Of a DNA stretch of 64,000 bases, positions 1 through 64,000 are shown piece after piece. The DNA comes from Tildeniella nuda ZEHNDER 1965/U140. Its GTDB lineage: Bacteria; Cyanobacteriota; Cyanobacteriia; Leptolyngbyales; Leptolyngbyaceae. The translations under genes were made by a program, and so were the position numbers. The notes beneath the pieces are model-generated. The model saw only the letters and a list, made by a program, of their open reading frames with translations, had not been told where the DNA came from and did not search any database. Location of the stretch: the NCBI GenBank assembly GCA_019358895.1, contig JAHHIG010000017.1, forward strand, positions 1-64,000. The letters are read 5' to 3'. Numbering within the stretch: the first letter of the stretch is position 1; each line of letters begins with the position of its first letter.

Positions 1-1493
<1,493 letters not shown>

Positions 1494-1528
1494 CGGTTGA
1501 GCACAAACCAACGTGTGTTGGTACATCA

Positions 1529-1567
1529 GCGAAAGGCTTCTGCGTTACTGCGGGAGCCTTTCGCTTT
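1529..1567 (+). terminator. Rho-independent-like terminator after psbDC
   Basis: A 10-bp perfect stem (GCGAAAGGCT with AGCCTTTCGC) encloses a 16-base loop and is followed by a short TTT run, 35 bases past the psbC stop. Position and shape fit the end of the psbDC transcript. Confidence 0.75.
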
Positions 1568-1678
1568 GATGGCGGTTAGCTGACAAACCAACCAAAATCC
1601 ATGCGCGGTCTCTAGCAACTGGGGTATTCTGAACGTAATTGCAATCGAAATTACGGCAGAAAAGGCTCTGAAAGCAGC

Positions 1679-2869
1679 ATGAAGTTGGCAAAGCGAGTTG
1701 AGCAGGTTACTCCCTCATTGACCCTAGCGATCGATGCGAAAGCAAAGGCACTGAAAGCAAATGGGGTTGATATTTGCAGTTTTAGCGCTGGGGAACCCGA
1801 CTTTCCTACACCCGCGCATATTGTGGCAGCGGCAAAGCAAGCGTTGGATGAGGGTAAGACTCGCTATGGTCCAGCAGCGGGCGAACCCAGACTGCGAGAG
1901 GCGATCGCCCAAAAGCTTCAGAACGACAACGGACTTTGCTACGGTGCCGAGAATGTCATTGTCACGAATGGCGGTAAGCATTCACTGTTTGATTTGATGC
2001 TGGCAATCATTGATGCTGGCGATGAGGTAATTATCCCGGCACCGTACTGGGTGAGCTATCCCGAAATGGTGAAGCTGGCGGGTGGGGTACCAGTTATTGT
2101 ACCGACCGATGAGAAAAGCCAGTTTAAGATCACACCAGACCAACTCCAGCAGGCGATTACACCGAAGACGAAACTTTTTATCATCAATTCGCCGTCCAAT
2201 CCGACTGGGATGGTTTACACACCAGCAGAACTGGCGGCATTGGCAGATGTCGTGGTCAAAAACGACATTCTCGTTGTTTCTGACGAAATCTACGAAAAGC
2301 TGGTCTATGACGACGCTAAGCACGTAAGCATTGGTGCGCTCAGCCCAGAAATTTACGATCGCACCTTAGTCAGTAGCGGCTTTGCGAAAGCGTATTCGAT
2401 GACAGGTTGGCGAGTGGGCTGGCTGGCAGGTCCGGTCGAGATCATTCGCGCGGCGACATTGATTCAAGGGCACAGTACTTCTAATGTTTGCACCTTTGCT
2501 CAGTGGGGCGCGATCGCAGCGCTGGAAGGCTCCCAAACCTGCATTGAGTCGATGCGAGTGGCGTTTGCCGAACGTCGTCAAGCAATGTTCGACTCCATCA
2601 ATGCGATTCCTGGATTGAGCTGTGCCAAACCGGATGGTGCCTTTTACCTGTTACCCAGCATCGCCAAAACGGGCATGACCTCCCTGGAATTTTGCGATGC
2701 GCTGTTAGAAGAGCAGCAGGTTGCCCTGATTCCTGGCGTTGCCTTTGGCGCTGATGATCATATTCGCCTTTCTTACGCGACCGACATGGACACTATCAAG
2801 CGGGGTATGGAGCGATTGGATGCCTTTGTGCGTTCACGCAGTGGCTCCATCGGAGCATCAAGAACTTAG
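1679..2869 (+). CDS. aspC: Pyridoxal-phosphate aminotransferase, aspartate type (class I/II)
   Basis: This fold-type I aminotransferase most likely interconverts aspartate and 2-oxoglutarate with oxaloacetate and glutamate. Visible motifs are AGEPDF near residue 38 (substrate contact), NSPSNPTG at 170-177, SDEIYE at 201-206 with the cofactor-contacting Asp and Tyr, and SGFAK with the Schiff-base Lys at 237. WRVGW follows at 244-248 and holds the phosphate-contacting Arg. At 396 residues it is typical for the family. The ATG at 1679 opens on MKLAKRV, as in cyanobacterial homologues. It stands alone. Related prephenate or tyrosine aminotransferases cannot be fully excluded from sequence alone. 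Confidence 0.9.
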
Positions 2870-2917
2870 TTGCGATCGCACCTTAAGGGGGTTAAAGAAA
2901 TAACGTCGTGTCGCAGC

Positions 2918-3079
2918 GGTCAGCGGTCAGCGGTCAGGAGTCAGCGGTCAGGAGTCAGCGGTCAGCGGTCAGCGGTCAGCAGACAGCAGCGGTCAGCAGA
3001 ATATGACCTCCCTCGTTTACTGGCTTACTCTCAGGCACGTCCTTATAGCTGAGAGCTGAAAGCTGAAAGCTGATAGCTC
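2918..3079. repeat. Degenerate heptamer-type tandem repeats (CGGTCAG and GCTGAAA/GCTGATA units)
   Basis: Roughly a dozen head-to-tail copies of a CAGCGGT/CAGGAGT-type unit run to about 3000. A shorter set of GCTGAGA, GCTGAAA and GCTGATA units lies at 3049-3079. These resemble the short tandemly repeated repetitive sequences known from filamentous cyanobacteria. They fill the gap between the aminotransferase and VOC genes, which converge here, and no gene is seen in it. Confidence 0.8.
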
Positions 3080-3110
3080 TCCCAAGTGTGCAGCTATTTT
3101 TTAACAAACT

Positions 3111-3566
3111 CTAAGGATCGCAGCGAACTTCAAGCAGAAAGCCATCCGGGTCATAAAAGTAAATGCCCCGTCCTGTTGGGCGCGTTACGGGACCGTGATC
3201 AATGGTCACCTGACTGTGTTGCAGCACCTCTACTACCTGATCAAATGCTTCAGGCGCAACGTCAAACGCCAGATGATTCGCACGGGTGAACTGCTGATGC
3301 GGATCGAGGTTGGGCGGCGCTAACTCTGGCTCCCAAAACAAATCAATCACCACACCATCGGGCGTGACAAAGTTGGCAACCTTGCCCTCAGCCACCAAAT
3401 CTTTCAAAGTGGTTGGTACTTCGTCACCCGTCAACTCGTGCAGTCCCAGAAAGGTGCCGTAAAAATGGCGGGATGCCTGCATATCTTTGACGTTAAAGGC
3501 GATGTGATGGACTGCCCGCAGTGTACCCAGAGCAAGAACGGTGGAAGGTTGAAACGTAGTGACCAT
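3111..3566 (-). CDS. VOC (glyoxalase/bleomycin-resistance/dioxygenase fold) protein
   Basis: The 151-residue protein has the vicinal-oxygen-chelate pattern: a beta strand with HHIAFNVKDM near residue 20, FYGTFLGL, and a second half with HLAFDV near 97. It ends in GRGIYFYDPDGFLLEV, the standard terminal motif of the fold with its metal-binding Glu. Each half supplies a His plus acidic residue, so metal binding is plausible. The substrate is unknown, because the family ranges from glyoxalase I to dioxygenases and resistance proteins. It stands alone between repeat-rich regions. Confidence 0.85.
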   Translation of the reverse strand: MVTTFQPSTVLALGTLRAVHHIAFNVKDMQASRHFYGTFLGLHELTGDEVPTTLKDLVAEGKVANFVTPDGVVIDLFWEPELAPPNLDPHQQFTRANHLAFDVAPEAFDQVVEVLQHSQVTIDHGPVTRPTGRGIYFYDPDGFLLEVRCDP

Positions 3567-3639
3567 AGCGATGTGCCTAACGGATGATTGCTCAAACTAT
3601 AGCGATTCTTCGCTGTTAAATGGTTCCTTTTGCGAGGGA

Positions 3640-3703
3640 AGAAACCGGGTTTCTGGCGATCGACCGCTTTAATCACATATTCTTGTCCAGAAACCCGGTT
3701 TCT
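3640..3703. repeat. Perfect 17-bp inverted repeat with GAAACCGGGTTTCT core
   Basis: The arms at 3640-3656 and 3687-3703 are exact reverse complements, and each contains its own small palindrome (AGAAACC-G-GGTTTCT). The loop is 30 bp and holds one GCGATCGA. It lies 45 bp upstream of the next gene. A diverged relative lies at 42661-42735, so this is a dispersed palindromic repeat rather than a gene-specific operator. Confidence 0.75.
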
Positions 3704-3748
3704 ACAGGGGTACTCTGTGTGATAATTCAGAATCGTAAGGTGATAGAT

Positions 3749-4747
3749 ATGACAGTGAGACGGGTTTTGACTTGGGCAACGTCGGCGTGTGCGATGACAA
3801 CGTTGATGGTGCTTCCTTGGACACCAAAACCCAGCTTCGCCGCTACACCTGATTTCCCCATCACCGAACTACGCTGGCTTGGCATTCATAGAGACATTCA
3901 ACCAACGATCCGGTTTGTTGTACCTGATCAAGACACGGCTACTTCTGCTTATGGCGGTGAGTTGCGGCGATATGACATTCACGTTGCCAAGATGTTTGAA
4001 GTTACTCATCATTTTTGCCAGCAGGATGAGAATCTTTATGGCATCGACTGGTTCTATGAAGCTGCTGGTGGAACAGTAAATATGGGGAGGTTTAAGGTCA
4101 CTTGCTCACGAGCTTATTATGTGATGAAAACCTTCGGTTTAGATCGCTTAGAGGAGACGACTGTTCAACGTGAGACCTTGAATGAGAAGGATGGATTCCT
4201 TACATCAGAACCCAAGCTACTTGCAGTCCCTGTTCTAAATCTTACAGGCAAGAATATTTCACAGTGGATGGATTTTGTTCAGCAATTTCGTCCGGATTTC
4301 AGTGTAGCGATCGCCAATGACAAATTTCCTGTTCAAGAAGTCTTGCGACAAATAAATAGTAAAGCAAAGGTTCCTATTCTTCTACCTGAACAAACTTCAA
4401 AAGAGGCATCCAATACAATCTACATTTGTGCTAGGGCTACTGCAAGAGGTTATCACGTTGGAATAGCGACAGTGCCTGAGTGTACAACAGGTACAGCAAT
4501 TTATGTTGCTTCGATCTCAGCCGATAAGGGTGGTAAATTAGTATCTCCAAGTTCGTACCATAACCGCTTTGAACATACTCAACTAGCTCGTGGCATCAGG
4601 GGTATTGCTACTTCATCCTACGGTGCAACTACTATGTCCAGAGTCCAATGGAAGTATCAAGGAGTTTTGTATGAAGTACACAGTAAAGGTGGATACGACA
4701 GACTCATCAAAATGGCGAGTTCTGCGATCGCAGCCGGACCTCGCTAA
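3749..4747 (+). CDS. Exported protein of unknown function
   Basis: The start chosen is the ATG at 3749, preceded by TAAGG, giving 332 residues. An upstream in-frame start at 3620 lies before the palindromic repeat and would bury the signal peptide. The N-terminus (MTVRRVLTWATS, then a hydrophobic stretch ending PSFAATP) is a Sec signal peptide with an AxA-like cleavage site. The mature part has Cys residues in HHFCQQD, VTCSRAY, IYICARA and VPECTTG, so disulfides are possible. No catalytic motif is recognised. The middle (ISQWMDFVQQFRPDF) is helical. It stands alone and converges on a Uma2 gene. Confidence 0.75.
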   Translation: MTVRRVLTWATSACAMTTLMVLPWTPKPSFAATPDFPITELRWLGIHRDIQPTIRFVVPDQDTATSAYGGELRRYDIHVAKMFEVTHHFCQQDENLYGIDWFYEAAGGTVNMGRFKVTCSRAYYVMKTFGLDRLEETTVQRETLNEKDGFLTSEPKLLAVPVLNLTGKNISQWMDFVQQFRPDFSVAIANDKFPVQEVLRQINSKAKVPILLPEQTSKEASNTIYICARATARGYHVGIATVPECTTGTAIYVASISADKGGKLVSPSSYHNRFEHTQLARGIRGIATSSYGATTMSRVQWKYQGVLYEVHSKGGYDRLIKMASSAIAAGPR

Positions 4748-4768
4748 CGGTTCAACTGAAGCTAAAAA

Positions 4769-5422
4769 TCAGCCAACGGAACGTTGAGCAAAGGCTCGAA
4801 CCGAGCGAATAACGGTGATGTCGTCAGCCGTTTCGAGTATTTGAATCCATTGGTTTAGTTGAGTGGCAGTTACGCTTGGAAAGGCTTGGCTTTGAGCAAC
4901 CTGAAGATAGCGATCGTTGCTAAGAATGTGAATCGTCATAACGTTTCCTTGAAATGCCCAGAGTTCAGGAATGCCAAGAGCCTTATAAAGGCTGAGTTTA
5001 CTGGCTGAGTTGCTGGTAATATCCACTTCAACCGCTAAATCAGGCGGTAGATTCTCTGGAATAGTAGGGTTTAAGCCAATGATTCGATGTGCGTTTTGAA
5101 TATAGAAGCAGCTATCAGGTTCAATGCCGCGATCGAGGTCTTCGCGATTGAAGGTTGCAGATCCTAAATTCCTTAAACCAATACCTAATTCTTCTGCAAG
5201 CGTAACAATGATTTGAGCCAGTAAACGATTAACGATTTCATGCAGTTTGCTGGGCATGGAAAGGGTTAGTGTGCCTTGATTGTAAGCAATGCGCGTGATG
5301 CGATCGTCTCCCAGTTCGTTGAGAAAATCTTGATACTGTTCCCAAGGGATGTTCATCAACGAAATTGAACTGCCGGGAGCAAGTTGGATTTGACTAAGAT
5401 TGAGCAGCGTTGATAACGTCAT
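4769..5422 (-). CDS. Uma2 family protein (DUF820, restriction-endonuclease-like fold)
   Basis: The 217 residues carry the Uma2 pattern. An N-terminal helix (PWEQYQDFLNELGDD) is followed by a strand-rich region with the acidic pair of EDLDRGIEPDSCFYI, then PPDLAVEVDI and a Lys in ASKLSLYKALGIPELW. Together these form the PD-(D/E)xK-like core that Pfam groups as Uma2. Such genes are very abundant in cyanobacteria, and their biological role is not established despite the endonuclease label. The gene is a single unit, and three other members lie in this window. Confidence 0.88.
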   Translation of the reverse strand: MTLSTLLNLSQIQLAPGSSISLMNIPWEQYQDFLNELGDDRITRIAYNQGTLTLSMPSKLHEIVNRLLAQIIVTLAEELGIGLRNLGSATFNREDLDRGIEPDSCFYIQNAHRIIGLNPTIPENLPPDLAVEVDITSNSASKLSLYKALGIPELWAFQGNVMTIHILSNDRYLQVAQSQAFPSVTATQLNQWIQILETADDITVIRSVRAFAQRSVG

Positions 5423-5467
5423 AATCGTGAGTCATAAATTGCACAATTAAGCCCGATTTGTCATAGT

Positions 5468-5923
5468 CTAACCTTTCGCTTGCTTGAGGATCTTCTGTGC
5501 GACTTCTTCTGGTACAGGCATCACCGAGAGCCGATTCCCTTGACGGACGACCCAGAGATCATCGGGGCTGAAGGTTTCGCGGAGCGTATCCAGCGTGAGG
5601 ATATGCGGGAAGGTTTCGACATATTCAACGATGACGGTTTGCCAACGGGGTGACTCCTTCGTTGCTTTGGAGTCGTAGTAGTTGCTTTTAGCATCGAATT
5701 GAGTCGGGTCATCAACGTTGACTTCGGCAACCTTCATCAACCCAGCAATGCCGAGTGGCGTAGTGTTGGAGTGATAAAAGAAAACTAAATCGCCGGGAGT
5801 CATCGATCGCAGGAAGTTTCGCGCCTGATAATTTCGCACACCATCCCAAAGCGTAGTGCGATCGCGCTTCAAGTCTTCGATGCCGTACACATCCGGCTCC
5901 GATTTCATCAACCAGTACTTCAT
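5468..5923 (-). CDS. EVE domain protein
   Basis: The full 151-residue length is one EVE domain, opening MKYWLMKSEPDVYGIEDL and continuing with WDGVRNYQARNFLR, GDLVFFYHSN and GIAGLMKVAEV, then SPRWQTVIVEYVETF. EVE belongs to the PUA-like superfamily, and characterised members recognise modified bases in DNA or RNA. The ATG overlaps the stop of the upstream coiled-coil gene by four bases (ATGA), so the two are translationally coupled. No nuclease is nearby, unlike the modification-dependent restriction systems that also use EVE domains, so a stand-alone reader role is more likely. Confidence 0.9.
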   Translation of the reverse strand: MKYWLMKSEPDVYGIEDLKRDRTTLWDGVRNYQARNFLRSMTPGDLVFFYHSNTTPLGIAGLMKVAEVNVDDPTQFDAKSNYYDSKATKESPRWQTVIVEYVETFPHILTLDTLRETFSPDDLWVVRQGNRLSVMPVPEEVAQKILKQAKG

Positions 5924-6288
5924 GCAGGCTCTCTCTGAGCGATTAATGTTTCGACGACTCGCACCAGGCGATCGACTGTTTCCGCCTGCCGATTCACTGT
6001 TTCCGCTTGCCGATTTGCTGTCAAGGAAAGCTCCTTAACGCTCTCCTTCACCGTTTTGGACAGTTCCTTAATCGATTCTGACTGCTGCTGTACCATCTCA
6101 AACTGTTGCTGCGTCATCTCAGACTGTTGCTGCACGACTGCCTTGATTTCAGCCAAATCCGCTCTGAACTCCAGCGTACTTTGCTCCATACTGAGCCGAA
6201 ATTCAGTCATGCCCTCGGTCAACTTGCCAACCTGGTCGATCAGCACATCCATTTTGGTGCCGAGGTTGCCGTTAGAAGCGTTTGTCAT
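5920..6288 (-). CDS. Small coiled-coil protein of unknown function
   Basis: This is a 122-residue soluble protein. After a short polar start (MTNASNGNLGTKMDVLIDQ) it is almost entirely predicted coiled coil with heptad-like repeats: QQQSEMTQ/QQFEMVQ/QQSESIK, then SLTANRQ/AETVNRQ/AETVDRL. There are no Cys, membrane or enzymatic motifs. Similar Gln-rich coiled-coil proteins are common in cyanobacteria as scaffolds or regulators. It is the first gene of a two-gene unit with the EVE gene through a four-base ATGA overlap, the only clue to its role. Confidence 0.75.
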   Translation of the reverse strand: MTNASNGNLGTKMDVLIDQVGKLTEGMTEFRLSMEQSTLEFRADLAEIKAVVQQQSEMTQQQFEMVQQQSESIKELSKTVKESVKELSLTANRQAETVNRQAETVDRLVRVVETLIAQREPA

Positions 6289-6345
6289 GGCGTAACCGTC
6301 GCTGATGATTGTAAATGAAGGGATTCTAGCGCTAATTTTGTCACG

Positions 6346-7371
6346 CTAGTAGCGAATGCGAGGATCGATGTAGGCATTGAGGATGTCGATGAGGATGCTA
6401 ATAAGGGCGACGATCGCAGCGAAGAACACCACAATGCCCTGCACCATCGGATAGTCGCGTTGAGAAATCGCGCGGTAGAGGCGATTCGCCAGTCCGGGCC
6501 ACGAGAACGTCACCTCTGTCAAAATCGCGCCGCCCAGCATGGCAGCAAACGTCAAGCCCAAAATGGTGATCACCGGAATCATCGCGTTCTTCAGCGCATG
6601 GGAGATGAGAATCCGCCCTTCGGGAATGCCTCTCGCTCTCGCCGCTTCCACGTAGTCTGACTTCAGCGTTTGCTTCAGGTTCACCCGCACAATACGCTCA
6701 AAGATGCCGCTAATGAGAATGCCCAGCGTCAGGCAGGGTAGCGCCAGGTAATACAGCGCAATGAAAAACTGTGTCAGGTTGCCTGCGAGCAGACTGTCGA
6801 TCGTGTACAGCCCCGTGATGCTTTCAGGCGCAGGCACCGTCACTGGAAAGCGTGTACCCAGTGGAAACCAGCCCAACTGCACCGAGAAAATAAGCTGTAG
6901 CAGCATCCCCAACCAGAACAGCGGAATCGAGTAGGTGAGAATGCCAAACAGCCGACCACCAACGTCGAACGGCGAGTTGGGACGAGAGGCGGAGAGAATG
7001 CCTATGCCAATGCCAACCACGAGGGCGATCGCCATGCTAAACACTGCCAGCTCCACCGTTGCTGGAAAAAACTTGAGAATGATCTCCCACACCGATTGCC
7101 CTTGACTGACGAGCGACGTACCCAAATCCAGGTGCAGCAGTTTCCAGAGATAGTCGAAGTACTGCACAATGAGCGGTTTGCCCAACCCCAACTGATTCCG
7201 CAACGCCTCTTTAGCCGCCTGTGGCGCACGAGTACCGAGGAGCGCATCAATGGGATCGCCGGGGGTCGATCGTAGCAACAAAAAAACCGCTGTCGTGATC
7301 ACCCACAGCATCAGCGGCGCTAGCAGCAAACGCGCCAAAATATAATAACGGAGAGCGCTAGAGCGAGACAT
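6346..7371 (-). CDS. ABC transporter permease, dipeptide/oligopeptide/nickel type (DppB/OppB-like)
   Basis: The 341-residue inner-membrane protein has the OppB layout. A first span (LLLAPLMLWVITTAVFLLL) runs into STPGDP, followed by a periplasmic loop with LGLGKPLIVQYFDYLWKLL, then five more spans. The cytoplasmic EAA loop reads YVEAARARGIPEGRILISHALKN and docks to the ATPase. It ends NAYIDPRIRY, the usual family end. Partners such as a solute-binding protein, second permease and ATPases are absent nearby, so the complex must be encoded elsewhere, as is common in cyanobacteria. The substrate cannot be read from sequence. Confidence 0.92.
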   Translation of the reverse strand: MSRSSALRYYILARLLLAPLMLWVITTAVFLLLRSTPGDPIDALLGTRAPQAAKEALRNQLGLGKPLIVQYFDYLWKLLHLDLGTSLVSQGQSVWEIILKFFPATVELAVFSMAIALVVGIGIGILSASRPNSPFDVGGRLFGILTYSIPLFWLGMLLQLIFSVQLGWFPLGTRFPVTVPAPESITGLYTIDSLLAGNLTQFFIALYYLALPCLTLGILISGIFERIVRVNLKQTLKSDYVEAARARGIPEGRILISHALKNAMIPVITILGLTFAAMLGGAILTEVTFSWPGLANRLYRAISQRDYPMVQGIVVFFAAIVALISILIDILNAYIDPRIRY

Positions 7372-7479
7372 TAAGGGCGGTGAGGAGTAGGGGGAAGGAG
7401 TGCGGCGAGTTAAGCATTCTTCTCAAGACAGATTCTTTGGCTAGAGACGAGATTGTAACTCGCGATCGCTGTGAACAGA

Positions 7480-7890
7480 CTAAATATCGATCGTTGAAAC
7501 CCGTGCGAGGATCTGCTTGTACTTTTCGCTAACGTCTTCTAAGTCATAGGTTGGAGCCATTGTCTCGACTCGGAGTGCCTTGAGCTGCGCAACAAACTCA
7601 CATGCCTCAGTCAACTGTTCAGCCGTTTGAATCTTTGCGGTCACTGTCGCACCGATTGAACAGACAGTAGCGAGCAAACAGATTGGCTTCCAGGTTTCGG
7701 CTTTGCCAACTGTTCCTGCTGCTCCAGCTAACACTGCGGCGATCGCACCGAGGACAATGTTGGCTGTCATGTATCGACCATTGTCGCGTTTGAGTCTATT
7801 CTTTTGCGTTCGCGCTTTTTCGAGGCTGCTAGAGATTTGTTCTCTCATTACATCTAGTTGTATTACCGGATCATTGGAGATTGTACTCAT
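7480..7890 (-). CDS. Small two-TM protein, SLATT-like
   Basis: The 136-residue protein has a basic helical N-terminal part (SSSLEKARTQKNRLKRDNGRY), two membrane helices (about residues 44-62 and 70-87, separated by GKAETWKP), and a C-terminal helix ending SEKYKQILARV. This layout resembles the SLATT 2-TM domains, some of which are effectors in nucleotide-triggered defence systems. No sensor or nucleotidyltransferase gene lies next to it, so a defence role is only a possibility. A plain two-span membrane protein is the safe reading. Confidence 0.6.
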   Translation of the reverse strand: MSTISNDPVIQLDVMREQISSSLEKARTQKNRLKRDNGRYMTANIVLGAIAAVLAGAAGTVGKAETWKPICLLATVCSIGATVTAKIQTAEQLTEACEFVAQLKALRVETMAPTYDLEDVSEKYKQILARVSTIDI

Positions 7891-8145
7891 GAGTTTTTCT
7901 TCAAAACCTAAGATTTATGGGTTATGCTTCAACGTTCATCCTTTCGATGCCTTCATGTTCCTCCCATTTAGAATACTCAACTTCGTTGAGTTAAGCTGTT
8001 TGTTCCTAAAGGCAGATCTTTGAGTAGAACAATATAGTAACGAAGGGAACTAGAGCGAGACATTTTGGAGGAGAGGAGTCAGGAGTCAGGCTTCGGCGTG
8101 AGCTTCGACGTGAGCGCTCAGCCGAACGGAGTCAGGAGTCAGTTG

Positions 8146-8248
8146 TTAGGACTTACGCATTTTGACTAAAACCTTGGAGGTTTAAGCGACTACATTGGTC
8201 ATGATGCTTAATGCTTAGTTAAACCTCCGAGGTTTGTGTAAGTCCTAA
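8146..8248. mobile_element. MITE-like palindromic element, TAGGACTTACGCA ends
   Basis: The inverted ends are TTAGGACTTACGCA (left) and TGTGTAAGTCCTAA (right). An inner inverted repeat pairs CCTTGGAGGTTT with AAACCTCCGAGG. The 9-bp direct repeat AGTTGTTAG occurs at both edges (8141-8149 and 8248-8256), overlapping the element ends, as expected for a target duplication. There is no coding capacity. A second element with the same ends but a different core lies at 61019-61121. Confidence 0.7.
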
Positions 8249-8329
8249 GTTGTTAGAGTTGGAGAGTGAACCAGCGCCAGTGAATCTTCTCCATCTAACC
8301 ATTGCATGGGTTGCTACAGTACTGACAGA

Positions 8330-8387
8330 CCCCCGACTTCTGCACCAGGTCCAACCATCCATCACCGTTCCACGCAAAAGTCGGGGA
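8330..8387. repeat. Palindromic repeat CCCCGACTT / AAGTCGGGG
   Basis: The 9-bp arms at 8331-8339 and 8378-8386 pair perfectly and are followed by GATCTT. The same hairpin in longer form is the core of the element at 61019-61121. Together with the element at 8146 it occupies most of the otherwise gene-free stretch from 7891 to 8453, where only low-complexity GGAGTCAGG-type repeats are also seen (about 8075-8140). Confidence 0.6.
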
Positions 8388-8453
8388 TCTTATGTCGCTT
8401 CATGAGTCTCCTCAGCCATGCTCAAACTCTAAACTGAGTCGTATCGTCAAGCT

Positions 8454-9857
8454 ATGAACACTGCAAGGCAACCGCCAAATTTATCACCAAACTTGCTAAA
8501 TACACCTGCCTGGTTGCAACAATTGCAGTGGGTCGGCAACCCGGTTGGCTACATGGAAGCGGCGGCTCGACAACATCCCGACATTTTTGCGGCAAGTGTA
8601 GTTGGACTGGACGGTAGCCTGGTTTTTGTCAACGAACCGCAGGCAATTCAGGAGATACTCACGAACGATCGCAAAACCTTTCTTGCCCTTGGCTGCTCTA
8701 ACCGCATCTTGTCGCCCCTGCTGGGCGATTACGCGGTCATTATGCTGGATGGCGATCGGCATAAGCGGCGGCGACAGCTCTTGATGCCGCCCTTTCACGG
8801 CGAACGCATGCGTGCCTACGGACAACTCATCTGTCAACTGACCATCGCTGCCTTTGATCCGTTGCCGCTCGATCGCCCCTTTTCTGCCCGCACCACCCTG
8901 CAAGAGATTTCTTTGAATATCATCATGCAAGCAGTGTTTGGGTTATCCGAAGGCGATCGCTGGCAGCACCTCAAGCAGTCACTCGTCTCCATGTTGGATC
9001 TGTTCCAATCGCCGCTCACCTCCAGCTTTCTGTTCTTTTCAGTCTTGCAAAAAGACCTCGGTGCCTGGAGTCCCTGGGGAAAGTTTGTCCGTGAACGTCA
9101 GAACATTGATGCGCTGATTTATGCCGAGATTGCCGAACGCCGATCGCAGCCAAACGGCGATCGCATTGATATTCTCTCTTTACTGATGTCTGCACAAGAC
9201 GAGTTCGGTCAGCCGATGACCGATCAAGAACTGCGCGATGAATTGATGACGCTACTCTTTGCCGGACATGAAACGACGGCTACAGCCATGTCCTGGGCAC
9301 TCTACTGGGTACACCATCTACCCGCTGTCCGCGAAAAACTGCTGCAAGAATTAGCGACCCTGGGCGATGCACCCGATCCCACCGATATCTTCCGCCTGCC
9401 CTACCTTACTGCTGTCTGTAACGAAACCCTGCGGATCTATCCCGTTGCCATGCTTACCTTCCCCAGAGTGGTTCAGGAGCCGATCGCAATGCTCGGTCAT
9501 CGTCTGGAACCGGGCAACATGGTCGTGGGCTGCATCTACCTGGTGCATCAACGGGACGATTTGTACCCCAACCCAAAACAGTTTAAGCCAGAGCGGTTTC
9601 TCGATCGGCAGTTCACGCCCTACGAGTTCATGCCCTTTGGTGGCGGTGCCCGTCGCTGCATCGGCGAAGCTCTGGCACTGTTTGAGATGAAACTTGCCCT
9701 GGCGACGATCCTTTCCCGCTATCAGCTTGCCCTCGCCGATGCACAACCGGAATATCCCCGCCGTCGTGGTGTAACGCTGGCTCCTGCCAATGGAGTCAAG
9801 ATGGTGCTAACGGGGAACCGTCTACGCCAAAAATCTTCTCTGCTAGAAGTCGTGTGA
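8454..9857 (+). CDS. Cytochrome P450, CYP110-like
   Basis: This is a soluble 467-residue P450 without a membrane anchor. The I-helix oxygen-activation motif AGHETT is at 270-275, the K-helix ETLR at 324-327, and the heme loop FMPFGGGARRCIG has the thiolate ligand Cys402. The N-terminal style (WLQQLQWVGNPVGYMEAAARQHPD, split here by context) and overall pattern match the cyanobacterial CYP110 group, whose studied members hydroxylate long-chain fatty acids or terpenes. The substrate here is not determinable. No terpene synthase or desaturase lies nearby, and no redox partner is adjacent. The ATG at 8454 is the only good start. Confidence 0.93.
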   Translation: MNTARQPPNLSPNLLNTPAWLQQLQWVGNPVGYMEAAARQHPDIFAASVVGLDGSLVFVNEPQAIQEILTNDRKTFLALGCSNRILSPLLGDYAVIMLDGDRHKRRRQLLMPPFHGERMRAYGQLICQLTIAAFDPLPLDRPFSARTTLQEISLNIIMQAVFGLSEGDRWQHLKQSLVSMLDLFQSPLTSSFLFFSVLQKDLGAWSPWGKFVRERQNIDALIYAEIAERRSQPNGDRIDILSLLMSAQDEFGQPMTDQELRDELMTLLFAGHETTATAMSWALYWVHHLPAVREKLLQELATLGDAPDPTDIFRLPYLTAVCNETLRIYPVAMLTFPRVVQEPIAMLGHRLEPGNMVVGCIYLVHQRDDLYPNPKQFKPERFLDRQFTPYEFMPFGGGARRCIGEALALFEMKLALATILSRYQLALADAQPEYPRRRGVTLAPANGVKMVLTGNRLRQKSSLLEVV

Positions 9858-9879
9858 AAAGAGCGCTGCTTCCCTCATC

Positions 9880-9957
9880 CCCCAAACCCCTCCAACCGGA
9901 AGAGGGAGTAAAGCTTCGTCTTGTCCCCTCTCCTGCGGGAGAGGGCTAGGGTGAGGG
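9880..9957. repeat. CCCTCACCC-type hairpin repeat
   Basis: CCCTCTCCTGCGGGAGAGGG at 9926-9945 forms a 7-8 bp stem within a longer imperfect pairing of CCCTCATCCC with GGGTGAGGG. The same motif forms the core of the two TSD-flanked elements at 13210 and 53948, but their ACGCGATGTGC ends are missing here. It sits between converging genes. Confidence 0.6.
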
Positions 9958-10011
9958 CGTTGTATTTTGGTGAAACGAGTATGTGAATGCTTTACTTTTC
10001 TAGCAGCCTCT

Positions 10012-10599
10012 TCAAGGTGTGGCTGGTGTCTGTGGTTGCGGTGTCTGTATCGAGTTGGGAGTTTTGCCACCCAGCTTAAACTCTCTGCCATCAGGCATTC
10101 TGGCTCCATCAAATTTTGCGCCTGTCAGAGTTGCGCCTGCCAGTTTTGCCCGTAGAAGGTTCGCCTTTTGCAGATTCGTTCCCTCTAAAATCGCGCCTCG
10201 CAGGTTCGCGCCTTCCAGATTGGCGTTGCTCAGATCGGCTCCTGATAAATCGGCTCCCGACAAATCGGCTCCATAGAGAGTTGCCTTGCCAAGCTTGGCT
10301 CCCTTCAGGTCGGCTCCGTTCAGCTTCACTAGCGCCAGATTTGCTTTCTCTAGATTGGCATTGGTCAACACGGCAAACTCCAGATTAGAACCTTGGAATG
10401 CTGCTTCCATCAGATTCGCGCCGCTCAGATTGGCTCCCTGTAGATCGTAACTGTATAGATTCGCGCCAGCAAGATCACAGCCTGCACATGCTCTGTCGTT
10501 GATGAGCTTTGCTAAGCTGTCAGGACTTGCAGCAGACGTGACTGTTGCGAGCGCCAGCAGAGCCAGAGCACTAAGGAGGACTGGAGATGTGGGTTTCAT
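10012..10599 (-). CDS. Exported pentapeptide-repeat protein
   Basis: The start chosen is the internal ATG at 10599, giving MKPTSPVLLSALALLALATV, a clean signal peptide. An upstream ATG at 10635 would add 12 residues before it. The mature protein has a CAGC motif (ACAGCDLAGANL) and then about 20 A(D/N)LXX pentapeptides such as GANLSGANLMEA and LSGADLSGADLSNANL, expected to fold as a right-handed square beta-helix. It ends in a Pro/Gln-rich tail. The same CXXC-like start precedes the repeats in the protein at 31396, so the two are related. Pentapeptide proteins are numerous in cyanobacteria, and the role is mostly unknown. Confidence 0.85.
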   Translation of the reverse strand: MKPTSPVLLSALALLALATVTSAASPDSLAKLINDRACAGCDLAGANLYSYDLQGANLSGANLMEAAFQGSNLEFAVLTNANLEKANLALVKLNGADLKGAKLGKATLYGADLSGADLSGADLSNANLEGANLRGAILEGTNLQKANLLRAKLAGATLTGAKFDGARMPDGREFKLGGKTPNSIQTPQPQTPATP

Positions 10600-10724
10600 G
10601 AGAGAGGCAACGCTTTGAATATTGGAGTGAGGCACGATCGCACACTATCGATCGCTCTTTCCAGTAAACCGCGATCGCACTCTATACGCGCGTTCTTTCA
10701 CCAAAACTTTTGATTCAAGGTGTG

Positions 10725-10958
10725 TCAGCAACCAGCCTCACTGGTGTTTGAGAACCGTTGGTTATCCCTTGGTAGCCGCTCCCCATCGGGTACAGACCGA
10801 ATTTTACCCTTGTGCATAGCGTCAATCAACTGCTCGATCGCAGCAATGTCCGTTTCGTTGAGATCGTTAACGGTCAAAAGGCTATGTATGCGTCGCTCTA
10901 GTGTCATGGATAGCTCACCTTTAGCGAGGACTTCCTCTACGATCGTTACAAGCTGCAT
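10725..10958 (-). CDS. Small helical cyanobacterial hypothetical, paralogue of next gene
   Basis: This 77-residue protein has no signal, membrane or metal motif. The pattern VEEVLAKGELSM..RRIHSLL..LNETDIAAIEQLIDAMHKGKIRSV parallels the adjacent 71-residue protein (IS-GKITLADRYGILAVLL, EEELRSIDRILHSLRKGRLQVV). Both share a GxIT/S turn, a hydrophobic LL and a terminal K-G-[KR]-[IL] helix. The two genes lie 34 bp apart in one orientation and probably arose by duplication. Similar small proteins are widespread in cyanobacteria, with no function known to me. Confidence 0.6.
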   Translation of the reverse strand: MQLVTIVEEVLAKGELSMTLERRIHSLLTVNDLNETDIAAIEQLIDAMHKGKIRSVPDGERLPRDNQRFSNTSEAGC

Positions 10959-10992
10959 AGATTAGCCCTGCGAGAGTGTAGATGCTTTGAAG

Positions 10993-11208
10993 CTAGAGAA
11001 GAGCTGAAAGTTCATTGACGACCTGCAGCCGTCCTTTACGTAAACTGTGCAGAATGCGATCGATGCTGCGCAGTTCCTCTTCGAGCGTGGGTTCGTGCAA
11101 CAGTACTGCCAAAATACCGTAGCGATCGGCTAGCGTGATTTTGCCAGAGATGGTGATTTGGACAAACAGTTCAGAAATGGCGCAAGGCAGTGGACTGATC
11201 GTAACCAT
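10993..11208 (-). CDS. Small helical cyanobacterial hypothetical, paralogue of previous gene
   Basis: The 71-residue protein contains SGKITLADRYGILAVLL followed by the amphipathic helix LEEELRSIDRILHSLRKGRL. It is acidic-basic mixed, soluble and lacks Cys except in the N-terminal stretch. It lies between the 134-residue hypothetical and the 77-residue paralogue on the same strand, so the three may be one transcript. A short GCTCGATAC/GTATCGAG-like palindrome at 11226-11246 lies upstream. No function is recognised. Confidence 0.65.
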   Translation of the reverse strand: MVTISPLPCAISELFVQITISGKITLADRYGILAVLLHEPTLEEELRSIDRILHSLRKGRLQVVNELSALL

Positions 11209-11379
11209 GACGGCACTTAGAACTCGATGTTCTTAGTATCGAGCGCTTTGCTTGAAACTCCAGTGACTAACAGGTGTGCGGGGCGTGATTTGCCCTGTTC
11301 TCCCTGGTGATCTGTTCCGGGACTTTGGGTGACGACCGTCATAATCTGCCTTAGCACAACAGCTAGTCACGTTGAGGAC

Positions 11380-11784
11380 TTAGAGACCGCCGCCTGAGGA
11401 GTGAAGAGGCGCTTGAGATGCAGATAGCTTAGAGCAGCCAAAGATCGGAGTGGGATCAAGTCCTGTAATCTGCTGAAATTGTTCTGGCGAGATCGTGCTG
11501 GCGAGTTCTTGTGCCAAGGAATCGCCTTGACAGAATGCCTGTTCCCATTGTTTGAGCAGGTCATACGCCTTGGCAAGAAAGGCATAGCCCCGCAGAAGCG
11601 GCACTTGAAGCCAGCTATCAACCAGTGTCTGCACGAGGGCAAGCTCAATTAACGGAGACGGATAATGGTCGAGCAGCAGGTGTAGGTTCTGCTCAAACGC
11701 TTCAGTATCGTTGCCATCCAACTGGTAGCTACTGACGATATGTTTGACTCGCTGCCGGCTCAGTTGCGCTCCAATTTCCATCAA
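11380..11784 (-). CDS. Conserved cyanobacterial hypothetical, all-helical
   Basis: The 134-residue protein is predicted mostly alpha-helical: SRQRVKHIVSSYQLDGNDTEAF, LIELALVQTLVDSWLQVPLLRG, FLAKAYDLLKQWEQ. It has a conserved-looking ISPEQFQQITGLDPTPIF segment near the end that I recognise from other cyanobacterial hypotheticals. There is no transmembrane segment. It is the first of three same-strand small genes, 171 bp upstream of the next. The last 20 residues look disordered. Confidence 0.65.
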   Translation of the reverse strand: MMEIGAQLSRQRVKHIVSSYQLDGNDTEAFEQNLHLLLDHYPSPLIELALVQTLVDSWLQVPLLRGYAFLAKAYDLLKQWEQAFCQGDSLAQELASTISPEQFQQITGLDPTPIFGCSKLSASQAPLHSSGGGL

Positions 11785-11889
11785 GACCTCAATCAGACTG
11801 TTTCACCTGAAGATTCTGGCTCATTACAGATTGTAGTCCGAGTAATGAATGGCTTGCAGTCATTGGGCAGCAGAACAATTGATCGGTTG

Positions 11890-12105
11890 CTACTCTTTCA
11901 GCTTTTTTAGCGCTTCTGGCTTGTGAGCGGCTTCTTGTCCAGTCTTGTCACTTTTAACTAAATATTCTGGGTGATCATCTGAAGCCGCCACATGATGTCC
12001 TTTGATGTCGATCGGTGCGGTCAATTTGCGCTGCACTGTACCGATAACTTTTCCTTGAGCGCTCTGCCATTCAACACGATCGCCCTTTTTCAGTGAATCA
12101 GCCAT
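11890..12105 (-). CDS. DUF2945 / HVA1 (tudor-like) family protein
   Basis: With the start placed at the ATG at 12105, the 71-residue product begins MADSLKKGDRVEWQSAQGKV, the usual opening of DUF2945 proteins. The longer reading from 12168 adds a non-conserved leader. GTVQRKLTAPIDIKGHHV, HPEYLVKSDKTGQEAAHKPEAL and the Lys-rich end are all family features. It has a small SH3/tudor-like beta-barrel with no known catalytic role. It stands alone. Confidence 0.85.
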   Translation of the reverse strand: MADSLKKGDRVEWQSAQGKVIGTVQRKLTAPIDIKGHHVAASDDHPEYLVKSDKTGQEAAHKPEALKKLKE

Positions 12106-12360
12106 ACGTTGTCTTTCGCTTTTGTAATCATTATCTATGACAAAACGATACGTGCGATCGTGGGACAAAACCTCTATCTAGCGTAGCGCTTGTGTTTCTT
12201 CTCACAGGGCGGCCTGTATGCCATTCGCTAGACAGTGTTCAAGTCGATCTCCACTTTATGACAGAGGAAAAGAATAACGGTGTTGTACCTAATGATGGGT
12301 GGAACTTCCGGCGATCGCTCCTAACTTGGTGTGTATTGAGTTCGCATGGAATTGGTTCAA
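12106..12360. other. Gene-free divergent intergenic region
   Basis: This is the space between the divergent DUF2945 and Thr/Pro/Gly-rich genes. It must hold promoters for both, but no convincing operator, repeat or RNA gene is visible apart from two GCGATCG-type octamer fragments. Confidence 0.4.
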
Positions 12361-13065
12361 ATGCAATCTCTGAAATTATTAGCTTGTTTGACAGGGACAA
12401 TCAGTGCCGCATCACTTGTCGCTTTGGGTGCCTCACAAGTCGTAGCGCAAGTAGGTGGCACTGCTGGCGGTAGTGCAGGTGGCTCCGTCTCTGCGCCAGC
12501 CAGCGGCGGAGTGACCCCAGGTTCTCCTTCTGGTACGACAGGCGGTACTGGTACGACTGGAGTGATGCCAACATCACCATCAACTGGGGTATCTCCAGCC
12601 GCACCTTCGACAGGCGTGACACCCACTACACCTGGTAACACCTCAACGACACCATCTGGTACCATCTACCCTTCCAACGGCGTTGGAGGCAGCACTGGAA
12701 CATCGTCAACAGGCTCTTACGGTGCGACCACGCCCTCTTATGGAACCTCGGTCACTACGCCTTCAGGAACTAGCCCTTCTGGTCTTTCAACAGGTGGTTC
12801 AACGACTCCATCGACTGGCGTGACAACTCCTGGTAGTACGCCTAATAGCACATTGACCACACCTGGTAGTACACTAACGACTCCTGGCAGCAATCTCAAT
12901 ACTCCCGGCAGTACGCTTACCACACCGGGAGCTACTCAACCCGGTTCTTCAACGATCGCTCCAACCACTCCCAGCGGCAACACGACCACAACTCCAGCCG
13001 CGCCTGGTACTTCAACAACCCCCTCTGGAACAATGGGTGGGTCTACAGGTGTAACGGCACCGTAG
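12361..13065 (+). CDS. Exported Thr/Ser/Pro/Gly-rich low-complexity protein
   Basis: The start at the ATG at 12361 gives MQSLKLLACLTGTISAASLV and a signal peptide ending near VVAQ (an upstream ATG at 12346 adds five residues). The rest is low complexity: GGSAGGSVSAP, then irregular TTPGST, STGVTP and PSGT units, with short repeats of TLTTPGST around residues 160-185. No Cys and few charged residues suggest an extended, possibly glycosylated surface or periplasmic linker. No enzymatic domain is present. A strong terminator hairpin follows at 13157. Confidence 0.75.
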   Translation: MQSLKLLACLTGTISAASLVALGASQVVAQVGGTAGGSAGGSVSAPASGGVTPGSPSGTTGGTGTTGVMPTSPSTGVSPAAPSTGVTPTTPGNTSTTPSGTIYPSNGVGGSTGTSSTGSYGATTPSYGTSVTTPSGTSPSGLSTGGSTTPSTGVTTPGSTPNSTLTTPGSTLTTPGSNLNTPGSTLTTPGATQPGSSTIAPTTPSGNTTTTPAAPGTSTTPSGTMGGSTGVTAP

Positions 13066-13156
13066 GTTAATGACTAGCAGCCAACTGTTTATCTTGATTC
13101 GGAGCCAAATTGGCTGGCAGGAAGGGTTCAAAAAGACACACTCTAGAACTTGAGAT

Positions 13157-13198
13157 GCGGGGACAGAAGGCACAAGCTTTCTGTCCCCGCCCTGTTTT
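13157..13198 (+). terminator. Terminator hairpin after the Thr/Pro-rich gene
   Basis: A 10-bp stem pairs GCGGGGACAG with CTGTCCCCGC around a 14-base loop, followed by CCTGTTTT. It lies about 90 bp beyond the stop of the upstream gene and has the right orientation. Confidence 0.7.
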
Positions 13199-13209
13199 AG
13201 ACCGACATT

Positions 13210-13355
13210 ACGCGATGTGCGACTTTCTTGAAATGCCTGCAAAATCTACCCTCACCCTAGCCCTCTCCCGAAGGAGAGGGAACCGAAAAGGATCGGAAGC
13301 CCTTCTCCTTGGGGAGAAGGGTTGGGATGAGGGTAAATTAGTTGCACATCGCGTT
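13210..13355. mobile_element. MITE-like element, ACGCGATGTGC ends, copy 1
   Basis: The 146-bp element begins ACGCGATGTGC and ends GCACATCGCGTT, with a core of two hairpins (CCCTCTCC..GGAGAGGG and CCCTTCTCC..GGAGAAGGG). The direct repeat ACATT lies immediately outside both ends (13205-13209, 13356-13360), which fits a 5-bp target duplication. It shares core and ends with the copy at 53948-54094. An open frame on the plus strand across it is not a gene. Confidence 0.75.
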
Positions 13356-13383
13356 ACATTTGGTGGGACTCTTTAAGCTCTTC

Positions 13384-15282
<1,899 letters not shown>

Positions 15283-15633
15283 AGCTCTGATTTCACCATA
15301 CTGTAAGGGGTAAGTGCATGACAGCCCCATCTCTATCCTGCCAGCAATGAGCGCTTAAGCAGAGTATATAAACGATATAGCAAGGGATATAAAATTGTTG
15401 CTAAGCGTAGTCAGAAACAGCTCATGCGCTCATAACTAAACAAGCGAAAACCAATCGCTGTTTCAACTTAAAACGTTTTTCCACACCCGATCGCGCTCAA
15501 GCTTGCTCACGAGACACAACCTACGCGGCTCAGCGGTGGGGAAATCGATCGCTGCCACTGTATTCATTATGGTTCGCTGCCATTAGGCGTTGTCCAGACC
15601 GATCGCACGTCATTTACCTACTTCTACTGCACT
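15283..15633. other. Gene-free region between lysC and esterase
   Basis: The divergent spacer of about 350 bp is AT-rich near 15360-15400. It shows GATATAGCAAGGGATATA but no clear symmetric operator, repeat or RNA gene. It presumably carries both promoters. Confidence 0.4.
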
Positions 15634-16416
15634 ATGGGCACTATCCAGATCATCCGCGATTTCCACTCTAATGCTGAGCAGATGACGCGCACAGTGCGCA
15701 TTTTTACGCCGGATGCTTACACACAGCAGCCCGACCAATCCTTTCCAGTGCTGTACATGCTGGATGGACAGAATGTGTTTTCCCATCCCGAATCGGCAAC
15801 GTTTGACACCTGGTGCGCTAACACGACGATGGAGGCGCTGGTCAAGGACGGCAGCATTCGCCCGTGGATCATTGTCGCGATCGACAGTACGAGCGATCGC
15901 ATGATTGAATACTCACCCTGGATTGGCGGACGGGGCGATCTGTGCGCTCAGTTTTTGGTCAATCAGCTCAAACCTTATGTTGACAAAACTTATCGCACCC
16001 TGCCCCAACCACAGTGGACAGGCGTGATGGGTTCCAGCATGGGCGGACTGATGTCGCTCTACATTGGCAAAAAGTACGCCCAAACAGTCGGTCGCATTGG
16101 TGGACTCTCCCCTGCGTTGATGTGGGGCGGCGACCAGATCTTCAAAGTCTGGGATCACCGCACTGATGTCTGGTCAAAAATCTCTCTCTATGTGGGCAGT
16201 CAGGAGCAATATTCGTTTTACGGCGCTTGGCTCGACTACGTACCCGTCACGCGAGACTTCTACAATCACCTGAAGCAACTCGGCTATAGCGATCACGAAG
16301 TCTACTTTCTGCTGGCAGAGGGCGAAACGCATTATGAAACTTCGTGGCAGCGACGACTGCCAGAAATCTGGCGCTGGTTGTTAGAAGAACCTAAGGCAAA
16401 ATCTTCCGACGTTTAA
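15634..16416 (+). CDS. Putative esterase (alpha/beta hydrolase, esterase-D/enterochelin-esterase-like)
   Basis: The 260-residue cytosolic alpha/beta hydrolase has FPVLYMLDGQNVF near residue 35, typical of the PF00756 family. The nucleophile elbow MGSSMGGL lies near 134 (Ser in GxSxG form). The C-terminal HYETSWQRRLPEIWRWLL carries the catalytic His. The likely reaction is carboxylester hydrolysis of an unknown substrate. No signal peptide is seen. The ATG at 15634 gives a normal-length family member. Confidence 0.85.
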   Translation: MGTIQIIRDFHSNAEQMTRTVRIFTPDAYTQQPDQSFPVLYMLDGQNVFSHPESATFDTWCANTTMEALVKDGSIRPWIIVAIDSTSDRMIEYSPWIGGRGDLCAQFLVNQLKPYVDKTYRTLPQPQWTGVMGSSMGGLMSLYIGKKYAQTVGRIGGLSPALMWGGDQIFKVWDHRTDVWSKISLYVGSQEQYSFYGAWLDYVPVTRDFYNHLKQLGYSDHEVYFLLAEGETHYETSWQRRLPEIWRWLLEEPKAKSSDV

Positions 16417-16449
16417 AGGATTAGCTTTATGCGTCTGGGTGGTAGCGCA

Positions 16450-16992
16450 TCAGTCAAACTCTGGTGCCCATAGTTCGATTACAGGCACTTCCCAACCGGG
16501 CAGCAAATCGGGAAGGGTCAACCGATCGCCATCACGGAGAATTTCGACATCGCGCCCCAGACGGTAAATTTCGACCAGATGCGCTACGGGGTCGATTAAA
16601 ATACCTACCTGGGTTCCTAACGTTAGGAAGTCGTCAATCTTTTTTCTGAGTGCTTTCACACTGTCGCTAGGCGATCGCACCTCAACCATTAAGTCGGGTG
16701 CTAGTTCGGCAAACGATCGGGGGCTGCGACGTAAGCGTTCTGCCCGTACAAACGAAATATCGGGTGCCCGCAAATCAGCGTTTGGCAGCGTGAAGCCAGC
16801 ACTAGAACCCGTAACACGACCTAATCTTCGAGGCTTGACCCAATTACCTATAACTCTGACAACTTCGCTTGCAACTTCTTCTGATTCGTAACCTGACGGA
16901 CTCATGACAACGATGCCCCCATCCACTAATTCCAGGCGATGGTCGGGATGGTCGGCTTGAAATTTTTCCAGGTCTTTGATCGTAAGAGACAT
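16450..16992 (-). CDS. Uma2 family protein (DUF820)
   Basis: The 180-residue member has DHRLELVDGGIVVMSPSG (the usual Uma2 opening, E near residue 21), then DLRAPDISFVRAERL, LAPDLMVEVRSPSDS and ALRKKIDDFLTLGTQVGILIDP, with core acidic and Lys residues in place. It is compact and lacks an N-terminal extension. It converges with the esterase gene. Function is unproven, as for other Uma2 proteins. Confidence 0.9.
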   Translation of the reverse strand: MSLTIKDLEKFQADHPDHRLELVDGGIVVMSPSGYESEEVASEVVRVIGNWVKPRRLGRVTGSSAGFTLPNADLRAPDISFVRAERLRRSPRSFAELAPDLMVEVRSPSDSVKALRKKIDDFLTLGTQVGILIDPVAHLVEIYRLGRDVEILRDGDRLTLPDLLPGWEVPVIELWAPEFD

Positions 16993-17101
16993 AGAGCCTC
17001 CCTAACCGCTTAAGTGCATTTCTATACTGTACTCAATTGCGCGTCACGTAGACTAATCCAGCAGAGCCGCTTTTAGCCCTTAGCCTTTAGCCTTTCTTCC
17101 C

Positions 17102-18088
17102 ATGGGTGTTTCCTCACAGTCCTTTCAAGCCATTCTGGATGACCTGTATCACAAGTACAAGACTTTGGATGCTGGGAAAGTTGCCAGCTACATTCCCGAA
17201 CTGGCGAAGATGAACCCGGATTGGTTCAGCATTTGTGTGGTGACGGCAGACGGGCGCACGTTTGTTGCAGGTGACGCGGAGCAGCTCTTCACCATTCAGT
17301 CGATCTCGAAAGTGTTTGTGTATGGTTTGGCGCTGGAGGATCACGGACGGGAAGCGGTGTTAGCCAAAGTTGGGGTTGAGCCGACAGGCGATCCGTTTAA
17401 CTCGATCATTCGGCTGGACGAATATTCCAAGCGTCCCGATAACCCGATGATTAATGCGGGCGCGATCGCCACCACCAGCTTAATCAAGGGCAATGGCGCA
17501 ACCGAACGCCTCAATCGGATGCTGGATATGTTTCGCCGTTATATCGGACATGATGTCTATATCGATATGTCGGTGTTTGTCTCGGAGCGATCGACGGGGC
17601 ATCGCAATCGAGCCATGGCATCACTGATGCGGCATTTTGGGATGATTGACGATCGCATGGATGAATCGCTGGATTTGTACTTTCAGCAATGTTCCATGAT
17701 GGTGAACTGTCGCGATCTAGCCGTCATGGCGGCAACGCTGGCAAATCGGGGCGTGAATCCCATCACGGGCGATCGCGCTGTGCCCACTCGCTACATCCGC
17801 GACATTCTCAGCGTCATGTATACCTGTGGTATGTATAACTTTGCAGGGCAGTGGGCATACACAGTGGGTATTCCAGCTAAAAGTGGAGTTTCAGGCGGCA
17901 TTATTGCGATCGTGCCACGGCAGGTAGGCATTGCGGTTTTTTCGCCACCGCTCGATAGCCACGGCAACAGCGTACGGGGCATCAAGGTCTGCGAGGAACT
18001 GTCGCGTCAGTTTGAGCTACATATGTTTGACCCGCCGATGGGCTGTTCACACTTCCTGGAGCAACTAGAGGAGAGGGGTGAAGCGTGA
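17102..18088 (+). CDS. glsA: Glutaminase A
   Basis: The 328-residue serine-dependent glutaminase hydrolyses glutamine to glutamate and ammonia. The catalytic Ser67-Ile-Ser-Lys70 motif sits in [14 protein letters not shown], with [14 protein letters not shown] and [12 protein letters not shown] further along, all conserved in the beta-lactamase-like GlsA family. The length is slightly above average. The ATG at 17102 opens [16 protein letters not shown]. It is a lone gene. Heptamer repeats follow it at 18110. Confidence 0.95.
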
Positions 18089-18109
18089 AGAAGAGTTTTG
18101 AGTTGATTT

Positions 18110-18140
<31 letters not shown>

Positions 18141-18230
18141 TTTGTTAAAGGAGTTTGAGTTTGGAGTTCGATAGTTAGAAGTCAACCTTTTAGCTTTTAG
18201 CCTTCTGCCTCCTGTCTTTTGCTTTCTGCC

Positions 18231-19958
18231 TTAATCCTGAAACTGCTGTGCGTAGAAGCGAGCATAGCGTCCACTTTGATCGAGCAGTTCGCCGTGAGTG
18301 CCAGATTCAACAACCTGTCCTTGTTCGAGCACCAGGATGCGATCGGCACGGCGAACGGTTGCCAGACGATGAGCAATGATAAAGACGGTACGGTTCTGCA
18401 TCAGGCGTTCGAGCGCTTCTTGTACCAGCGCTTCGGATTCTGAATCGAGTGCGGAGGTCGCTTCATCCAGAATGAGAATGCGCGGGTTGAGCAGCACGGC
18501 GCGGGCGATCGCTAACCGTTGCCGCTGTCCACCCGAAAGGTTCACGCCACGCTCACCCAGCCAGGTTTGGTAGCCCTCAGGAAACTCCACGATGAACTGG
18601 TGGGCATTAGCAATCTGGGCGGCATTCTGCACCGCATCCAGAGCAAAATCGGCTTGTCCAAACGCAATGTTTTGGGCGATCGTTCCCGAGAAAAGAATCG
18701 TTTCCTGGGGCACAATGCCAATCTGACGACGTAAGCTGCTGAGTGTCACGTCCTTGACATCAACGCCATCAATGAAGATTTGCCCACTTTGGGGGTCGTA
18801 AAAGCGAGGCAGCAGATTTGCCAGTGTCGTCTTGCCAGCCCCCGAAGACCCGACAAGAGCGATCGCCTCTCCCGGCAATGCCAGTAAGCTTAAATTTTTC
18901 AGCACGGGCTGATCGGGCTTGTAGGCAAAACTGACGTTGCGATACTCCACTTTGCCAGTTACAGGAGGCAGTGCGAATACCCCAGGATGTTCAACGACGG
19001 TCGGCTGAATATCCAGCATCTCAAAGATGCGATCGAGCGATGCTTCTCCCTGCTTGAATTCGTTGTAGTTGCTGGTGATCAGCGCGATCGGGTCAATGAG
19101 CATCACCACAGCCGTCAGATAGCTGACAAATTCTCCCCCCGTAAGGTTATTCTGAGAAACCTGCCAACCGCCCAATAGCAGCAAAAACAGCAGACTCACC
19201 GCCTCTAAAAAACCAACGACTGGCATTTGAATGGCTTTTAGCTGCTCAGCCCGAAAGCGTGCCCGCCGATTGCGTTCGGCTTCTCGCCCAAAGCGATCGA
19301 GCATGTGATCTTCGGCAGCAAACGCCTGCACCAGGCGCATCCCGCTAAACACTTCCACCAGCAGTGCCGACAGGTCTGACACTCGGCTCTGGCTCCGATA
19401 GGACAGTTGACGCAACTGTTCGCCAAACCAGGTAATGAGTACTGCCATGAATGGGGCAATGACCAGCGTTGCCAGCGTCAGTTGCCAATTGAGGTAGACC
19501 ATGTAGCCCAGCACGACAATTAGTTGCAGCACACAGGGTACAAACTGATGAAAAACCTTGTTGACCACTTCGCCGATGCGATCGACATCCTCAGTCAAAC
19601 GATAGGCAAGGTCGCCGCTTTGAGCCGTTTCAAAGTAGCTGAGGCTTAGCCGTTGCAGATGGGCATAGACCTGTTTACGCAGGTCAAGGGTGATGGCTAA
19701 CGCGGCTTTTGCCATGAGTGAGTCTTGACCATACTGGGCAAGTTTTTGCGCCAGGAAGACGATCGCGGTCACTCCAGCGATTTGAGCGATCGCCAGCACG
19801 TTGCCCTGCCCAATCAACGCCGCCATTTTGCCTGCGATCCATGCCAGAATGGGCCAAATTGACGTAAAAATGAGCGTACAAAGCAGTGCTTGAGTGATTG
19901 TGCGACCATGCGGTCGGATGTAATCAAGAAGCTGCCAGTAGCGATCGCGTGCGTTCAA
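18231..19958 (-). CDS. ABC exporter, fused membrane and ATPase domains (MsbA-like)
   Basis: The 575-residue half-transporter likely works as a homodimer. Six membrane spans occupy about 20-290 with the exporter helix-bundle motif YFETAQSGDLAYRLTEDVDRI. The nucleotide-binding domain follows, with Walker A GSSGAGKTT at 370-378, the signature LSGGQRQR, Walker B ILILDEATSALD and the switch His in IIAHRLATV. Relatives flip lipids, export peptides or act in heterocyst envelope building, so the substrate is open. It is encoded alone. Confidence 0.93.
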   Translation of the reverse strand: MNARDRYWQLLDYIRPHGRTITQALLCTLIFTSIWPILAWIAGKMAALIGQGNVLAIAQIAGVTAIVFLAQKLAQYGQDSLMAKAALAITLDLRKQVYAHLQRLSLSYFETAQSGDLAYRLTEDVDRIGEVVNKVFHQFVPCVLQLIVVLGYMVYLNWQLTLATLVIAPFMAVLITWFGEQLRQLSYRSQSRVSDLSALLVEVFSGMRLVQAFAAEDHMLDRFGREAERNRRARFRAEQLKAIQMPVVGFLEAVSLLFLLLLGGWQVSQNNLTGGEFVSYLTAVVMLIDPIALITSNYNEFKQGEASLDRIFEMLDIQPTVVEHPGVFALPPVTGKVEYRNVSFAYKPDQPVLKNLSLLALPGEAIALVGSSGAGKTTLANLLPRFYDPQSGQIFIDGVDVKDVTLSSLRRQIGIVPQETILFSGTIAQNIAFGQADFALDAVQNAAQIANAHQFIVEFPEGYQTWLGERGVNLSGGQRQRLAIARAVLLNPRILILDEATSALDSESEALVQEALERLMQNRTVFIIAHRLATVRRADRILVLEQGQVVESGTHGELLDQSGRYARFYAQQFQD

Positions 19959-19968
19959 TGTTTGTTTA

Positions 19969-20570
19969 ATTTGCTTTCTTGATAAAGGTGGCAGATCAAC
20001 GGGGCGAGCGAAACGACGACAATGACCCCAATAATCGGCAATCGATACTGATCGACATCAGGGATACTCTTCCCTCAAAAATAACCTAACAGCGTGATGC
20101 CAAACGTCCAGACACCGCCAATGAGGTTATAAGCGATAAAGGTATGGTAGGCGTTGCCCCAATGCCAGCAACAATAGGGACAAAGGTGCGGACAATCGGC
20201 ATAAACCGGGCTAGTACAATGGTTTTTTAACCGTGCTTGTCATAGAACTTCTGGGCAGTAAGAAGGTGCTTTTTTCGAAAGAGCCACGAGTCCTCTTTGC
20301 GGAAGAGGCGATGACCAAATTCATGACCCATAACATAGCCAACATTATCCCCTAGAACGGCACAGATGAAAGCGCATACAAGCAGAAGCTGAATACTCAG
20401 TCAGTTCTGAGATGCCAGGATTCTCGCTGTCAACCGAAGGCTACCGCCGGGTAAAAAGAACCCAAAAAACAGCCTCGATTCTGCAAACACGATCGCCCCA
20501 ATGGCTAGATGACCACCCCAATAACCCCAATGAGGTCAGGAGCTACTTCAAATGGTTATCCATAATGTGT
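19969..20570 (-). pseudogene. Decayed DedA family membrane protein gene
   Basis: Reverse-strand translation gives DedA-family pieces in order: AIVFAESRLFFGFFLPGGSL, then LLLVCAFICAVLGDNVGYVMGH, KHG-stop-KTIVLARFMPIVRTF and GGVWTFGITLLGYF-stop-GKSIPDVDQY. Nonsense codons lie at 20401-20403, 20227-20229 and 20075-20077, and a frame change occurs near 20155. The protein would have been a polytopic membrane protein of the VTT/SNARE-associated group. It cannot be made intact. An intact but distinct DedA gene follows on the same strand. Confidence 0.85.
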
Positions 20571-20705
20571 CCCAGCCTTCTGAGGAATAGCTTTAGGGTG
20601 GCTGTCGTTCACAGTGCCTCTTCTCTGTGAGACGGTTTAGTCGATCGATAAGTTGCTTGAATGGTGCAAGGCTAGACAACTGACGGTGGCTGATTGGAAA
20701 CACTT

Positions 20706-20753
20706 CTTATAAAGACTACCCTTACAAAGACCACCCTTACAAAGACCACCTTA
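20706..20753. repeat. Short tandem repeat CTTACAAAGACCACC
   Basis: Three imperfect copies of a 15-bp unit (AAAGACYACCCTTAC) run head to tail between the DedA pseudogene and the intact DedA gene. No gene is seen in this gap. Confidence 0.6.
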
Positions 20754-20791
20754 AGAAACCATGTCAGCGCTATGCACCTGATCGAGCTGTC

Positions 20792-21400
20792 TTATCGAGT
20801 CACGCGATGTCTTCTTCGTTGCACTGCCCAAACCGCAAACGCCACAATTAATCCCAGCAGCACCAGCTTAGCAACGGGGGCTAAATAAACCTCGACCAGA
20901 CTATAGTTGCTACCCAAAAAGTAACCCAGCGCCGTCAGCAGTAAGACCCAAAGCGTTGTGCCGACAGTTGAGTAAAGCAGGAAGAGCGCGATCGGCATCT
21001 GGTTAATGCCTGCTGGTAGGGAAATGAGCGTCCTTATGCCTGGAATCAGCCGACAAAACAGCACTGTCTTCGCACCGTGACGATTAAACCAGCGATTCGC
21101 TTTGTCAATGTCTTTGCCAGAGAGCGTCAGCCACTTGCCATATCGATCGGCTAACCGTCGGATGCGTGGTTCACCGATTAGCTTGCCTGCGTAATACCAG
21201 GGCAATGCGCCTAGCATGGTGCCGATCACCCCAGCGAGCACCGCGAAAAAAAAGTTCAGTTTGCCTTGCGCGATCGTAAATCCTGCCAACGGCATGATGA
21301 GTTCAGACGGAATCGGCGGAAACAGGTTCTCCAGAAACATCAGTAGCCCAATCCCCCAATAGCCCAGGGAGGTCATCGTATTGGTTATCCACTCGGTCAT
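20792..21400 (-). CDS. DedA family membrane protein
   Basis: The 202-residue polytopic protein opens with a re-entrant helix region NLFPPIPSELIMPLAGF (Glu and Pro pattern of the family). It carries ALPWYYAGKLIGE, the conserved Arg motif FCRLIPGIRTLISLPAG and LGYFLGSNY. DedA proteins (VTT fold) belong to a superfamily implicated in moving undecaprenyl phosphate or phosphatidyl lipids across membranes; which lipid here is not readable. The sequence differs from the neighbouring pseudogene, so this is not a recent duplicate. Confidence 0.92.
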   Translation of the reverse strand: MTEWITNTMTSLGYWGIGLLMFLENLFPPIPSELIMPLAGFTIAQGKLNFFFAVLAGVIGTMLGALPWYYAGKLIGEPRIRRLADRYGKWLTLSGKDIDKANRWFNRHGAKTVLFCRLIPGIRTLISLPAGINQMPIALFLLYSTVGTTLWVLLLTALGYFLGSNYSLVEVYLAPVAKLVLLGLIVAFAVWAVQRRRHRVTR

Positions 21401-21578
21401 GGCGGTTCTCTAGGTTGGTGACAAAAGCCGCTATCAAGATAAGTTGAGGCAGGCTTTAAACGAAAGCTAAGAATACATGTGTCGATCAACTTTCCGCTAA
21501 ACTCTAGCAGCTTTCAACATTTGACGAATCAAGCTCATCTCATTCTTCACTACAAATTTGCAGTCATCAGATAGTGCT

Positions 21579-21613
21579 ACAGCAGCCTGCTGGAACCATA
21601 GACAGGCTGCTGT
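21579..21613 (-). terminator. Possible terminator hairpin after ilvC
   Basis: Perfect 11-bp arms (ACAGCAGCCTG and CAGGCTGCTGT) lie 26 bp beyond the ilvC stop. No clear U-run follows on the minus strand, so termination is likely but not proven. Confidence 0.55.
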
Positions 21614-21638
21614 AACTCAACGCCTGAAGTTGTTTGAA

Positions 21639-22634
21639 CTATGCCTTCTTCAACCAGCTAAACATTGCCCGTAGATCCTTGCCCACCGCCTCGATCGGAT
21701 GTTCTGCCTCACGACGGCGCATAGCGGTAAAACCGGGTTTGCCAGACTGGTTTTCTAAGACAAACTCACGGGCAAACTGACCCGTCTGGATCTCGTACAG
21801 GATCTTCCGCATTTCAGCGCGAGTCTGGTCGTTGACGATGCGAGGACCGCGCGTAAAGTCGCCATACTCGGCTGTGTTCGAGATGCTGTCGCGCATTTTG
21901 GCGAGTCCACCTTCCACAATTAAATCGACAATCAGCTTGACTTCGTGCAGGCACTCGAAGTAAGCAACTTCTGGTTGGTAGCCTGCTTCGACAAGGGTCT
22001 CAAAGCCCGACTTGATCAGTGCCGTCAAGCCACCACAGAGAACAACCTGTTCGCCAAAGAGGTCGGTCTCGGTTTCTTCGCGGAAGGTGGTTTCGAGGAT
22101 GCCTGCGCGGGTGCCGCCGATGCCTTTGGCGTATGCCATTGCCCGATCGCGCGCCTGCCCTGACGCATCTTGAAATACGGCAAACAGGCACGGTACACCT
22201 TCACCCTGCTCATACGTCCGTCGCACCAGATGACCGGGTCCTTTAGGAGCCACCATCACCACATCGATAGTGCTGGGGGGCACAACCTGAGCAAAGTGAA
22301 TGTTAAACCCATGAGCAAACGCCAGCACTTTGCCCTCTGTCAAATGTGGCTCGATCTCGTTTTTGTAAACGGTTTTCTGCGCTTCATCTGGCAGCAAGAC
22401 CATGATGAAATCAGCCAGTTTCGCCGCTTCGTCCACTGGGTAGACCGTCAGCCCAGACTCCTTTGCCTTGCTCGCCGACTTACTGCCCGGATACAGCCCA
22501 ACGATGACGTTCATACCGCTGTCTTTCAAGTTCAGCGCGTGGGCATGACCTTGAGAACCGTAACCGATAATCGCGATCGTCTTTCCAGCCAGAAAATCTA
22601 AATTGGCATCCGCGTCATAATACATCCGCGCCAT
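21639..22634 (-). CDS. ilvC: Ketol-acid reductoisomerase (class I)
   Basis: This enzyme isomerises and reduces acetolactate or acetohydroxybutyrate with NADPH in Val, Leu and Ile synthesis. At 331 residues it has the short class I length. [17 protein letters not shown] (about 24-40) is the NADPH Rossmann loop. [22 protein letters not shown] lies mid-protein, and the C-terminal knotted domain keeps ETDLFGEQ and [13 protein letters not shown] with the Mg-binding Asp and Glu residues. The ATG at 22634 opens [15 protein letters not shown], as in cyanobacteria. Confidence 0.98.
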
Positions 22635-22762
22635 AGTGGGAGTCTCCTTGCAAGGGTCGAGTTCTGTGCGAACTCAAAATTTTATCAGATCCCAGGGGGC
22701 AGCGGATGGAAGAGATGCAGGGGAAGCACAGAGAGCGCTAGGGGGAAGGGGGAAGTTTTGAG

Positions 22763-22872
22763 TTCTGCTTCCCCTACTTCCTCTGCCTCCCCTACTTCCT
22801 CTGCCTCCCCTGCCTCCCCTACTTCCCCTACTTCCCCTACTTCCCCTGCTTCCCCTGCTTCCCCTGCTTCCC
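22763..22872. repeat. CTTCCCCTAC / CCTCCCCTG pyrimidine tandem repeats
   Basis: A long C/T-rich strand with 9-10 bp units repeats at least ten times. It sits directly against the stop codon of the TPR gene and does not enter the coding frame. Confidence 0.8.
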
Positions 22873-24249
22873 CTACGGCTTCCCGATTTTTTGAATCTGC
22901 GCGGTGAAGTAATCTTGACGATATTTGAGCTGTTTTGCCAGACCTAGCCCTTGTTGAAAGGCTGCGAGTGCTTGCTGATTTTGGTTGCGATCGAGTTGAA
23001 TCTGTCCAATCTGGTCATAGGCATTCATCATGCCGTAGAGGTTGTAGGACTGTTGCTCAAGGCTGACCAGGTAATCGAAGACTTTCAAAGCGGCATCAGG
23101 GCGATCGTTGGCACGGTAGAGCGCACCGAGCTTTTGCAGCGCTTCACTGGCGTAGGCAAGCTGGAGCGTGGGTTGAGCCAGTTGGTAGGCTGACTGGTAG
23201 TTTTGCTCTGCCTGGTCGGGTTGTGCCAGAAGCTGATAGTTGTCGGCAATTTTGATTTTTAACGCTGGAATGGGTTTGGGATCAGGCAGTTTCTCATACA
23301 GCGCGACGAGTTGCTGCTGGGCAGTGATTGCCTGCGCTGGTTGTTTTGCCTGCTCGTAGCTATATGCTAATTGCGTCAGGTAAATGCTTTCGTTTTGGCG
23401 ATCGCCCCTTGCCTTTGCCCTATTGGCTAGCTCTCGGTAGGTGGCGGTAGCGTTGGGATAATCCAACCAGGTCAGGTGCAGTTGCGCCAGCGTAATGAGC
23501 GTTTCGTCGGTCTTTTTTTCGTCGCGGCGCTGTTTTGCATCGGTCAAAATCTGGGTGTAGATGCTCACGGCTGGTTTGGGTAAGCGTACCTGTTGGTAGG
23601 CAAGCCCTAGCGCTTCCAGGACTGCTAAGCGTTCAGCACGATCGCTGCTACTCAGAGGGGCAGCGTTAGATGGTTGCGCTGCGGCATCGCTGGTTGTAGG
23701 AGTCATGGATGTCGTTGCGATCGGCAGTTGCTGCGCCAAAATGGCATCCAACCGCTTGGTAATCCATCGGACATCCGGGGTCAGATTCTCTTTCCAGGCA
23801 ATGTCGCCCACTCGCCCCAGTGCTTTGACTTCCTCTACAGTACCCAGCGATCGCCGCAGACGGAGTTCCCGGTACCAGATGGCGAAAGCTCCGACGCGAT
23901 CGCGCTGCTTCAGCCTTGCTGCCGCCTGATTGTTTAACTCATCCAGCGCTACGGCTAGTTGTTTACGCTCTAGCGCTGACAAAGGACGCTGTGCTGCTGC
24001 CGACGGCAATAACGGGTCAGGCGTTGTCATGTCGAGCGGATTCGGCGGAAATTCATCAGGGTTAGTCTTCGTCGCTTTCACCTCTGGCTTCTGCTCTGGC
24101 TGAGCTGCGGGCATGGGCGTTGGCAGGGTTTGGGTGACAGCACGAGGCGTGAAGCCCAAACACAACAGCAGTGAGAGTGCCAGGATGATGTGGCGATCAT
24201 TCACTCGCTGCGTTCTCCCGTTTCGTCTACATTTTCCAGGCGTTGGCAT
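22873..24249 (-). CDS. Exported TPR-repeat protein
   Basis: The start at the ATG at 24249 yields 458 residues. The earlier in-frame ATG at 24267 adds six. After a basic stretch, IILALSLLLCLGFTP forms a signal peptide or anchor. A Pro-rich spacer follows, then a helical domain (LSALERKQLAVALDELNNQAAARL) and at least five TPR-type helix pairs, including LEALGLAYQQVRLPKPAVSIY and ITAQQQLVALYEK. TPRs mediate protein contacts, so a periplasmic assembly or scaffold role is plausible. The sequence runs cleanly to the repeat block. Confidence 0.82.
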   Translation of the reverse strand: MPTPGKCRRNGRTQRVNDRHIILALSLLLCLGFTPRAVTQTLPTPMPAAQPEQKPEVKATKTNPDEFPPNPLDMTTPDPLLPSAAAQRPLSALERKQLAVALDELNNQAAARLKQRDRVGAFAIWYRELRLRRSLGTVEEVKALGRVGDIAWKENLTPDVRWITKRLDAILAQQLPIATTSMTPTTSDAAAQPSNAAPLSSSDRAERLAVLEALGLAYQQVRLPKPAVSIYTQILTDAKQRRDEKKTDETLITLAQLHLTWLDYPNATATYRELANRAKARGDRQNESIYLTQLAYSYEQAKQPAQAITAQQQLVALYEKLPDPKPIPALKIKIADNYQLLAQPDQAEQNYQSAYQLAQPTLQLAYASEALQKLGALYRANDRPDAALKVFDYLVSLEQQSYNLYGMMNAYDQIGQIQLDRNQNQQALAAFQQGLGLAKQLKYRQDYFTAQIQKIGKP

Positions 24250-24642
24250 AACCACTCCTCTAGACACTGATCACACTAAATACAGCCGCCGGAGCATGAA
24301 GCGCCTGCGATCGCCAAGATAACCTTACAATCATCGAACGCTGCGATCGCACAAGCGCACACGCTGACGTTTCCGTTATAAAGTGCCTGTGGTGTTTGTG
24401 TCCACTTGCTAACAATTACGTAATCGAAGGTGACATAATAGAACGCACTTAGCGGTGTGTTGCAGGACAGAGATGAGACCAAGACGTTAGGCTGAGAGTA
24501 AGTACCAGAAGAGCAACCACTTGGAGCGTAGAGCGGAGCAGCACTGCAGCTTTCTACCGCAACGTTGTGATCGGGTAGCCTGGTGTCTAAATTGAGTCAA
24601 ATGGCTGTTTGCAGACTCGGCTATTCTACAAGTGAGAAAAAC
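24250..24642. other. Gene-free divergent region upstream of purD
   Basis: The gap of about 390 bp lies between the divergent TPR and purD genes. It has no recognised RNA gene. GTAATCGAAGGTGACATAATAG around 24418-24440 is AT-rich and could contain promoter elements, but nothing symmetric is convincing. Confidence 0.4.
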
Positions 24643-25935
24643 GTGAAAGTTCTGGTAATTGGCAATGGTGGTCGTGAACATGCGTTGGCATGGAAACTCC
24701 TGCAATCTTCTAACGTGCAACAGGTGACGTGTATTCCTGGCAATGGAGGCACGGCTTCGCTAACACATTGTCAAAACCTGCCGCTCAATGTTGACGATTT
24801 TGAGGGCATTGGGCGCTTTGCCCTCGTCAATGGCATGGGTCTGATCATCATTGGTCCTGAGGCACCCTTAGCCGCTGGCATGACGGACTACTTGCGGCAT
24901 CAGCATCTCACTGTGTTTGGTCCTACACGCCTGGGCGCACAGATTGAAGCGAGCAAGGCATGGGCAAAAGCGCTCATGCAAGAAGCCAACATTCCCACAG
25001 CACGAGCCGCCGTTTTTACAGAAAAAGAGGCTGCCCAAGCCTATGTGCAAGCGCAAGGTGCCCCGATCGTGGTGAAGGCAGACGGACTGGCAGCGGGCAA
25101 AGGCGTGACGGTTGCTGCGACAGTAGCAGAAGCACAAGCGGCGATCGCGGCGAGCTTTGATGGGCAGTTTGGCAAAGCTGGAGAACGTGTCGTCATTGAA
25201 GAATATTTAACTGGGCAGGAAATCTCAGTGCTGGCGCTGACCGATGGCATCACCATTCGCCCTTTGTTGCCTGCTCAAGACTACAAGCGCATCGGTAACG
25301 GTGATACTGGACTCAATACAGGCGGCATGGGTGCTTATGCTCCCGCACCGATCGCCACGCCTGCCTTGATGCAGCGCATTCAAACCGAAATTCTGGAGCC
25401 AGCGATCGCAGCCCTACAAAAACGTAAGATTGACTACTGCGGTGTACTCTACGCTGGCATAATCATCACGCCAAACGGCGATCCGAAAGTGATTGAATTC
25501 AACTGTCGCTTTGGCGATCCTGAAATCCAGGTGATTCTGCCGCTGCTAGAAACGCCCCTGGACGAACTTTTATTGGCATGTACCCAAAAACGACTGGCAG
25601 AGTTCCCGCCCTTGACCTGGAAGCCTGGTGCCGCTGCCTGTGTCGTGATGGCGACCGAAGGCTATCCTGGCTCGTTTCGCAAGGGCGATCGCCTGACTGG
25701 GATTGAGAACGCAGAGGCTCAAGGCGCAATGGTGTTTCATGCTGGCACCCAAATCAAGCAGCAAGCCCTGGTTTCTGATGGAGGGCGCGTACTGGGCGTG
25801 ACGGCAATTGGGGAGACCTTTGATGCCGCGATCGACCAGGCGTATGCAGCCGTTAACAGCATCCACTTTGAGGGTGCCTACTATCGCCACGACATTGGCG
25901 ATCGTGTCAGAACTGCTAAGTCCGCCTCCAGTTAA
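24643..25935 (+). CDS. purD: Phosphoribosylamine-glycine ligase
   Basis: An ATP-grasp enzyme of purine synthesis that joins glycine to phosphoribosylamine. The start is the GTG at 24643, giving VKVLVIGNGGREHALAWKL. A frame from 24583 would add 20 unconserved residues. Motifs: IIGPEAPLAAGMTDYL, FGPTRLGAQIEASKAWAK, then the ATP-grasp loop IVVKADGLAAGKGVTV, and NTGGMGAYAPAP with FNCRFGDPE for metal and phosphate. At 430 residues it is standard length. The nblS gene follows 88 bp later in the same orientation, an arrangement known from other cyanobacteria. Confidence 0.95.
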   Translation: MKVLVIGNGGREHALAWKLLQSSNVQQVTCIPGNGGTASLTHCQNLPLNVDDFEGIGRFALVNGMGLIIIGPEAPLAAGMTDYLRHQHLTVFGPTRLGAQIEASKAWAKALMQEANIPTARAAVFTEKEAAQAYVQAQGAPIVVKADGLAAGKGVTVAATVAEAQAAIAASFDGQFGKAGERVVIEEYLTGQEISVLALTDGITIRPLLPAQDYKRIGNGDTGLNTGGMGAYAPAPIATPALMQRIQTEILEPAIAALQKRKIDYCGVLYAGIIITPNGDPKVIEFNCRFGDPEIQVILPLLETPLDELLLACTQKRLAEFPPLTWKPGAAACVVMATEGYPGSFRKGDRLTGIENAEAQGAMVFHAGTQIKQQALVSDGGRVLGVTAIGETFDAAIDQAYAAVNSIHFEGAYYRHDIGDRVRTAKSASS

Positions 25936-26023
25936 CTTATAGTGAAAGTAGTTGTTGGTTGTTAGTTGTTAGAGCAGCGCACCGAAAACTAAAAACTAAA
26001 AATTAAACACTACCTTCACGCCC

Positions 26024-28066
26024 TTGCTTGCCTTCCTGAGCCAAATCCGAGCAACCATTGCCACTTGGTGGTCGGAGTTTACCCTCCAGACCAAACTGAT
26101 GGCGGCGGCAACGCTGGTAGTCTCTTTGATCATGAGTGGGCTAACCTTTTGGGCAGTCAATACGATTCAGGAAGACGCTCGCCTGAACGACACGCGCTTC
26201 GGTCGTGATCTGGGCTTGCTGTTGGCGGCAAACGTGGCACCGCTGGTGGATGAAAATCGGACCGAACTGGCACGGTTCTCTCATCGCTTCTACAGCAGCA
26301 CCACGAGCATTCGCTACATGCTCTATGCCGATGCTGAGGGCAACATTTTTTTCGGCATTCCGTTTTCCGAGTCGGAAGTGCAGAATTCGCTGACCATTCG
26401 TCGCAAAATTCATCTACCCGACAATTACGCCGAGAATACTGATGCGCCGATGGTACGACAGCACATGACACCCGATGGTGAAGTCACGGATGTGTTTGTA
26501 CCGCTCATCGATGAGGGCGGCTATAAAGGCGTACTGGCGATCGGCACTAACCCCAACCCAACGGTAGTGACCTCATCGCATCTAACCCGCGACGTAACGA
26601 TCGCCGTTTTTGTCTCGATCTGGGTCATGGTGATTTTGGGTGCCGTCTTCAACGCGCTGACGATTACCAAACCCATCAAAGAGCTGCTGTTCGGCGTTAA
26701 AAATATCTCCTCAGGCAACTTTAAGCAGCGAGTTGATTTACCGCTTGGTGGCGAACTCGGTGAATTGATTGGCAGCTTCAACGAAATGGCAGAAAAGCTG
26801 GAGCGCTACGAAGAGCAGAACATCGAAGAACTGACTGCCGAGAAAGCGAAGCTCGAAACGCTGGTATCCACGATCGCGGACGGCGCAGTGCTGTTAGACA
26901 TGGATATGCAGGTAGTGCTGGTCAACCCTACCGCTCGTCGCCTTTTTGGTTGGGAAGGCATAGCCATTGAAGGAGCCAATCTACTGCGCCTGCTACCCTC
27001 ATCGGTTCAAGCAGAAATTACCCGACCGCTGTACCAGATTGCGAGAGGTGAACTCCGCGAGGGAGCCGAGTTTCGCATTGCGCTGAAGGAACCGCTCGAT
27101 CGCACCGTGCGCATACTGCTAACGACTGTGCTGGATGTGTCGCGGGAGAACGTGAAAGGCATTGCGATGACGGTGCAGGATATCACCCGCGAAGCCGAAC
27201 TGAATGAAGCCAAGAGCCAATTCATCAGCAACGTCTCTCACGAACTCAGAACGCCGCTGTTCAACATCAAGTCTTTTATTGAAACGCTGCACGAGTACGG
27301 CGAAGACCTGAGCATTGCTGAACAGCGCGAGTTTCTGGATACTGCTAATCGGGAAACCGATCGCCTCACGCGGCTAGTCAACGATGTGTTGGACTTGTCA
27401 AAGTTAGAGTCGTTCAAGCTCTACAATTTTGAACCCGTTGATCTGGCGCAACCCGTTGAGCAGACCTTGCGCACGTATCGCTTAAATGCTCGTGATAAAG
27501 GCGTTGAGCTGATTCAAGACATTGAGCTGGCGTTGCCGTCTGTGGTGGGGCATTACGATCTATTGCTGCAAGTGTTTACCAACCTGGTTGGTAATGCGCT
27601 GAAGTTCACCGAAACGGGCTGCAAAGTAGCCATCCGGGCGTACTTGCTGAAGCCCGATCGCCCAACTCGTGACCACCACGAAAACCATCCGTTCCTCCGT
27701 CCGCCGATTGAGAATGCCACTGCTGCTGACACTCAGGATGCTGATTGCCAACGGGTTCGCGTTGAAGTCGCCGATACTGGCATTGGCATCGATACGGATG
27801 ATCAGAGTGCCATTTTCGATCGCTTTTTTCGCGTCGAAAATCGGGTGCATACGCTTGAAGGCACCGGGCTAGGCTTATCCATTGTGCGGAATATTATTGA
27901 GAAACACCACAGCCGCATTCGTCTCATCAGCGAAGTGGGAGTTGGCACCACGTTCTGGTTTGACCTTAAGGTGTTTCAGGAGGATGCGTTGATCGATTCT
28001 GCCCAGAATCACGTTCACTCCGCCGATGCGCTTGTAGAAGCCCAAATCAGCCCAATCATTGCTTGA
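26024..28066 (+). CDS. nblS: Sensor histidine kinase NblS (Hik33/DspA type)
   Basis: This membrane kinase helps control high-light, cold and nutrient stress responses and phycobilisome breakdown. Two membrane spans (LMAAATLVVSLIMSGLTFWAV and AVFVSIWVMVILGAVFNALT) flank a periplasmic sensor of about 150 residues. HAMP (TKPIKELLFGV), a PAS domain (IADGAVLLDMDMQVVLVNP), HisKA with phospho-accepting His406 in SNVSHELRTPL, and HATPase boxes (NLVGNALKFTE, DTGIGI, GTGLGLSIV) follow. The start is the TTG at 26024; the next ATG would remove the first 25 residues. No ribosome site is clear. PurD lies directly upstream, supporting the NblS assignment. Confidence 0.93.
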   Translation: MLAFLSQIRATIATWWSEFTLQTKLMAAATLVVSLIMSGLTFWAVNTIQEDARLNDTRFGRDLGLLLAANVAPLVDENRTELARFSHRFYSSTTSIRYMLYADAEGNIFFGIPFSESEVQNSLTIRRKIHLPDNYAENTDAPMVRQHMTPDGEVTDVFVPLIDEGGYKGVLAIGTNPNPTVVTSSHLTRDVTIAVFVSIWVMVILGAVFNALTITKPIKELLFGVKNISSGNFKQRVDLPLGGELGELIGSFNEMAEKLERYEEQNIEELTAEKAKLETLVSTIADGAVLLDMDMQVVLVNPTARRLFGWEGIAIEGANLLRLLPSSVQAEITRPLYQIARGELREGAEFRIALKEPLDRTVRILLTTVLDVSRENVKGIAMTVQDITREAELNEAKSQFISNVSHELRTPLFNIKSFIETLHEYGEDLSIAEQREFLDTANRETDRLTRLVNDVLDLSKLESFKLYNFEPVDLAQPVEQTLRTYRLNARDKGVELIQDIELALPSVVGHYDLLLQVFTNLVGNALKFTETGCKVAIRAYLLKPDRPTRDHHENHPFLRPPIENATAADTQDADCQRVRVEVADTGIGIDTDDQSAIFDRFFRVENRVHTLEGTGLGLSIVRNIIEKHHSRIRLISEVGVGTTFWFDLKVFQEDALIDSAQNHVHSADALVEAQISPIIA

Positions 28067-28098
28067 GAGTGAGTCGCATTTCTGATGAATGAAGCCTT

Positions 28099-29394
28099 CT
28101 AGCGGGGAGGTCGTCGTCGCTGCAAAAACTCGGGAATATCTAGACCACCTGGTGGTTTGTTCTTCGGCTCTGAAGCTGGCTGATTGCTCATTGATGGGGG
28201 TGCGATCGGTCGTCTGGTGCCTGTTGCTTTAGACAGCGCCTGCGGTCTGATATCGTGTGTAAACCCGGTGGCGATGACGGTGATCCGGAGTTCTCCCTGC
28301 ATCCGCTCATCGATCACTGCGCCGAAAATGATATTCGCTTCTGGGTCAACGACTTCGTAGATGATTTCAGCCGCTGCATTGACTTCGTGCAGCGTCAAGT
28401 CTGTACCGCCTGTAATGTTAAACACAACGCCACGGGCACCTTCGATCGAAGACTCTAGCAATGGCGAAGAAATCGAGGCAACGGCTGCTTCTCTTGCTCT
28501 CGATTTGCCAGAGCCAATACCAATGCCCATCAGTGCTGAACCTGCATCTGCCATCACTGCACGTACGTCGGCAAAGTCCACGTTCACCAAGCCTGGGATG
28601 GTAATGATGTCCGAAATACCTTGTACGCCTTGACGCAAGATGTCATCCGCAATGCGAAAGGCTTCTTGCACGGGCGTTTGCTCTGAAATAACCGACAGCA
28701 ACTTGTCGTTCGGGATGACGATCAGGGTGTCTACTCGACTTTGCAATGCTGCAATGCCTTCTTCTGCCTGACTGGTGCGTCGTCGTCCCTCGAAGGTAAA
28801 GGGTCGGGTGACGACACCAACCGTCAGTGCGCCCATCTCTTTAGCGACTTCTGCCACGATCGGTGCGGCTCCGGTGCCTGTACCACCTCCCATGCCAGCA
28901 GTAATAAAGACGAGGTCAGCATTTTCTAGCGCTGTAGCGATTTCGTCGCGTGATTCTTCGGCTGCTTTTTGCCCGATCGCGGGATTGCCCCCTGCGCCCA
29001 ACCCTCGTGTCAGCTTTTGACCCATTTGCAAGCGGTTGATTGCTGTAGCGTAGGTGAGTGCTTGAGCGTCTGTATTAATCGACCAAAATTCAACACCGAC
29101 TACATCGCTGGCAATCATCCGGTTAACAGCGTTGCCGCCGCCGCCGCCCACTCCAATGACTTTAATTTTGGCTACGCTACTGGGCACAATATCACCACTC
29201 CTTGATTCTTCCCCTGGCAGACCCTTGACGTTAGCTGGTTGACTTAAGTGTAATCCGGAGTTGCCAAACGGATTTGAGGTTTCCACGGGCACTGAAAAGT
29301 TATTCTGTCCTTCGGGGTGGGAGCCGTTAGTGGCTTCTCTTGAACGATCATTGAGCGCCATTGAAGTCGCATCCGAATTACTATTAGGAGTCAT
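28099..29394 (-). CDS. ftsZ: Cell division GTPase FtsZ
   Basis: The tubulin homologue forms the division ring. The 431-residue protein has a long Ser/Asn-rich N-terminal extension of about 70 residues before [18 protein letters not shown]. The signature [17 protein letters not shown] is the GTP-binding loop, and [15 protein letters not shown] is the T7 catalytic region. The C-terminus [13 protein letters not shown] is the conserved tail that recruits partners. FtsQ is the next gene upstream on the same strand (178 bp apart), and nblS converges with a 32-bp gap. Such extensions are typical of cyanobacterial FtsZ. Confidence 0.97.
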
Positions 29395-29572
29395 TGGAAT
29401 TGCAGCGGTTATAAACTACGTTTTAGTGCTCAGGCGGTGTGGTCAACTATAAGGGAAGCGATGCAAAAAACCAACTATGGCGACGGCTTTGCAATAGACT
29501 GAAACGTCTCGTTCTTTTAACTGAATTTGAGCGGTCTAGTCACTGGTTATTCATAATCTCATACTTATAAAG

Positions 29573-30427
29573 CTAAGGGTTACCAGATTTTACAAGGTTT
29601 TGCGGTTTTGGCATCTGTATCATCGGGGCATCTGGATTACGGAGATCGATATAGCTAATTTGACTGAAGCGCGGGTGCGCCGAAAGCTTTCGCATACGAT
29701 CGATCGCTTTGAGCTGAGACGGAAACTGAGCACTATACGGACCCAAATGAATCAGCCCCAGTTCTGTTTTGAGGATGAGATTGGCGGGATTGCGCCAATC
29801 AAGCTCAGAAACGTTGATTGGTGGACCTTGAATCAACTCTCGATAGAGCTTAGACCAGGAGGCACGATAGCTCTCTGGGTTGCCGATGACTTTGAGGGAT
29901 GGCAACTTAAGCGATTGATCCAGCGAGGTATAGCTTTGTAAGGGGATCAGCATCCCATTTTCGTCGAGCAAGCTGCTTTTAGCGGTAGCTGATTTTATTC
30001 CTCCTGATGGCGGACGATCGTCAGATGACAGTGCGATAGCCACTGGGAGCCGTTCCTTCACCTGTACGATCAGACCGGGTGGAAAAAGCTGACGGCTGAC
30101 CGTTACGTCTGCGATCGGCGCACGGGTTTGCAGTTCACGGGCGATCGCCTGCGGTTCTACCCGAAAGAGCGATTGTGGATACGGAATGGGCAGGAGCGAT
30201 CGCAGCGTCCGCACTGGAATAAAACGATTACCCTCAATCCGCACCTGCTCTGGGCGGCGAATGACCCATGTTGGGAGTGTTGCCGCCCAAATTACCCCAG
30301 CAGTTAACCCACAAACCGCTACCACTCGCCAGCTTGCCTGCATAAGCTTCACACGCCTGCGCTGGCGCAACTTCTGTCGCCGTTGCGCTAACTCCGTTCG
30401 TGATACTGACGCAATGCTGCTAGTCAT
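29573..30427 (-). CDS. ftsQ: Cell division protein FtsQ (POTRA domain)
   Basis: The bitopic inner-membrane protein links division-ring assembly to peptidoglycan synthesis. A basic cytoplasmic N-terminus (RRQKLRQRRRVKLMQ) precedes a single span (VVAVCGLTAGVIWAATL). The POTRA domain follows, opening PEQVRIEGNRFIPVRTL and containing VTVSRQLFPPGLIVQVKERLPVAI, then the FtsQ beta domain ending SYIDLRNPDAPMI. The length of 284 residues is typical. The order ftsQ-ftsZ is conserved in bacteria. Confidence 0.9.
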   Translation of the reverse strand: MTSSIASVSRTELAQRRQKLRQRRRVKLMQASWRVVAVCGLTAGVIWAATLPTWVIRRPEQVRIEGNRFIPVRTLRSLLPIPYPQSLFRVEPQAIARELQTRAPIADVTVSRQLFPPGLIVQVKERLPVAIALSSDDRPPSGGIKSATAKSSLLDENGMLIPLQSYTSLDQSLKLPSLKVIGNPESYRASWSKLYRELIQGPPINVSELDWRNPANLILKTELGLIHLGPYSAQFPSQLKAIDRMRKLSAHPRFSQISYIDLRNPDAPMIQMPKPQNLVKSGNP

Positions 30428-30790
30428 CCAGGTTTCTAGTACTCATGCAGTTTTTAGTGCTCGTGCCATCAGCAAGCGAATGAATCTCCCAAGATACCTG
30501 ATTTTGACGAATGATCTCGGCAATATTTGAGGCTCAGCTAAGTTTAGGACATACGTACCTCGTTCAAGGCGATCGTACTAATGCACACTTCAGGCTAAGT
30601 ATGCAGTGGCTGCAAAGGTGATTGATCCTTCGACCCGCTCACCCAACTTTTTTCCATTTAATCACCCATCGCATTTTCTGCAAGGCTGTTTTGTCAATTC
30701 GTCCGCAAGAGCGTGGAGAGCAAGAGAGCTGTTGGTTCGTAGCAAAGAGTGAGTGGTTCGCCGTCAACCAACTCCTCACTCCTCACCTCC
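30428..30790. other. Gene-free region between ftsQ and DUF4168 genes
   Basis: The spacer of about 360 bp between two minus-strand genes contains no supported gene or repeat beyond scattered GGCGATCG motifs. Its left half must include the ftsQ promoter. Confidence 0.4.
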
Positions 30791-31231
30791 CTAACTCGTC
30801 GCTTCTTGAAGCTGCACAGCGATGCGTTCACCGAACTCTGGATCGGTATTCGCTAAGCCTAAAAGTTGCAGATATTCCTGACGGGTCAGTCCAGCTTTCT
30901 GAATGATGGCAAGTGCTTCAGATTCAATTTCCTGCTCGACCCGCAACGATTCTGTCTCGGTTTCTGCTCCCTGAAGTTCGCCCTCGCGGCGCTCAATCAA
31001 GGCAACCACTTGTAAACACGCATGCACAAATTCGCTGACCTTCTCTGAGGGAATGCTGCTGGGATCAACGATCGATCGACTCGGCGCGATCGGTTCTTGC
31101 AGAGATGCGGGAAGATCCTTTAGAGCGGGTAACTCTGCTGCCAAGGCAATGGGTTGATCGATGACGGAGCCTGCAATGAAAGTAATGACCAGAAGGATGA
31201 GAACATGCCAGAAACGACGGAGTAAGTGCAT
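30791..31231 (-). CDS. DUF4168 exported protein
   Basis: The start at the ATG at 31231 gives 146 residues beginning MHLLRRFWHVLILLVITF, a good signal peptide that cleaves near ALAAE. The longer frame from 31333 adds 34 unconserved residues. The mature part is helical: EKVSEFVHACLQVVALIERREGELQ then QEIESEALAIIQKAGLTRQEYLQLLGLA. This is the DUF4168 consensus, known from cyanobacteria and other bacteria with no known biochemical role. It is encoded alone. Confidence 0.82.
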   Translation of the reverse strand: MHLLRRFWHVLILLVITFIAGSVIDQPIALAAELPALKDLPASLQEPIAPSRSIVDPSSIPSEKVSEFVHACLQVVALIERREGELQGAETETESLRVEQEIESEALAIIQKAGLTRQEYLQLLGLANTDPEFGERIAVQLQEATS

Positions 31232-31395
31232 GGCGGAGTCAGTGAGGGCAGGCAAAGACAGCAATGAATTTAACGTAGCGTGTTTGAGGCGTTTGTTCCA
31301 TCCGGTTGCCGCCCATTTTGACGGCGATCGCATTCGTCGCCACCAAATTACCCTGTGAAGACTCTTGCCATCGTTGGAGCACCAATCGTTAGAGT

Positions 31396-31971
31396 ATGAA
31401 TGCAGGTAGACAGGTGAAGCGGGTGAAGCTGAAGCGGATTGTGCTGATGTCGGTTCTCACTGTATGTACCTTACTGCTGGTGTATCGACAGGCAGTGCTG
31501 GTTAACTGGCTGTTAATCACCAAGCATTGCCCAGGTTGTGACCTTAGAGGCGCAAATCTCTTTGGGGCAGATTTACAAGGAGCGAACTTGCAGGCAGCCA
31601 ACTTGAGTACCGCCAACCTGAGCGAAATCAACCTTCAAGGGAGCAACCTGGCAGTGGCAAGCCTAGAGCGGGCAGACCTAAGCTTAAGCAATTTGACGAA
31701 CGCTGATCTGATGGGAGCCGATTTGAGGACAGCTAACTTGAGTGGTGCGAGTCTCATCGGCGCGAATTTGCAAGATGTCAAGCTGAGACAGTCAAATTTA
31801 CAGTTTGCCGATTTTCAAGATGCCAACCTGAGCCATGTTGACTTGAGGCAGGTGGAATTGCACGGAGTTAACCTTTTGAATGCCACACTGATAGGAACCA
31901 TACTGTCAAAGCGCCAGCAACCGCCAAAGGCTCAACCCCAAACGCTGGACTTCAACCCCCAAAAGCCGTGA
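31396..31971 (+). CDS. Membrane-anchored pentapeptide-repeat protein
   Basis: The 191-residue protein has one N-terminal span (IVLMSVLTVCTLLLVYRQAVLV), then HCPGCDLRGANLFGADL and about 20 A(D/N)LXX units forming a beta-helix. A Pro/Gln-rich tail ends it. The CPGCDLRGANL start mirrors the exported protein at 10012 (ACAGCDLAGANL), so the two are homologous with different N-termini. The CxxC pair could be a redox or metal site. Function is unknown. The span may be an uncleaved signal. Confidence 0.85.
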   Translation: MNAGRQVKRVKLKRIVLMSVLTVCTLLLVYRQAVLVNWLLITKHCPGCDLRGANLFGADLQGANLQAANLSTANLSEINLQGSNLAVASLERADLSLSNLTNADLMGADLRTANLSGASLIGANLQDVKLRQSNLQFADFQDANLSHVDLRQVELHGVNLLNATLIGTILSKRQQPPKAQPQTLDFNPQKP

Positions 31972-32010
31972 TGCGTTTAGAGCTTGCTAAAAAATAACTG
32001 CACACTTTTG

Positions 32011-32078
32011 GATCAGCTATCAGCTATCAGCTATCAGCTATCAGCTATCAGCTATCAGCTATCAGCTTTTCGCTGACG
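32011..32078. repeat. CAGCTAT tandem heptamers
   Basis: At least eight exact TCAGCTA units run head to tail, followed by a GCTGACGG pair. The unit differs from the CAGCGGT family elsewhere. It lies between converging genes, and no coding sequence is seen. Confidence 0.85.
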
Positions 32079-32119
32079 GCTGACGGCTACAGACCATGCT
32101 GTTATTTCTGTACAACTCC

Positions 32120-32785
32120 TTAGAGGTGAATTTGGCTGAGGATGATCCGCAGGCGATCGTAATCGTCTTTCAACAGCAAGCTGAGCGATCGTCCTGCTTG
32201 TACTAACCAGGCGCGGTCTGCCTGCCGCAGTTGGTAAATTTCGCGGATAGTCGCGGCTGCCAGTGCATCCACAGGGGCACCCGGCATTTGCAAGAGCGTT
32301 CGCAGGAAGTCTAGCGTCTCGCTGAAGTGAAGAATCTCAGCAACATCACAGATGTAAACAGCTTGATGGATTTGTGGTGGACGGGGCGGCAAGTGCTGAT
32401 AAACAGTGGCAGTCTCAGCCATTCCGTTCCTAGCCTCAGAAGGTGGCTGAAAACCGACGATCGCCGCCCGAAACTCAGTCTTCAGCATGGCAAAGATTTG
32501 GGGCTGCTGTTCGCGTAGATCTTGTAGCGATAGCCCCAAGGCTCGTGCGCGATGCACTGAGTCGATCGGACTCGTCGTTGCATGATAGACCACCGCATAG
32601 ATCTGGTTGCCAGATTCCTCATCCACCGACTTGACCCAACTGCCAAACGGGGGCATCACCGGAAAACTTAAATTTTCCGGCTCCAGGCATTGCGCCAAGA
32701 ACTCGGTCGTTGCTGTCTCAATGACCTCAGCAATATGATTGGGAGGACGGTTCTGAGCGGCAAATTGAGGTAAAGGAAGGCGCAT
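32120..32785 (-). CDS. Conserved cyanobacterial hypothetical (HAS-barrel-like N-terminus)
   Basis: The 221-residue soluble protein begins MRLPLPQFAAQNRPPNHIAEVI and contains MPPFGSWVKSV and IYAVVYHATTSPIDSVHRARALG, which resemble the N-terminal barrel of ATPase-associated HAS domains. No ATPase domain follows. The C-terminal half is helical (TLDFLRTLLQMPG, RTAIREIYQLR-like stretch). The function is unknown. It lies 69 bp downstream of ndhS on the same strand; this spacer contains only a GAGTTTTGAGT repeat. Confidence 0.55.
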   Translation of the reverse strand: MRLPLPQFAAQNRPPNHIAEVIETATTEFLAQCLEPENLSFPVMPPFGSWVKSVDEESGNQIYAVVYHATTSPIDSVHRARALGLSLQDLREQQPQIFAMLKTEFRAAIVGFQPPSEARNGMAETATVYQHLPPRPPQIHQAVYICDVAEILHFSETLDFLRTLLQMPGAPVDALAAATIREIYQLRQADRAWLVQAGRSLSLLLKDDYDRLRIILSQIHL

Positions 32786-32854
32786 AGAGAGTTATGAGTT
32801 TTGAGTGCTGAGTTTTGAGTTGTCTTTAATTCATAACTCAAAACCTTCATCCCC

Positions 32855-33052
32855 TTATTTCCCCTTCTTCTTGCCAGCCGTGACATCAACCTCTTCTAAC
32901 TCTGCTAAGCGAAAGGTGACGAGCTTATCCCAGTTACCGCCTTCAAACAGCACGGCAGCTTTACCGTCAGTCACGCGCTGGACTAAGCCCTGAAACGCGT
33001 AGTACGTATCTTCGGCATTGATCACCTTGACGGCTGAACCGGGTAAAATCAT
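32855..33052 (-). CDS. ndhS: NAD(P)H-quinone oxidoreductase subunit S
   Basis: The 65-residue protein opens [20 protein letters not shown] and contains [20 protein letters not shown] then [14 protein letters not shown]. This is the SH3-like NdhS (CRR31-like) subunit that docks ferredoxin to the cyanobacterial NDH-1 complex at the thylakoid surface, supporting cyclic electron flow. The size and sequence match the small cyanobacterial form. A Lys-rich tail ends it. Confidence 0.93.
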
Positions 33053-33075
33053 GGCGTTTTACGGTGCGATGGGAC

Positions 33076-33120
33076 AATAAATGAAAGTATAAAGGATGAA
33101 TGAAAGTATAAAGGATGAAG
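33076..33120. repeat. AATGAAAGTATAAAGGATG direct duplication
   Basis: Two tandem copies of a 19-bp unit lie just upstream of ndhS on the minus strand, with a near-inverted TTTATACTTTATTC downstream at 33157-33172. It may influence expression. The region is otherwise AT-rich. Confidence 0.5.
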
Positions 33121-33180
33121 TATAGAGGCTAAAAACTCCTTTACTGAATACTCTAGCTTTTATACTTTATTCTTTCCGCT

Positions 33181-34458
33181 TCAGTCTCTAAAGTTCAAGC
33201 GCTGACGAAAGTTTGCCACAGATTGCACCAGCCCGATCGCGACAAAGTTGGTCAGCAAGGCAGAACGACCGTAGCTAATCCACGGTAGCGGAATGCCTGT
33301 AACGGGTGCCAGACCAATGGTCATGCCAACGTTGACAACGACTTGAAAAACCAGCATCGACAACACACCGATCGCCAGCAGAGAGCCAAAGTTATCGCGG
33401 GCATTTTGGGCAATGATGATGATTCGCAGGCAGATGACCCAAAAAGCGAGTAAAACGAGGAAGCAGCCCGCAAAGCCTAGTTCTTCGCCAATCGCTGAAA
33501 AGATGAAATCGGTATGCTGCTCTGGAATAAAGTTGAGCTGCGTTTGCGTGCCTTTAGTGAGTCCCCGTCCCCATAGCTCACCCGCGCCGATCGCAATGCG
33601 TGACTGAATCAGGTGGTAGCCCCCGCCTAACGGATCTTTATCTGGATCAAGAAACAGGATCAGCCGATCTTTCTGATAATCCTTGAGAAAGCCCCACGCA
33701 ATGTGACCCAGTTCACCTGCAACCAGGTTCATGACCAGCGCTCCAGCCGCCCCAAAGCGATGCCACGGCAACGTTCGCCATGCCACAATCCCCATCAGCA
33801 CAATCCAAATTGCCACTAAGCCAATAAACCAGGGCGAGAGCGCAATGAGATTGAATAAAATCGCTGAGACCAGCGGCGACACCAGCAGCAGCAGCCAGCC
33901 TGGATTGGCATCACCCCAATAAAGCACACCTAAGGTAATAGCACCGAAAACCAGCGACGTACCCAAATCGGGCTGGATAAACACCAACGCCCACGGTACC
34001 GCAGTGATTGCTAGTGTTCTGACTAAAACTGGCAGCGTCGAAGCAGCCCGATCGCTCAGAATGGCTGCCAGGGTCACAATTACCCCTAATTTGGCGAACT
34101 CTGAGGGTTGAACATAAAAGCCGCCGATCGAAATCCACCGCTGGGCACCCAAAGCCGATGTCCCCAAAAACATGACTGCCAGCAGTGAGAGGTTGGTCAG
34201 TCCGTAGATAATCCAGCGGGATTGCATCAGGTTGTCATACCGCACACGGGCGATCGCCAGTGATATCACAAAGCCGATCGCGCCAACAATCCAGTGCTGA
34301 TACCAATCCGTCCAGCCCTGATTAAGTTCTGTGCTGCGAATCATCACGCCCCCAAAAGCAGTTAAGCCCACAGGCAAGGCAAAAAGCAACCAGTCGGTAT
34401 GCTGCCAGGGCTGCACTAACGACTTCCAACGAATACGACGAGGGGATTTTTGCAACAT
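33181..34458 (-). CDS. rodA: Rod shape-determining protein RodA (SEDS glycosyltransferase)
   Basis: SEDS proteins polymerise lipid II glycan strands in the elongasome. The 425-residue protein has about ten spans. FAKLGVIVTLA, LVFIQPDLGTSLVFGAI with the catalytic Asp, and FSAIGEELGFAG appear in the usual places, and it ends GIPLPWISYGRSALLTNF, the near-universal SEDS motif. RodA is preferred over FtsW by the short N-terminus and general pattern. Mrp lies upstream on the same strand across a repeat-rich 190-bp spacer. Confidence 0.93.
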   Translation of the reverse strand: MLQKSPRRIRWKSLVQPWQHTDWLLFALPVGLTAFGGVMIRSTELNQGWTDWYQHWIVGAIGFVISLAIARVRYDNLMQSRWIIYGLTNLSLLAVMFLGTSALGAQRWISIGGFYVQPSEFAKLGVIVTLAAILSDRAASTLPVLVRTLAITAVPWALVFIQPDLGTSLVFGAITLGVLYWGDANPGWLLLLVSPLVSAILFNLIALSPWFIGLVAIWIVLMGIVAWRTLPWHRFGAAGALVMNLVAGELGHIAWGFLKDYQKDRLILFLDPDKDPLGGGYHLIQSRIAIGAGELWGRGLTKGTQTQLNFIPEQHTDFIFSAIGEELGFAGCFLVLLAFWVICLRIIIIAQNARDNFGSLLAIGVLSMLVFQVVVNVGMTIGLAPVTGIPLPWISYGRSALLTNFVAIGLVQSVANFRQRLNFRD

Positions 34459-34652
34459 GCTTGAGAGGGAGAGGGGAGAGGGGAGAGGAGCCAGGAATCA
34501 GAAGTCAGGAGTCAGGAGTCAGAAGCAGGGGAGGCAGGGGGAGCAGAGGGAGCAAGGGAAGCAGAGGAGTTAAAGGAAGCAGAATTAATTCAAAACTCAA
34601 AACTCGACACTCAAAACTCTTCCCCCACACCCCACACCCCACTCCCACCGTC
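34459..34652. repeat. GGGGAGAGGG / CAGGAGTCAG low-complexity block
   Basis: Purine-rich runs (GAGAGGGGAGAGGGGAGAGG) and CAGGAGT-type units fill this spacer between mrp and rodA. An overlapping open frame on the plus strand is an artefact of the repeat composition. Confidence 0.75.
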
Positions 34653-35729
34653 TTACGCTAACGCTGCTACAGAAACTCTACCTGCAATGCGTTCGGCGAT
34701 CGCGGTGAGCGCTTTTGCTGAAGCCGATTCTGGTGCTGCCAGGACGATAGGAATACCGCGATCGCCCCCTTCGCGCAGCGAGATTTCGAGTGGGATACAG
34801 CCGAGTAGCGGCACCTGTAGCTCGTTTGCCGTTTTTTCGCCACCAGCAGAACCAAAAATGTCGTACTGTTTGTCTGGCATATCGGGCGGAATAAAGTAGC
34901 TCATGTTCTCCACAATGCCGAGCACGGGTACGCCAAGCTGCTGAAACATCTTCAAGCCGCGCCGGGAATCTAGCAACGCAACGCTCTGAGGCGTGGTAAC
35001 AATGACAGCCCCTGCCATCGGCACCGCTTGCGCCAGTGTCAATTGGGCATCACCTGTGCCCGGTGGCATATCCACGATTAAGTAATCTAAATCGCCCCAC
35101 TGCACCTGATATAGGAACTGACGAATGACTCCATTTAACATGGGTCCGCGCCAGATGACAGGCTGATCTTTGTCAATCAAGAAGCCCATCGAAACCAGCT
35201 TAACGCCGTGGTTAAAGGCAGGTTCCAGCACCTCTTGTGCCCCTGATTGCCGCACCGTGACTTTCGCACCTTCCAAGCCCAGCATCATCGGCGCATTGGG
35301 ACCATAAATATCTGCGTCAATCAAGCCAACCTTCGCACCTGCCTGCGCCAACGCCACTGCCACGTTGACCGCAACCGTGCTTTTGCCCACACCGCCTTTA
35401 CCGCTGGAAATCGCCAGGATATTTTTCACACCATCAATGCCAGTGCGATCGGGCAGTGCTTTTTGCTGCGGGGTTTCAGCCGTCACGTCAACGCTCACCG
35501 TTTTAACGTCTGGCAGTGTCTTCACGGCTCGTTCGCACTCATCCACAATGAATTGACGCAGTGGGCAGGCGGGCGTGGTTAGCACCAAGGTAAAGCTAAC
35601 GTTGCCGTCAGCGATCGCCACATTGCGAATCATATTTAAGTCCACCAAACTTTTATTCAGTTCGGGATCTTGTACAGGTTGGAGTACTTCAAGGACAGAA
35701 CTCGTATCAAGGCAATTGGGCATAGTCAA
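34653..35729 (-). CDS. mrp: Mrp family P-loop ATPase (iron-sulfur cluster carrier)
   Basis: An N-terminal MIP18/DUF59-type domain (VQDPELNKSLVDLNMIRNV and LTTPACPLRQFIVDECE) is followed by a MinD-like ATPase with P-loop SGKGGVGKSTVAVN around 109-122 and DYLIVDMPPGTGDAQLTL as switch region. Such proteins carry Fe-S clusters to apo-proteins, and cyanobacterial members can be essential. The C-terminal Cys pair seen in many relatives is not visible after ENMSYFIPPDMP. It is encoded alone with repeat DNA at its 3' side. 358 residues is typical. Confidence 0.9.
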   Translation of the reverse strand: MTMPNCLDTSSVLEVLQPVQDPELNKSLVDLNMIRNVAIADGNVSFTLVLTTPACPLRQFIVDECERAVKTLPDVKTVSVDVTAETPQQKALPDRTGIDGVKNILAISSGKGGVGKSTVAVNVAVALAQAGAKVGLIDADIYGPNAPMMLGLEGAKVTVRQSGAQEVLEPAFNHGVKLVSMGFLIDKDQPVIWRGPMLNGVIRQFLYQVQWGDLDYLIVDMPPGTGDAQLTLAQAVPMAGAVIVTTPQSVALLDSRRGLKMFQQLGVPVLGIVENMSYFIPPDMPDKQYDIFGSAGGEKTANELQVPLLGCIPLEISLREGGDRGIPIVLAAPESASAKALTAIAERIAGRVSVAALA

Positions 35730-35891
35730 CCCTGGCTCCAGTGCGAAAAGCGATCGGCGTGCCTCCCGATCTTACCGCTAAGCGATCGTACCACTGGTGA
35801 AATACCACGCGATTTCAGGACGCAAAGAGTCAAGACAGCTTGGACAATCTTTCAAAGTACGCACGTCCGCATCAACGAGTCCTCCTCAGAA

Positions 35892-36830
35892 TCAGTCTGC
35901 GTTTGCTTGCACCATTTCCTTCCGCAGTTCCAGGTAGCGATGCAGATATTCTGAAATGATGCCGTGGAGCAAGAGATTACGGGCAGCGCCAAACGGACTT
36001 TCGGGAGCCAGCGGGTGACGGTTGGTAATGACGTGGTTCCAGTTGTAGTCGCCTGTGAGCGCACTGATGTAGCAGCCAAAGTTTTCGTCAAATTCCAGAG
36101 AGAGGACGGCGCGTTCAAACTCGTCGCTAGTGAGACAGAGTGAATAGAAGACTTTGAAGAGTTCGATCGCCGACTCCAGATCCAAAATGCGTAACCAGCG
36201 TCGTTTGGTGAAATCAATGTCTACCTGCACCGATTTGATGCTGTCAAAATTCAACCCGCGAACCTGTACCTGCTTTAGCCAGTGAGAGTTTTCGCGCTGT
36301 GCCTTGTTGTAATCCAGCACAAAGTTATAGAGAATCAAATCGTGTTCAAGAAACGCATTTTCTGCCAGATCGCTAACAGTGCGGGGATAGAGCTTAGATT
36401 TCTCGATCGTCGGATCAGGTCCGTTATCAATCAAGAAATTCACAATATTAGAGCCGAGGCAAATGTGCCGCACGATGAGATAGCAGGCTTCGGGCGACAC
36501 AAAGGTATTGAGAAACCAGGCTGCCGATCGATGCATCAGCGTGTAGTTGCTGAATTGAAAGGGTAGCAGTCGCTTCACCGTCATAATCAGCGCCAGCAGC
36601 AGATTCGCAATCAAGGCGATCGGCACTAATAAATAGCTGCGCGTCCAGTTTCGCAAATCTCGAATCATGTAGCCCTTCGCGATCGGGTCTACTGGAATTG
36701 CCTGATCGACATAGAGCGCATCCCACGCATTGGGATTCCGGCGATCGTGCGGTTCTGGAATGTAGGGCTGGGAAACTTTTGAGGATGCAGGGGTTTCTAA
36801 CGCTTGTGAGATTAATTCGGCTTGGCTCAT
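35892..36830 (-). CDS. Membrane-anchored hypothetical paired with ketosynthase-diiron fusion
   Basis: I do not recognise this 312-residue protein. An N-terminal polar region (DRRNPNAWDALYVDQAIPVDPI) leads to one hydrophobic segment, YLLVPIALIANLLLALIMTV, followed by a large cytosolic or peripheral part. That part includes MHRSAAWFLNTFVSPEACY, LDYNKAQRENSHWLK and a C-terminal ARNLLLHGIISEYLHRYLELRKEM helix. His residues in RHICLGS, EHDLILYN and NRHPLAPE could bind metal, but no known motif fits. It lies 97 bp downstream of the fusion gene on the same strand, so it is probably co-transcribed and may be its membrane partner. Confidence 0.75.
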   Translation of the reverse strand: MSQAELISQALETPASSKVSQPYIPEPHDRRNPNAWDALYVDQAIPVDPIAKGYMIRDLRNWTRSYLLVPIALIANLLLALIMTVKRLLPFQFSNYTLMHRSAAWFLNTFVSPEACYLIVRHICLGSNIVNFLIDNGPDPTIEKSKLYPRTVSDLAENAFLEHDLILYNFVLDYNKAQRENSHWLKQVQVRGLNFDSIKSVQVDIDFTKRRWLRILDLESAIELFKVFYSLCLTSDEFERAVLSLEFDENFGCYISALTGDYNWNHVITNRHPLAPESPFGAARNLLLHGIISEYLHRYLELRKEMVQANAD

Positions 36831-36927
36831 GGCGATCGACAGGATAGAGTTTTTACTGAAGTAGAAGGTTTACCGCAGAGACGCAGAGGACACAGAGTTT
36901 CAATTTCTCTGCGTCTCAGCGGTTCAT

Positions 36928-38976
36928 TTATTGAATTTCTTCCAGTTGCAGTCGGTAGAGTCGGGCAGTGACTTTCGCAGTTTTGAGGACGCGATCGGCA
37001 ATCTCTTGCGTCATCCATTCGGCGTTAATCAATTCATTCAGCTTGCCCAGATGTGCTTCGTCATTCGCGCCGTGATAGCCCAAAAACGATACCTGTTCAT
37101 CCTTTAGCCCCAGCGTTGACTTAATTTGCGCTGCCCATTGTGCTGCCAGATTATTACCCAGCCCTTCAATAATAAACATGCTCCCCAGCAGGTCTACCGG
37201 ATTTTCGCGGGATGCCTGATGGAAAATAAACGCCGACAGTGCTTCACTGCCAATGTTCTTTTCTGCATTCACAATCTCCTCCAACACGCCGCCAACCGAA
37301 ACGTAATTGCGCTCTAACATCTGGTAATCGCGGTGTTCATCTTGAGCATGACCAATGAAGGTCGATCGCAGCCGAAAGTCTGTCATATTCGACGCAGCAC
37401 GCGCAATCCATCGTGCTCCTTCCACCACCTGCGGACGCAAATTTTGCAGCATCGCCTTATAGTCATCCAGCGTAAATTCTCCTCGATGTAGCTTTCGCAC
37501 AATGGGCACCGATCGAATCTCCCGCTCAAACTCTAGCCAGACGAGGGCGAGTTGACGCAGCAGGTAGGCAGAGACGGATTCTTCGGGTGTGGGGTGTAGG
37601 GTGTGGGGTGTAGGGGAAGAGTTTCGAGTTTCGAGTTTCGAGTTTCGAGTTAGGTTGTTGGATGAATGAGACATGGGGTTTGGGGTTTGGGGTAAAGAGT
37701 TTTGAGTAATGCTTTGTGCAGATGCGCCAGAGAGTTGTGAGTTGCAGATTAATTCTGCTTCCTCTGCTTCCCTTCCTCCCTCTGCTTCCCCATCTCCTGA
37801 CTCCTGACTCCTGACTTCTAACACCTCTCCCCTCTCTCCTCTCCCCTCACCTCCTACAACCGTCAACATCATATACGCCGTTGTAAAGCGTCCGCTTTCT
37901 GGTACAAAACAGAAAATCTTTTGACCGGGTTGTAACTTGCCAGAATGAAATAGTTCTTCCAACATTAAATAGATGGAAGCGCACCCTGTATTGCCGCGAG
38001 TATAGAGGTTCGTGAACCATTTCTCTTCGGGAATCATGCAGTTTGCTTTTTCTAGCAGTTCCACAATTTGTCCTCGGAAAAAGTGCGATGAGTAATGACA
38101 CAACAACCAATCAATGTCATCGGGTTGGACGCGCCCTCGCTCGATTAATTTCAACCAACCTTCCACACCAAGCTTGATGACGTTATCCAAAAGGCGAATA
38201 TTTTGACGTAAATTAATGGTTCCAGATTCAGCGGCTTGCAGATAAGAGGGGTAATCCATCCAGCTTTTTTGAGCCGTTTCGTCTTCTGTGCCAGCATACA
38301 TACAAACGGGATAAGCGTTGGCGTGAGAAACCAATTCAATCCACTCAATCTTTAAGCTGATACCTGAAATATTGGGATGATCTTGAACTAGGAAAGCGCC
38401 TGCACCATCTGAGAGCATCCAGCGCAGAAATTCAGTATCAAAACTAAGGGCTTTTCCTGTTTTGACGTTCGCTTCTGCTTCAAAGTGAGTGTGTTTAAAC
38501 AGTCGTGAGGGTAGTTCGGATGCAACCGCTATCGCCGCTCTCTTTTCACCCAATTTCACCTGCGATGCCGCATATTTCAATGCAGCAACTCCAGCACAAC
38601 ATACGCCTTGATTAGAGGTCACTTCAATGGGCGAAAGCTCAGGTAAAGCGCCGTGTACCATACTGCCGAAACCGGGAACAAGCACGTCTGACCAACTGGT
38701 GGCAGAGGCAAGAAGGTCGATCGCGCCCGGTTCTAAATTTGCGTTTGATATAGCATCACGAATGGCGATCGCTGCCATTTGACTGTTACTATAAGTGGTC
38801 TGTTGCTGCTGGTCGATCGCATAGTAACGCTGCTGAATGCCGTTACTTTTAAGAATGCGATGTTTGGCTTTAGAGGGACGACCATTGACTTTCCCTAAAT
38901 AATCTTCCATCTCGTCATTGGCGATCGGCTTTCCAGGCAAAAACTTGCCGATGCTGTTAATGAATACACCGTGCAT
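36928..38976 (-). CDS. Ketosynthase III (FabH-like) fused to heme-oxygenase-like diiron domain
   Basis: The 682-residue fusion starts with a FabH/chalcone-synthase-like domain (about 1-375). The Cys nucleophile is Cys127 in NQGVCCAGVAAL, His294 lies in LLCHYSSHFF and Asn329 in RGNTGCASIYLM, so the condensing triad is intact. A disordered low-complexity linker covers about 376-465. The C-terminal domain (466-682) has the heme-oxygenase-like diiron fold, with Glu604 in IIEGLGNN and His635-x3-Asp639-x2-His642, plus His/Glu residues in GHAQDEHRDYQ at 541-551. It likely condenses an acyl group and then oxidises it. The linker is encoded by intergenic-type repeats. The product is unknown. Confidence 0.88.
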   Translation of the reverse strand: MHGVFINSIGKFLPGKPIANDEMEDYLGKVNGRPSKAKHRILKSNGIQQRYYAIDQQQQTTYSNSQMAAIAIRDAISNANLEPGAIDLLASATSWSDVLVPGFGSMVHGALPELSPIEVTSNQGVCCAGVAALKYAASQVKLGEKRAAIAVASELPSRLFKHTHFEAEANVKTGKALSFDTEFLRWMLSDGAGAFLVQDHPNISGISLKIEWIELVSHANAYPVCMYAGTEDETAQKSWMDYPSYLQAAESGTINLRQNIRLLDNVIKLGVEGWLKLIERGRVQPDDIDWLLCHYSSHFFRGQIVELLEKANCMIPEEKWFTNLYTRGNTGCASIYLMLEELFHSGKLQPGQKIFCFVPESGRFTTAYMMLTVVGGEGRGERGEVLEVRSQESGDGEAEGGREAEEAELICNSQLSGASAQSITQNSLPQTPNPMSHSSNNLTRNSKLETRNSSPTPHTLHPTPEESVSAYLLRQLALVWLEFEREIRSVPIVRKLHRGEFTLDDYKAMLQNLRPQVVEGARWIARAASNMTDFRLRSTFIGHAQDEHRDYQMLERNYVSVGGVLEEIVNAEKNIGSEALSAFIFHQASRENPVDLLGSMFIIEGLGNNLAAQWAAQIKSTLGLKDEQVSFLGYHGANDEAHLGKLNELINAEWMTQEIADRVLKTAKVTARLYRLQLEEIQ
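37580..37853. repeat. In-frame low-complexity repeat forming the fusion-protein linker
   Basis: Within the fusion gene, units such as GTTTCGAGTTTCGAGTTTCG, GGGGTGTAGGGTGTGG and TCCTGACTCCTGACTCCTGAC repeat in tandem. These are the same kinds of unit found between genes at 34459-34652 and 39890-40040. The reading frame stays open across about 90 codons. Confidence 0.85.
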
Positions 38977-39132
38977 ATTGTGACTCGTTTTGTGAAAAGG
39001 TAATTTTGAGGGCGATCGCGCCCTAATTCAAACACTCAAACCTTGATACTCTCAGTCTGAAGCACTCATTGATCACTTTCATCCTCAACAAATCTGATCG
39101 CTTGGAACTTTTTGCAAGTGAATCAATCAAGT

Positions 39133-39246
39133 AATCTGTCGGAGATTCCTGAACTATGGTTAAGAAAAATACGCTACTCCATGAAGCCTAGAGACTGGCT
39201 CCGCAGCTTTCTAAAATATCTAAACTAACCATAAGCTCGACAGATT
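39133..39246. promoter_or_regulatory. Nested inverted repeat in divergent promoter of ketosynthase and Coq4-like genes
   Basis: AATCTGTCG (39133-39141) pairs with CGACAGATT (39238-39246), and inside it TATGGTTA (39155-39162) pairs with TAACCATA (39226-39233). The arms are nested at one axis. The spacer between the two divergent genes is 395 bp with no gene. Confidence 0.5.
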
Positions 39247-39277
39247 GACTCTAGTAATTTTGCGTAGAGTTTGACAG

Positions 39278-39312
39278 AAATTTGTGACACTTTCATTCAC
39301 TGTCACAAATTT
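39278..39312. promoter_or_regulatory. Perfect 12-bp inverted repeat, candidate operator
   Basis: AAATTTGTGACA and TGTCACAAATTT are exact complements separated by 11 bp, about 60 bp upstream of the Coq4-like start. No T-run follows, so it is not an obvious terminator. The TGTGACA half resembles CRP/FNR-family half-sites, but the spacing is larger than theirs. It could serve a dimeric regulator. Confidence 0.55.
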
Positions 39313-39371
39313 GACGCTTTCGCGATCGATTTTGAGCAGACTAATCATAAAGCTCAACTAAAATACAGGTG

Positions 39372-39881
39372 ATGGACACGATCGATACGCTTAGTTTGCC
39401 CATTGAACCACCGCAACAACCGTTCACGCTGCGGCAGGGACTTGAACGCTACTATCAAGCGAACCCCGATTTTGTGCGCGATCAAAACCTCTGGGTTGGC
39501 ATTATGTGCATTCCCTGGTGCGACATGCAGCGACACGACATTATGCATGTGGTCACAGGCTACAGCACCGCTCTGGAACAAGAACTCCAACTCATTGGCT
39601 TTTTGCTCACATCGCTTACCTGGAAGCGTCCCTGGTACTACTACGCCCAAAGCTTTGTGGTGTTTCTAGAGCTTCTGTGGCAGTCTCTACAGGGCAAAGC
39701 GTGGGGCGGCGTTTATCACAATCCTGTGCAGGTCTGCCAACTGTACCTGAAAGGAGCGAAGCAGGGCTTGACGGTTCACAAAAAGATTGATGCTTACATT
39801 GATCCTGAGACGGTACTCGATCGCTCCCTCCTATTACTCCGATCGGATTACGGCATCCAGAACGCAGGCGCGTGGGATTGA
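39372..39881 (+). CDS. Coq4-like protein
   Basis: The start at the ATG at 39372 (a GTG directly before it is also in frame) gives 169 residues. The key motif is HDIMHVVTGYSTALEQE, exactly the HDxxH-x11-E metal site of Coq4, with His55, Asp56, His59 and Glu71. Coq4 acts in ubiquinone synthesis in eukaryotes and proteobacteria, where it is tied to C1 decarboxylation and hydroxylation. Cyanobacteria make plastoquinone instead, so the substrate must differ. It is divergent from the ketosynthase-diiron gene and shares its promoter region, suggesting a common pathway. Confidence 0.8.
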   Translation: MDTIDTLSLPIEPPQQPFTLRQGLERYYQANPDFVRDQNLWVGIMCIPWCDMQRHDIMHVVTGYSTALEQELQLIGFLLTSLTWKRPWYYYAQSFVVFLELLWQSLQGKAWGGVYHNPVQVCQLYLKGAKQGLTVHKKIDAYIDPETVLDRSLLLLRSDYGIQNAGAWD

Positions 39882-39889
39882 AGCGGAGT

Positions 39890-40045
39890 GAGGAGCAAGG
39901 AGGGCAGGGGAAGCAGAGGGGGCAGGGGGAGAAAGTTTTGAATTTCGAGTTAATGCTGACTATTGATGACCGCCCACTGGTTCAAACTTTTAGCCTTTAG
40001 CCCTCATCCCACTCCCCACTCCCTACTCCCTACTTCCCACTCCAT
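39890..40045. repeat. Low-complexity GGGGAAGCAG / CCCACTCCCTACT repeats
   Basis: Purine-rich units near 39895-39935 and pyrimidine-rich CTCCCTACTCC units near 40010-40040 lie between the Coq4-like gene and glmS. No gene is present. The same unit occurs inside glmS and lysC. Confidence 0.75.
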
Positions 40046-40107
40046 TAGAGGTTAAGAAAACGGAGTATATTGGCTGGAGTATGTAGGCTCGGCAGGAGTG
40101 ACCCCAG

Positions 40108-42024
40108 ATGTGCGGAATCGTTGGCTATATTGGCACCCAGGCAGCAAGTGGTATTTTGCTCGAAGGGCTGCGGAAGCTGGAATATCGCGGGTATGATTCT
40201 GCTGGCATCGCTACGGTGCTGGAAGGTGAGATTCACTGTGTCCGTGCCAAAGGTAAACTGCATAACCTGGAAGAGAAACTTGCGGGGGAAGACAATCCGG
40301 CGCGAGTTGGCATCGCCCATACGCGTTGGGCAACTCACGGTAAACCCGAAGAATATAACGCCCATCCTCACACTGATACCGCAGGGCGCATCGCGGTGAT
40401 CCAAAACGGTATCATCGAAAACTACCGCGAACTGCGGGAAGAACTGAAAGCCCACGGTGTTGAGTTTCGCTCTGATACCGACACAGAAGTGGTGCCCCAT
40501 TTAATTGCTGAAGTGCTGGAGACACTCAGGAAGCAGGAGTCAGACCCTACTCCCCACTCCCTACTCCCCACTCCCTTCCTCGAAGCGGTACGCCAGGTGG
40601 TGAATCGGTTGGAAGGCGCGTTTGCGATCGCCGTTATTTCTTCCGATTATCCCGACGAATTGATCGTGGCAAGACAGCAGGCTCCTGTGGTGATTGGCTT
40701 TGGACAGGGCGAATTCTACTGTGCGTCCGATACCCCTGCGATCGTGCCCTACACCCGTGCGGTGCTGACCCTGGACAACGGCGAACTGGCGCGGATGACC
40801 CCTCTAGGCGTAGAAGTCTACAGCTTTGAAGGACAGCGCTTACGCAAAACGCCCCGCACCCTCAACTGGAACCCGGTGATGGTGGAAAAGCAGGGCTTCA
40901 AACACTTCATGCTTAAGGAAATTTACGAGCAGCCAGGAGTCGTGCGATCGTGCCTGGAAACCTACATCGACACTCATTGGACAGCCGCCGATCATACCCA
41001 TTCGCCCATTCGCCTGAACTTACCTGCTGACCTCTATGCCGATTTACAGCACATTCAAATCGTGGCGTGTGGCACCAGTTGGCACGCAGGTCTGGTGGGC
41101 AAATATTTATTAGAGCAATTGGCTGGCGTTCCAACCTCCGTGCAGTATGCCTCCGAATTTCGCTACGCGCCTTCGCCAATGACCCCCCACACCCTCACCA
41201 TTGGCGTAACGCAATCGGGCGAGACTGCCGATACACTGGCGGCACTGGCAATGGAAAAGCAGCGTCGATCGGGGCACGCAGCCGAATTTCAGGCACGGCT
41301 CTTGGGCATTACCAATCGTCCCGAAAGTTCGCTAGGCGATCTGGTGCCTCATATTATTGACACCCACGCCGGGATTGAAATTGGTGTAGCCGCCACGAAA
41401 ACCTTTGTCGCGCAGTTGATGGCGTTTTACTGTCTGGCGATCGACCTCGCACACCATCGTCAAGTCATTGCACCCACCCAACTTGAACAACTGCTAGAAG
41501 GCTTACAGCAACTCCCTGCACATATTGAAGTGGTGCTGGAAAGCCAGGAGCGTTACATTGAGCAACTGGCACACGACTTTGCGGAGACACAGGACTTCAT
41601 TTTCCTGGGACGGGGCATCAACTTTCCGATCGCCCTCGAAGGTGCCCTCAAGCTGAAAGAAATCAGCTACATCCATGCCGAAGGTTATCCCGCTGGTGAG
41701 ATGAAGCACGGTCCGATCGCGCTGTTAGATGCGAAAGTACCTGTAGTCGCGATCGCCATGCCGGGAACCGTGTTTGAAAAAGTGCTCTCCAATGCTCAGG
41801 AAGCGAAAGCCCGCGATGCCCGTTTGATTGGAGTGACACCAATGGATGAACACGAAGCGGCAGAAACCTTCGATACGTTGATTCCCGTACCGCATGTGGA
41901 TGAGATTCTGTCGCCGATCGTTACCGTCATTCCCCTACAACTGTTGGCGTATCACATCGCTGCCCGTAGAGGCTTGGACGTAGACCAGCCAAGGAATCTA
42001 GCGAAGAGCGTTACAGTAGAGTAA
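40108..42024 (+). CDS. glmS: Glutamine-fructose-6-phosphate aminotransferase (isomerising)
   Basis: This enzyme makes glucosamine-6-phosphate for peptidoglycan and LPS. MCGIVGYIG opens the protein; Cys2 becomes the N-terminal nucleophile for glutamine cleavage. The amidotransferase domain covers about 1-240, and two SIS domains follow with VACGTSWHAGLVGKYLLE and FLGRGINFPIALEGALKLKEISYIHAE. The end DVDQPRNLAKSVTVE is conserved. Length 638 exceeds the usual ~610-625 partly because of a [11 protein letters not shown] stretch near residues 148-158 coded by the pyrimidine repeat at 40527-40582. A Uma2 gene begins 15 bp downstream. Confidence 0.97.
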   Translation: MCGIVGYIGTQAASGILLEGLRKLEYRGYDSAGIATVLEGEIHCVRAKGKLHNLEEKLAGEDNPARVGIAHTRWATHGKPEEYNAHPHTDTAGRIAVIQNGIIENYRELREELKAHGVEFRSDTDTEVVPHLIAEVLETLRKQESDPTPHSLLPTPFLEAVRQVVNRLEGAFAIAVISSDYPDELIVARQQAPVVIGFGQGEFYCASDTPAIVPYTRAVLTLDNGELARMTPLGVEVYSFEGQRLRKTPRTLNWNPVMVEKQGFKHFMLKEIYEQPGVVRSCLETYIDTHWTAADHTHSPIRLNLPADLYADLQHIQIVACGTSWHAGLVGKYLLEQLAGVPTSVQYASEFRYAPSPMTPHTLTIGVTQSGETADTLAALAMEKQRRSGHAAEFQARLLGITNRPESSLGDLVPHIIDTHAGIEIGVAATKTFVAQLMAFYCLAIDLAHHRQVIAPTQLEQLLEGLQQLPAHIEVVLESQERYIEQLAHDFAETQDFIFLGRGINFPIALEGALKLKEISYIHAEGYPAGEMKHGPIALLDAKVPVVAIAMPGTVFEKVLSNAQEAKARDARLIGVTPMDEHEAAETFDTLIPVPHVDEILSPIVTVIPLQLLAYHIAARRGLDVDQPRNLAKSVTVE

Positions 42025-42039
42025 ATTAATTTGCTGTCT

Positions 42040-42645
42040 ATGATGCTGTCTATTCATAGTCCTACTACTGCGGTTCGTCGTTTATCTGTACAGGATTATC
42101 ACCAGATGGCAGAAGCTGGTATCTTGCAGCCGGACGAACGGGTTGAGCTATTAGAAGGACAAATAATCCAGATGGCAGCGAAAGGAACCGCTCATAGTGC
42201 AGCCGTTACTCGTATCGAGCGGCTGTTAAGGAATCGCTTAGGCGTTGGCATAGCCTCTCCTCTGGAGAATCGCGTTTTGCTACGGTTTCAAGATCCAGTG
42301 CAACTTAACGATTATTCGGAGCCAGAACCAGACGTTGCTGTTGTACAGCCAAATGCCCTGTTCTACGAAGATCACCATCCCATCCCATCAGAAGTTTTCT
42401 TGCTCATTGAGGTTTCTGATGCAACGCTTAAATTTGACCGTGAGGTAAAAGCTCCAGCCTATGCTCGTTCAGGTATTGCTGAGTATTGGGTATTGGATGT
42501 GAACGCTCACAAGCTACACGTCTATCGTGTGCCGAGTGCAGATGGTTATCAGAGTGAGGCGATTTTGTCGGAAGCATTGACGATCGCACCATTGGCGTTT
42601 CCAGAATGTGTCATTGCGGTACGGGAGATGCTGCGATCGTCCTAA
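42040..42645 (+). CDS. Uma2 family protein (DUF820)
   Basis: The ORF opens TTG at 42031, but the likely start is the ATG at 42040 (a second ATG follows at 42043), giving about 201 residues. RLSVQDYHQMAEAGILQPDERVELLEGQII is the family opening (shown here split: RLSVQDYHQM, then ERVELLEGQI). SEPEPDVAVVQP, VFLLIEVSDATLKFDRE and KAPAYARSGIAEYWVLDV complete the core. It follows glmS by 15 bp and may be read from its transcript, though Uma2 genes are scattered independently. Confidence 0.9.
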   Translation: MMLSIHSPTTAVRRLSVQDYHQMAEAGILQPDERVELLEGQIIQMAAKGTAHSAAVTRIERLLRNRLGVGIASPLENRVLLRFQDPVQLNDYSEPEPDVAVVQPNALFYEDHHPIPSEVFLLIEVSDATLKFDREVKAPAYARSGIAEYWVLDVNAHKLHVYRVPSADGYQSEAILSEALTIAPLAFPECVIAVREMLRSS

Positions 42646-42660
42646 CGTTATCCTGCTGAT

Positions 42661-42735
42661 TGGGAAACCGGGCTTCCTGGCAAAAAGAGACTTTCTAGCG
42701 ATCGTCTGCTGTTTAGAAACCCAGTTTCTTTTGAG
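42661..42735. repeat. Imperfect relative of the GAAACCGGGTTTCT palindrome
   Basis: GGGAAACCGGGCTTCCTGG and TAGAAACCCAGTTTC form diverged arms, matching the perfect copy at 3640-3703 in arrangement, including GCGATCG in the loop. Confidence 0.5.
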
Positions 42736-43131
42736 CTAAGCCATTTGGGTGCTACTGGTTGCTGGTTCATCGGTTCCCGCTTTCAAACGACTGACGGTGC
42801 TTCTGCGAATCCGCTCACTCTTGCGCACACCACCAGCCATTTCGTATTCGCTGCTGTTCTTGCCATATTTGAACGCGACCCCAATTAACATCTGGTCTGC
42901 TAAATCGCCCAGGTTTTTCTCCAATGCTGCAATTTCAGTTTTAGAGGAATCGATGATGGCAAGAGCCGTGTTGTAAGCGTCGATTTTGGTGCGGAGTTGT
43001 TCGATCTGAGTGGCGAGGTTGGTGATGCTGCGAGTGTCACCAAAGTCCATAGTAGGATCAACGGCTTTCAAGCCAGCGGAGCGGAGTTCCGCTTTTTCGA
43101 GCATCTGAGAGGTACGTTTTTTGCGGGTCAT
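42736..43131 (-). CDS. Small cyanobacterial hypothetical with basic N-terminus
   Basis: The start is placed at the ATG at 43131, giving 131 residues beginning MTRKKRTSQMLEKAELRSAGL. The frame from 43209 adds 26 less plausible residues. A coiled-coil-like stretch (ATQIEQLRTKIDAYNTALAII) is followed by ALEKNLGDLADQMLIGVAFKYG and SSEYEMAGGVRKSERIRRS, a segment I recognise from other cyanobacterial hypotheticals. It is soluble and strongly charged. Function is unknown. Confidence 0.72.
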   Translation of the reverse strand: MTRKKRTSQMLEKAELRSAGLKAVDPTMDFGDTRSITNLATQIEQLRTKIDAYNTALAIIDSSKTEIAALEKNLGDLADQMLIGVAFKYGKNSSEYEMAGGVRKSERIRRSTVSRLKAGTDEPATSSTQMA

Positions 43132-43213
43132 AAATGCAAGCCTGCAACGAAGGTTGATAAGACCAGAATGGCTTACGAGTAGAGGCTTCCGGTTCAGCGA
43201 ACCACGCAAGCTT

Positions 43214-43618
43214 CTATCTTTTTTCTAAGAAGTTTTTGTGCCCAATGAGTAATTGCGCTGCGGTAAGGTACGGATGTGCTTGGCTGTGTTGCTGCAATCT
43301 GAAGAACCCTGTTGGCAAGTGCCAATCTGAGTTTGTTGATGTGGCGTTGAAGAGAGCGAACTTTACCGCAACTTCACCGTTAGTAACGACAGCTTTACCG
43401 TTAGTAACGTTAGCTTCATCATGACTAACCATAACTTGTGTGGAAGTAACGACAGCTTCTCTATTTCTAACGACAGCTTGTGCAGAGGTAACGTTAACTT
43501 GTGTGGCAGTAACGACAGCTTATGCACAGGTAACGACAGCTTTTGTACGAGCAAGGCTAACTTGTGCAGAGGCAACAGCAGCCTTTTTGGCGATCAGGTA
43601 AATTGACGAGTCAATCAT
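43214..43618 (-). pseudogene. Decayed heptad-repeat gene, second copy
   Basis: Read from the ATG at 43618, the frame encodes MIDSSIYLIAKKAAVASAQ and then about eleven 7-residue units of type AVVTxAQ, interrupted by a TAA at 43520-43522 where a Gln codon (CAA) would keep the pattern. It ends VTNGEVAVKFALFNATS and continues to 43214. The intact gene at 53511 has the same unit and a matching AVVR-NxE and VKF end. The remaining part from 43432 could still be read from an internal ATG. The alternative frame on this strand (KLSLLPH units) reflects the same 21-bp repeat. Confidence 0.6.
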
Positions 43619-43681
43619 CAGTGGCTCAGCTAGTCAGAGATAGGCTTTAGTACTACAGCGTTTTGTGGTGACTGGCACCCA

Positions 43682-43714
43682 AGACCTCCGAGGTTTTCAA
43701 AACCTTAGAGGTCT
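43682..43714. repeat. Palindromic repeat AGACCTCCGAGGTTTT / AAAACCTTAGAGGTCT
   Basis: Sixteen-base arms pair at 14 positions around one base. Similar CCTCGGAGGCTTAAGCC-type hairpin at 55855-55878 and the core of the element at 8146 share the motif; both 43682 and 55855 continue into CTGAAC. It lies in the 43619-43822 gap. Confidence 0.6.
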
Positions 43715-43822
43715 GAACGGCATCTGATGCAGAGCGCGATGTTTGACTCTCGATCGCGTCCTTATCAAAACATTATTTTTCGTGTGTACACTAATACCAG
43801 GCTAATTTCGGATTTGAACCGT

Positions 43823-44263
43823 ATGAACGACTTTAACTTGATCCATCCTGGCAGAAAGCAATTAGCTGGACTGGTGGCGATCGCCAGCCTGTTAGGTACA
43901 CTACTAGCCACGTTTGCTACTTCTGCCCATGCCACACCGTCACCAACTACACCGATCCGCCTGAGCCAAAACCGTCCAGGACAGGCAGCCGATTTCACTC
44001 AGACTTTTCGCTGCGGTCAGTTTAGAATCACTCTCACTGGCAATATGGACTCCGGCAGGTTTACCTATCGCACCAGTGGGCTGACTTTGACACGCGGCAC
44101 CTATGACCCCAGCGCTAACATCTTCAGCTTTCGCAATAGCAACTACACCTACACGCTTCAAGACCGTAGCGATGGTTCTGGCGAACTAGAGGTGATTCGA
44201 TCGCTGCCAGACGGTGGTTATGACCTTCAAGTACGTGAAGAATGTACGGTTACAGGTCCGTGA
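43823..44263 (+). CDS. Exported small protein of unknown function, first of a paralogous pair
   Basis: The start at the ATG at 43823 gives 146 residues with signal peptide GRKQLAGLVAIASLLGTLLA ending SAHA. The mature domain has RLSQNRPGQ, FRCGQFRITLTG, RGTYDPSANIF and REECTVTGP, with two Cys that could form a disulfide. The next gene has the same scaffold (DCGQAQVTVT, HGTYHRGAKRA, YDCKY), so the two are tandem duplicates. No known family is recognised. It opens a run of exported-protein genes. Confidence 0.7.
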   Translation: MNDFNLIHPGRKQLAGLVAIASLLGTLLATFATSAHATPSPTTPIRLSQNRPGQAADFTQTFRCGQFRITLTGNMDSGRFTYRTSGLTLTRGTYDPSANIFSFRNSNYTYTLQDRSDGSGELEVIRSLPDGGYDLQVREECTVTGP

Positions 44264-44317
44264 AGCAGTTGGGATGGCAGGAATTAACTGAATCTTGTAA
44301 GAAAGGAAATCTTCTCA

Positions 44318-44731
44318 ATGCATAATGCCAAAAAACAATTCGTTGGTTCGATGGCGATCGCCAGCCTACTTTGTGCTGAAGCGCTATTGGCAAATACGTT
44401 CGCTCACGCTGCAACGCCTGTCCGTGTCAGTCAAGGACTCCGCTCTGACCCAACCAACTGGAGCCGAAGCTACGACTGCGGTCAGGCACAGGTCACTGTC
44501 ACTGAGCAAAGCGGCGATGGCAATCGCTATGTCTATGAAGCGGTCAATCAGCGAGGAAACACCATCAACATTAAACATGGCACGTATCATCGCGGTGCTA
44601 AACGCGCTTCAGTTTATACCTTCCACAAGAATGGTAGCAACTTTGTCGTTGAGGATTTAGGAAGAGGTAAGGCAACGCTTACTACCAGCGGTGGTGGCAA
44701 TAGCCCTGCGGTCTACGACTGCAAGTACTGA
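44318..44731 (+). CDS. Exported small protein, second of paralogous pair
   Basis: The 137-residue product has signal peptide MAIASLLCAEALLANTFAHA and a compact beta-rich domain: RVSQGLRSD, YDCGQAQVTVTEQ, RYVYEAVNQRG, HGTYHRGAKRASVYTF and the C-terminal YDCKY. The two Cys again bracket the domain. The start has an upstream AAGAAAGGAAA ribosome-site-like stretch, 54 bp after the previous stop. Function is unknown; it is a relative of the preceding gene. Confidence 0.75.
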   Translation: MHNAKKQFVGSMAIASLLCAEALLANTFAHAATPVRVSQGLRSDPTNWSRSYDCGQAQVTVTEQSGDGNRYVYEAVNQRGNTINIKHGTYHRGAKRASVYTFHKNGSNFVVEDLGRGKATLTTSGGGNSPAVYDCKY

Positions 44732-44951
44732 GGAATGAGAATTAAACAAGATGCAGATTTTGTGGGGTAGGCATCCTGCCTGTTAGGAGACAGCCGGGAC
44801 GGCTATCCCACTTTATTTAATCCATCATCCTAAGCGCATCTACAACCTGGATGCTCTCAGTCCCTCCCCTGGGAGCATCCTCAATGTGCCTCGATTCAAA
44901 TTCCACTCCCATGAACAGCTTTAGCTCAATTAGGCTTCAGGATTTGATCTT

Positions 44952-45611
44952 ATGAAAATCATCATGTCCTCTCTTGCTGCATTGTTAGTGTCAGCAATGC
45001 CTGCTGTTGCTCAACCATCCCCAGCCAGCGGTAAGCTTCCAACCATTTCACAAGCCGATGTGCAAACAGCCCCGACACAAGCGGGCTTAGAATTTGAAGG
45101 CTTCGGCACCCCAAACACAGGTAGAATCATCGATACCATCTATCAAGGAGAGTGTCCAGGTGAAGCGCAGGGGACTCTCAAGGCGAGATTCTACTCAACC
45201 GCAACGCCACCCGGTACAGGTCGGCGAGTCGTGATTCGCAATGTGTCGCGCGGTTTGGCAGGCGATACGATTCCATTCACCGATCGCGACTACAGCAAAG
45301 GGCGCACGTCAGAACCGACATCCGCTCAATTTGGCACTCAACACGAACTGACCCGCTTCACGGTGCTGGAAGGGCAAAACAATTTGGAATACGAAATTAA
45401 ACAGGGCAGCAATGTGATCGAAAAGGGTGCCTTCACCACTGAACTCTCCCGGAGTGAACGGACGCGTAACCGCCAAGCCCTCTGCTCTTCGGAAACGTAT
45501 TGTCGTGGCTCTGAAGGGACTTCTCTGAAAAAATGTAAGGACGTGCGGACTCGACTCCGCTGTTACTGCGCCGACAAACCGGGTAATACGTTTATTCGCG
45601 ATCGCTATTGA
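44952..45611 (+). CDS. Exported protein of unknown function
   Basis: The 219-residue product has signal peptide MKIIMSSLAALLVSAMPAVAQ. The mature part includes FEGFGTPNTGRIIDTIYQGEC, then GRRVVIRNVSRGLAGDTI and FTVLEGQNNLEYEIKQGSNVI, beta-rich in character. It ends with a Cys-rich patch: ALCSSETYCRGS, KKCKDVRTRLRCYC. Six Cys in the last 60 residues suggest a disulfide-stabilised extracytoplasmic domain. I do not recognise the family. Confidence 0.72.
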   Translation: MKIIMSSLAALLVSAMPAVAQPSPASGKLPTISQADVQTAPTQAGLEFEGFGTPNTGRIIDTIYQGECPGEAQGTLKARFYSTATPPGTGRRVVIRNVSRGLAGDTIPFTDRDYSKGRTSEPTSAQFGTQHELTRFTVLEGQNNLEYEIKQGSNVIEKGAFTTELSRSERTRNRQALCSSETYCRGSEGTSLKKCKDVRTRLRCYCADKPGNTFIRDRY

Positions 45612-45933
45612 TTGCTGAGGTTAAGTCTCCAGAAGAAGCGGCAAAAGCATGTCGCTAGAAGGGGTTTAGCTCCATCCACTAAGAGCCTATCCAAAAAACA
45701 GCCAAAGCAAGCGACTCAAGATTCACTTCGCCATAGCTTTCAACGAACTGGGAAAACAAGCGATGGCAAGCAGAAGACGTTCGTTTTTATCGATGTCAAC
45801 GCAAAATTTGATGCATCAAAGTTGGTGCGGTTCTCAGTCAACAAGACTGAATCAATATAAGTTGTAGTTGCAAAGCTAACTAGCAGGTGCAGCATAGTGT
45901 GTTAGACGATCGCTCATTAACGCGAAGACTGTT
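45612..45933. other. Stretch with no supported gene
   Basis: An open frame (45612-45860, TTG start) encodes a Lys/Gln-rich product ending VFIDVNAKFDASKLVRFSV. It lacks a signal peptide, unlike every neighbour, and has no ribosome site. It may be a remnant or noise. The rest is AT-rich spacer before the DUF4087 gene. Confidence 0.4.
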
Positions 45934-46365
45934 ATGGGAAAGAAACTTAAAAGATTTCAGTTGATGCTTGTGGGATGCTTGGTGTTAATCACTGTCAGTT
46001 TGATCAGCGGGCAACCCAAGACGCTCGGTCAATCCAATGCCTCGCCACTTGAAATACGTTGCGGTTGGTTCAGCAATCCTACACCTGCAAATACTTTCTT
46101 ATATGATCGGGACGGTCAGTGGACGATCGAAATGCAGGGTGGTTATCAGGTTGCAGGCAACTGGGACTCACCGAATTTCAAACCGGGGCAATGGGTGGGG
46201 ACACGACCTGGTGTGAGCGATTATGGCTATGGGTGCGCATGTCTGCAAGTTCGAGTTAACAAGAAAACTCAACAAGTTTCAGAAATTAAGCGATCGATCG
46301 CAAAGCCGCTGGCAGCCTGTCGTCAAGATCCCGCATTGAGAAAATGGAGGCAAACATTTCAGTGA
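45934..46365 (+). CDS. DUF4087 exported protein
   Basis: The 143-residue product has a signal peptide (FQLMLVGCLVLITVSLISG). The mature domain matches DUF4087: IRCGWFSNPTPANTFLYDRDG, WTIEMQGGYQVAG, FKPGQWVGTRPG and DYGYGCACLQVRVN, with the paired Cys of GCACL. DUF4087 proteins occur in proteobacteria and cyanobacteria; function is unknown. Its TGA overlaps a GTG start of the next gene by four bases (GTGA), with GGAGG at 46346-46350 serving that start, so the two are coupled. Confidence 0.82.
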   Translation: MGKKLKRFQLMLVGCLVLITVSLISGQPKTLGQSNASPLEIRCGWFSNPTPANTFLYDRDGQWTIEMQGGYQVAGNWDSPNFKPGQWVGTRPGVSDYGYGCACLQVRVNKKTQQVSEIKRSIAKPLAACRQDPALRKWRQTFQ

Positions 46366-46949
46366 AAAGACTATCCTGGATGGCTTTCGCGGTTTGTCTC
46401 AGTATAACCGCTCCCAAACTCCTAATGCCTAATTATGGCTGGGCGAGTCCACCCGCGATCGCTCAACAAGGAGATGCGGTTAACGTTCCAGCCTTCTATG
46501 TCAACGTGACGCTGACCGAGAAAGCGCGACTTCGGCTAGAGAAGCCTCAAGAGACCATTATCGTGTCTGTCTCTCTCTATGGCGAACCGAAAAAGAACTC
46601 ATCGGTGAAGGTCAATGAAGTTGGTTTGGTCGATCTTGCCAATAACCGCCAGATCGCACTCAGCAAAGCAGGACGGGCACAATTCAATCGCTTAGTTGTC
46701 TCTGCCTCAAAGCTCAATCAATTGGTCAGTCAGGATTACACCGTGAATGTGAATGTATTTTCGGGTCGTCGATCGAGTCAAGACAATCTCCTGTCCTGTG
46801 ACTTCTTTGAGGGCAAAATCAGCAGCTTGCAACGAGGGGTCACTTTGAAGTGCGGCTTGATCGGAGAATACAACGGTCAATACAAAAAGTCTTTAGGCAA
46901 TCTGGTTACGGAAAAATCCATTTATCCATTCAACAAGGTGGACAGGTGA
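46362..46949 (+). CDS. Exported protein of unknown function, coupled to DUF4087 gene
   Basis: The GTG at 46362 is preferred because GGAGG lies 11 bases upstream and the start overlaps the previous stop. The ATG at 46344 is also in frame but overlaps the ribosome site. The 195-residue product has signal peptide KRLSWMAFAVCLSITAP and a cleavage region near AIAQQ. The mature part is beta-rich (AFYVNVTLTEKARLRLE, QETIIVSVSLYGEPKK, DYTVNVNVFSGRR) with two Cys (LSCDFFEG and LKCGLIGEY). It may form a lipoprotein-free periplasmic domain. No family is recognised. Confidence 0.72.
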   Translation: MKRLSWMAFAVCLSITAPKLLMPNYGWASPPAIAQQGDAVNVPAFYVNVTLTEKARLRLEKPQETIIVSVSLYGEPKKNSSVKVNEVGLVDLANNRQIALSKAGRAQFNRLVVSASKLNQLVSQDYTVNVNVFSGRRSSQDNLLSCDFFEGKISSLQRGVTLKCGLIGEYNGQYKKSLGNLVTEKSIYPFNKVDR

Positions 46950-46965
46950 TTAGGAGGATACAGTG

Positions 46966-47322
46966 ATGAAAAAAGCGTTCGGAAGTATCTTGACGTTGGT
47001 ATTGACATTGCTGCCAGGGTTGGCTATCGCTGAGACATTAGACACGCCCAATTTCAAAGTTGAGATTACAACTCAGTGTCAAGAGGGCGTTGTTGGTTGC
47101 GATAAAGTTATCTATCAGGGAACCAATAAAAGAACTGGAAAATCACTTAAGTTGTCTGGCAAACAGATCATGAGTCTGTGTGCCGATGGGGTTACTCCAT
47201 GCCATTCGCTTGGCTACGAATTTAGAAATGGCAGGTATGTTTACATTGTCTCTGAAGATGGGCGGCTCAGCGTTTCTGAAGACAAAAAGGTGATCGTCAA
47301 TGAATTAGGCACATGGAAATAG
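46966..47322 (+). CDS. Small exported protein of unknown function
   Basis: The ATG at 46966 has a strong TAGGAGG ribosome site (46951-46957) at good spacing; the GTG at 46963 is less likely. The 118-residue product has signal peptide KKAFGSILTLVLTLLPGLAIAE. The mature domain has four Cys (TTQCQEGVVGCDKVIY and SLCADGVTPCHSLGY) and ends RYVYIVSEDGRLSVSEDKKV. Its Cys spacing and end resemble small proteobacterial periplasmic hypotheticals. Function is unknown. It lies 16 bp after the previous gene. Confidence 0.75.
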   Translation: MKKAFGSILTLVLTLLPGLAIAETLDTPNFKVEITTQCQEGVVGCDKVIYQGTNKRTGKSLKLSGKQIMSLCADGVTPCHSLGYEFRNGRYVYIVSEDGRLSVSEDKKVIVNELGTWK

Positions 47323-47419
47323 ACAGACTGAATTGCTTGATGCTCAAGAACAAACCTGGCACGACAAAACTTTCAACTCCTTTGCGCATCGCTCTCTTGA
47401 AGACTTACTCAGTAAGCAT

Positions 47420-49732
47420 ATGAGGAATCTAAAGCTCACCGTTTCGCTTTCAATATGCATGGGTTTTGGAGGGGTATTGGTTCCACCATTCTCCGCTGAA
47501 GCGATCGCGGCAACGGAAATCGTATCGGCGTGTCCTGATCTTTCGCAGGCTGGTAGCAATGTGAAAGCTTACGACGTGATTGTGTTTGGCGATCAAGTGC
47601 CGGGTGTGATGACAGCGATCCAGGTAAAGCGCGAACTCAGAAAGCGGAATCAGTCGGCGCGAGTGGCACTGATCACCGAAGGAGACACGACTGAGGGCAT
47701 TGGCGGGCATCTGGTGCGGGGTGGTTTAGGGTATCTCGATCGCAACCAGGTGCCTCCCGATATGCGGTCTAAGCTGGGAAATTTTGCGGCTGCCAGTCCG
47801 TTGTACAAAGAGTTTTTGAATATTACAGGAACTCAGACGATCGCGCTCGATCGCTTCAAAGCCGACACTGCCTTCAAGCGCACCCTGGCACAGGAAAAGG
47901 TAGACGTGATTGGCAAGGTCAAACTGCAATCGGTGACAACGACCGCTAAAACAGTCTGTTCTTTGACGACTACGAGCAATGGAACCTTTGCTGCCAGGCA
48001 GTTTGTTGATGCGACCCAGGGCGGCAAGTTCGCCAAAACGGCAGGGGTGAAACTGCTTCCGGGCTTTGCAGCACTGGGGCTACCCGATAGTAGTCTCAGC
48101 GTCGGGTTGGTGTTTGAAACGTATGGCTTGACGATCGAGCAACTCAGACAACTCGAAGCAAAACTGATCCGTCGCTTGCAAAATTCTAACGACAGCGTCG
48201 CACAAACCTGGTTGAAAATCGCCAGTGGAGACGATCAAGAGCATCGGCAAGCAATTTTGGCAACGTTGGCAACGTCTTCTGGAGAGCCTGCCACACTGTA
48301 TCAATCAACCCCCGACTCTGCCGATGTGCGATCGCTGGCGTTTTCTACTGCGTTTCATGGCGGTACCAACAGTACCATTTTGAGTGCCAAAGAAACCCTC
48401 GATCGGGCAAACATTGCAGTGTTGCGCGATCGGCTCAGTTTCAATGCCGTCTTGTTTTATGTGGATGCGAAGAGCGCGATCGCCTTGAGTGACGGTGGCG
48501 CGAAACCGGAAGCATACATGCTGGAATTTGCCACAAATGTACAAACGTTTTTTCGAGGGTTAGGCGCGAACCGAGTCGAGATCATGAGCGAGTTGTATAT
48601 TCGCAGCACGGATCAAATTGCCAATCCGGTGGAAGAACTCTCCTCTACACGCATGACGCAGGGCGGTGTCCCGGCGGATGAGGCGCTGGGCACGTTTTCC
48701 TACCACCTGGATGTGCGTGGCGGCATTAAGGGGTTGGGAGCCAGAGCCGCTACTGCGGGCATTAAAAGTATTGACTTTCACTATATGCCCACGTTCAACT
48801 ATGGGTTTCGCCATACATTGCCCAAAGACCGGGAAAATCTCGCTGTGTTGAGTCCCGCGTCTGGCTTTGGTGGTTTAGGGGAAGCCGCCGGACGGATTGT
48901 GGAATTCAATGTTTCGGTGGGAGAAGGGCTGGCGATCGCAGTTGCCAAAGCGATTGTCGAAAAGCGATCGTTACATACAATCCAGAATCGCGAAGTCCGT
49001 CAGGCAATTGGTTATACCCCCACCATCTATGGTCGATCGACCGAGAGCTTTCACACCGTCTTTTTGTTAGAAAAAACCTTGAGAACGACCGCTCTAGCGA
49101 CGATGGTGCCAAACGAGGCAAAAACCCTTGCCCCGATCGCTCAGTCGAAACCTGGAACGGATCAAGTGGCTCAAGCCCATTTGGAGCGCGGGATTCAATA
49201 CAGCGAAAAAGGCAACTACTTCGCTGCTGTTGAAGCGTATACCCAGGCAATCAAACGCGATCGCACCAATCCATTAACCTATTACAATCGGGGTGTTGCC
49301 CTGACTAACCTGCACAAGTACGAAGCTGCCATCGCCGACTACACCAACGCCATTCGGCTCAAACCTGACTTTGTTGCCGCTTACAAAAATCGCGGCTTAG
49401 TGCATGTGGAGTCGCATAAGCATCTGAAAGAAGCGGTTGCAGATTATAATCAGGCGCTTAAACTGTCTCCCAACGACGCTGCCAGCTATCTGGGCAAAGG
49501 TTTGGCATTGTCATTGGAAGGGAAACGGCAAGAAGCAATTACATCACTCACACAAGCGATCAACCTGAAGCCAGAGCTGGCGATCGCCTACTTCACGCGG
49601 GCAACCGTTTATCATGACTTGGGCGCTAAGGCGGCTTTAGATGACTACCAAAAAGCGGCTACGCTCTATCAGCAGCAAGGAGATGAAACAAGCTACCAGA
49701 AGACGATAGGGACAATCAATGAACTAAACTAA
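47420..49732 (+). CDS. Exported FAD-dependent oxidoreductase fused to TPR repeats
   Basis: The ATG at 47420 gives 770 residues with signal peptide LKLTVSLSICMGFGGVLVPPF; the frame from 47333 adds 29 residues ahead of it. An FAD_oxidored-type domain covers about 40-570. AYDVIVFGDQVPGVMTAIQV is a Rossmann start with an altered glycine motif (GDQVPG). ALITEGDTTEGIGGHLVRGG and ARQFVDATQGGKFAKTAGV follow, and FGGLGEAAGRIVEFNVSVGEGLAIAVAKAIV is in two halves the closing FAD region. Residues about 600-770 form four TPRs (AHLERGIQYSEKGNYFAAVEAY onward). Exported flavoprotein-TPR fusions are unusual. The substrate is unknown. Confidence 0.82.
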   Translation: MRNLKLTVSLSICMGFGGVLVPPFSAEAIAATEIVSACPDLSQAGSNVKAYDVIVFGDQVPGVMTAIQVKRELRKRNQSARVALITEGDTTEGIGGHLVRGGLGYLDRNQVPPDMRSKLGNFAAASPLYKEFLNITGTQTIALDRFKADTAFKRTLAQEKVDVIGKVKLQSVTTTAKTVCSLTTTSNGTFAARQFVDATQGGKFAKTAGVKLLPGFAALGLPDSSLSVGLVFETYGLTIEQLRQLEAKLIRRLQNSNDSVAQTWLKIASGDDQEHRQAILATLATSSGEPATLYQSTPDSADVRSLAFSTAFHGGTNSTILSAKETLDRANIAVLRDRLSFNAVLFYVDAKSAIALSDGGAKPEAYMLEFATNVQTFFRGLGANRVEIMSELYIRSTDQIANPVEELSSTRMTQGGVPADEALGTFSYHLDVRGGIKGLGARAATAGIKSIDFHYMPTFNYGFRHTLPKDRENLAVLSPASGFGGLGEAAGRIVEFNVSVGEGLAIAVAKAIVEKRSLHTIQNREVRQAIGYTPTIYGRSTESFHTVFLLEKTLRTTALATMVPNEAKTLAPIAQSKPGTDQVAQAHLERGIQYSEKGNYFAAVEAYTQAIKRDRTNPLTYYNRGVALTNLHKYEAAIADYTNAIRLKPDFVAAYKNRGLVHVESHKHLKEAVADYNQALKLSPNDAASYLGKGLALSLEGKRQEAITSLTQAINLKPELAIAYFTRATVYHDLGAKAALDDYQKAATLYQQQGDETSYQKTIGTINELN

Positions 49733-49754
49733 ATGGAAACGTGATTGTTTGCTC

Positions 49755-51599
49755 ATGAGGCACTTTGGGAAATATCGCCAACCTTTTTCTCTCGTTGTTC
49801 TGGGTCTTCTAACGCTGCTTCTAACGCTGACTCAAACGCCTGCGATCGCTTCATATGAAAGCATACTTGTGGCGCAGGGAATGCCGCTTCAGCCAGCCCC
49901 TGTCATCGCTCAATTTGCTCCCCCGTCACTGTCCTTAACTGACTCATTCCAACCGCCGTCAAACGTGACACAAATTGGTGGCATAGAGGTTGCTTCTGTT
50001 AAGTTTCAAGGTGATGATCTATTCACGATTGCGTCTTCTACAGTGCTCGATCGCAAAAATCCGGGTAATCAAATTCCGGTTGAGGCGCGAGCAAAGCGGA
50101 TTCAAGAAAACTTGCAGTACATCATTGCTATTAGTGCCATTGACGTTACATCGTTTGATCGGCTGCTAACCACCGTTTATGATGCCAAGACCTTAGCGAT
50201 TCAGGTCGCCACTCTCAGCAATGAAACCGTCTTGACCGCCACTGATGCGTCCCGCACCCAGCGTTTCATCGTTATGACCGTGACGGAGCAGGACGCAGAG
50301 TACAATGGCTTGAGCAAAGCAGAGTTGGCGCAGCAATGGCGCGATCGCCTACAAACCGCTCTGGTTGCTGAACTGAATGAGCGATCGCCCGCACAACTCC
50401 TTGAGTGGTGTGTGATCTCGTTTGGGTTAATTCTGCTCCTGGTGTTAAGCAGCGCCATCCCCTGGCTCATGCTGCAATGGCTCAACCGTTCTAAACGGAG
50501 GTTGAAAGCGAGAGAGGCTGAAACTGCCCTGAGGTTTGAAGCGGTTCCTGCAAGCGAAACCAGTGCGAACCGTCGCTTTGAATTTCTCAGGGGTTTTAGA
50601 CGACACAATCACCGTTCTCTGCAACTCAGCCTGATTGAAATCTTCCGTTTGTCACTGATCTGGATCATGATTCTAATCTGGGTCGTTGGAATTGGTTTGC
50701 TGATTGACAAATTTCCTTTTATTCCCCTAAGACTGTGGGATATCTTGATCCTTCCACTTGAAATTCTTTTCATCTGGTTTGTAGCAGGAATCGTCAATTC
50801 CTTGGGAGATTTTGTCATTCAGCGATCGGCAGTCTTTTGGGCGACACACCAGGTCGTTGCAGCAGATTTACAACGGCGATCGCTGAGAGTAAGCACCATT
50901 GCTCATGTGCTGAAAGGGCTAAAAACATTTCTGGTTTATCTCATTGCGGTGCTCTGGACTTTGAGAAGTTTTGACTTTAACACGGGTTCGATTTTAGCGT
51001 TTGGAGCGATCGTCGGATTTGCCATCTCTCTCGCCTCACAAAGCTTGATTCGAGATCTGGTCAATGGTTTTTTGATTCTGCTAGAAGACCAGTACGCGAT
51101 CGGGGATGTGATTGCAGTGGACACTGCCACTGGCGTGGTAGAAAGTCTCAACTTAAGAACCACCCAGTTACGCAATGCCGAAGGACATTTGATTGTGCTG
51201 CCCAACAGCACGATTAATCGAGTTGAAAATTTGACCCGAACTTGGTCGCGGGTTGATCACACGATCGAAGTAGCGGCAAGTACGAATGCAGATCAGGCGC
51301 TTAGAGTGATTCAAGCAGTGGCTCAAGGTTTATATGACGATCCAGCCTTGCGATCGTTGATCCTCGAACCGCCAGAGGTTTTAGGCATCGATCGCGTCTC
51401 TCATGCAGGTATCTTGATTCACACTCAGATCAAAACCCAACCGCTGCAACAGTGGAAAGTTGGTCGAGCATTTCGTCTCCGTTTGAAAAATGCTCTGGAT
51501 GAGCACCAGATAGCGTTAGGGATGCCGCAGCAACAAGTTTGGAATTACTCTGGGAAAACGCTCAACCCGGATGATCAGCGGGTGCCTGCAAGCGGATAG
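49755..51599 (+). CDS. Mechanosensitive ion channel, MscS family, with exported N-terminal domain
   Basis: The ATG at 49755 (a TTG at 49749 is in frame) gives about 614 residues. A signal peptide (FSLVVLGLLTLLLTLTQTPA) leads a periplasmic region of about 180 residues containing GGIEVASVKFQGDDLF. Several spans follow, and the MscS core reads AIVGFAISLASQSLIRDLVNG then LLEDQYAIGDVIAV and EGHLIVLPNSTINRVENLT. It should open under membrane tension to release solutes. The 3' end overlaps the converging lipase gene by 25 bp. Confidence 0.9.
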   Translation: MRHFGKYRQPFSLVVLGLLTLLLTLTQTPAIASYESILVAQGMPLQPAPVIAQFAPPSLSLTDSFQPPSNVTQIGGIEVASVKFQGDDLFTIASSTVLDRKNPGNQIPVEARAKRIQENLQYIIAISAIDVTSFDRLLTTVYDAKTLAIQVATLSNETVLTATDASRTQRFIVMTVTEQDAEYNGLSKAELAQQWRDRLQTALVAELNERSPAQLLEWCVISFGLILLLVLSSAIPWLMLQWLNRSKRRLKAREAETALRFEAVPASETSANRRFEFLRGFRRHNHRSLQLSLIEIFRLSLIWIMILIWVVGIGLLIDKFPFIPLRLWDILILPLEILFIWFVAGIVNSLGDFVIQRSAVFWATHQVVAADLQRRSLRVSTIAHVLKGLKTFLVYLIAVLWTLRSFDFNTGSILAFGAIVGFAISLASQSLIRDLVNGFLILLEDQYAIGDVIAVDTATGVVESLNLRTTQLRNAEGHLIVLPNSTINRVENLTRTWSRVDHTIEVAASTNADQALRVIQAVAQGLYDDPALRSLILEPPEVLGIDRVSHAGILIHTQIKTQPLQQWKVGRAFRLRLKNALDEHQIALGMPQQQVWNYSGKTLNPDDQRVPASG

Positions 51600-52744
51600 G
51601 TGCGCGTTTGATCGGTTTCGACTTCACGCAAAACCGCTAACCGATAGGTATTGAACGAATGGTTGGGATCGATATCACCCGCATTTACTAGAAATGACCA
51701 CACCTGCCCAACGTGGGTGAAGGTCATGCCCTGAAAGTTGCGCGGTGGTCCCAAAGTGATCGCATCTGCCAGATTGATCACTCGATAGCTATTGGGGATA
51801 ATTTGGGTATGCCTGGTAGCAAACTCTGGATTGCCCACGCGAGGAGAAGCATAGGTGTAAAGCTGAAGGCGGGGTTTTAACTGCGGCAGATGTAGTGCCA
51901 GATCCAGCGCTGCCAGAGTTGCCAGTGCCCCTCCCAAACTATGCCCAGTGATGTAGCAGGGGAGTGCTGGATTCAGCTTTTGGGCGGCATCGCGGACTTG
52001 TTGAGCGATCGCTTGATAGGCATCAGCAAACCCTTCATGAATCTTGCCATAGCCTACCTCTGAGTAGTCTTGCTGAAAGATCAGGAAATTTTGCACCATT
52101 TCGGATGTGCGATTGGTGCCTCGGAAGGCAATGATGTTGTTCTTTTGGGACGACAAAACGAATGCCTGGTAAACGGGAATCACGCTTTTAATCGTCACGA
52201 CTTGTTTAAGCGTCTTTTCCAAGCGTTTTCTAGAATGGTTCAATTCTCCTTCCAGAGAACCCTGTTGGCTTTCTAAGTCCGATGGCACTTCGACCTCCAC
52301 AGAATCTTCAATACCTTCACTGTCTGACGCTTTAATAGAGGCAATCTGAGTGTAACCATCCAACTGTTTAGAATAAGCTGGCAGTGCTTTGATGGCACCA
52401 TCGTATGTAGGGTTGAGTTTGCTCATCGCATACTGATAAGTGCAAATGCGGCTACATTGAATTAACAGTTTAGACATAGCCCGATTGTAGGGAATGGTGG
52501 GCGTTGCGAGAGTGACGGCTTCTTTCAGTTTCAATGCATCCTCAATCTTCTCGTCACCCGCTCCAAACCAGCTCTTCAAAACGTCATAGGCATCGCGTTG
52601 TGAGACTTTTGCCCTTGCCAGCGCTTCTAACTCAGCCTGCCGCTTTTGGTTTGACTGAAGCTGAAAGTAGCGATGGGTGCCAGTCACGGTTATACCCGTT
52701 GCTAAACCTGTAAGTAAAAGTTGCCGCCGTGTGAATTTGACCAT
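51575..52744 (-). CDS. Class 3 lipase, probably Tat-exported
   Basis: The ATG at 52744 gives 389 residues opening MVKFTRRQLLLTGLATGITV, a twin-arginine-like signal (TRRQLLL). Longer frames to 52921 precede it without conservation. A helical region leads to FRGTNRTSEMVQNFLIF and the nucleophile elbow YITGHSLGGALATLAAL with Ser269. ASPRVGNPEFA provides the Asp region, and a C-terminal FTHVGQVW with NHSFNTYR the His. The family hydrolyses triacylglycerol or galactolipid acyl esters. The last 25 bp overlap the end of the channel gene, so the transcripts converge. Confidence 0.9.
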   Translation of the reverse strand: MVKFTRRQLLLTGLATGITVTGTHRYFQLQSNQKRQAELEALARAKVSQRDAYDVLKSWFGAGDEKIEDALKLKEAVTLATPTIPYNRAMSKLLIQCSRICTYQYAMSKLNPTYDGAIKALPAYSKQLDGYTQIASIKASDSEGIEDSVEVEVPSDLESQQGSLEGELNHSRKRLEKTLKQVVTIKSVIPVYQAFVLSSQKNNIIAFRGTNRTSEMVQNFLIFQQDYSEVGYGKIHEGFADAYQAIAQQVRDAAQKLNPALPCYITGHSLGGALATLAALDLALHLPQLKPRLQLYTYASPRVGNPEFATRHTQIIPNSYRVINLADAITLGPPRNFQGMTFTHVGQVWSFLVNAGDIDPNHSFNTYRLAVLREVETDQTRTYPLAGTR

Positions 52745-52751
52745 CGCTGGA

Positions 52752-53228
52752 TTAGTTTTGAGTTCTAAGCTTTGAGCTTTGAGTTTTGGCGAGTTGTCTT
52801 GGTCGTCCACTGGCAAAGAAATGATGGGTTGATTGCCCCAATGACCAGGTAAGCGTGAAGAGTGCGGCTGAGGCAGCAAAGACTCGCAGAATCGGTAGAA
52901 AAAAACCAAGGACAAACACACTGAGCCAGGTCATGCCCGCGATCGCAAACGCCCCAATAACGCCAAACAGTTTTCCCGCGATCGCCAGCACATCTTGCCC
53001 TCTGGGATAGCCCCATTGCTTGCCAATATCCCGACCCATCTTGAGCCACAGCACAATCACAATCAGCGCTGTTAACCAAAGGGCACCAGGAAAGGGATTT
53101 AGACCCACAATGGCAGCCCCTAGCGCGTAGTCTAAAACCAGGTTTCGCACCTTCCGGTTACGCCGAACAAACGCCTCTGGAATGGGTGTTTCTTCGGAAG
53201 CGACTAAATTAGGGTTGCTATCCGACAT
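52752..53228 (-). CDS. Small multi-span membrane protein of unknown function
   Basis: The start at the ATG at 53228 (longer frame from 53489 lacks conservation) gives 158 residues beginning MSDSNPNLVASEETPIPEAF. Three or four hydrophobic segments follow: LDYALGAAIVGLNPFPGALWL, ALIVIVLWLKMGRDIG, IAGKLFGVIGAFAIAGMTWL and LSVFVLGFFLPILRVFAASA. The N-terminal DYALGAAIVGLNPFP resembles small GTPase-associated membrane proteins but is not diagnostic. It lies 7 bp upstream of the lipase gene on the same strand, so the two may be an operon. Confidence 0.72.
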   Translation of the reverse strand: MSDSNPNLVASEETPIPEAFVRRNRKVRNLVLDYALGAAIVGLNPFPGALWLTALIVIVLWLKMGRDIGKQWGYPRGQDVLAIAGKLFGVIGAFAIAGMTWLSVFVLGFFLPILRVFAASAALFTLTWSLGQSTHHFFASGRPRQLAKTQSSKLRTQN

Positions 53229-53510
53229 CCAAACTGCCCCTAAACTGCTTCTAAATTGAATCTTCTGCCATGCCACCAGAAAGGGCATCAACAAAGCCAC
53301 GCTCTGTAGCAACGATCTGGTGCCGCTACATCGTTGCCGCTTACTTTGGGCTGAAGCCTCTATTCGTAAAAGATTATAGTGCGACAGAGAGCATGATAAG
53401 CGCACGACAGCAAAAGAGCCAGCCGCTGATGGCACTGAAGTAGCGTATGGATGGGTTTGTTTGGGCTGTTGCAGCCTGGTGAAAGCCATTGGAACGTGCC
53501 ATATTTAAGC

Positions 53511-53765
53511 TTAACGTGTGGCGATCGCACCACCGAACTTTACCGTTGCTTTAACGTTAGTAACCACGCATGAAGCGTAAGTCACCACAGCTTCATCATT
53601 CCTTACTGACGCTTGAGCGTAAGTAACCACAGCTTGAGCATAAGTAACCAACGTTTGAGCGTAAGTAACCACAGCTTGAGCATCAGTAAGGACGACTTGA
53701 GCGTAAGTAACCACCACTTGAGTGGGAGTTGATACAGCGGTTGCAGAAACAACAGCCGCTAACAC
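53511..53765 (-). CDS. Heptad-repeat protein, AVVTYAQ units
   Basis: The 84-residue product is MLAAVVSATAVSTPTQ followed by nine 7-residue units of the form [AV]VVTYAQ (variants VVLTDAQ, TLVTYAQ, ASVRNDE, CVVTNVK) and an ATVKFGG end. The DNA is a 21-bp tandem repeat (GCGTAAGTAACCACAGCTTGA type on the plus strand). A decayed copy lies at 43214-43618 with the same unit, the same AxVRNxE unit in the middle and a VKF end, which argues for a real coding gene. No family is known to me, and repeat expansion could also explain an open frame by chance. Confidence 0.5.
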   Translation of the reverse strand: MLAAVVSATAVSTPTQVVVTYAQVVLTDAQAVVTYAQTLVTYAQAVVTYAQASVRNDEAVVTYASCVVTNVKATVKFGGAIATR

Positions 53766-53831
53766 AACAGCAAGGCACCATCTTTGTGTGCTGGAGGCTA
53801 TTACCGGGTTAACCGCTCAACTCCGCCATTT

Positions 53832-53969
53832 ATGCCAGAAGACTACATCGTGATTGTGACGGATGAGACGGATGAGGGTTCTGTGCCGATCGACGGTCAG
53901 CGGGGATGGGGCGAGGAAATCCGCAAACGCATCTCTAGCCTATTATCACGCGATGTGCGACTTTCCTAA
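53832..53969 (+). CDS. Small ORF ending inside a mobile element
   Basis: The ATG at 53832 gives a 45-residue product MPEDYIVIVTDETDEGSVP, then DGQRGWGEEIRKRIS. The last residues (RDVRLS) come from the inserted element at 53948. Removing the element and one copy of its flanking repeat restores the end as SLLSQSRKVF. The product is acidic, lacks a signal and matches no family I know. It may be a real small gene or a fragment. Confidence 0.4.
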   Translation: MPEDYIVIVTDETDEGSVPIDGQRGWGEEIRKRISSLLSRDVRLS

Positions 53970-54094
53970 AATACCTGCCAAAACTGCCCTCACCCTAGCC
54001 CTCTCCCATCGGGAGAGGGAACCGGAACGGTCTGGAAGCCCTTCTTCCCAGGGAGAAGGGTGGGGATGAGGGCGAATTAGTTGCACATCGCGTT
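53948..54094. mobile_element. MITE-like element, ACGCGATGTGC ends, copy 2
   Basis: The 147-bp element has the same ends and two-hairpin core as the copy at 13210-13355. The direct repeat ATTATC lies at 53942-53947 and 54095-54100, which fits a target duplication. It has no coding capacity. It is inserted within the 3' end of the small ORF at 53832. Confidence 0.8.
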
Positions 54095-54185
54095 ATTATC
54101 TCAAAGTCGTAAAGTTTTTTAGGGTACAAGAAGATGCCTGATTCTATGTGAAGGTAGAGAAATCAAACGGTTGGTGGCATGACGA

Positions 54186-55739
54186 GTGGATATTCTCCTT
54201 ACGATTGCTGAAGTTTGCGTGCTAATACTTGCATTCACCGTGCTCAATTGGCTTACTGACATCGGCTTTAAAGTGATGACAACCCATTGGTTCCGGGGCA
54301 GAACGGAAAGGCTTGCCGCCCAGCGCCAAAATATTAGCCTGTTGTTGCTCCTGGCGTGTGTGGGATTGTGCTTCGTCATCATCAGTGTGAATGGGGTTCT
54401 GATCTACCAAGGTAAAAATGTTCAAGCATTCCAACTCAATTTAATTCAGAGTATTCCAGCCGCATTCTGGGTCACGCTGGCAGTGGCGATCGCCAAATGT
54501 ATCAGCCTGCTGCTGCTGGTCAAGTTTTGCGTACCCGTTCTGCATCGCTTTTTGGACTGGGGAAGCACGTTTGCCAAAAACTACGATCGCATCACTGCCA
54601 ATGATGAAGCGGTGGAAGCATTTTTTACTTATCTCAAAAAGACCCTCACCCATAGCCTCTGGATCTTAGCGGGCATCTGGTGTACCCAATTTCTTTACTT
54701 ACCCGACGCGATTCCAAAATATCTGTACATTGCCCTCAAATCCTATGTGGCGATCGCAATTGGGCAATTGTTAATTAAAACGCTCACCGCCCTGATTGAT
54801 ACTCTGGATGCCCTCAGTCTGCAATACTCCAGTCCTGATAATTTACTGCGGTACTATGAGCGCTTCCGGCACCTGGTTCCAGCGCTAAAAAAGTGTGTGG
54901 CATACATACTCTATGTCGGCATTGCAGCATTGATTATTAGCGAAATTGATTTCATCGCCTGGATTGCGTCCTACGCCGATGAAATCATTGCAATTATCAC
55001 TATTTACTTTGCTTCCAGTGTTTTGATCGAACTCACCAATGTCGTGCTTGAGGATTTAGTTCTCAGTATTGATCATCTGACGGACTTGCAACGGCAGCGG
55101 CGGTTGACGGTCATTCCATTGCTCAAAAGCATCCTGAAATATACCATTTACTTCACAGCAGCGCTGATTGTCCTCAGGCTTTTCAACATTGATCCGACCC
55201 CGCTTCTGGCAGGTGCAGGCTTGGTGGGCTTGATTGTTGGTTTCGGAGCACAGAATCTGATCAACGATATTGTTTGTGGCTTCTTCGTTCTGTTTGAGAA
55301 CTATTACCTGGTCGGTGACTATATCGAAGCTGGAAAAATTGAGGAACGCACGGTCGAAGGGATTGTAGAGGCGATCGAACTAAGAACAACTCACATTCGT
55401 CATCCCGATGGTCAACTCCAGATCATTCGCAATGGCGAGATTGGTTCCATCATCAATTATTCCAAGCAATATATCTACGCCAAAGTCGATGTTCCCGTGC
55501 CAGACAACACGCACCTGGAGCAGATGTACTCAGTGATTGCAGCGATCGGACAACAGTTAAACGCTGAATGCCCAGATGTGCTTGAACCCACTCAGGTAGA
55601 TGGATTGGAAACCCTCGGCACAAGTAATCTGGTGATTCGGACTTTAACAAAGGTAAAGCCTGGTAGACACCTGTATACTCAACGCCTGCTGCGAAAGATG
55701 TTACAGCAGGCACTCGATCACGCAAACGCACTGTCCTAA
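54186..55739 (+). CDS. Mechanosensitive ion channel, MscS family (second copy)
   Basis: The start is a GTG at 54186. The 517-residue protein has about seven spans before the MscS core, which reads LAGAGLVGLIVGFGAQNLINDI then FFVLFENYYLVGDYIEAGKI and ELRTTHIRHPDGQLQIIRNGEI. It lacks the signal peptide and periplasmic N-terminal domain of the channel at 49755, so it belongs to a different subfamily with extra N-terminal helices. It should respond to membrane tension. It ends about 230 bp before the amidohydrolase gene. Confidence 0.9.
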   Translation: MDILLTIAEVCVLILAFTVLNWLTDIGFKVMTTHWFRGRTERLAAQRQNISLLLLLACVGLCFVIISVNGVLIYQGKNVQAFQLNLIQSIPAAFWVTLAVAIAKCISLLLLVKFCVPVLHRFLDWGSTFAKNYDRITANDEAVEAFFTYLKKTLTHSLWILAGIWCTQFLYLPDAIPKYLYIALKSYVAIAIGQLLIKTLTALIDTLDALSLQYSSPDNLLRYYERFRHLVPALKKCVAYILYVGIAALIISEIDFIAWIASYADEIIAIITIYFASSVLIELTNVVLEDLVLSIDHLTDLQRQRRLTVIPLLKSILKYTIYFTAALIVLRLFNIDPTPLLAGAGLVGLIVGFGAQNLINDIVCGFFVLFENYYLVGDYIEAGKIEERTVEGIVEAIELRTTHIRHPDGQLQIIRNGEIGSIINYSKQYIYAKVDVPVPDNTHLEQMYSVIAAIGQQLNAECPDVLEPTQVDGLETLGTSNLVIRTLTKVKPGRHLYTQRLLRKMLQQALDHANALS

Positions 55740-55854
55740 ACAGAAATTGTGGACGAATAGGCTCACCGGAACGCGATCGCCGATGATCAACCACTCCTTT
55801 GAGTCCGATCGCTCTTCTCGCCATAGATTGAATTGAGTACTGTCTAACCCAAAA

Positions 55855-55878
55855 CCTCGGAGGCTTAAGCCTTAGAGG
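55855..55878. repeat. Palindromic repeat CCTCGGAGGCTTAAGCCTTAGAGG
   Basis: A 24-base hairpin with GGCTTAAGCC at its centre lies in the 55740-55969 gap. It is followed by ACTGAAC, as is its relative at 43682. No other feature is seen in this gap. Confidence 0.55.
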
Positions 55879-55969
55879 ACTGAACCGCTCATGGGTACCT
55901 GGGATACTGACGCTGCACCTAATTCCCCCTAAACTTCTTGGAGGTTTCTCATTTAAAAGCGATTTGTCT

Positions 55970-57334
55970 ATGTCTACATTACTGGTTAAAAACATTCACA
56001 CCCTGGTCACGATGGATGCGGCGCGGCGAGAGCTTCACAATGGCGCACTGCTGGTACGAGATCATGTCATTGAGCAAGTGGGAACCACCGATGAATTGCC
56101 TCAAACTGCCGATGATGTCTTGGATTTGCAGGGTCGGCATGTGGTACTACCTGGGCTGGTCAACACCCATCATCACTTCTACCAAACATTGACGCGAGTG
56201 GTTCCAGCGGCACAAGACTGTAGCTTGTTTAACTGGTTGCAAACGCTGTATCCCATCTGGGCAAAGCTCACGTCAGACGGGGTTTACATTAGCGCTCAAA
56301 TGGCAGCAGCAGAGTTGATGCTATCGGGCTGCACCACTGCCAGCGATCACCTCTATCTTTATCCCAATGACTGCACGTTGGATGATGAGATTGAAGCGAT
56401 TCGGGCGATCGGGCTACGGTTTCATGCCAGTCGTGGCAGCATGAGCGTGGGCGAAAGTCTGGGAGGACTACCGCCCGATTCACTGGTAGAAAAAGAAGCC
56501 GACATTCTCAAAGATTCTCAGCGGTTGATTGAGCATTATCACGACAACTCGCGTCACTCCATGCTGAGGCTGACGCTTGCCCCGTGTTCGCCATTCAGCG
56601 TGTCGCCGGATCTCATGCGTGAGTCGGCAACGTTGGCGCGATCGTATCCCGGTGTGCGACTGCATACTCATCTAGCAGAAAACAAGTCTGATGTTACTTA
56701 CAGCCTGGAAAACTTCGGCATGATTCCCGGTGACTTTGCAGAATCGGTCGGTTGGTTGGGTGAAGATGTGTGGCACGCCCATTGCGTTCAGCTCAGCGAT
56801 GATTCCATTCAAAAATTTGGCAGAACGGGTACTGGTGTTGCCCATTGTCCCTGTAGCAACATGCGCCTTGCCAGTGGCATCGCGCCGATCCGCAAGCTGT
56901 TGGATCACAATGTCCCAGTCGGTATTGGTGTCGATGGCTCTGCGTCTAATGACACGAGTAATTTGCTGCAAGAAGCCCGCATTGCGTTTCTTTTAGCCCG
57001 TGTCCGTGACTGCGACCCAACGGTGATGTCAGCGAGAGAGATGTTAGAAGTAGCCACGCTGGGAGGTGCAAGAGTTTTGGGGCGCGATGATATTGGCGCG
57101 ATCGCCCCTGGTATGTCCGCCGATTTTATTGCGATTAATGTCGATCGTCACCCCTTTGCTGGTGCCCATCACGATATCGTCGCTGCACTCATTTTCTGTC
57201 AGGTAGATACGGTCGATTACAGCTTTATTCATGGAAAAAAGGTGGTCGATCGAGGACAACTGACTACTATTGAGTTGCCGAGCTTAGTCGAAAAGCATAA
57301 CCAATTGGCATATCAATTATTAAACGCTGTATAG
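55970..57334 (+). CDS. Amidohydrolase, 8-oxoguanine deaminase-like
   Basis: The ATG at 55970 gives 454 residues (a TTG at 55964 is in frame). The TIM-barrel deaminase motifs are complete: VNTHHHFYQTLTR for the HxH metal pair, RLHTHLAENKSDV, VWHAHCVQLSD with another metal His, and GVGVDGSASND-like GIGVDGSASNDTSNL with the metal Asp. ADFIAINVDR is the usual C-terminal strand. Relatives deaminate 8-oxoguanine or other purine/pterin-like compounds. Substrate cannot be fixed from sequence. The gene is alone, ahead of a duplicated repeat. Confidence 0.88.
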   Translation: MSTLLVKNIHTLVTMDAARRELHNGALLVRDHVIEQVGTTDELPQTADDVLDLQGRHVVLPGLVNTHHHFYQTLTRVVPAAQDCSLFNWLQTLYPIWAKLTSDGVYISAQMAAAELMLSGCTTASDHLYLYPNDCTLDDEIEAIRAIGLRFHASRGSMSVGESLGGLPPDSLVEKEADILKDSQRLIEHYHDNSRHSMLRLTLAPCSPFSVSPDLMRESATLARSYPGVRLHTHLAENKSDVTYSLENFGMIPGDFAESVGWLGEDVWHAHCVQLSDDSIQKFGRTGTGVAHCPCSNMRLASGIAPIRKLLDHNVPVGIGVDGSASNDTSNLLQEARIAFLLARVRDCDPTVMSAREMLEVATLGGARVLGRDDIGAIAPGMSADFIAINVDRHPFAGAHHDIVAALIFCQVDTVDYSFIHGKKVVDRGQLTTIELPSLVEKHNQLAYQLLNAV

Positions 57335-57338
57335 GGAG

Positions 57339-57590
57339 GAGAAAATAAATGACTAAAGTAGCATGGGCAAAGCTCTGCATGCCCATGCATGTTGGCTCAC
57401 AGCAATGGGCACGGGCAAAGGATTTTGCCCATCCTACGACTAACGCAACACTAAGCGCTTTTAAAGGCTCCCATTGCTCCAAGAGAAAATAAATGACTAA
57501 AGTAGCATGGGCAAAGCTCTGCGTGCCCATGCATGTTGGCTCACAGCAATGGGCACGGGCAAGATCCTTTGCCCATCCTACGACTAACGC
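57339..57590. repeat. Tandem pair of 108-bp repeats
   Basis: Copies at 57339-57446 and 57483-57590 are nearly identical and begin GAGAAAATAAATGACTAAAG. They are separated by a 36-bp spacer, so the period is 144 bp. Each contains GCATGGGCA..TGCCCATGC and GGGCAAA..TTTGCCC inverted repeats. The pair fills the space between the amidohydrolase and the converging membrane-protein gene. Confidence 0.8.
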
Positions 57591-58343
57591 TTATTGCTGT
57601 TCAATCCTAGTTCGGTGCTTTGGTGGCACTCTAATGCAATGAGGGTCAAGGAAATCGATTAAATCGATTAGCTTACTATGAATCAATATGAGTCTGTTCA
57701 AATCAACCTTTGGCGCATTTGCCATCAGGTCAATATCGTCTCTCAGTTTTGCAAACCAACGCGCAAATTCTGGATCGCTCATCTTCTTCACAAACGTTGC
57801 ATAACCGATGCAGTCGTATCCAATCACTTCACTGTTGGAACGAGGAATCGTCATGATTTCCCCGATCGCGCGCTGTTCTCCATTAAACAGTCGGAAGTTA
57901 TCTCCGAGTGTATCCCGTCCAAATGCTTGATTAATGCTGGCTAAGAGTTCACTCAGGCGACGATTCAGTTCTAGATCACCCAAATCCAAAAACTGAATTT
58001 CTCGGCGTAGAATTTCTACCCAGCCAAGATACTCCGCTACAACATAAAGGGTGTTGTAAAGTGCATAACTCTGGGTGGAGGGTGACTCATGGTAGAAACG
58101 CTCCAAAAACCTCTTTTGATGAATATTGTAAAGGCGGCTCTGAAGATCAATGGCTGAACGCAATAAGGGATCTCGATACTTAGACATCAAAGTAGCCGTC
58201 TGAGCTTCACGCGATTCGGCTTCACGTTGCTTCATGAGTCGGTCAGTTAATCGGGCAAGGCGAGTTTGACCGTAGAGACTGATGGCTGCGCTAACAACTG
58301 CGACAATCGCAGCAATTGTTGCAGTGATGACTTCAGGCTTCAT
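57591..58343 (-). CDS. N-terminally anchored hypothetical, coupled to debranching enzyme
   Basis: The ATG at 58343 overlaps the upstream stop by four bases (ATGA), giving 250 residues. The frame from 58367 adds eight. MKPEVITATIAAIVAVVSAAISLYG is one hydrophobic helix, shown split: TIAAIVAVVSAAISLY. It is followed by a cytosolic helical region (RLARLTDRLMKQREAESRE) and YRDPLLRSAIDLQSRLYN, LYVVAEYLGWVEILRREIQFL. This pattern occurs in small bacterial hypotheticals with an anchor and a four-helix body. No function is recognised. The overlap suggests it is made together with the glycosidase. Confidence 0.75.
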   Translation of the reverse strand: MKPEVITATIAAIVAVVSAAISLYGQTRLARLTDRLMKQREAESREAQTATLMSKYRDPLLRSAIDLQSRLYNIHQKRFLERFYHESPSTQSYALYNTLYVVAEYLGWVEILRREIQFLDLGDLELNRRLSELLASINQAFGRDTLGDNFRLFNGEQRAIGEIMTIPRSNSEVIGYDCIGYATFVKKMSDPEFARWFAKLRDDIDLMANAPKVDLNRLILIHSKLIDLIDFLDPHCIRVPPKHRTRIEQQ

Positions 58344-60334
58344 CGCTCTACCTCCGTTGCCAACCATGCACGCAGCACCTCAGCGATCGTCCACGCCTGA
58401 GCAACACAGCCCTCTGGCTTCATGGGTGCATCGCCGTCAAAGATTTCGCTTAAGCTACCAACGCCGTGGGTGTAGAACTGACTTGCCATCGGTTCCAGAA
58501 ATTGACGTGCCTTGACTGGATCGCCGTACACTCTCAGATGCGCCAAGACAAAGGGTCCGATGAGCCATCCCCAAACGGTGCCTTGATGATAGGCTCCGTC
58601 GCGCTGAAGCGGATCGCCGCCATAGCTACCCTGGTAGTCGGGGTGGTTTGGATCGAGCGATCGCAGTCCGTGCGAGGTTAGTAATGCCTGTCCGCAAGCA
58701 TCCACCACGCCTTTTTGCTGAGCCGCTAATAGTGGGCTTTCAGGTAGGGAGACAGCAAAAAGCTGGTTAGGGCGCAGAGACGCATCATCGCCATTGGGAC
58801 TATCGAGGACATCGTAGCAATAGCCCAGGTCAGGATGCCAGAAGCGGGAGAAACGTGCCAGAACCCGGTCTGCCATTGCTTCGTATTCCTGATGGGGCTT
58901 ACCGATGGTGCGGGCAAGTTTGGCGATCGTCCGCAGCGCGTTGTACCACAGGGCGTTCACCTCAATGGGTTTGCCCGTGCGAGGCGTGACGACCCAATCG
59001 TCCACTTTGGCATCCATCCAGGTCAACTGCACCCCGGTTTCGCCTGCATACAGCAGCCCGTCGGCAGGGTCGAGGTGAATGTTGTAGCGAGTCCCGCGAC
59101 AGTGCCAGTCCACAATGTCTGCCAGCACGGGAAAGAGGTCTTGCACCAGATCATCATCTTCGGTCACGCCGTAGTAAGCGCGGACAGCCTCAAAGAACCA
59201 TAGCGTGGCATCGACGGTGTTGTATTCTGGCAGTTCGCCTGCATCGGGAAAGCGATTGGGAATCATGCCCTGACTGACATGACGGGCATAGGTACGCAGA
59301 ATCGATCGCGCAATTTCAGGACGACCTGTTGCCAGGGTGAGTCCGGGGAGACTAATCATCGTGTCGCGCCCCCAATCGCTAAACCAGGGATAGCCCGCGA
59401 TGATCGTTTTGCCGTGGGGTTCTTCAGGGGTCGATCGCTGCACAATGAACTGATCTGCCGCCAGTACTAGCTGATTTGCAAATGCGGGAATCTCTCTGTG
59501 ATCGACAGGACGATTGCTATGCCACAAGCTCAGCAGCTTATGCTCATAGGCATGGCGCACTTTCAGTGCCGTTTCGCCGTCGCGTTCTAGCTTGCGCTCG
59601 GTGCTGGCAACCAGCGTCAGGGATTCTCCTGGCTGCAAGGTGGCTTGAAAGGTTGCGGCGTGGAGGTGGTCATCGCGATCGTTCAAGCCGCGATCGTGCT
59701 CAGCGCTTAGCCCAAAGTCGTAGTACCAATCGTGAGCCGCAGTTGCTTCGGCGCGATCGCTGGTGAGGTGAAGCTGTATCGCCTCTGGATAGGCAGACAC
59801 ATATACGCCGTGCTCTTCTGGCACGATGGTCATACGCCAGCCGTTGCCCTGCGTATTGCTGTGATGATCGCGGTAGTTTACCATCGCTTTGAGCGTTAGC
59901 ATCAGCGGCTGAGTTGCTCGTACCAAACGGTAATAGATGTAGGTGGTGTTGGCACCCGGTTGCATCCACACGCGCTTTTCAATCAGTGCATCAGCACATG
60001 CATAGCGCCAGACGGGAATACTGCTCTCCAGCGCAAACCGTTCCAGGTGTCGATAGCCGTGAGGACCAACCGTGCCATCTGCCCAACGATTGGTATGGAG
60101 AGGATAGAAGCGATCGCCGTACAGTGCGGTGTCATCCAGCTTGGACAGCATTAGCGTGCGTCCCAGGGGAGGTTGCAGCGCTGCGACCAGTAAGCCGTGA
60201 TAGCGCCGAGTTAGCAAGCCTGCCACTGTACCCGATGCATAGCCACCCGTCCCATTGGTGACCAGCCACTCTCTTGCTTGTCCCTGCTCAAAGTCGCCGC
60301 AGACTTCGCGCCCGAAGTGAATCCCCATTGGCAT
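58340..60334 (-). CDS. Amylo-alpha-1,6-glucosidase / glycogen debranching-type enzyme
   Basis: The ATG at 60334 has GGGAGAGG just upstream and gives 664 residues; the frame from 60367 adds eleven. An N-terminal GDE domain (WLVTNGTGGYASGTVAGLL, then TRRYHGLLVAAL) is followed by the (alpha/alpha)6 barrel with AGYPWFSDWGRDTMISLPGL (catalytic acid region), FPDAGELPEYNTVDATLWFF and GTVWGWLIGPFVLAHL. It should hydrolyse alpha-1,6 branches in glycogen or related alpha-glucans. It overlaps the downstream membrane-anchored gene by four bases. Confidence 0.92.
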   Translation of the reverse strand: MPMGIHFGREVCGDFEQGQAREWLVTNGTGGYASGTVAGLLTRRYHGLLVAALQPPLGRTLMLSKLDDTALYGDRFYPLHTNRWADGTVGPHGYRHLERFALESSIPVWRYACADALIEKRVWMQPGANTTYIYYRLVRATQPLMLTLKAMVNYRDHHSNTQGNGWRMTIVPEEHGVYVSAYPEAIQLHLTSDRAEATAAHDWYYDFGLSAEHDRGLNDRDDHLHAATFQATLQPGESLTLVASTERKLERDGETALKVRHAYEHKLLSLWHSNRPVDHREIPAFANQLVLAADQFIVQRSTPEEPHGKTIIAGYPWFSDWGRDTMISLPGLTLATGRPEIARSILRTYARHVSQGMIPNRFPDAGELPEYNTVDATLWFFEAVRAYYGVTEDDDLVQDLFPVLADIVDWHCRGTRYNIHLDPADGLLYAGETGVQLTWMDAKVDDWVVTPRTGKPIEVNALWYNALRTIAKLARTIGKPHQEYEAMADRVLARFSRFWHPDLGYCYDVLDSPNGDDASLRPNQLFAVSLPESPLLAAQQKGVVDACGQALLTSHGLRSLDPNHPDYQGSYGGDPLQRDGAYHQGTVWGWLIGPFVLAHLRVYGDPVKARQFLEPMASQFYTHGVGSLSEIFDGDAPMKPEGCVAQAWTIAEVLRAWLATEVER

Positions 60335-60541
60335 AACTGCCTCTCCCTTGAAGTCTCCATCGCCCATTTTGCCTTATGCGATCGACGATCGCGGCACGAT
60401 CGCCACACTGACACCAAACTTTAGATCGCTACGTGAGAGCAGCGGCGTGAAGCAATGAGAATAAAACCCTTAATTTTTTCTCAGTCCAGGTGTAGAGTAG
60501 GGCTTGATTCAAACTGGATTAAAGAGAGAGGACGTGGAACG

Positions 60542-60919
60542 ATGATCAAAATTCCGGTTAAGCATGAGCTGGTTCTGGTTGCGCTGGCGATCGCGTTAGC
60601 CTTCTGCATTCATTTTCTTCAGGCAACGCCAGCCCTTTCGGCTACCGAAACGATTGCCACTGAAACAATTAGTCAGCCAGAAGCATCGCTGGTAGAACTG
60701 AGTCCTGGAGCGATCGCCACTGCCGCACAACCCCCCAAGCTAGTACCAGCCGTACTGGGCGGCAAGCAAGTCTACGTGTTGTACAGCACACAACCAAATG
60801 ATGTCATCCTTGTGCGCTGCTACCCCACCTATCAACCGTCTCTGGACGTAAAACCGATGGGCGGGCAACCAAACCAGAAGCAAGGCACACTGACGTGTAA
60901 GTCGGGTAGTGAGATGTAG
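60542..60919 (+). CDS. Small exported protein of unknown function
   Basis: The ATG at 60542 follows AGAGAGAGGACG and gives 125 residues; a frame from 60455 adds 29. LVLVALAIALAFCIHFLQATPALS is a signal or anchor, shown in part: VALAIALAFCIHFL. The mature part is short, with SATETIATETIS then VLGGKQVYVLYSTQPNDVILVRC and a second Cys in GTLTCKSGSEM, allowing one disulfide. No family is recognised. The gene is divergent from the debranching enzyme. Confidence 0.65.
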   Translation: MIKIPVKHELVLVALAIALAFCIHFLQATPALSATETIATETISQPEASLVELSPGAIATAAQPPKLVPAVLGGKQVYVLYSTQPNDVILVRCYPTYQPSLDVKPMGGQPNQKQGTLTCKSGSEM

Positions 60920-61018
60920 GAAGGAGCCGTTAGTCATCAGCACGAGGTGCGACGATTCCCAAGCGATCGTCTCCGTGCTGTTTGAGCGCCTGACAACTAT
61001 AAGAGGCTGATTTATCTG

Positions 61019-61121
61019 TAGGACTTACGCATAAGGTGTTTAGATCCCCGACTTCTGATTAAAACTCAGTCACAAAAGCCTAACCCCATCGGAGAAGTCG
61101 GGGATCTTTGCGTAAGTTCTA
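61019..61121. mobile_element. MITE-like palindromic element, TAGGACTTACGCA ends, second core
   Basis: The ends TAGGACTTACGCA and TGCGTAAGTTCTA match those of the element at 8146 with one mismatch. The core is a different hairpin, GATCCCCGACTTCT (61043-61056) with AGAAGTCGGGGATC (61093-61106), equal to the stand-alone repeat at 8331. ATCTGTA occurs at 61014-61020 and 61122-61128, consistent with a target duplication. No coding capacity is seen. Confidence 0.75.
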
Positions 61122-61135
61122 ATCTGTACAGAGAA

Positions 61136-62569
61136 TCAGAGTTTGCAGACCTCTGATCCCCTATCAGCTTTAAAAGCTTCGCTAAGTCCTCTTGACTTTT
61201 CCTCTTGTTGAAGCTTCCGCATCGCCTCAGGCTGGTATCCCAGTTTTTCTAGCGCATAGGCTGCACCGAGAATTGAGCGTTGGTCTTTCAAGAGGGGAAT
61301 GAGTTGTGGGATGGCAGTTTTCGCTGGCGCACCCATGTCTCCTAACGCATAAGCTGCACTACTGCGAACATTTGAGTCTGGATCTTTCAAGAGGGGCATG
61401 AGTTGTGGGATGGCAACGCTCGCTGACGCGCCCATTTGTCGTAAGGCATAAACTGCATTGCTGCGGACGTAAGGGTTTGGAGCTTTTAGAAGGGGAATGA
61501 GCCGCGGCATTGCTGCCTTGCCCATCTTCCCCAGCGTACTGGCTGCCTTGATAGAGGCAAAAACTCCATAGGGGTATTTGGGATTTTTTAACAGAGAAAT
61601 GAGTTGCGGGATGGCAACGTTCGCTGCCTCTCCCATCAGCCCCAATGCTTCAGCGGCACTGCCACGGACATCTGGAGCTGAATCTTTCAGGAGCGGAATG
61701 AGCTGTGGAATGGCAACGTTTGCCGCTTCTCCCATCGCCCCCAATACTTTAGCTATGTCGCTGCGGACGATCGGGTCAGGATCTTTCAGGAGCGGCATAA
61801 GCTGTAGGATCGTCTCTTTTGCTGGTTTTCCGATCAGCCCTAATGCCTTAGCTGCGTTGCTGCGGACGTACGAGTCTGAATCTTTCAGCGAGAGAATGAG
61901 TGGTGGAATGGCAACGATCGCTGGTTCTCCTATCAGCCCCAATGCTTCAGCGGCACTGCGACGGGTGTATGGGTCTGGCTCTTTCAGGAGCGGAATGAGC
62001 TGTGGGATGGCATCTTTCGCTGGCGTGCCTATTTGACCCAATGCTTTAGCGGCATAGAAGTGGACACTTGAGTCTGAATCTTCCAGGAGCAGAGTGAGTT
62101 GTGGAACCACGTCTTTCGCTGAAGCACCCATTTTTCCCAATGCGTTAGCTGCTTCATCGCGCGTACCTGGGTTTGAATCTTTCAGGAGCAGAATGAGCTG
62201 TGGAATTGCGTCTTTCGCTGATGCGCCTATTTGTCCCAATGCTTTAGCGGCGTAGTAGCGGACAGTTACGTCTGAATCTTCCAGAAGCGGCATGAGCTGC
62301 GGCACCGCGTCTTTCGCTGACGTGCCCATTCTTTCCAACACTACCAGCAGTATATCTGCCTCACCAGTACGATCGCCCCGATTAGGGTTAGGGTTTTTGA
62401 GTCGCTCGATTAAAGCTGGAATGTCTTTGGATGTGCAAGGGTGTAAAGACGATGGTGGCGACTGTGCGATCGCGCGATCGACCGTTCCGATCACTAACGC
62501 ACCCCATAGCGTTCCGACCTTGAATATGCTCTGGAGCGATCGTGATGATTGGTCTAGGCGCTTTCTCAT
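61136..62569 (-). CDS. Exported HEAT-repeat protein
   Basis: The ATG at 62569 gives 477 residues; a frame from 62593 adds eight. A basic start and hydrophobic SIFKVGTLWGALVIGTV with a cleavage site near AIAQS form a signal peptide. About eleven HEAT/PBS-lyase-type units of 36-37 residues follow, typified by DAIPQLIPLLKDPDPYVRSN (composite) and AAKALGQIGASAK, forming an alpha solenoid. No catalytic lyase residues are seen, so this is a binding scaffold rather than a phycobilin lyase. The strong self-similarity of the repeats suggests recent internal duplication. Confidence 0.85.
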   Translation of the reverse strand: MRKRLDQSSRSLQSIFKVGTLWGALVIGTVDRAIAQSPPSSLHPCTSKDIPALIERLKNPNPNRGDRTGEADILLVVLERMGTSAKDAVPQLMPLLEDSDVTVRYYAAKALGQIGASAKDAIPQLILLLKDSNPGTRDEAANALGKMGASAKDVVPQLTLLLEDSDSSVHFYAAKALGQIGTPAKDAIPQLIPLLKEPDPYTRRSAAEALGLIGEPAIVAIPPLILSLKDSDSYVRSNAAKALGLIGKPAKETILQLMPLLKDPDPIVRSDIAKVLGAMGEAANVAIPQLIPLLKDSAPDVRGSAAEALGLMGEAANVAIPQLISLLKNPKYPYGVFASIKAASTLGKMGKAAMPRLIPLLKAPNPYVRSNAVYALRQMGASASVAIPQLMPLLKDPDSNVRSSAAYALGDMGAPAKTAIPQLIPLLKDQRSILGAAYALEKLGYQPEAMRKLQQEEKSRGLSEAFKADRGSEVCKL

Positions 62570-62646
62570 TGACTCATCGCCACGTTGCAGCAATCTAAAA
62601 CATTGCCATGATAGGGTAAATTCAGAGTTGCTGATCGAGTCAAATT

Positions 62647-63363
62647 ATGGTGCCTCAACTCAAGACAGCCGACGACTTACAAGTTATCTACCCAGACAGC
62701 GACGGCAAGCCAATGGCAGACAACACCAAACAGTTCCGCTGGATTGTGACTATTCAGCAGAATGTGGAGTGGTTGTTTGCGGACGATGCCAATGTTTTTG
62801 TGGCGGGTGACTTGCTCTGGTATCCCGTGGAGGGGAGTAACAAAATCTGTACCGCGCCAGATGTCATGGTGATTGTTGGCAGACCCAAGGGCGATCGTGG
62901 CTCCTATCAACAGTGGCGAGAAGATAATATTGCGCCCCAGGTTGTGTTCGAGATCCTCTCCCCTGGCAACACGCGCACCGAAATGGATAAGAAATTGGTA
63001 TTCTACAGCCGCTACGGTGTAGAAGAGTATTATCTATATGATCCCGATCGCAACGACTTGAGCGGTTGGCTGCGCAACGAAAATGGATTGGATGTGATCG
63101 ACCCAATCGGCGATTGGGTCAGTCCTCGACTCGGCATTCGGTTTGATACCGCTGGTGCCGTGCTGCGACTCCTCCGACCGGATGGGGAACCCTTCACTAG
63201 CTACACCGAGACGGCGAACCAGCTTCAACAGGCAAAAGAACGTGCCGAGCAAGAACAGCAACGTGCCGAGCAAGAACAGCAACGTGCCGAGCAAGAACAG
63301 CAACGTGCCGAGCGCCTTGCAGCACGGTTGAGAGCTGCTGGCATTGACCCAGATGAGGTCTAG
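62647..63363 (+). CDS. Uma2 family protein with coiled-coil tail
   Basis: The 238-residue protein has the Uma2 core: FRWIVTIQQNVEWLF, NKICTAPDVMVIVGRPKGDRG, NIAPQVVFEILSPGNTRTEMD and KKLVFYSRYGVEEYYLYDPD. The C-terminal part is an alpha-helical tail with RAEQEQQ repeated three times (DNA 63240-63310, 21-bp units), then RLAARLRAAGIDPDEV. The N-terminal part lacks the ExxG opening of shorter members. The tail units are the DNA-level repeat of the gene. It is divergent from the HEAT-repeat gene. Confidence 0.9.
   Translation: MVPQLKTADDLQVIYPDSDGKPMADNTKQFRWIVTIQQNVEWLFADDANVFVAGDLLWYPVEGSNKICTAPDVMVIVGRPKGDRGSYQQWREDNIAPQVVFEILSPGNTRTEMDKKLVFYSRYGVEEYYLYDPDRNDLSGWLRNENGLDVIDPIGDWVSPRLGIRFDTAGAVLRLLRPDGEPFTSYTETANQLQQAKERAEQEQQRAEQEQQRAEQEQQRAERLAARLRAAGIDPDEV
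63240..63312. repeat. 21-bp coding tandem repeat in Uma2 tail
   Basis: Three to four exact copies of a CGTGCCGAGCAAGAACAGCA-type unit encode RAEQEQQ heptads. The frame is preserved, so the helix can lengthen by 7 residues per copy. Confidence 0.85.
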
Positions 63364-63490
63364 AGGGGCAGACTAGCGTTCGGCTGACCTTACTCCATCC
63401 CTTCTCCAACTTCTGTGCCCGTTCTGACATGAATTGGTGACAATACACTGCATAATGATTGCTCAGTTCATTTATCCAACCGAGGCAGTC

Positions 63491-64000
63491 ATGGGTCGCG
63501 CCAAAAAAGTTGTACTGGCATATTCAGGCGGAGTCGATACGTCCGTCTGTATTCCCTATCTGATGCACGAATGGGGAGTCGAAGAGGTCATTACTCTCGC
63601 TGCTGACCTGGGGCAGGGCGATGAATTGGAACCCGTGCGTGAAAAAGCGCTCAAGTCGGGTGCCACTGTTTCGCTGGTGGCAGATGCGACAGCAGCCTTT
63701 GTCAAAGACTACGCGTTTCCAGCGATTCAGGCGAATGCACTGTACGAGAATCAGTATCCGCTTTCGACCGCGCTGGCACGACCGCTGATTGCCAAGCTGC
63801 TGGTGGATGCTGCCGCAGAGTACGGTGCTGATGCAGTGGCGCATGGCTGCACGGGGAAGGGGAATGACCAGGTGCGCTTTGATGTGGCGATCGCTGCCCT
63901 TAACCCAGATATCAAAGTGCTGACTCCCGCACGAGAATGGGGCATGAGTCGGGAGGAAACGATCGCCTATGGTGAGCGGTTTGGTATTGAATCGCCCGTG
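63491..64000 (+). CDS. argG: Argininosuccinate synthase, 5' part
   Basis: The ATG at 63491 opens [20 protein letters not shown], with the ATP-binding PP-motif [46 protein letters not shown] and [18 protein letters not shown] are all conserved, the last forming the citrulline and aspartate site. The enzyme condenses citrulline with aspartate in arginine synthesis. The gene runs off the right edge after 170 codons of an expected ~400. Its upstream gap of 127 bp is AT-rich. Confidence 0.97.

Follow-up and report, generated by a model that had tools for sequence, protein, structure and literature searches.

A Ketosynthase–Oxidase Fusion and Its DUF6999 Partner in Tildeniella nuda: A Conserved Gene Set and Its Possible Lipid Pathway

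Introduction

The ketosynthases StlD and DarB belong to the dialkylresorcinol and stilbene pathways of Photorhabdus, Pseudomonas, and Bacteroidota, and to the bartoloside-type clusters of cyanobacteria; the known dialkylresorcinol clusters also have the aromatase DarA. DarB uses a beta-ketoacyl and an unsaturated acyl thioester to form 4-carboxy-2,5-dialkylcyclohexane-1,3-diones (PMC5515871, PMC4578411), and the condensation of two acyl groups is shared by OleA, PpyS, and the dialkylcyclohexanedione ketosynthases (PMC4578411).

Here we analyse a locus of Tildeniella nuda ZEHNDER 1965/U140 (contig JAHHIG010000017.1; "the window" is the whole stretch of 64,000 nucleotides), in which a StlD/DarB-like ketosynthase (KS) is fused to a heme-oxygenase-like oxidase (HO) and followed by a DUF6999 protein. 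We propose, with about even confidence, that KS, HO, and DUF6999 (hereafter, the triad) form a conserved, uncharacterised lipid pathway that depends on O2: the KS would give a DarB-like condensation product, which the HO domain would then oxidise.

Organization of the Locus

The three open reading frames described in a previous sequence-only reading are all present at the positions that it gave. According to the ORF list, the fusion gene (36928-38976, minus strand) codes for 682 residues; the DUF6999 gene (35892-36830, minus strand; 312 residues) lies 97 bp downstream, and the Coq4-like gene (39372-39881, plus strand) is divergent from the fusion and codes for 169 residues from its ATG, or 170 from an alternative GTG one codon upstream, at 39369. 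The fusion consists, all on the minus strand, of the StlD/DarB-like ketosynthase domain (37855-38976; residues 1-374), a low-complexity linker (37573-37854; residues 375-468), and the HO domain (36928-37572; residues 469-682 plus the stop); Pfam and NCBIfam confirm both domains in this one ORF, as had been proposed. The linker is made of a dispersed repeat read in frame, with 57 further matches in the genome, and is 94 residues long versus 26-33 in the non-cyanobacterial fusions sampled. The divergent intergenic region (38977-39371), in which no long ORF was found, is presumably the site of the promoters of both flanking genes; promoter and terminator scans at the locus gave a signal no better than shuffles. 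The cluster revealed neither a carrier protein nor a thioester ligase, and the acyl groups are assumed to come from fatty-acid synthesis.

The Ketosynthase Domain

The KS domain matched the NCBIfam model NF005293 (StlD/DarB) with 458.9 bits, above the cut-off of 450, and aligned end to end with StlD from the PDB (5gk0; E 6e-90). Cys126 (38599-38601), His294, and Asn329 align with the StlD catalytic residues and are invariant in 82 sequences; Glu154 is also conserved in this domain. The catalytic role had previously been assigned to Cys127; it is instead Cys126 that aligns with the StlD cysteine and never varies. The remaining residues pointed out in that reading (His294, Asn329, Glu604, His635, Asp639, and His642) are all present, and invariant across about 80 relatives. 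The domain had also been described as FabH-like: it is a real ketosynthase according to Pfam and NCBIfam, but its kin are StlD and DarB rather than FabH (458.9 versus 74-84 bits). FabH proper (KAS III) was ruled out, the score being 74.4 bits versus an NCBIfam FabH cut-off of 292.1; a separate KAS III-type gene is present elsewhere in the genome.

On the basis of this kinship, the domain probably joins two acyl chains. With the DarB model (NF053539) it scores 411.1 bits, under the cut-off of 550, which the bartoloside-type DarB itself does not reach either (only 505 bits). Outside the window's group, most ketosynthases of the triad obtain 369-447 bits, under the NF005293 cut-off of 450, and in the phylogenetic tree the triad sequences are split from StlD and bartoloside-type DarB on a long branch (an unrooted split only; the FabH outgroup, with an end branch length of 10, was unusable as a root). 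Since most of them score under the cut-off and separate on a long branch, the formation of a ring by the triad ketosynthases is not assured.

The Oxidase Domain

The HO domain was recognized by Pfam (PF14518, E 5.5e-7), and its AlphaFold2 model (pLDDT 92) was compared with solved structures by Foldseek, retrieving 3dde (TM 0.83), CADD (TM 0.83/0.88), and UndA (about 0.7). According to this predicted model, the heme-oxygenase-like fold is confirmed.

These data bear on a different product, without any ring: an OleA-like head-to-head Claisen condensation, after which the HO domain would oxidatively decarboxylate or trim the beta-keto acid, giving a ketone, an alkene, or a hydroxylated hydrocarbon lipid. 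The two-acyl condensation common to OleA, PpyS, and the dialkylcyclohexanedione enzymes (PMC4578411) is consistent with it, as are the inclusion of the fatty-acid decarboxylase UndA in the same fold and the grouping of the triad ketosynthases apart from the ring-forming StlD and bartoloside-type DarB. However, the KS domain scores with StlD/DarB far above any FabH model and aligns with StlD over its whole length, and the HO domain resembles CADD and 3dde more closely than UndA; we consider a ringless product unlikely.

In the HO domain, His543, Glu547, His548, Asp550, Glu555, Glu604, His635, Asp639, and His642 are invariant. The sequence-only reading had predicted a diiron site, to be checked for its ligands: five of the six positions of the canonical E-H-E-H-(D/E)-H set are kept and invariant (Glu547, Glu604, His635, Asp639, and His642), but the helix-1 His is replaced by the invariant Asp550, according to an alignment through 3dde and MboA. 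Because the His found there in typical HDOs (heme-oxygenase-like dimetal oxidases) is here an invariant Asp, the metal content of the domain is uncertain. The domain might lack the usual diiron centre and have a single metal, like FlcD, or no metal at all, like PqqC, acting as a mononuclear oxygenase or as a cofactor-free oxidase. This reading, to which we assign a low probability, agrees with Asp550 and with the existence of one-iron and metal-free HDOs (PMC11363339); on the other hand, FlcD is without the last two ligands, whereas all five are retained here, the invariant His543 and His548, close to Asp550, could stand in for the missing His, and in MboA the Asp adjoining that His can bind Fe1 (PMC13185094).

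DUF6999 and the Conservation of the Triad

The 312-residue partner belongs to Pfam DUF6999 (PF22523; E 6.9e-108, 360.3 bits versus a cut-off of 27). Its AlphaFold2 model is confident (pLDDT 92.9) and all-helical, and the predicted fold had no match in the PDB; a known fold was thus ruled out, and no relative hinting at an activity was found. Arg121, His122, His163, Asp164, Asp217, Asp248, Asn270, His289, and Glu294 are invariant. The protein had been described as a one-span membrane partner: the ORF, its spacing, and a hydrophobic helix (about residues 62-88) are there, but this helix, strongly hydrophobic in cyanobacteria, is amphipathic elsewhere, which favours a monotopic association over a one-span anchor.

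The analysis of other genomes revealed that KS-HO-DUF6999 is a conserved unit in at least six bacterial groups. HO and DUF6999 lie on the same strand in all 80 loci holding both, from Cyanobacteria, Bacteroidota, Bacillota, Myxococcota, and Alpha- and Gammaproteobacteria. Among 292 Cyanobacteria genomes, the same seven hold the fusion and DUF6999, which are contiguous in seven genomes of this phylum; since the same genomes hold both, the pairing is not due to chance. In the order of genome G329, the module occurs in 15 of 200 genomes, with HO directly upstream of DUF6999 in 15/15 loci and KS upstream in 14. The KS-HO fusion is found in Cyanobacteria, Bacteroidota, Paenibacillus, Corallococcus, and Caenispirillum; in Alphaproteobacteria, Sorangium, Melainabacteria, and Pseudoalteromonas the two are separate. 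In one genome (G099) the fusion is broken and DUF6999 is also absent. Among the control genomes, Caulobacter vibrioides gave matches to both DUF6999 and PF14518. Four loci in which DUF6999 has no fusion beside it were considered as counter-examples and rejected, the fusion being elsewhere in the genome in three cases and the fourth being a fragmentary MAG. Hence the linkage is kept across groups, and the lack of a conserved neighbourhood, against which the earlier proposal was to be judged, did not occur.

As for the other neighbours, fatty-acid hydroxylase or desaturase genes lie beside the triad in other lineages: a PF04116 hydroxylase directly precedes the fusion in two loci (L110 and L121) and is adjacent in a third (L105), and a PF00487 desaturase is inside the operon in L109. 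A DarA homologue was absent from 40 of the 41 triad genomes searched, T. nuda included; it was found in the remaining one and in both bartoloside-type controls. A bartoloside-type cluster was ruled out, in that L040 and L041 have DarA and a glycosyltransferase-like gene, and neither HO nor DUF6999.

The triad might alternatively make or remodel a bulk lipid of the membrane or envelope under particular conditions. No diffusible natural product would then be formed, and DUF6999 would be a non-enzymatic membrane protein that handles lipids. The hydrophobic or amphipathic helix of DUF6999, the fatty-acid hydroxylase and desaturase genes beside the triad in several lineages, and a core without the transporter, regulator, or tailoring genes typical of natural-product clusters speak for this possibility; the patchy distribution (7/292 Cyanobacteria; 15/200 in the order of G329) would be more usual for a specialised product, and the invariant His, Asp, and Glu residues of DUF6999 suggest catalysis. 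We regard this possibility as rather improbable.

The Coq4-Like Neighbour

The exact HDxxH-x11-E motif reported for the divergent protein was recovered (H56, D57, H60, and E72), invariant in 17-18 homologues. The protein scores under the cut-off of Pfam PF05019 (12.6 versus 22.9 bits; E 0.085); the profile comparison with a true cyanobacterial Coq4 by hhalign (probability 97.1, E 7e-11) indicates that it is a genuine distant Coq4 relative. The family occurs in 27 of 117 cyanobacterial genomes, which rules out Coq4 as a cyanobacterial oddity.

The gene adjoins the triad in 17 cyanobacterial loci; in two of them (L085 and L090) it overlaps DUF6999 by 4 bp, and in L091 the order is Coq4L-KS-HO-DUF6999, all on one strand. 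Many genomes with the triad lack this gene, as do the non-cyanobacterial triads searched, which rules it out of the core, although L117 and L122 have Coq4-like genes with a weak Pfam score close to the triad. It is, therefore, an accessory of some cyanobacteria, and of the three-gene cluster initially envisaged, the KS, HO, and DUF6999 core is conserved, without this gene.

A Possible Pathway

Of the pathway first suggested, the condensation of acyl thioesters and the subsequent oxidation are supported; the ketosynthase type and the core membership had to be revised. According to its family, the ketosynthase would load one acyl thioester on Cys126 and condense it with a second one, giving, if DarB-like, a 4-carboxy-2,5-dialkylcyclohexane-1,3-dione. 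The fused HO domain, acting as a dimetal oxidase that uses O2 and has altered ligands in helix 1, would then oxidise this product, providing by aromatisation, desaturation, or hydroxylation the oxidation for which dialkylresorcinol clusters have DarA. Finally, DUF6999 might work on the lipid or present it at the membrane. Human COQ4 is an oxidative decarboxylase in ubiquinone biosynthesis; in some cyanobacteria the Coq4-like protein may add a further step, plausibly an (oxidative) decarboxylation of the ring carboxylate.

The most speculative idea advanced here, which we hold to be quite improbable, is that the product is a redox-active lipid of a class not seen before. This dialkyl hydroxy-resorcinol or quinone would derive from two fatty-acyl chains: the ketosynthase would make the carboxylated ring, HO, with its unusual metal site, would aromatise or hydroxylate it, the Coq4-like protein would swap the carboxylate for a hydroxyl as COQ4 does, and DUF6999, with a new enzyme fold, would complete the head group at the membrane.

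What is new is the strict partnership of DUF6999 with a StlD/DarB-like ketosynthase and an HO oxidase. It places DUF6999 in a functional context for the first time; the predicted fold of this protein has no counterpart among solved structures, and no paper found in the open-access literature names DUF6999 or pairs an HO-like diiron oxidase with a ketosynthase. An unstudied enzyme set that is strictly conserved in at least six bacterial groups suggests a lipid product for which nobody has searched. The analysis also defines a group of HO-like oxidases whose metal site carries an unusual and invariant change; HDOs of such kind are expected to yield new chemistry (PMC11363339). If the Coq4-like protein is linked to a ring carboxylate outside ubiquinone synthesis, it would allow the action of Coq4 to be studied in a simpler context.

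Comparison with Known Systems

The window's DUF6999 protein is a member of a Pfam family without an assigned function. The Coq4-like protein shares with Coq4 the HDxxH-x11-E motif and the C-terminal half; unlike Coq4, it is about 160-170 residues long, stays under the Pfam cut-off, and is linked to a KS-HO module rather than to ubiquinone synthesis.

The ketosynthase shares full-length homology with StlD and DarB; unlike these, it is fused to HO in the window, and the triad ketosynthases, fused to or beside HO, occur with DUF6999 and without the DarA of dialkylresorcinol clusters, form their own group on the tree, and are in many cases under the family cut-off. With CADD, UndA, SznF, BesC, MboA, and 3dde, the HO domain shares the predicted fold, the helix-2 Glu, and the helix-3 His-x3-Asp-x2-His; it differs from these dimetal oxidases in having a helix-1 Asp in place of His, together with the invariant His543 and His548, and in being covalently joined to a ketosynthase.

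The fusion gene and its ketosynthase

The three open reading frames described by the sequence-only reading were all found in the sequence. The largest (36928-38976, minus strand) codes for a 682-residue protein matching the Pfam families ACP_syn_III_C and Haem_oxygenas_2. Its ketosynthase (KS, residues 1-374) is joined through a low-complexity linker (375-468) to a heme-oxygenase-like oxidase domain (HO, 469-682). The KS had been labelled FabH-like; according to the NCBIfam search, it is instead a member of the StlD/DarB family, scoring 458.9 bits (cut-off 450) against 74 with the FabH model (cut-off 292), and phmmer aligned StlD (5gk0) over the whole domain with an E of 6e-90. Because of this alignment and of the conservation over 82 sequences, Cys126, His294, and Asn329 are the predicted catalytic residues; the last two had been correctly recognized, and the cysteine had been placed one position off, at Cys127.

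The linker (37573-37854) is composed of a genome-dispersed repeat with 57 further matches in the genome, and this repeat also lies at 34468-34646, upstream of a RodA/FtsW-like gene. The linker of another fusion (L033) contains a different, repeat-like sequence; therefore, fusion linkers seem to tolerate insertions of this type. In two cyanobacterial loci (L088:7754-9994 and L091:3376-5219), KS and HO are separate ORFs, apparently re-split fusions.

Conservation and distribution of the module

The 312-residue partner of the fusion (35892-36830, minus strand) is a DUF6999 protein (Pfam, E 7e-108). The clustering of the two genes noticed in the window is conserved, since an intact fusion occurs in 7 of 292 Cyanobacteria genomes and DUF6999 in the same seven, adjoining each time. 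An eighth genome (G099) has a stop-interrupted fusion (L039:9386-10981) and lacks DUF6999, as if a decaying copy of the module had lost both genes together. Of four cyanobacterial DUF6999 loci without a nearby fusion, three come from genomes carrying it elsewhere, and the fourth from a fragmentary MAG.

Scanning the collection with a DUF6999 alignment yielded 155 relatives, from which 80 loci were retained. HO and DUF6999 lie on one strand in all the 80 loci holding both (some retrieved by other searches, with a few contigs present twice), mostly overlapping or less than about 30 bp apart. In the order of Aquisalinus luteolus, itself included, HO is directly upstream of DUF6999 in 15/15 loci and KS upstream in 14/15 (1.5 kb flank each). 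The triad (KS, HO, and DUF6999) is fused at KS-HO in Cyanobacteria, Bacteroidota (Maribacter, Flagellimonas, and Niastella), Paenibacillus, Corallococcus, and Caenispirillum; the two are unfused in Alphaproteobacteria, Sorangium, Melainabacteria, and Pseudoalteromonas, where the triad is plasmid-borne. As a general rule, domains fused in some lineages and adjacent in others act sequentially.

The putative HO metal site and the DUF6999 protein

The predicted HO model (pLDDT 92, pTM 0.88) resembles 3dde (TM 0.83) and CADD (0.83/0.88), UndA being more distant. Known heme-oxygenase-like dimetal oxidases have the ligand set E-H-E-H-(D/E)-H (PMC11363339), represented in MboA by Glu86, His89, Glu143, His172, Asp176, and His181 (PMC13185094). 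In the HO domain, Glu547, Glu604, His635, Asp639, and His642 are invariant, as are His543 and His548; the alignment to MboA via 3dde, by our own reading of the printed alignment and of the ligand spacing, matches Glu547 with Glu86 and an invariant Asp550 with His89. Since five ligand positions are invariant and Asp550 falls on His89, the site is a putative two-metal site, near-canonical with one fixed change. The genome harbors two more PF14518 heme-oxygenase-like proteins outside the window (contigs C15:40146-40676 and C34:79062-79550).

Regarding DUF6999, Arg121, His122, His163, Asp164, Asp217, Asp248, Asn270, His289, and Glu294 are invariant. The fold search of the PDB with its confidently predicted model (pLDDT 92.9, pTM 0.89) gave no match (best E 1.0), and the sequence search against PDB entries retrieved nothing convincing. 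We infer a putative enzyme-like buried site in this protein.

Genes adjoining the triad

The 169-residue protein divergent from the fusion (39372-39881, plus strand) does carry the HDxxH-x11-E motif that had led to its being called Coq4-like, but it missed the Pfam Coq4 cut-off. Because its family matched eleven true cyanobacterial Coq4 proteins with a probability of 97.1 and an E of 7e-11, spanning the motif, it is, as judged from this profile comparison, a distant relative of Coq4. In cyanobacteria, 17 distinct loci have this gene adjoining the triad, in divergent upstream, downstream, or same-strand upstream (L091) position; the downstream copies of L085 and L090 overlap DUF6999 by 4 bp. 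Strong matches occur in only 3 of 292 genomes, all three with the triad, an overlap with a chance of about 8.5e-6 (three random draws, seven triad genomes), related genomes being non-independent. Many triad genomes lack the gene, which is thus optional to the triad. Two marine Flavobacteriaceae have small Coq4-like genes near the triad (L117:6562-7017 and L122:16948-17400), and a triad-less genome of the same family as T. nuda encodes a weak relative of 168 residues (L043:8088-8594).

In other lineages, other predicted lipid oxidases adjoin the triad: a fatty-acid hydroxylase (PF04116) in L105, L110, and L121, to which a profile built from these neighbours adds L120 and L122, and a PF00487 desaturase in Corallococcus terminator (L109, 7626-8504), lying between KS-HO and DUF6999 in one operon. 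Directly upstream of the separate-gene triad, three distant lineages encode a small, His-rich membrane protein (188-198 residues; L044:9612-10178, L106:7552-8133, and L111:4641-5237), for which the Pfam search with the L044 and L106 sequences gave no credible match.

Possible pathway and comparison with known systems

Two cyanobacterial genomes of one genus (G076 and G093) possess a StlD/DarB ketosynthase without HO or DUF6999, in clusters (L040:8371-14625 and L041:5724-11835) that are presumably bartoloside-type and include an 830-residue protein and a glycosyltransferase-like gene. In the KS tree, these two ketosynthases and StlD split from all the triad ones with 100% support, the split being unrooted since the outgroup is too distant for rooting. 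A 311-residue flavodoxin-like gene, with no NCBIfam match, precedes their KS in the same order as darA and darB, darA being annotated as the aromatase of dialkylresorcinol clusters (PMC3949708). Homologues of this DarA-like protein were found in both comparison genomes and in one (a Maribacter) of 41 triad genomes searched; the search of the T. nuda genome found none.

The family memberships suggest the following steps. DarB forms 4-carboxy-2,5-dialkylcyclohexane-1,3-diones (PMC5515871), and the triad KS might act likewise; an OleA-like linear condensation is a possible alternative. If a DarB-like ring is formed, the HO domain would be the natural candidate for the oxidation step, because DarA is absent here. 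In a single step, human COQ4 exchanges the carboxylate of a ring for a hydroxyl (PMC11495197). The ring carboxylate could therefore be the target of a Coq4-like protein encoded next to a DarB-like KS.

We found no description of the triad combination in the open-access literature. Two-chain ketosynthase pathways are already known, and the system is therefore not wholly new in kind; what appears to be new is the combination of parts from known families with one fold predicted to be new.
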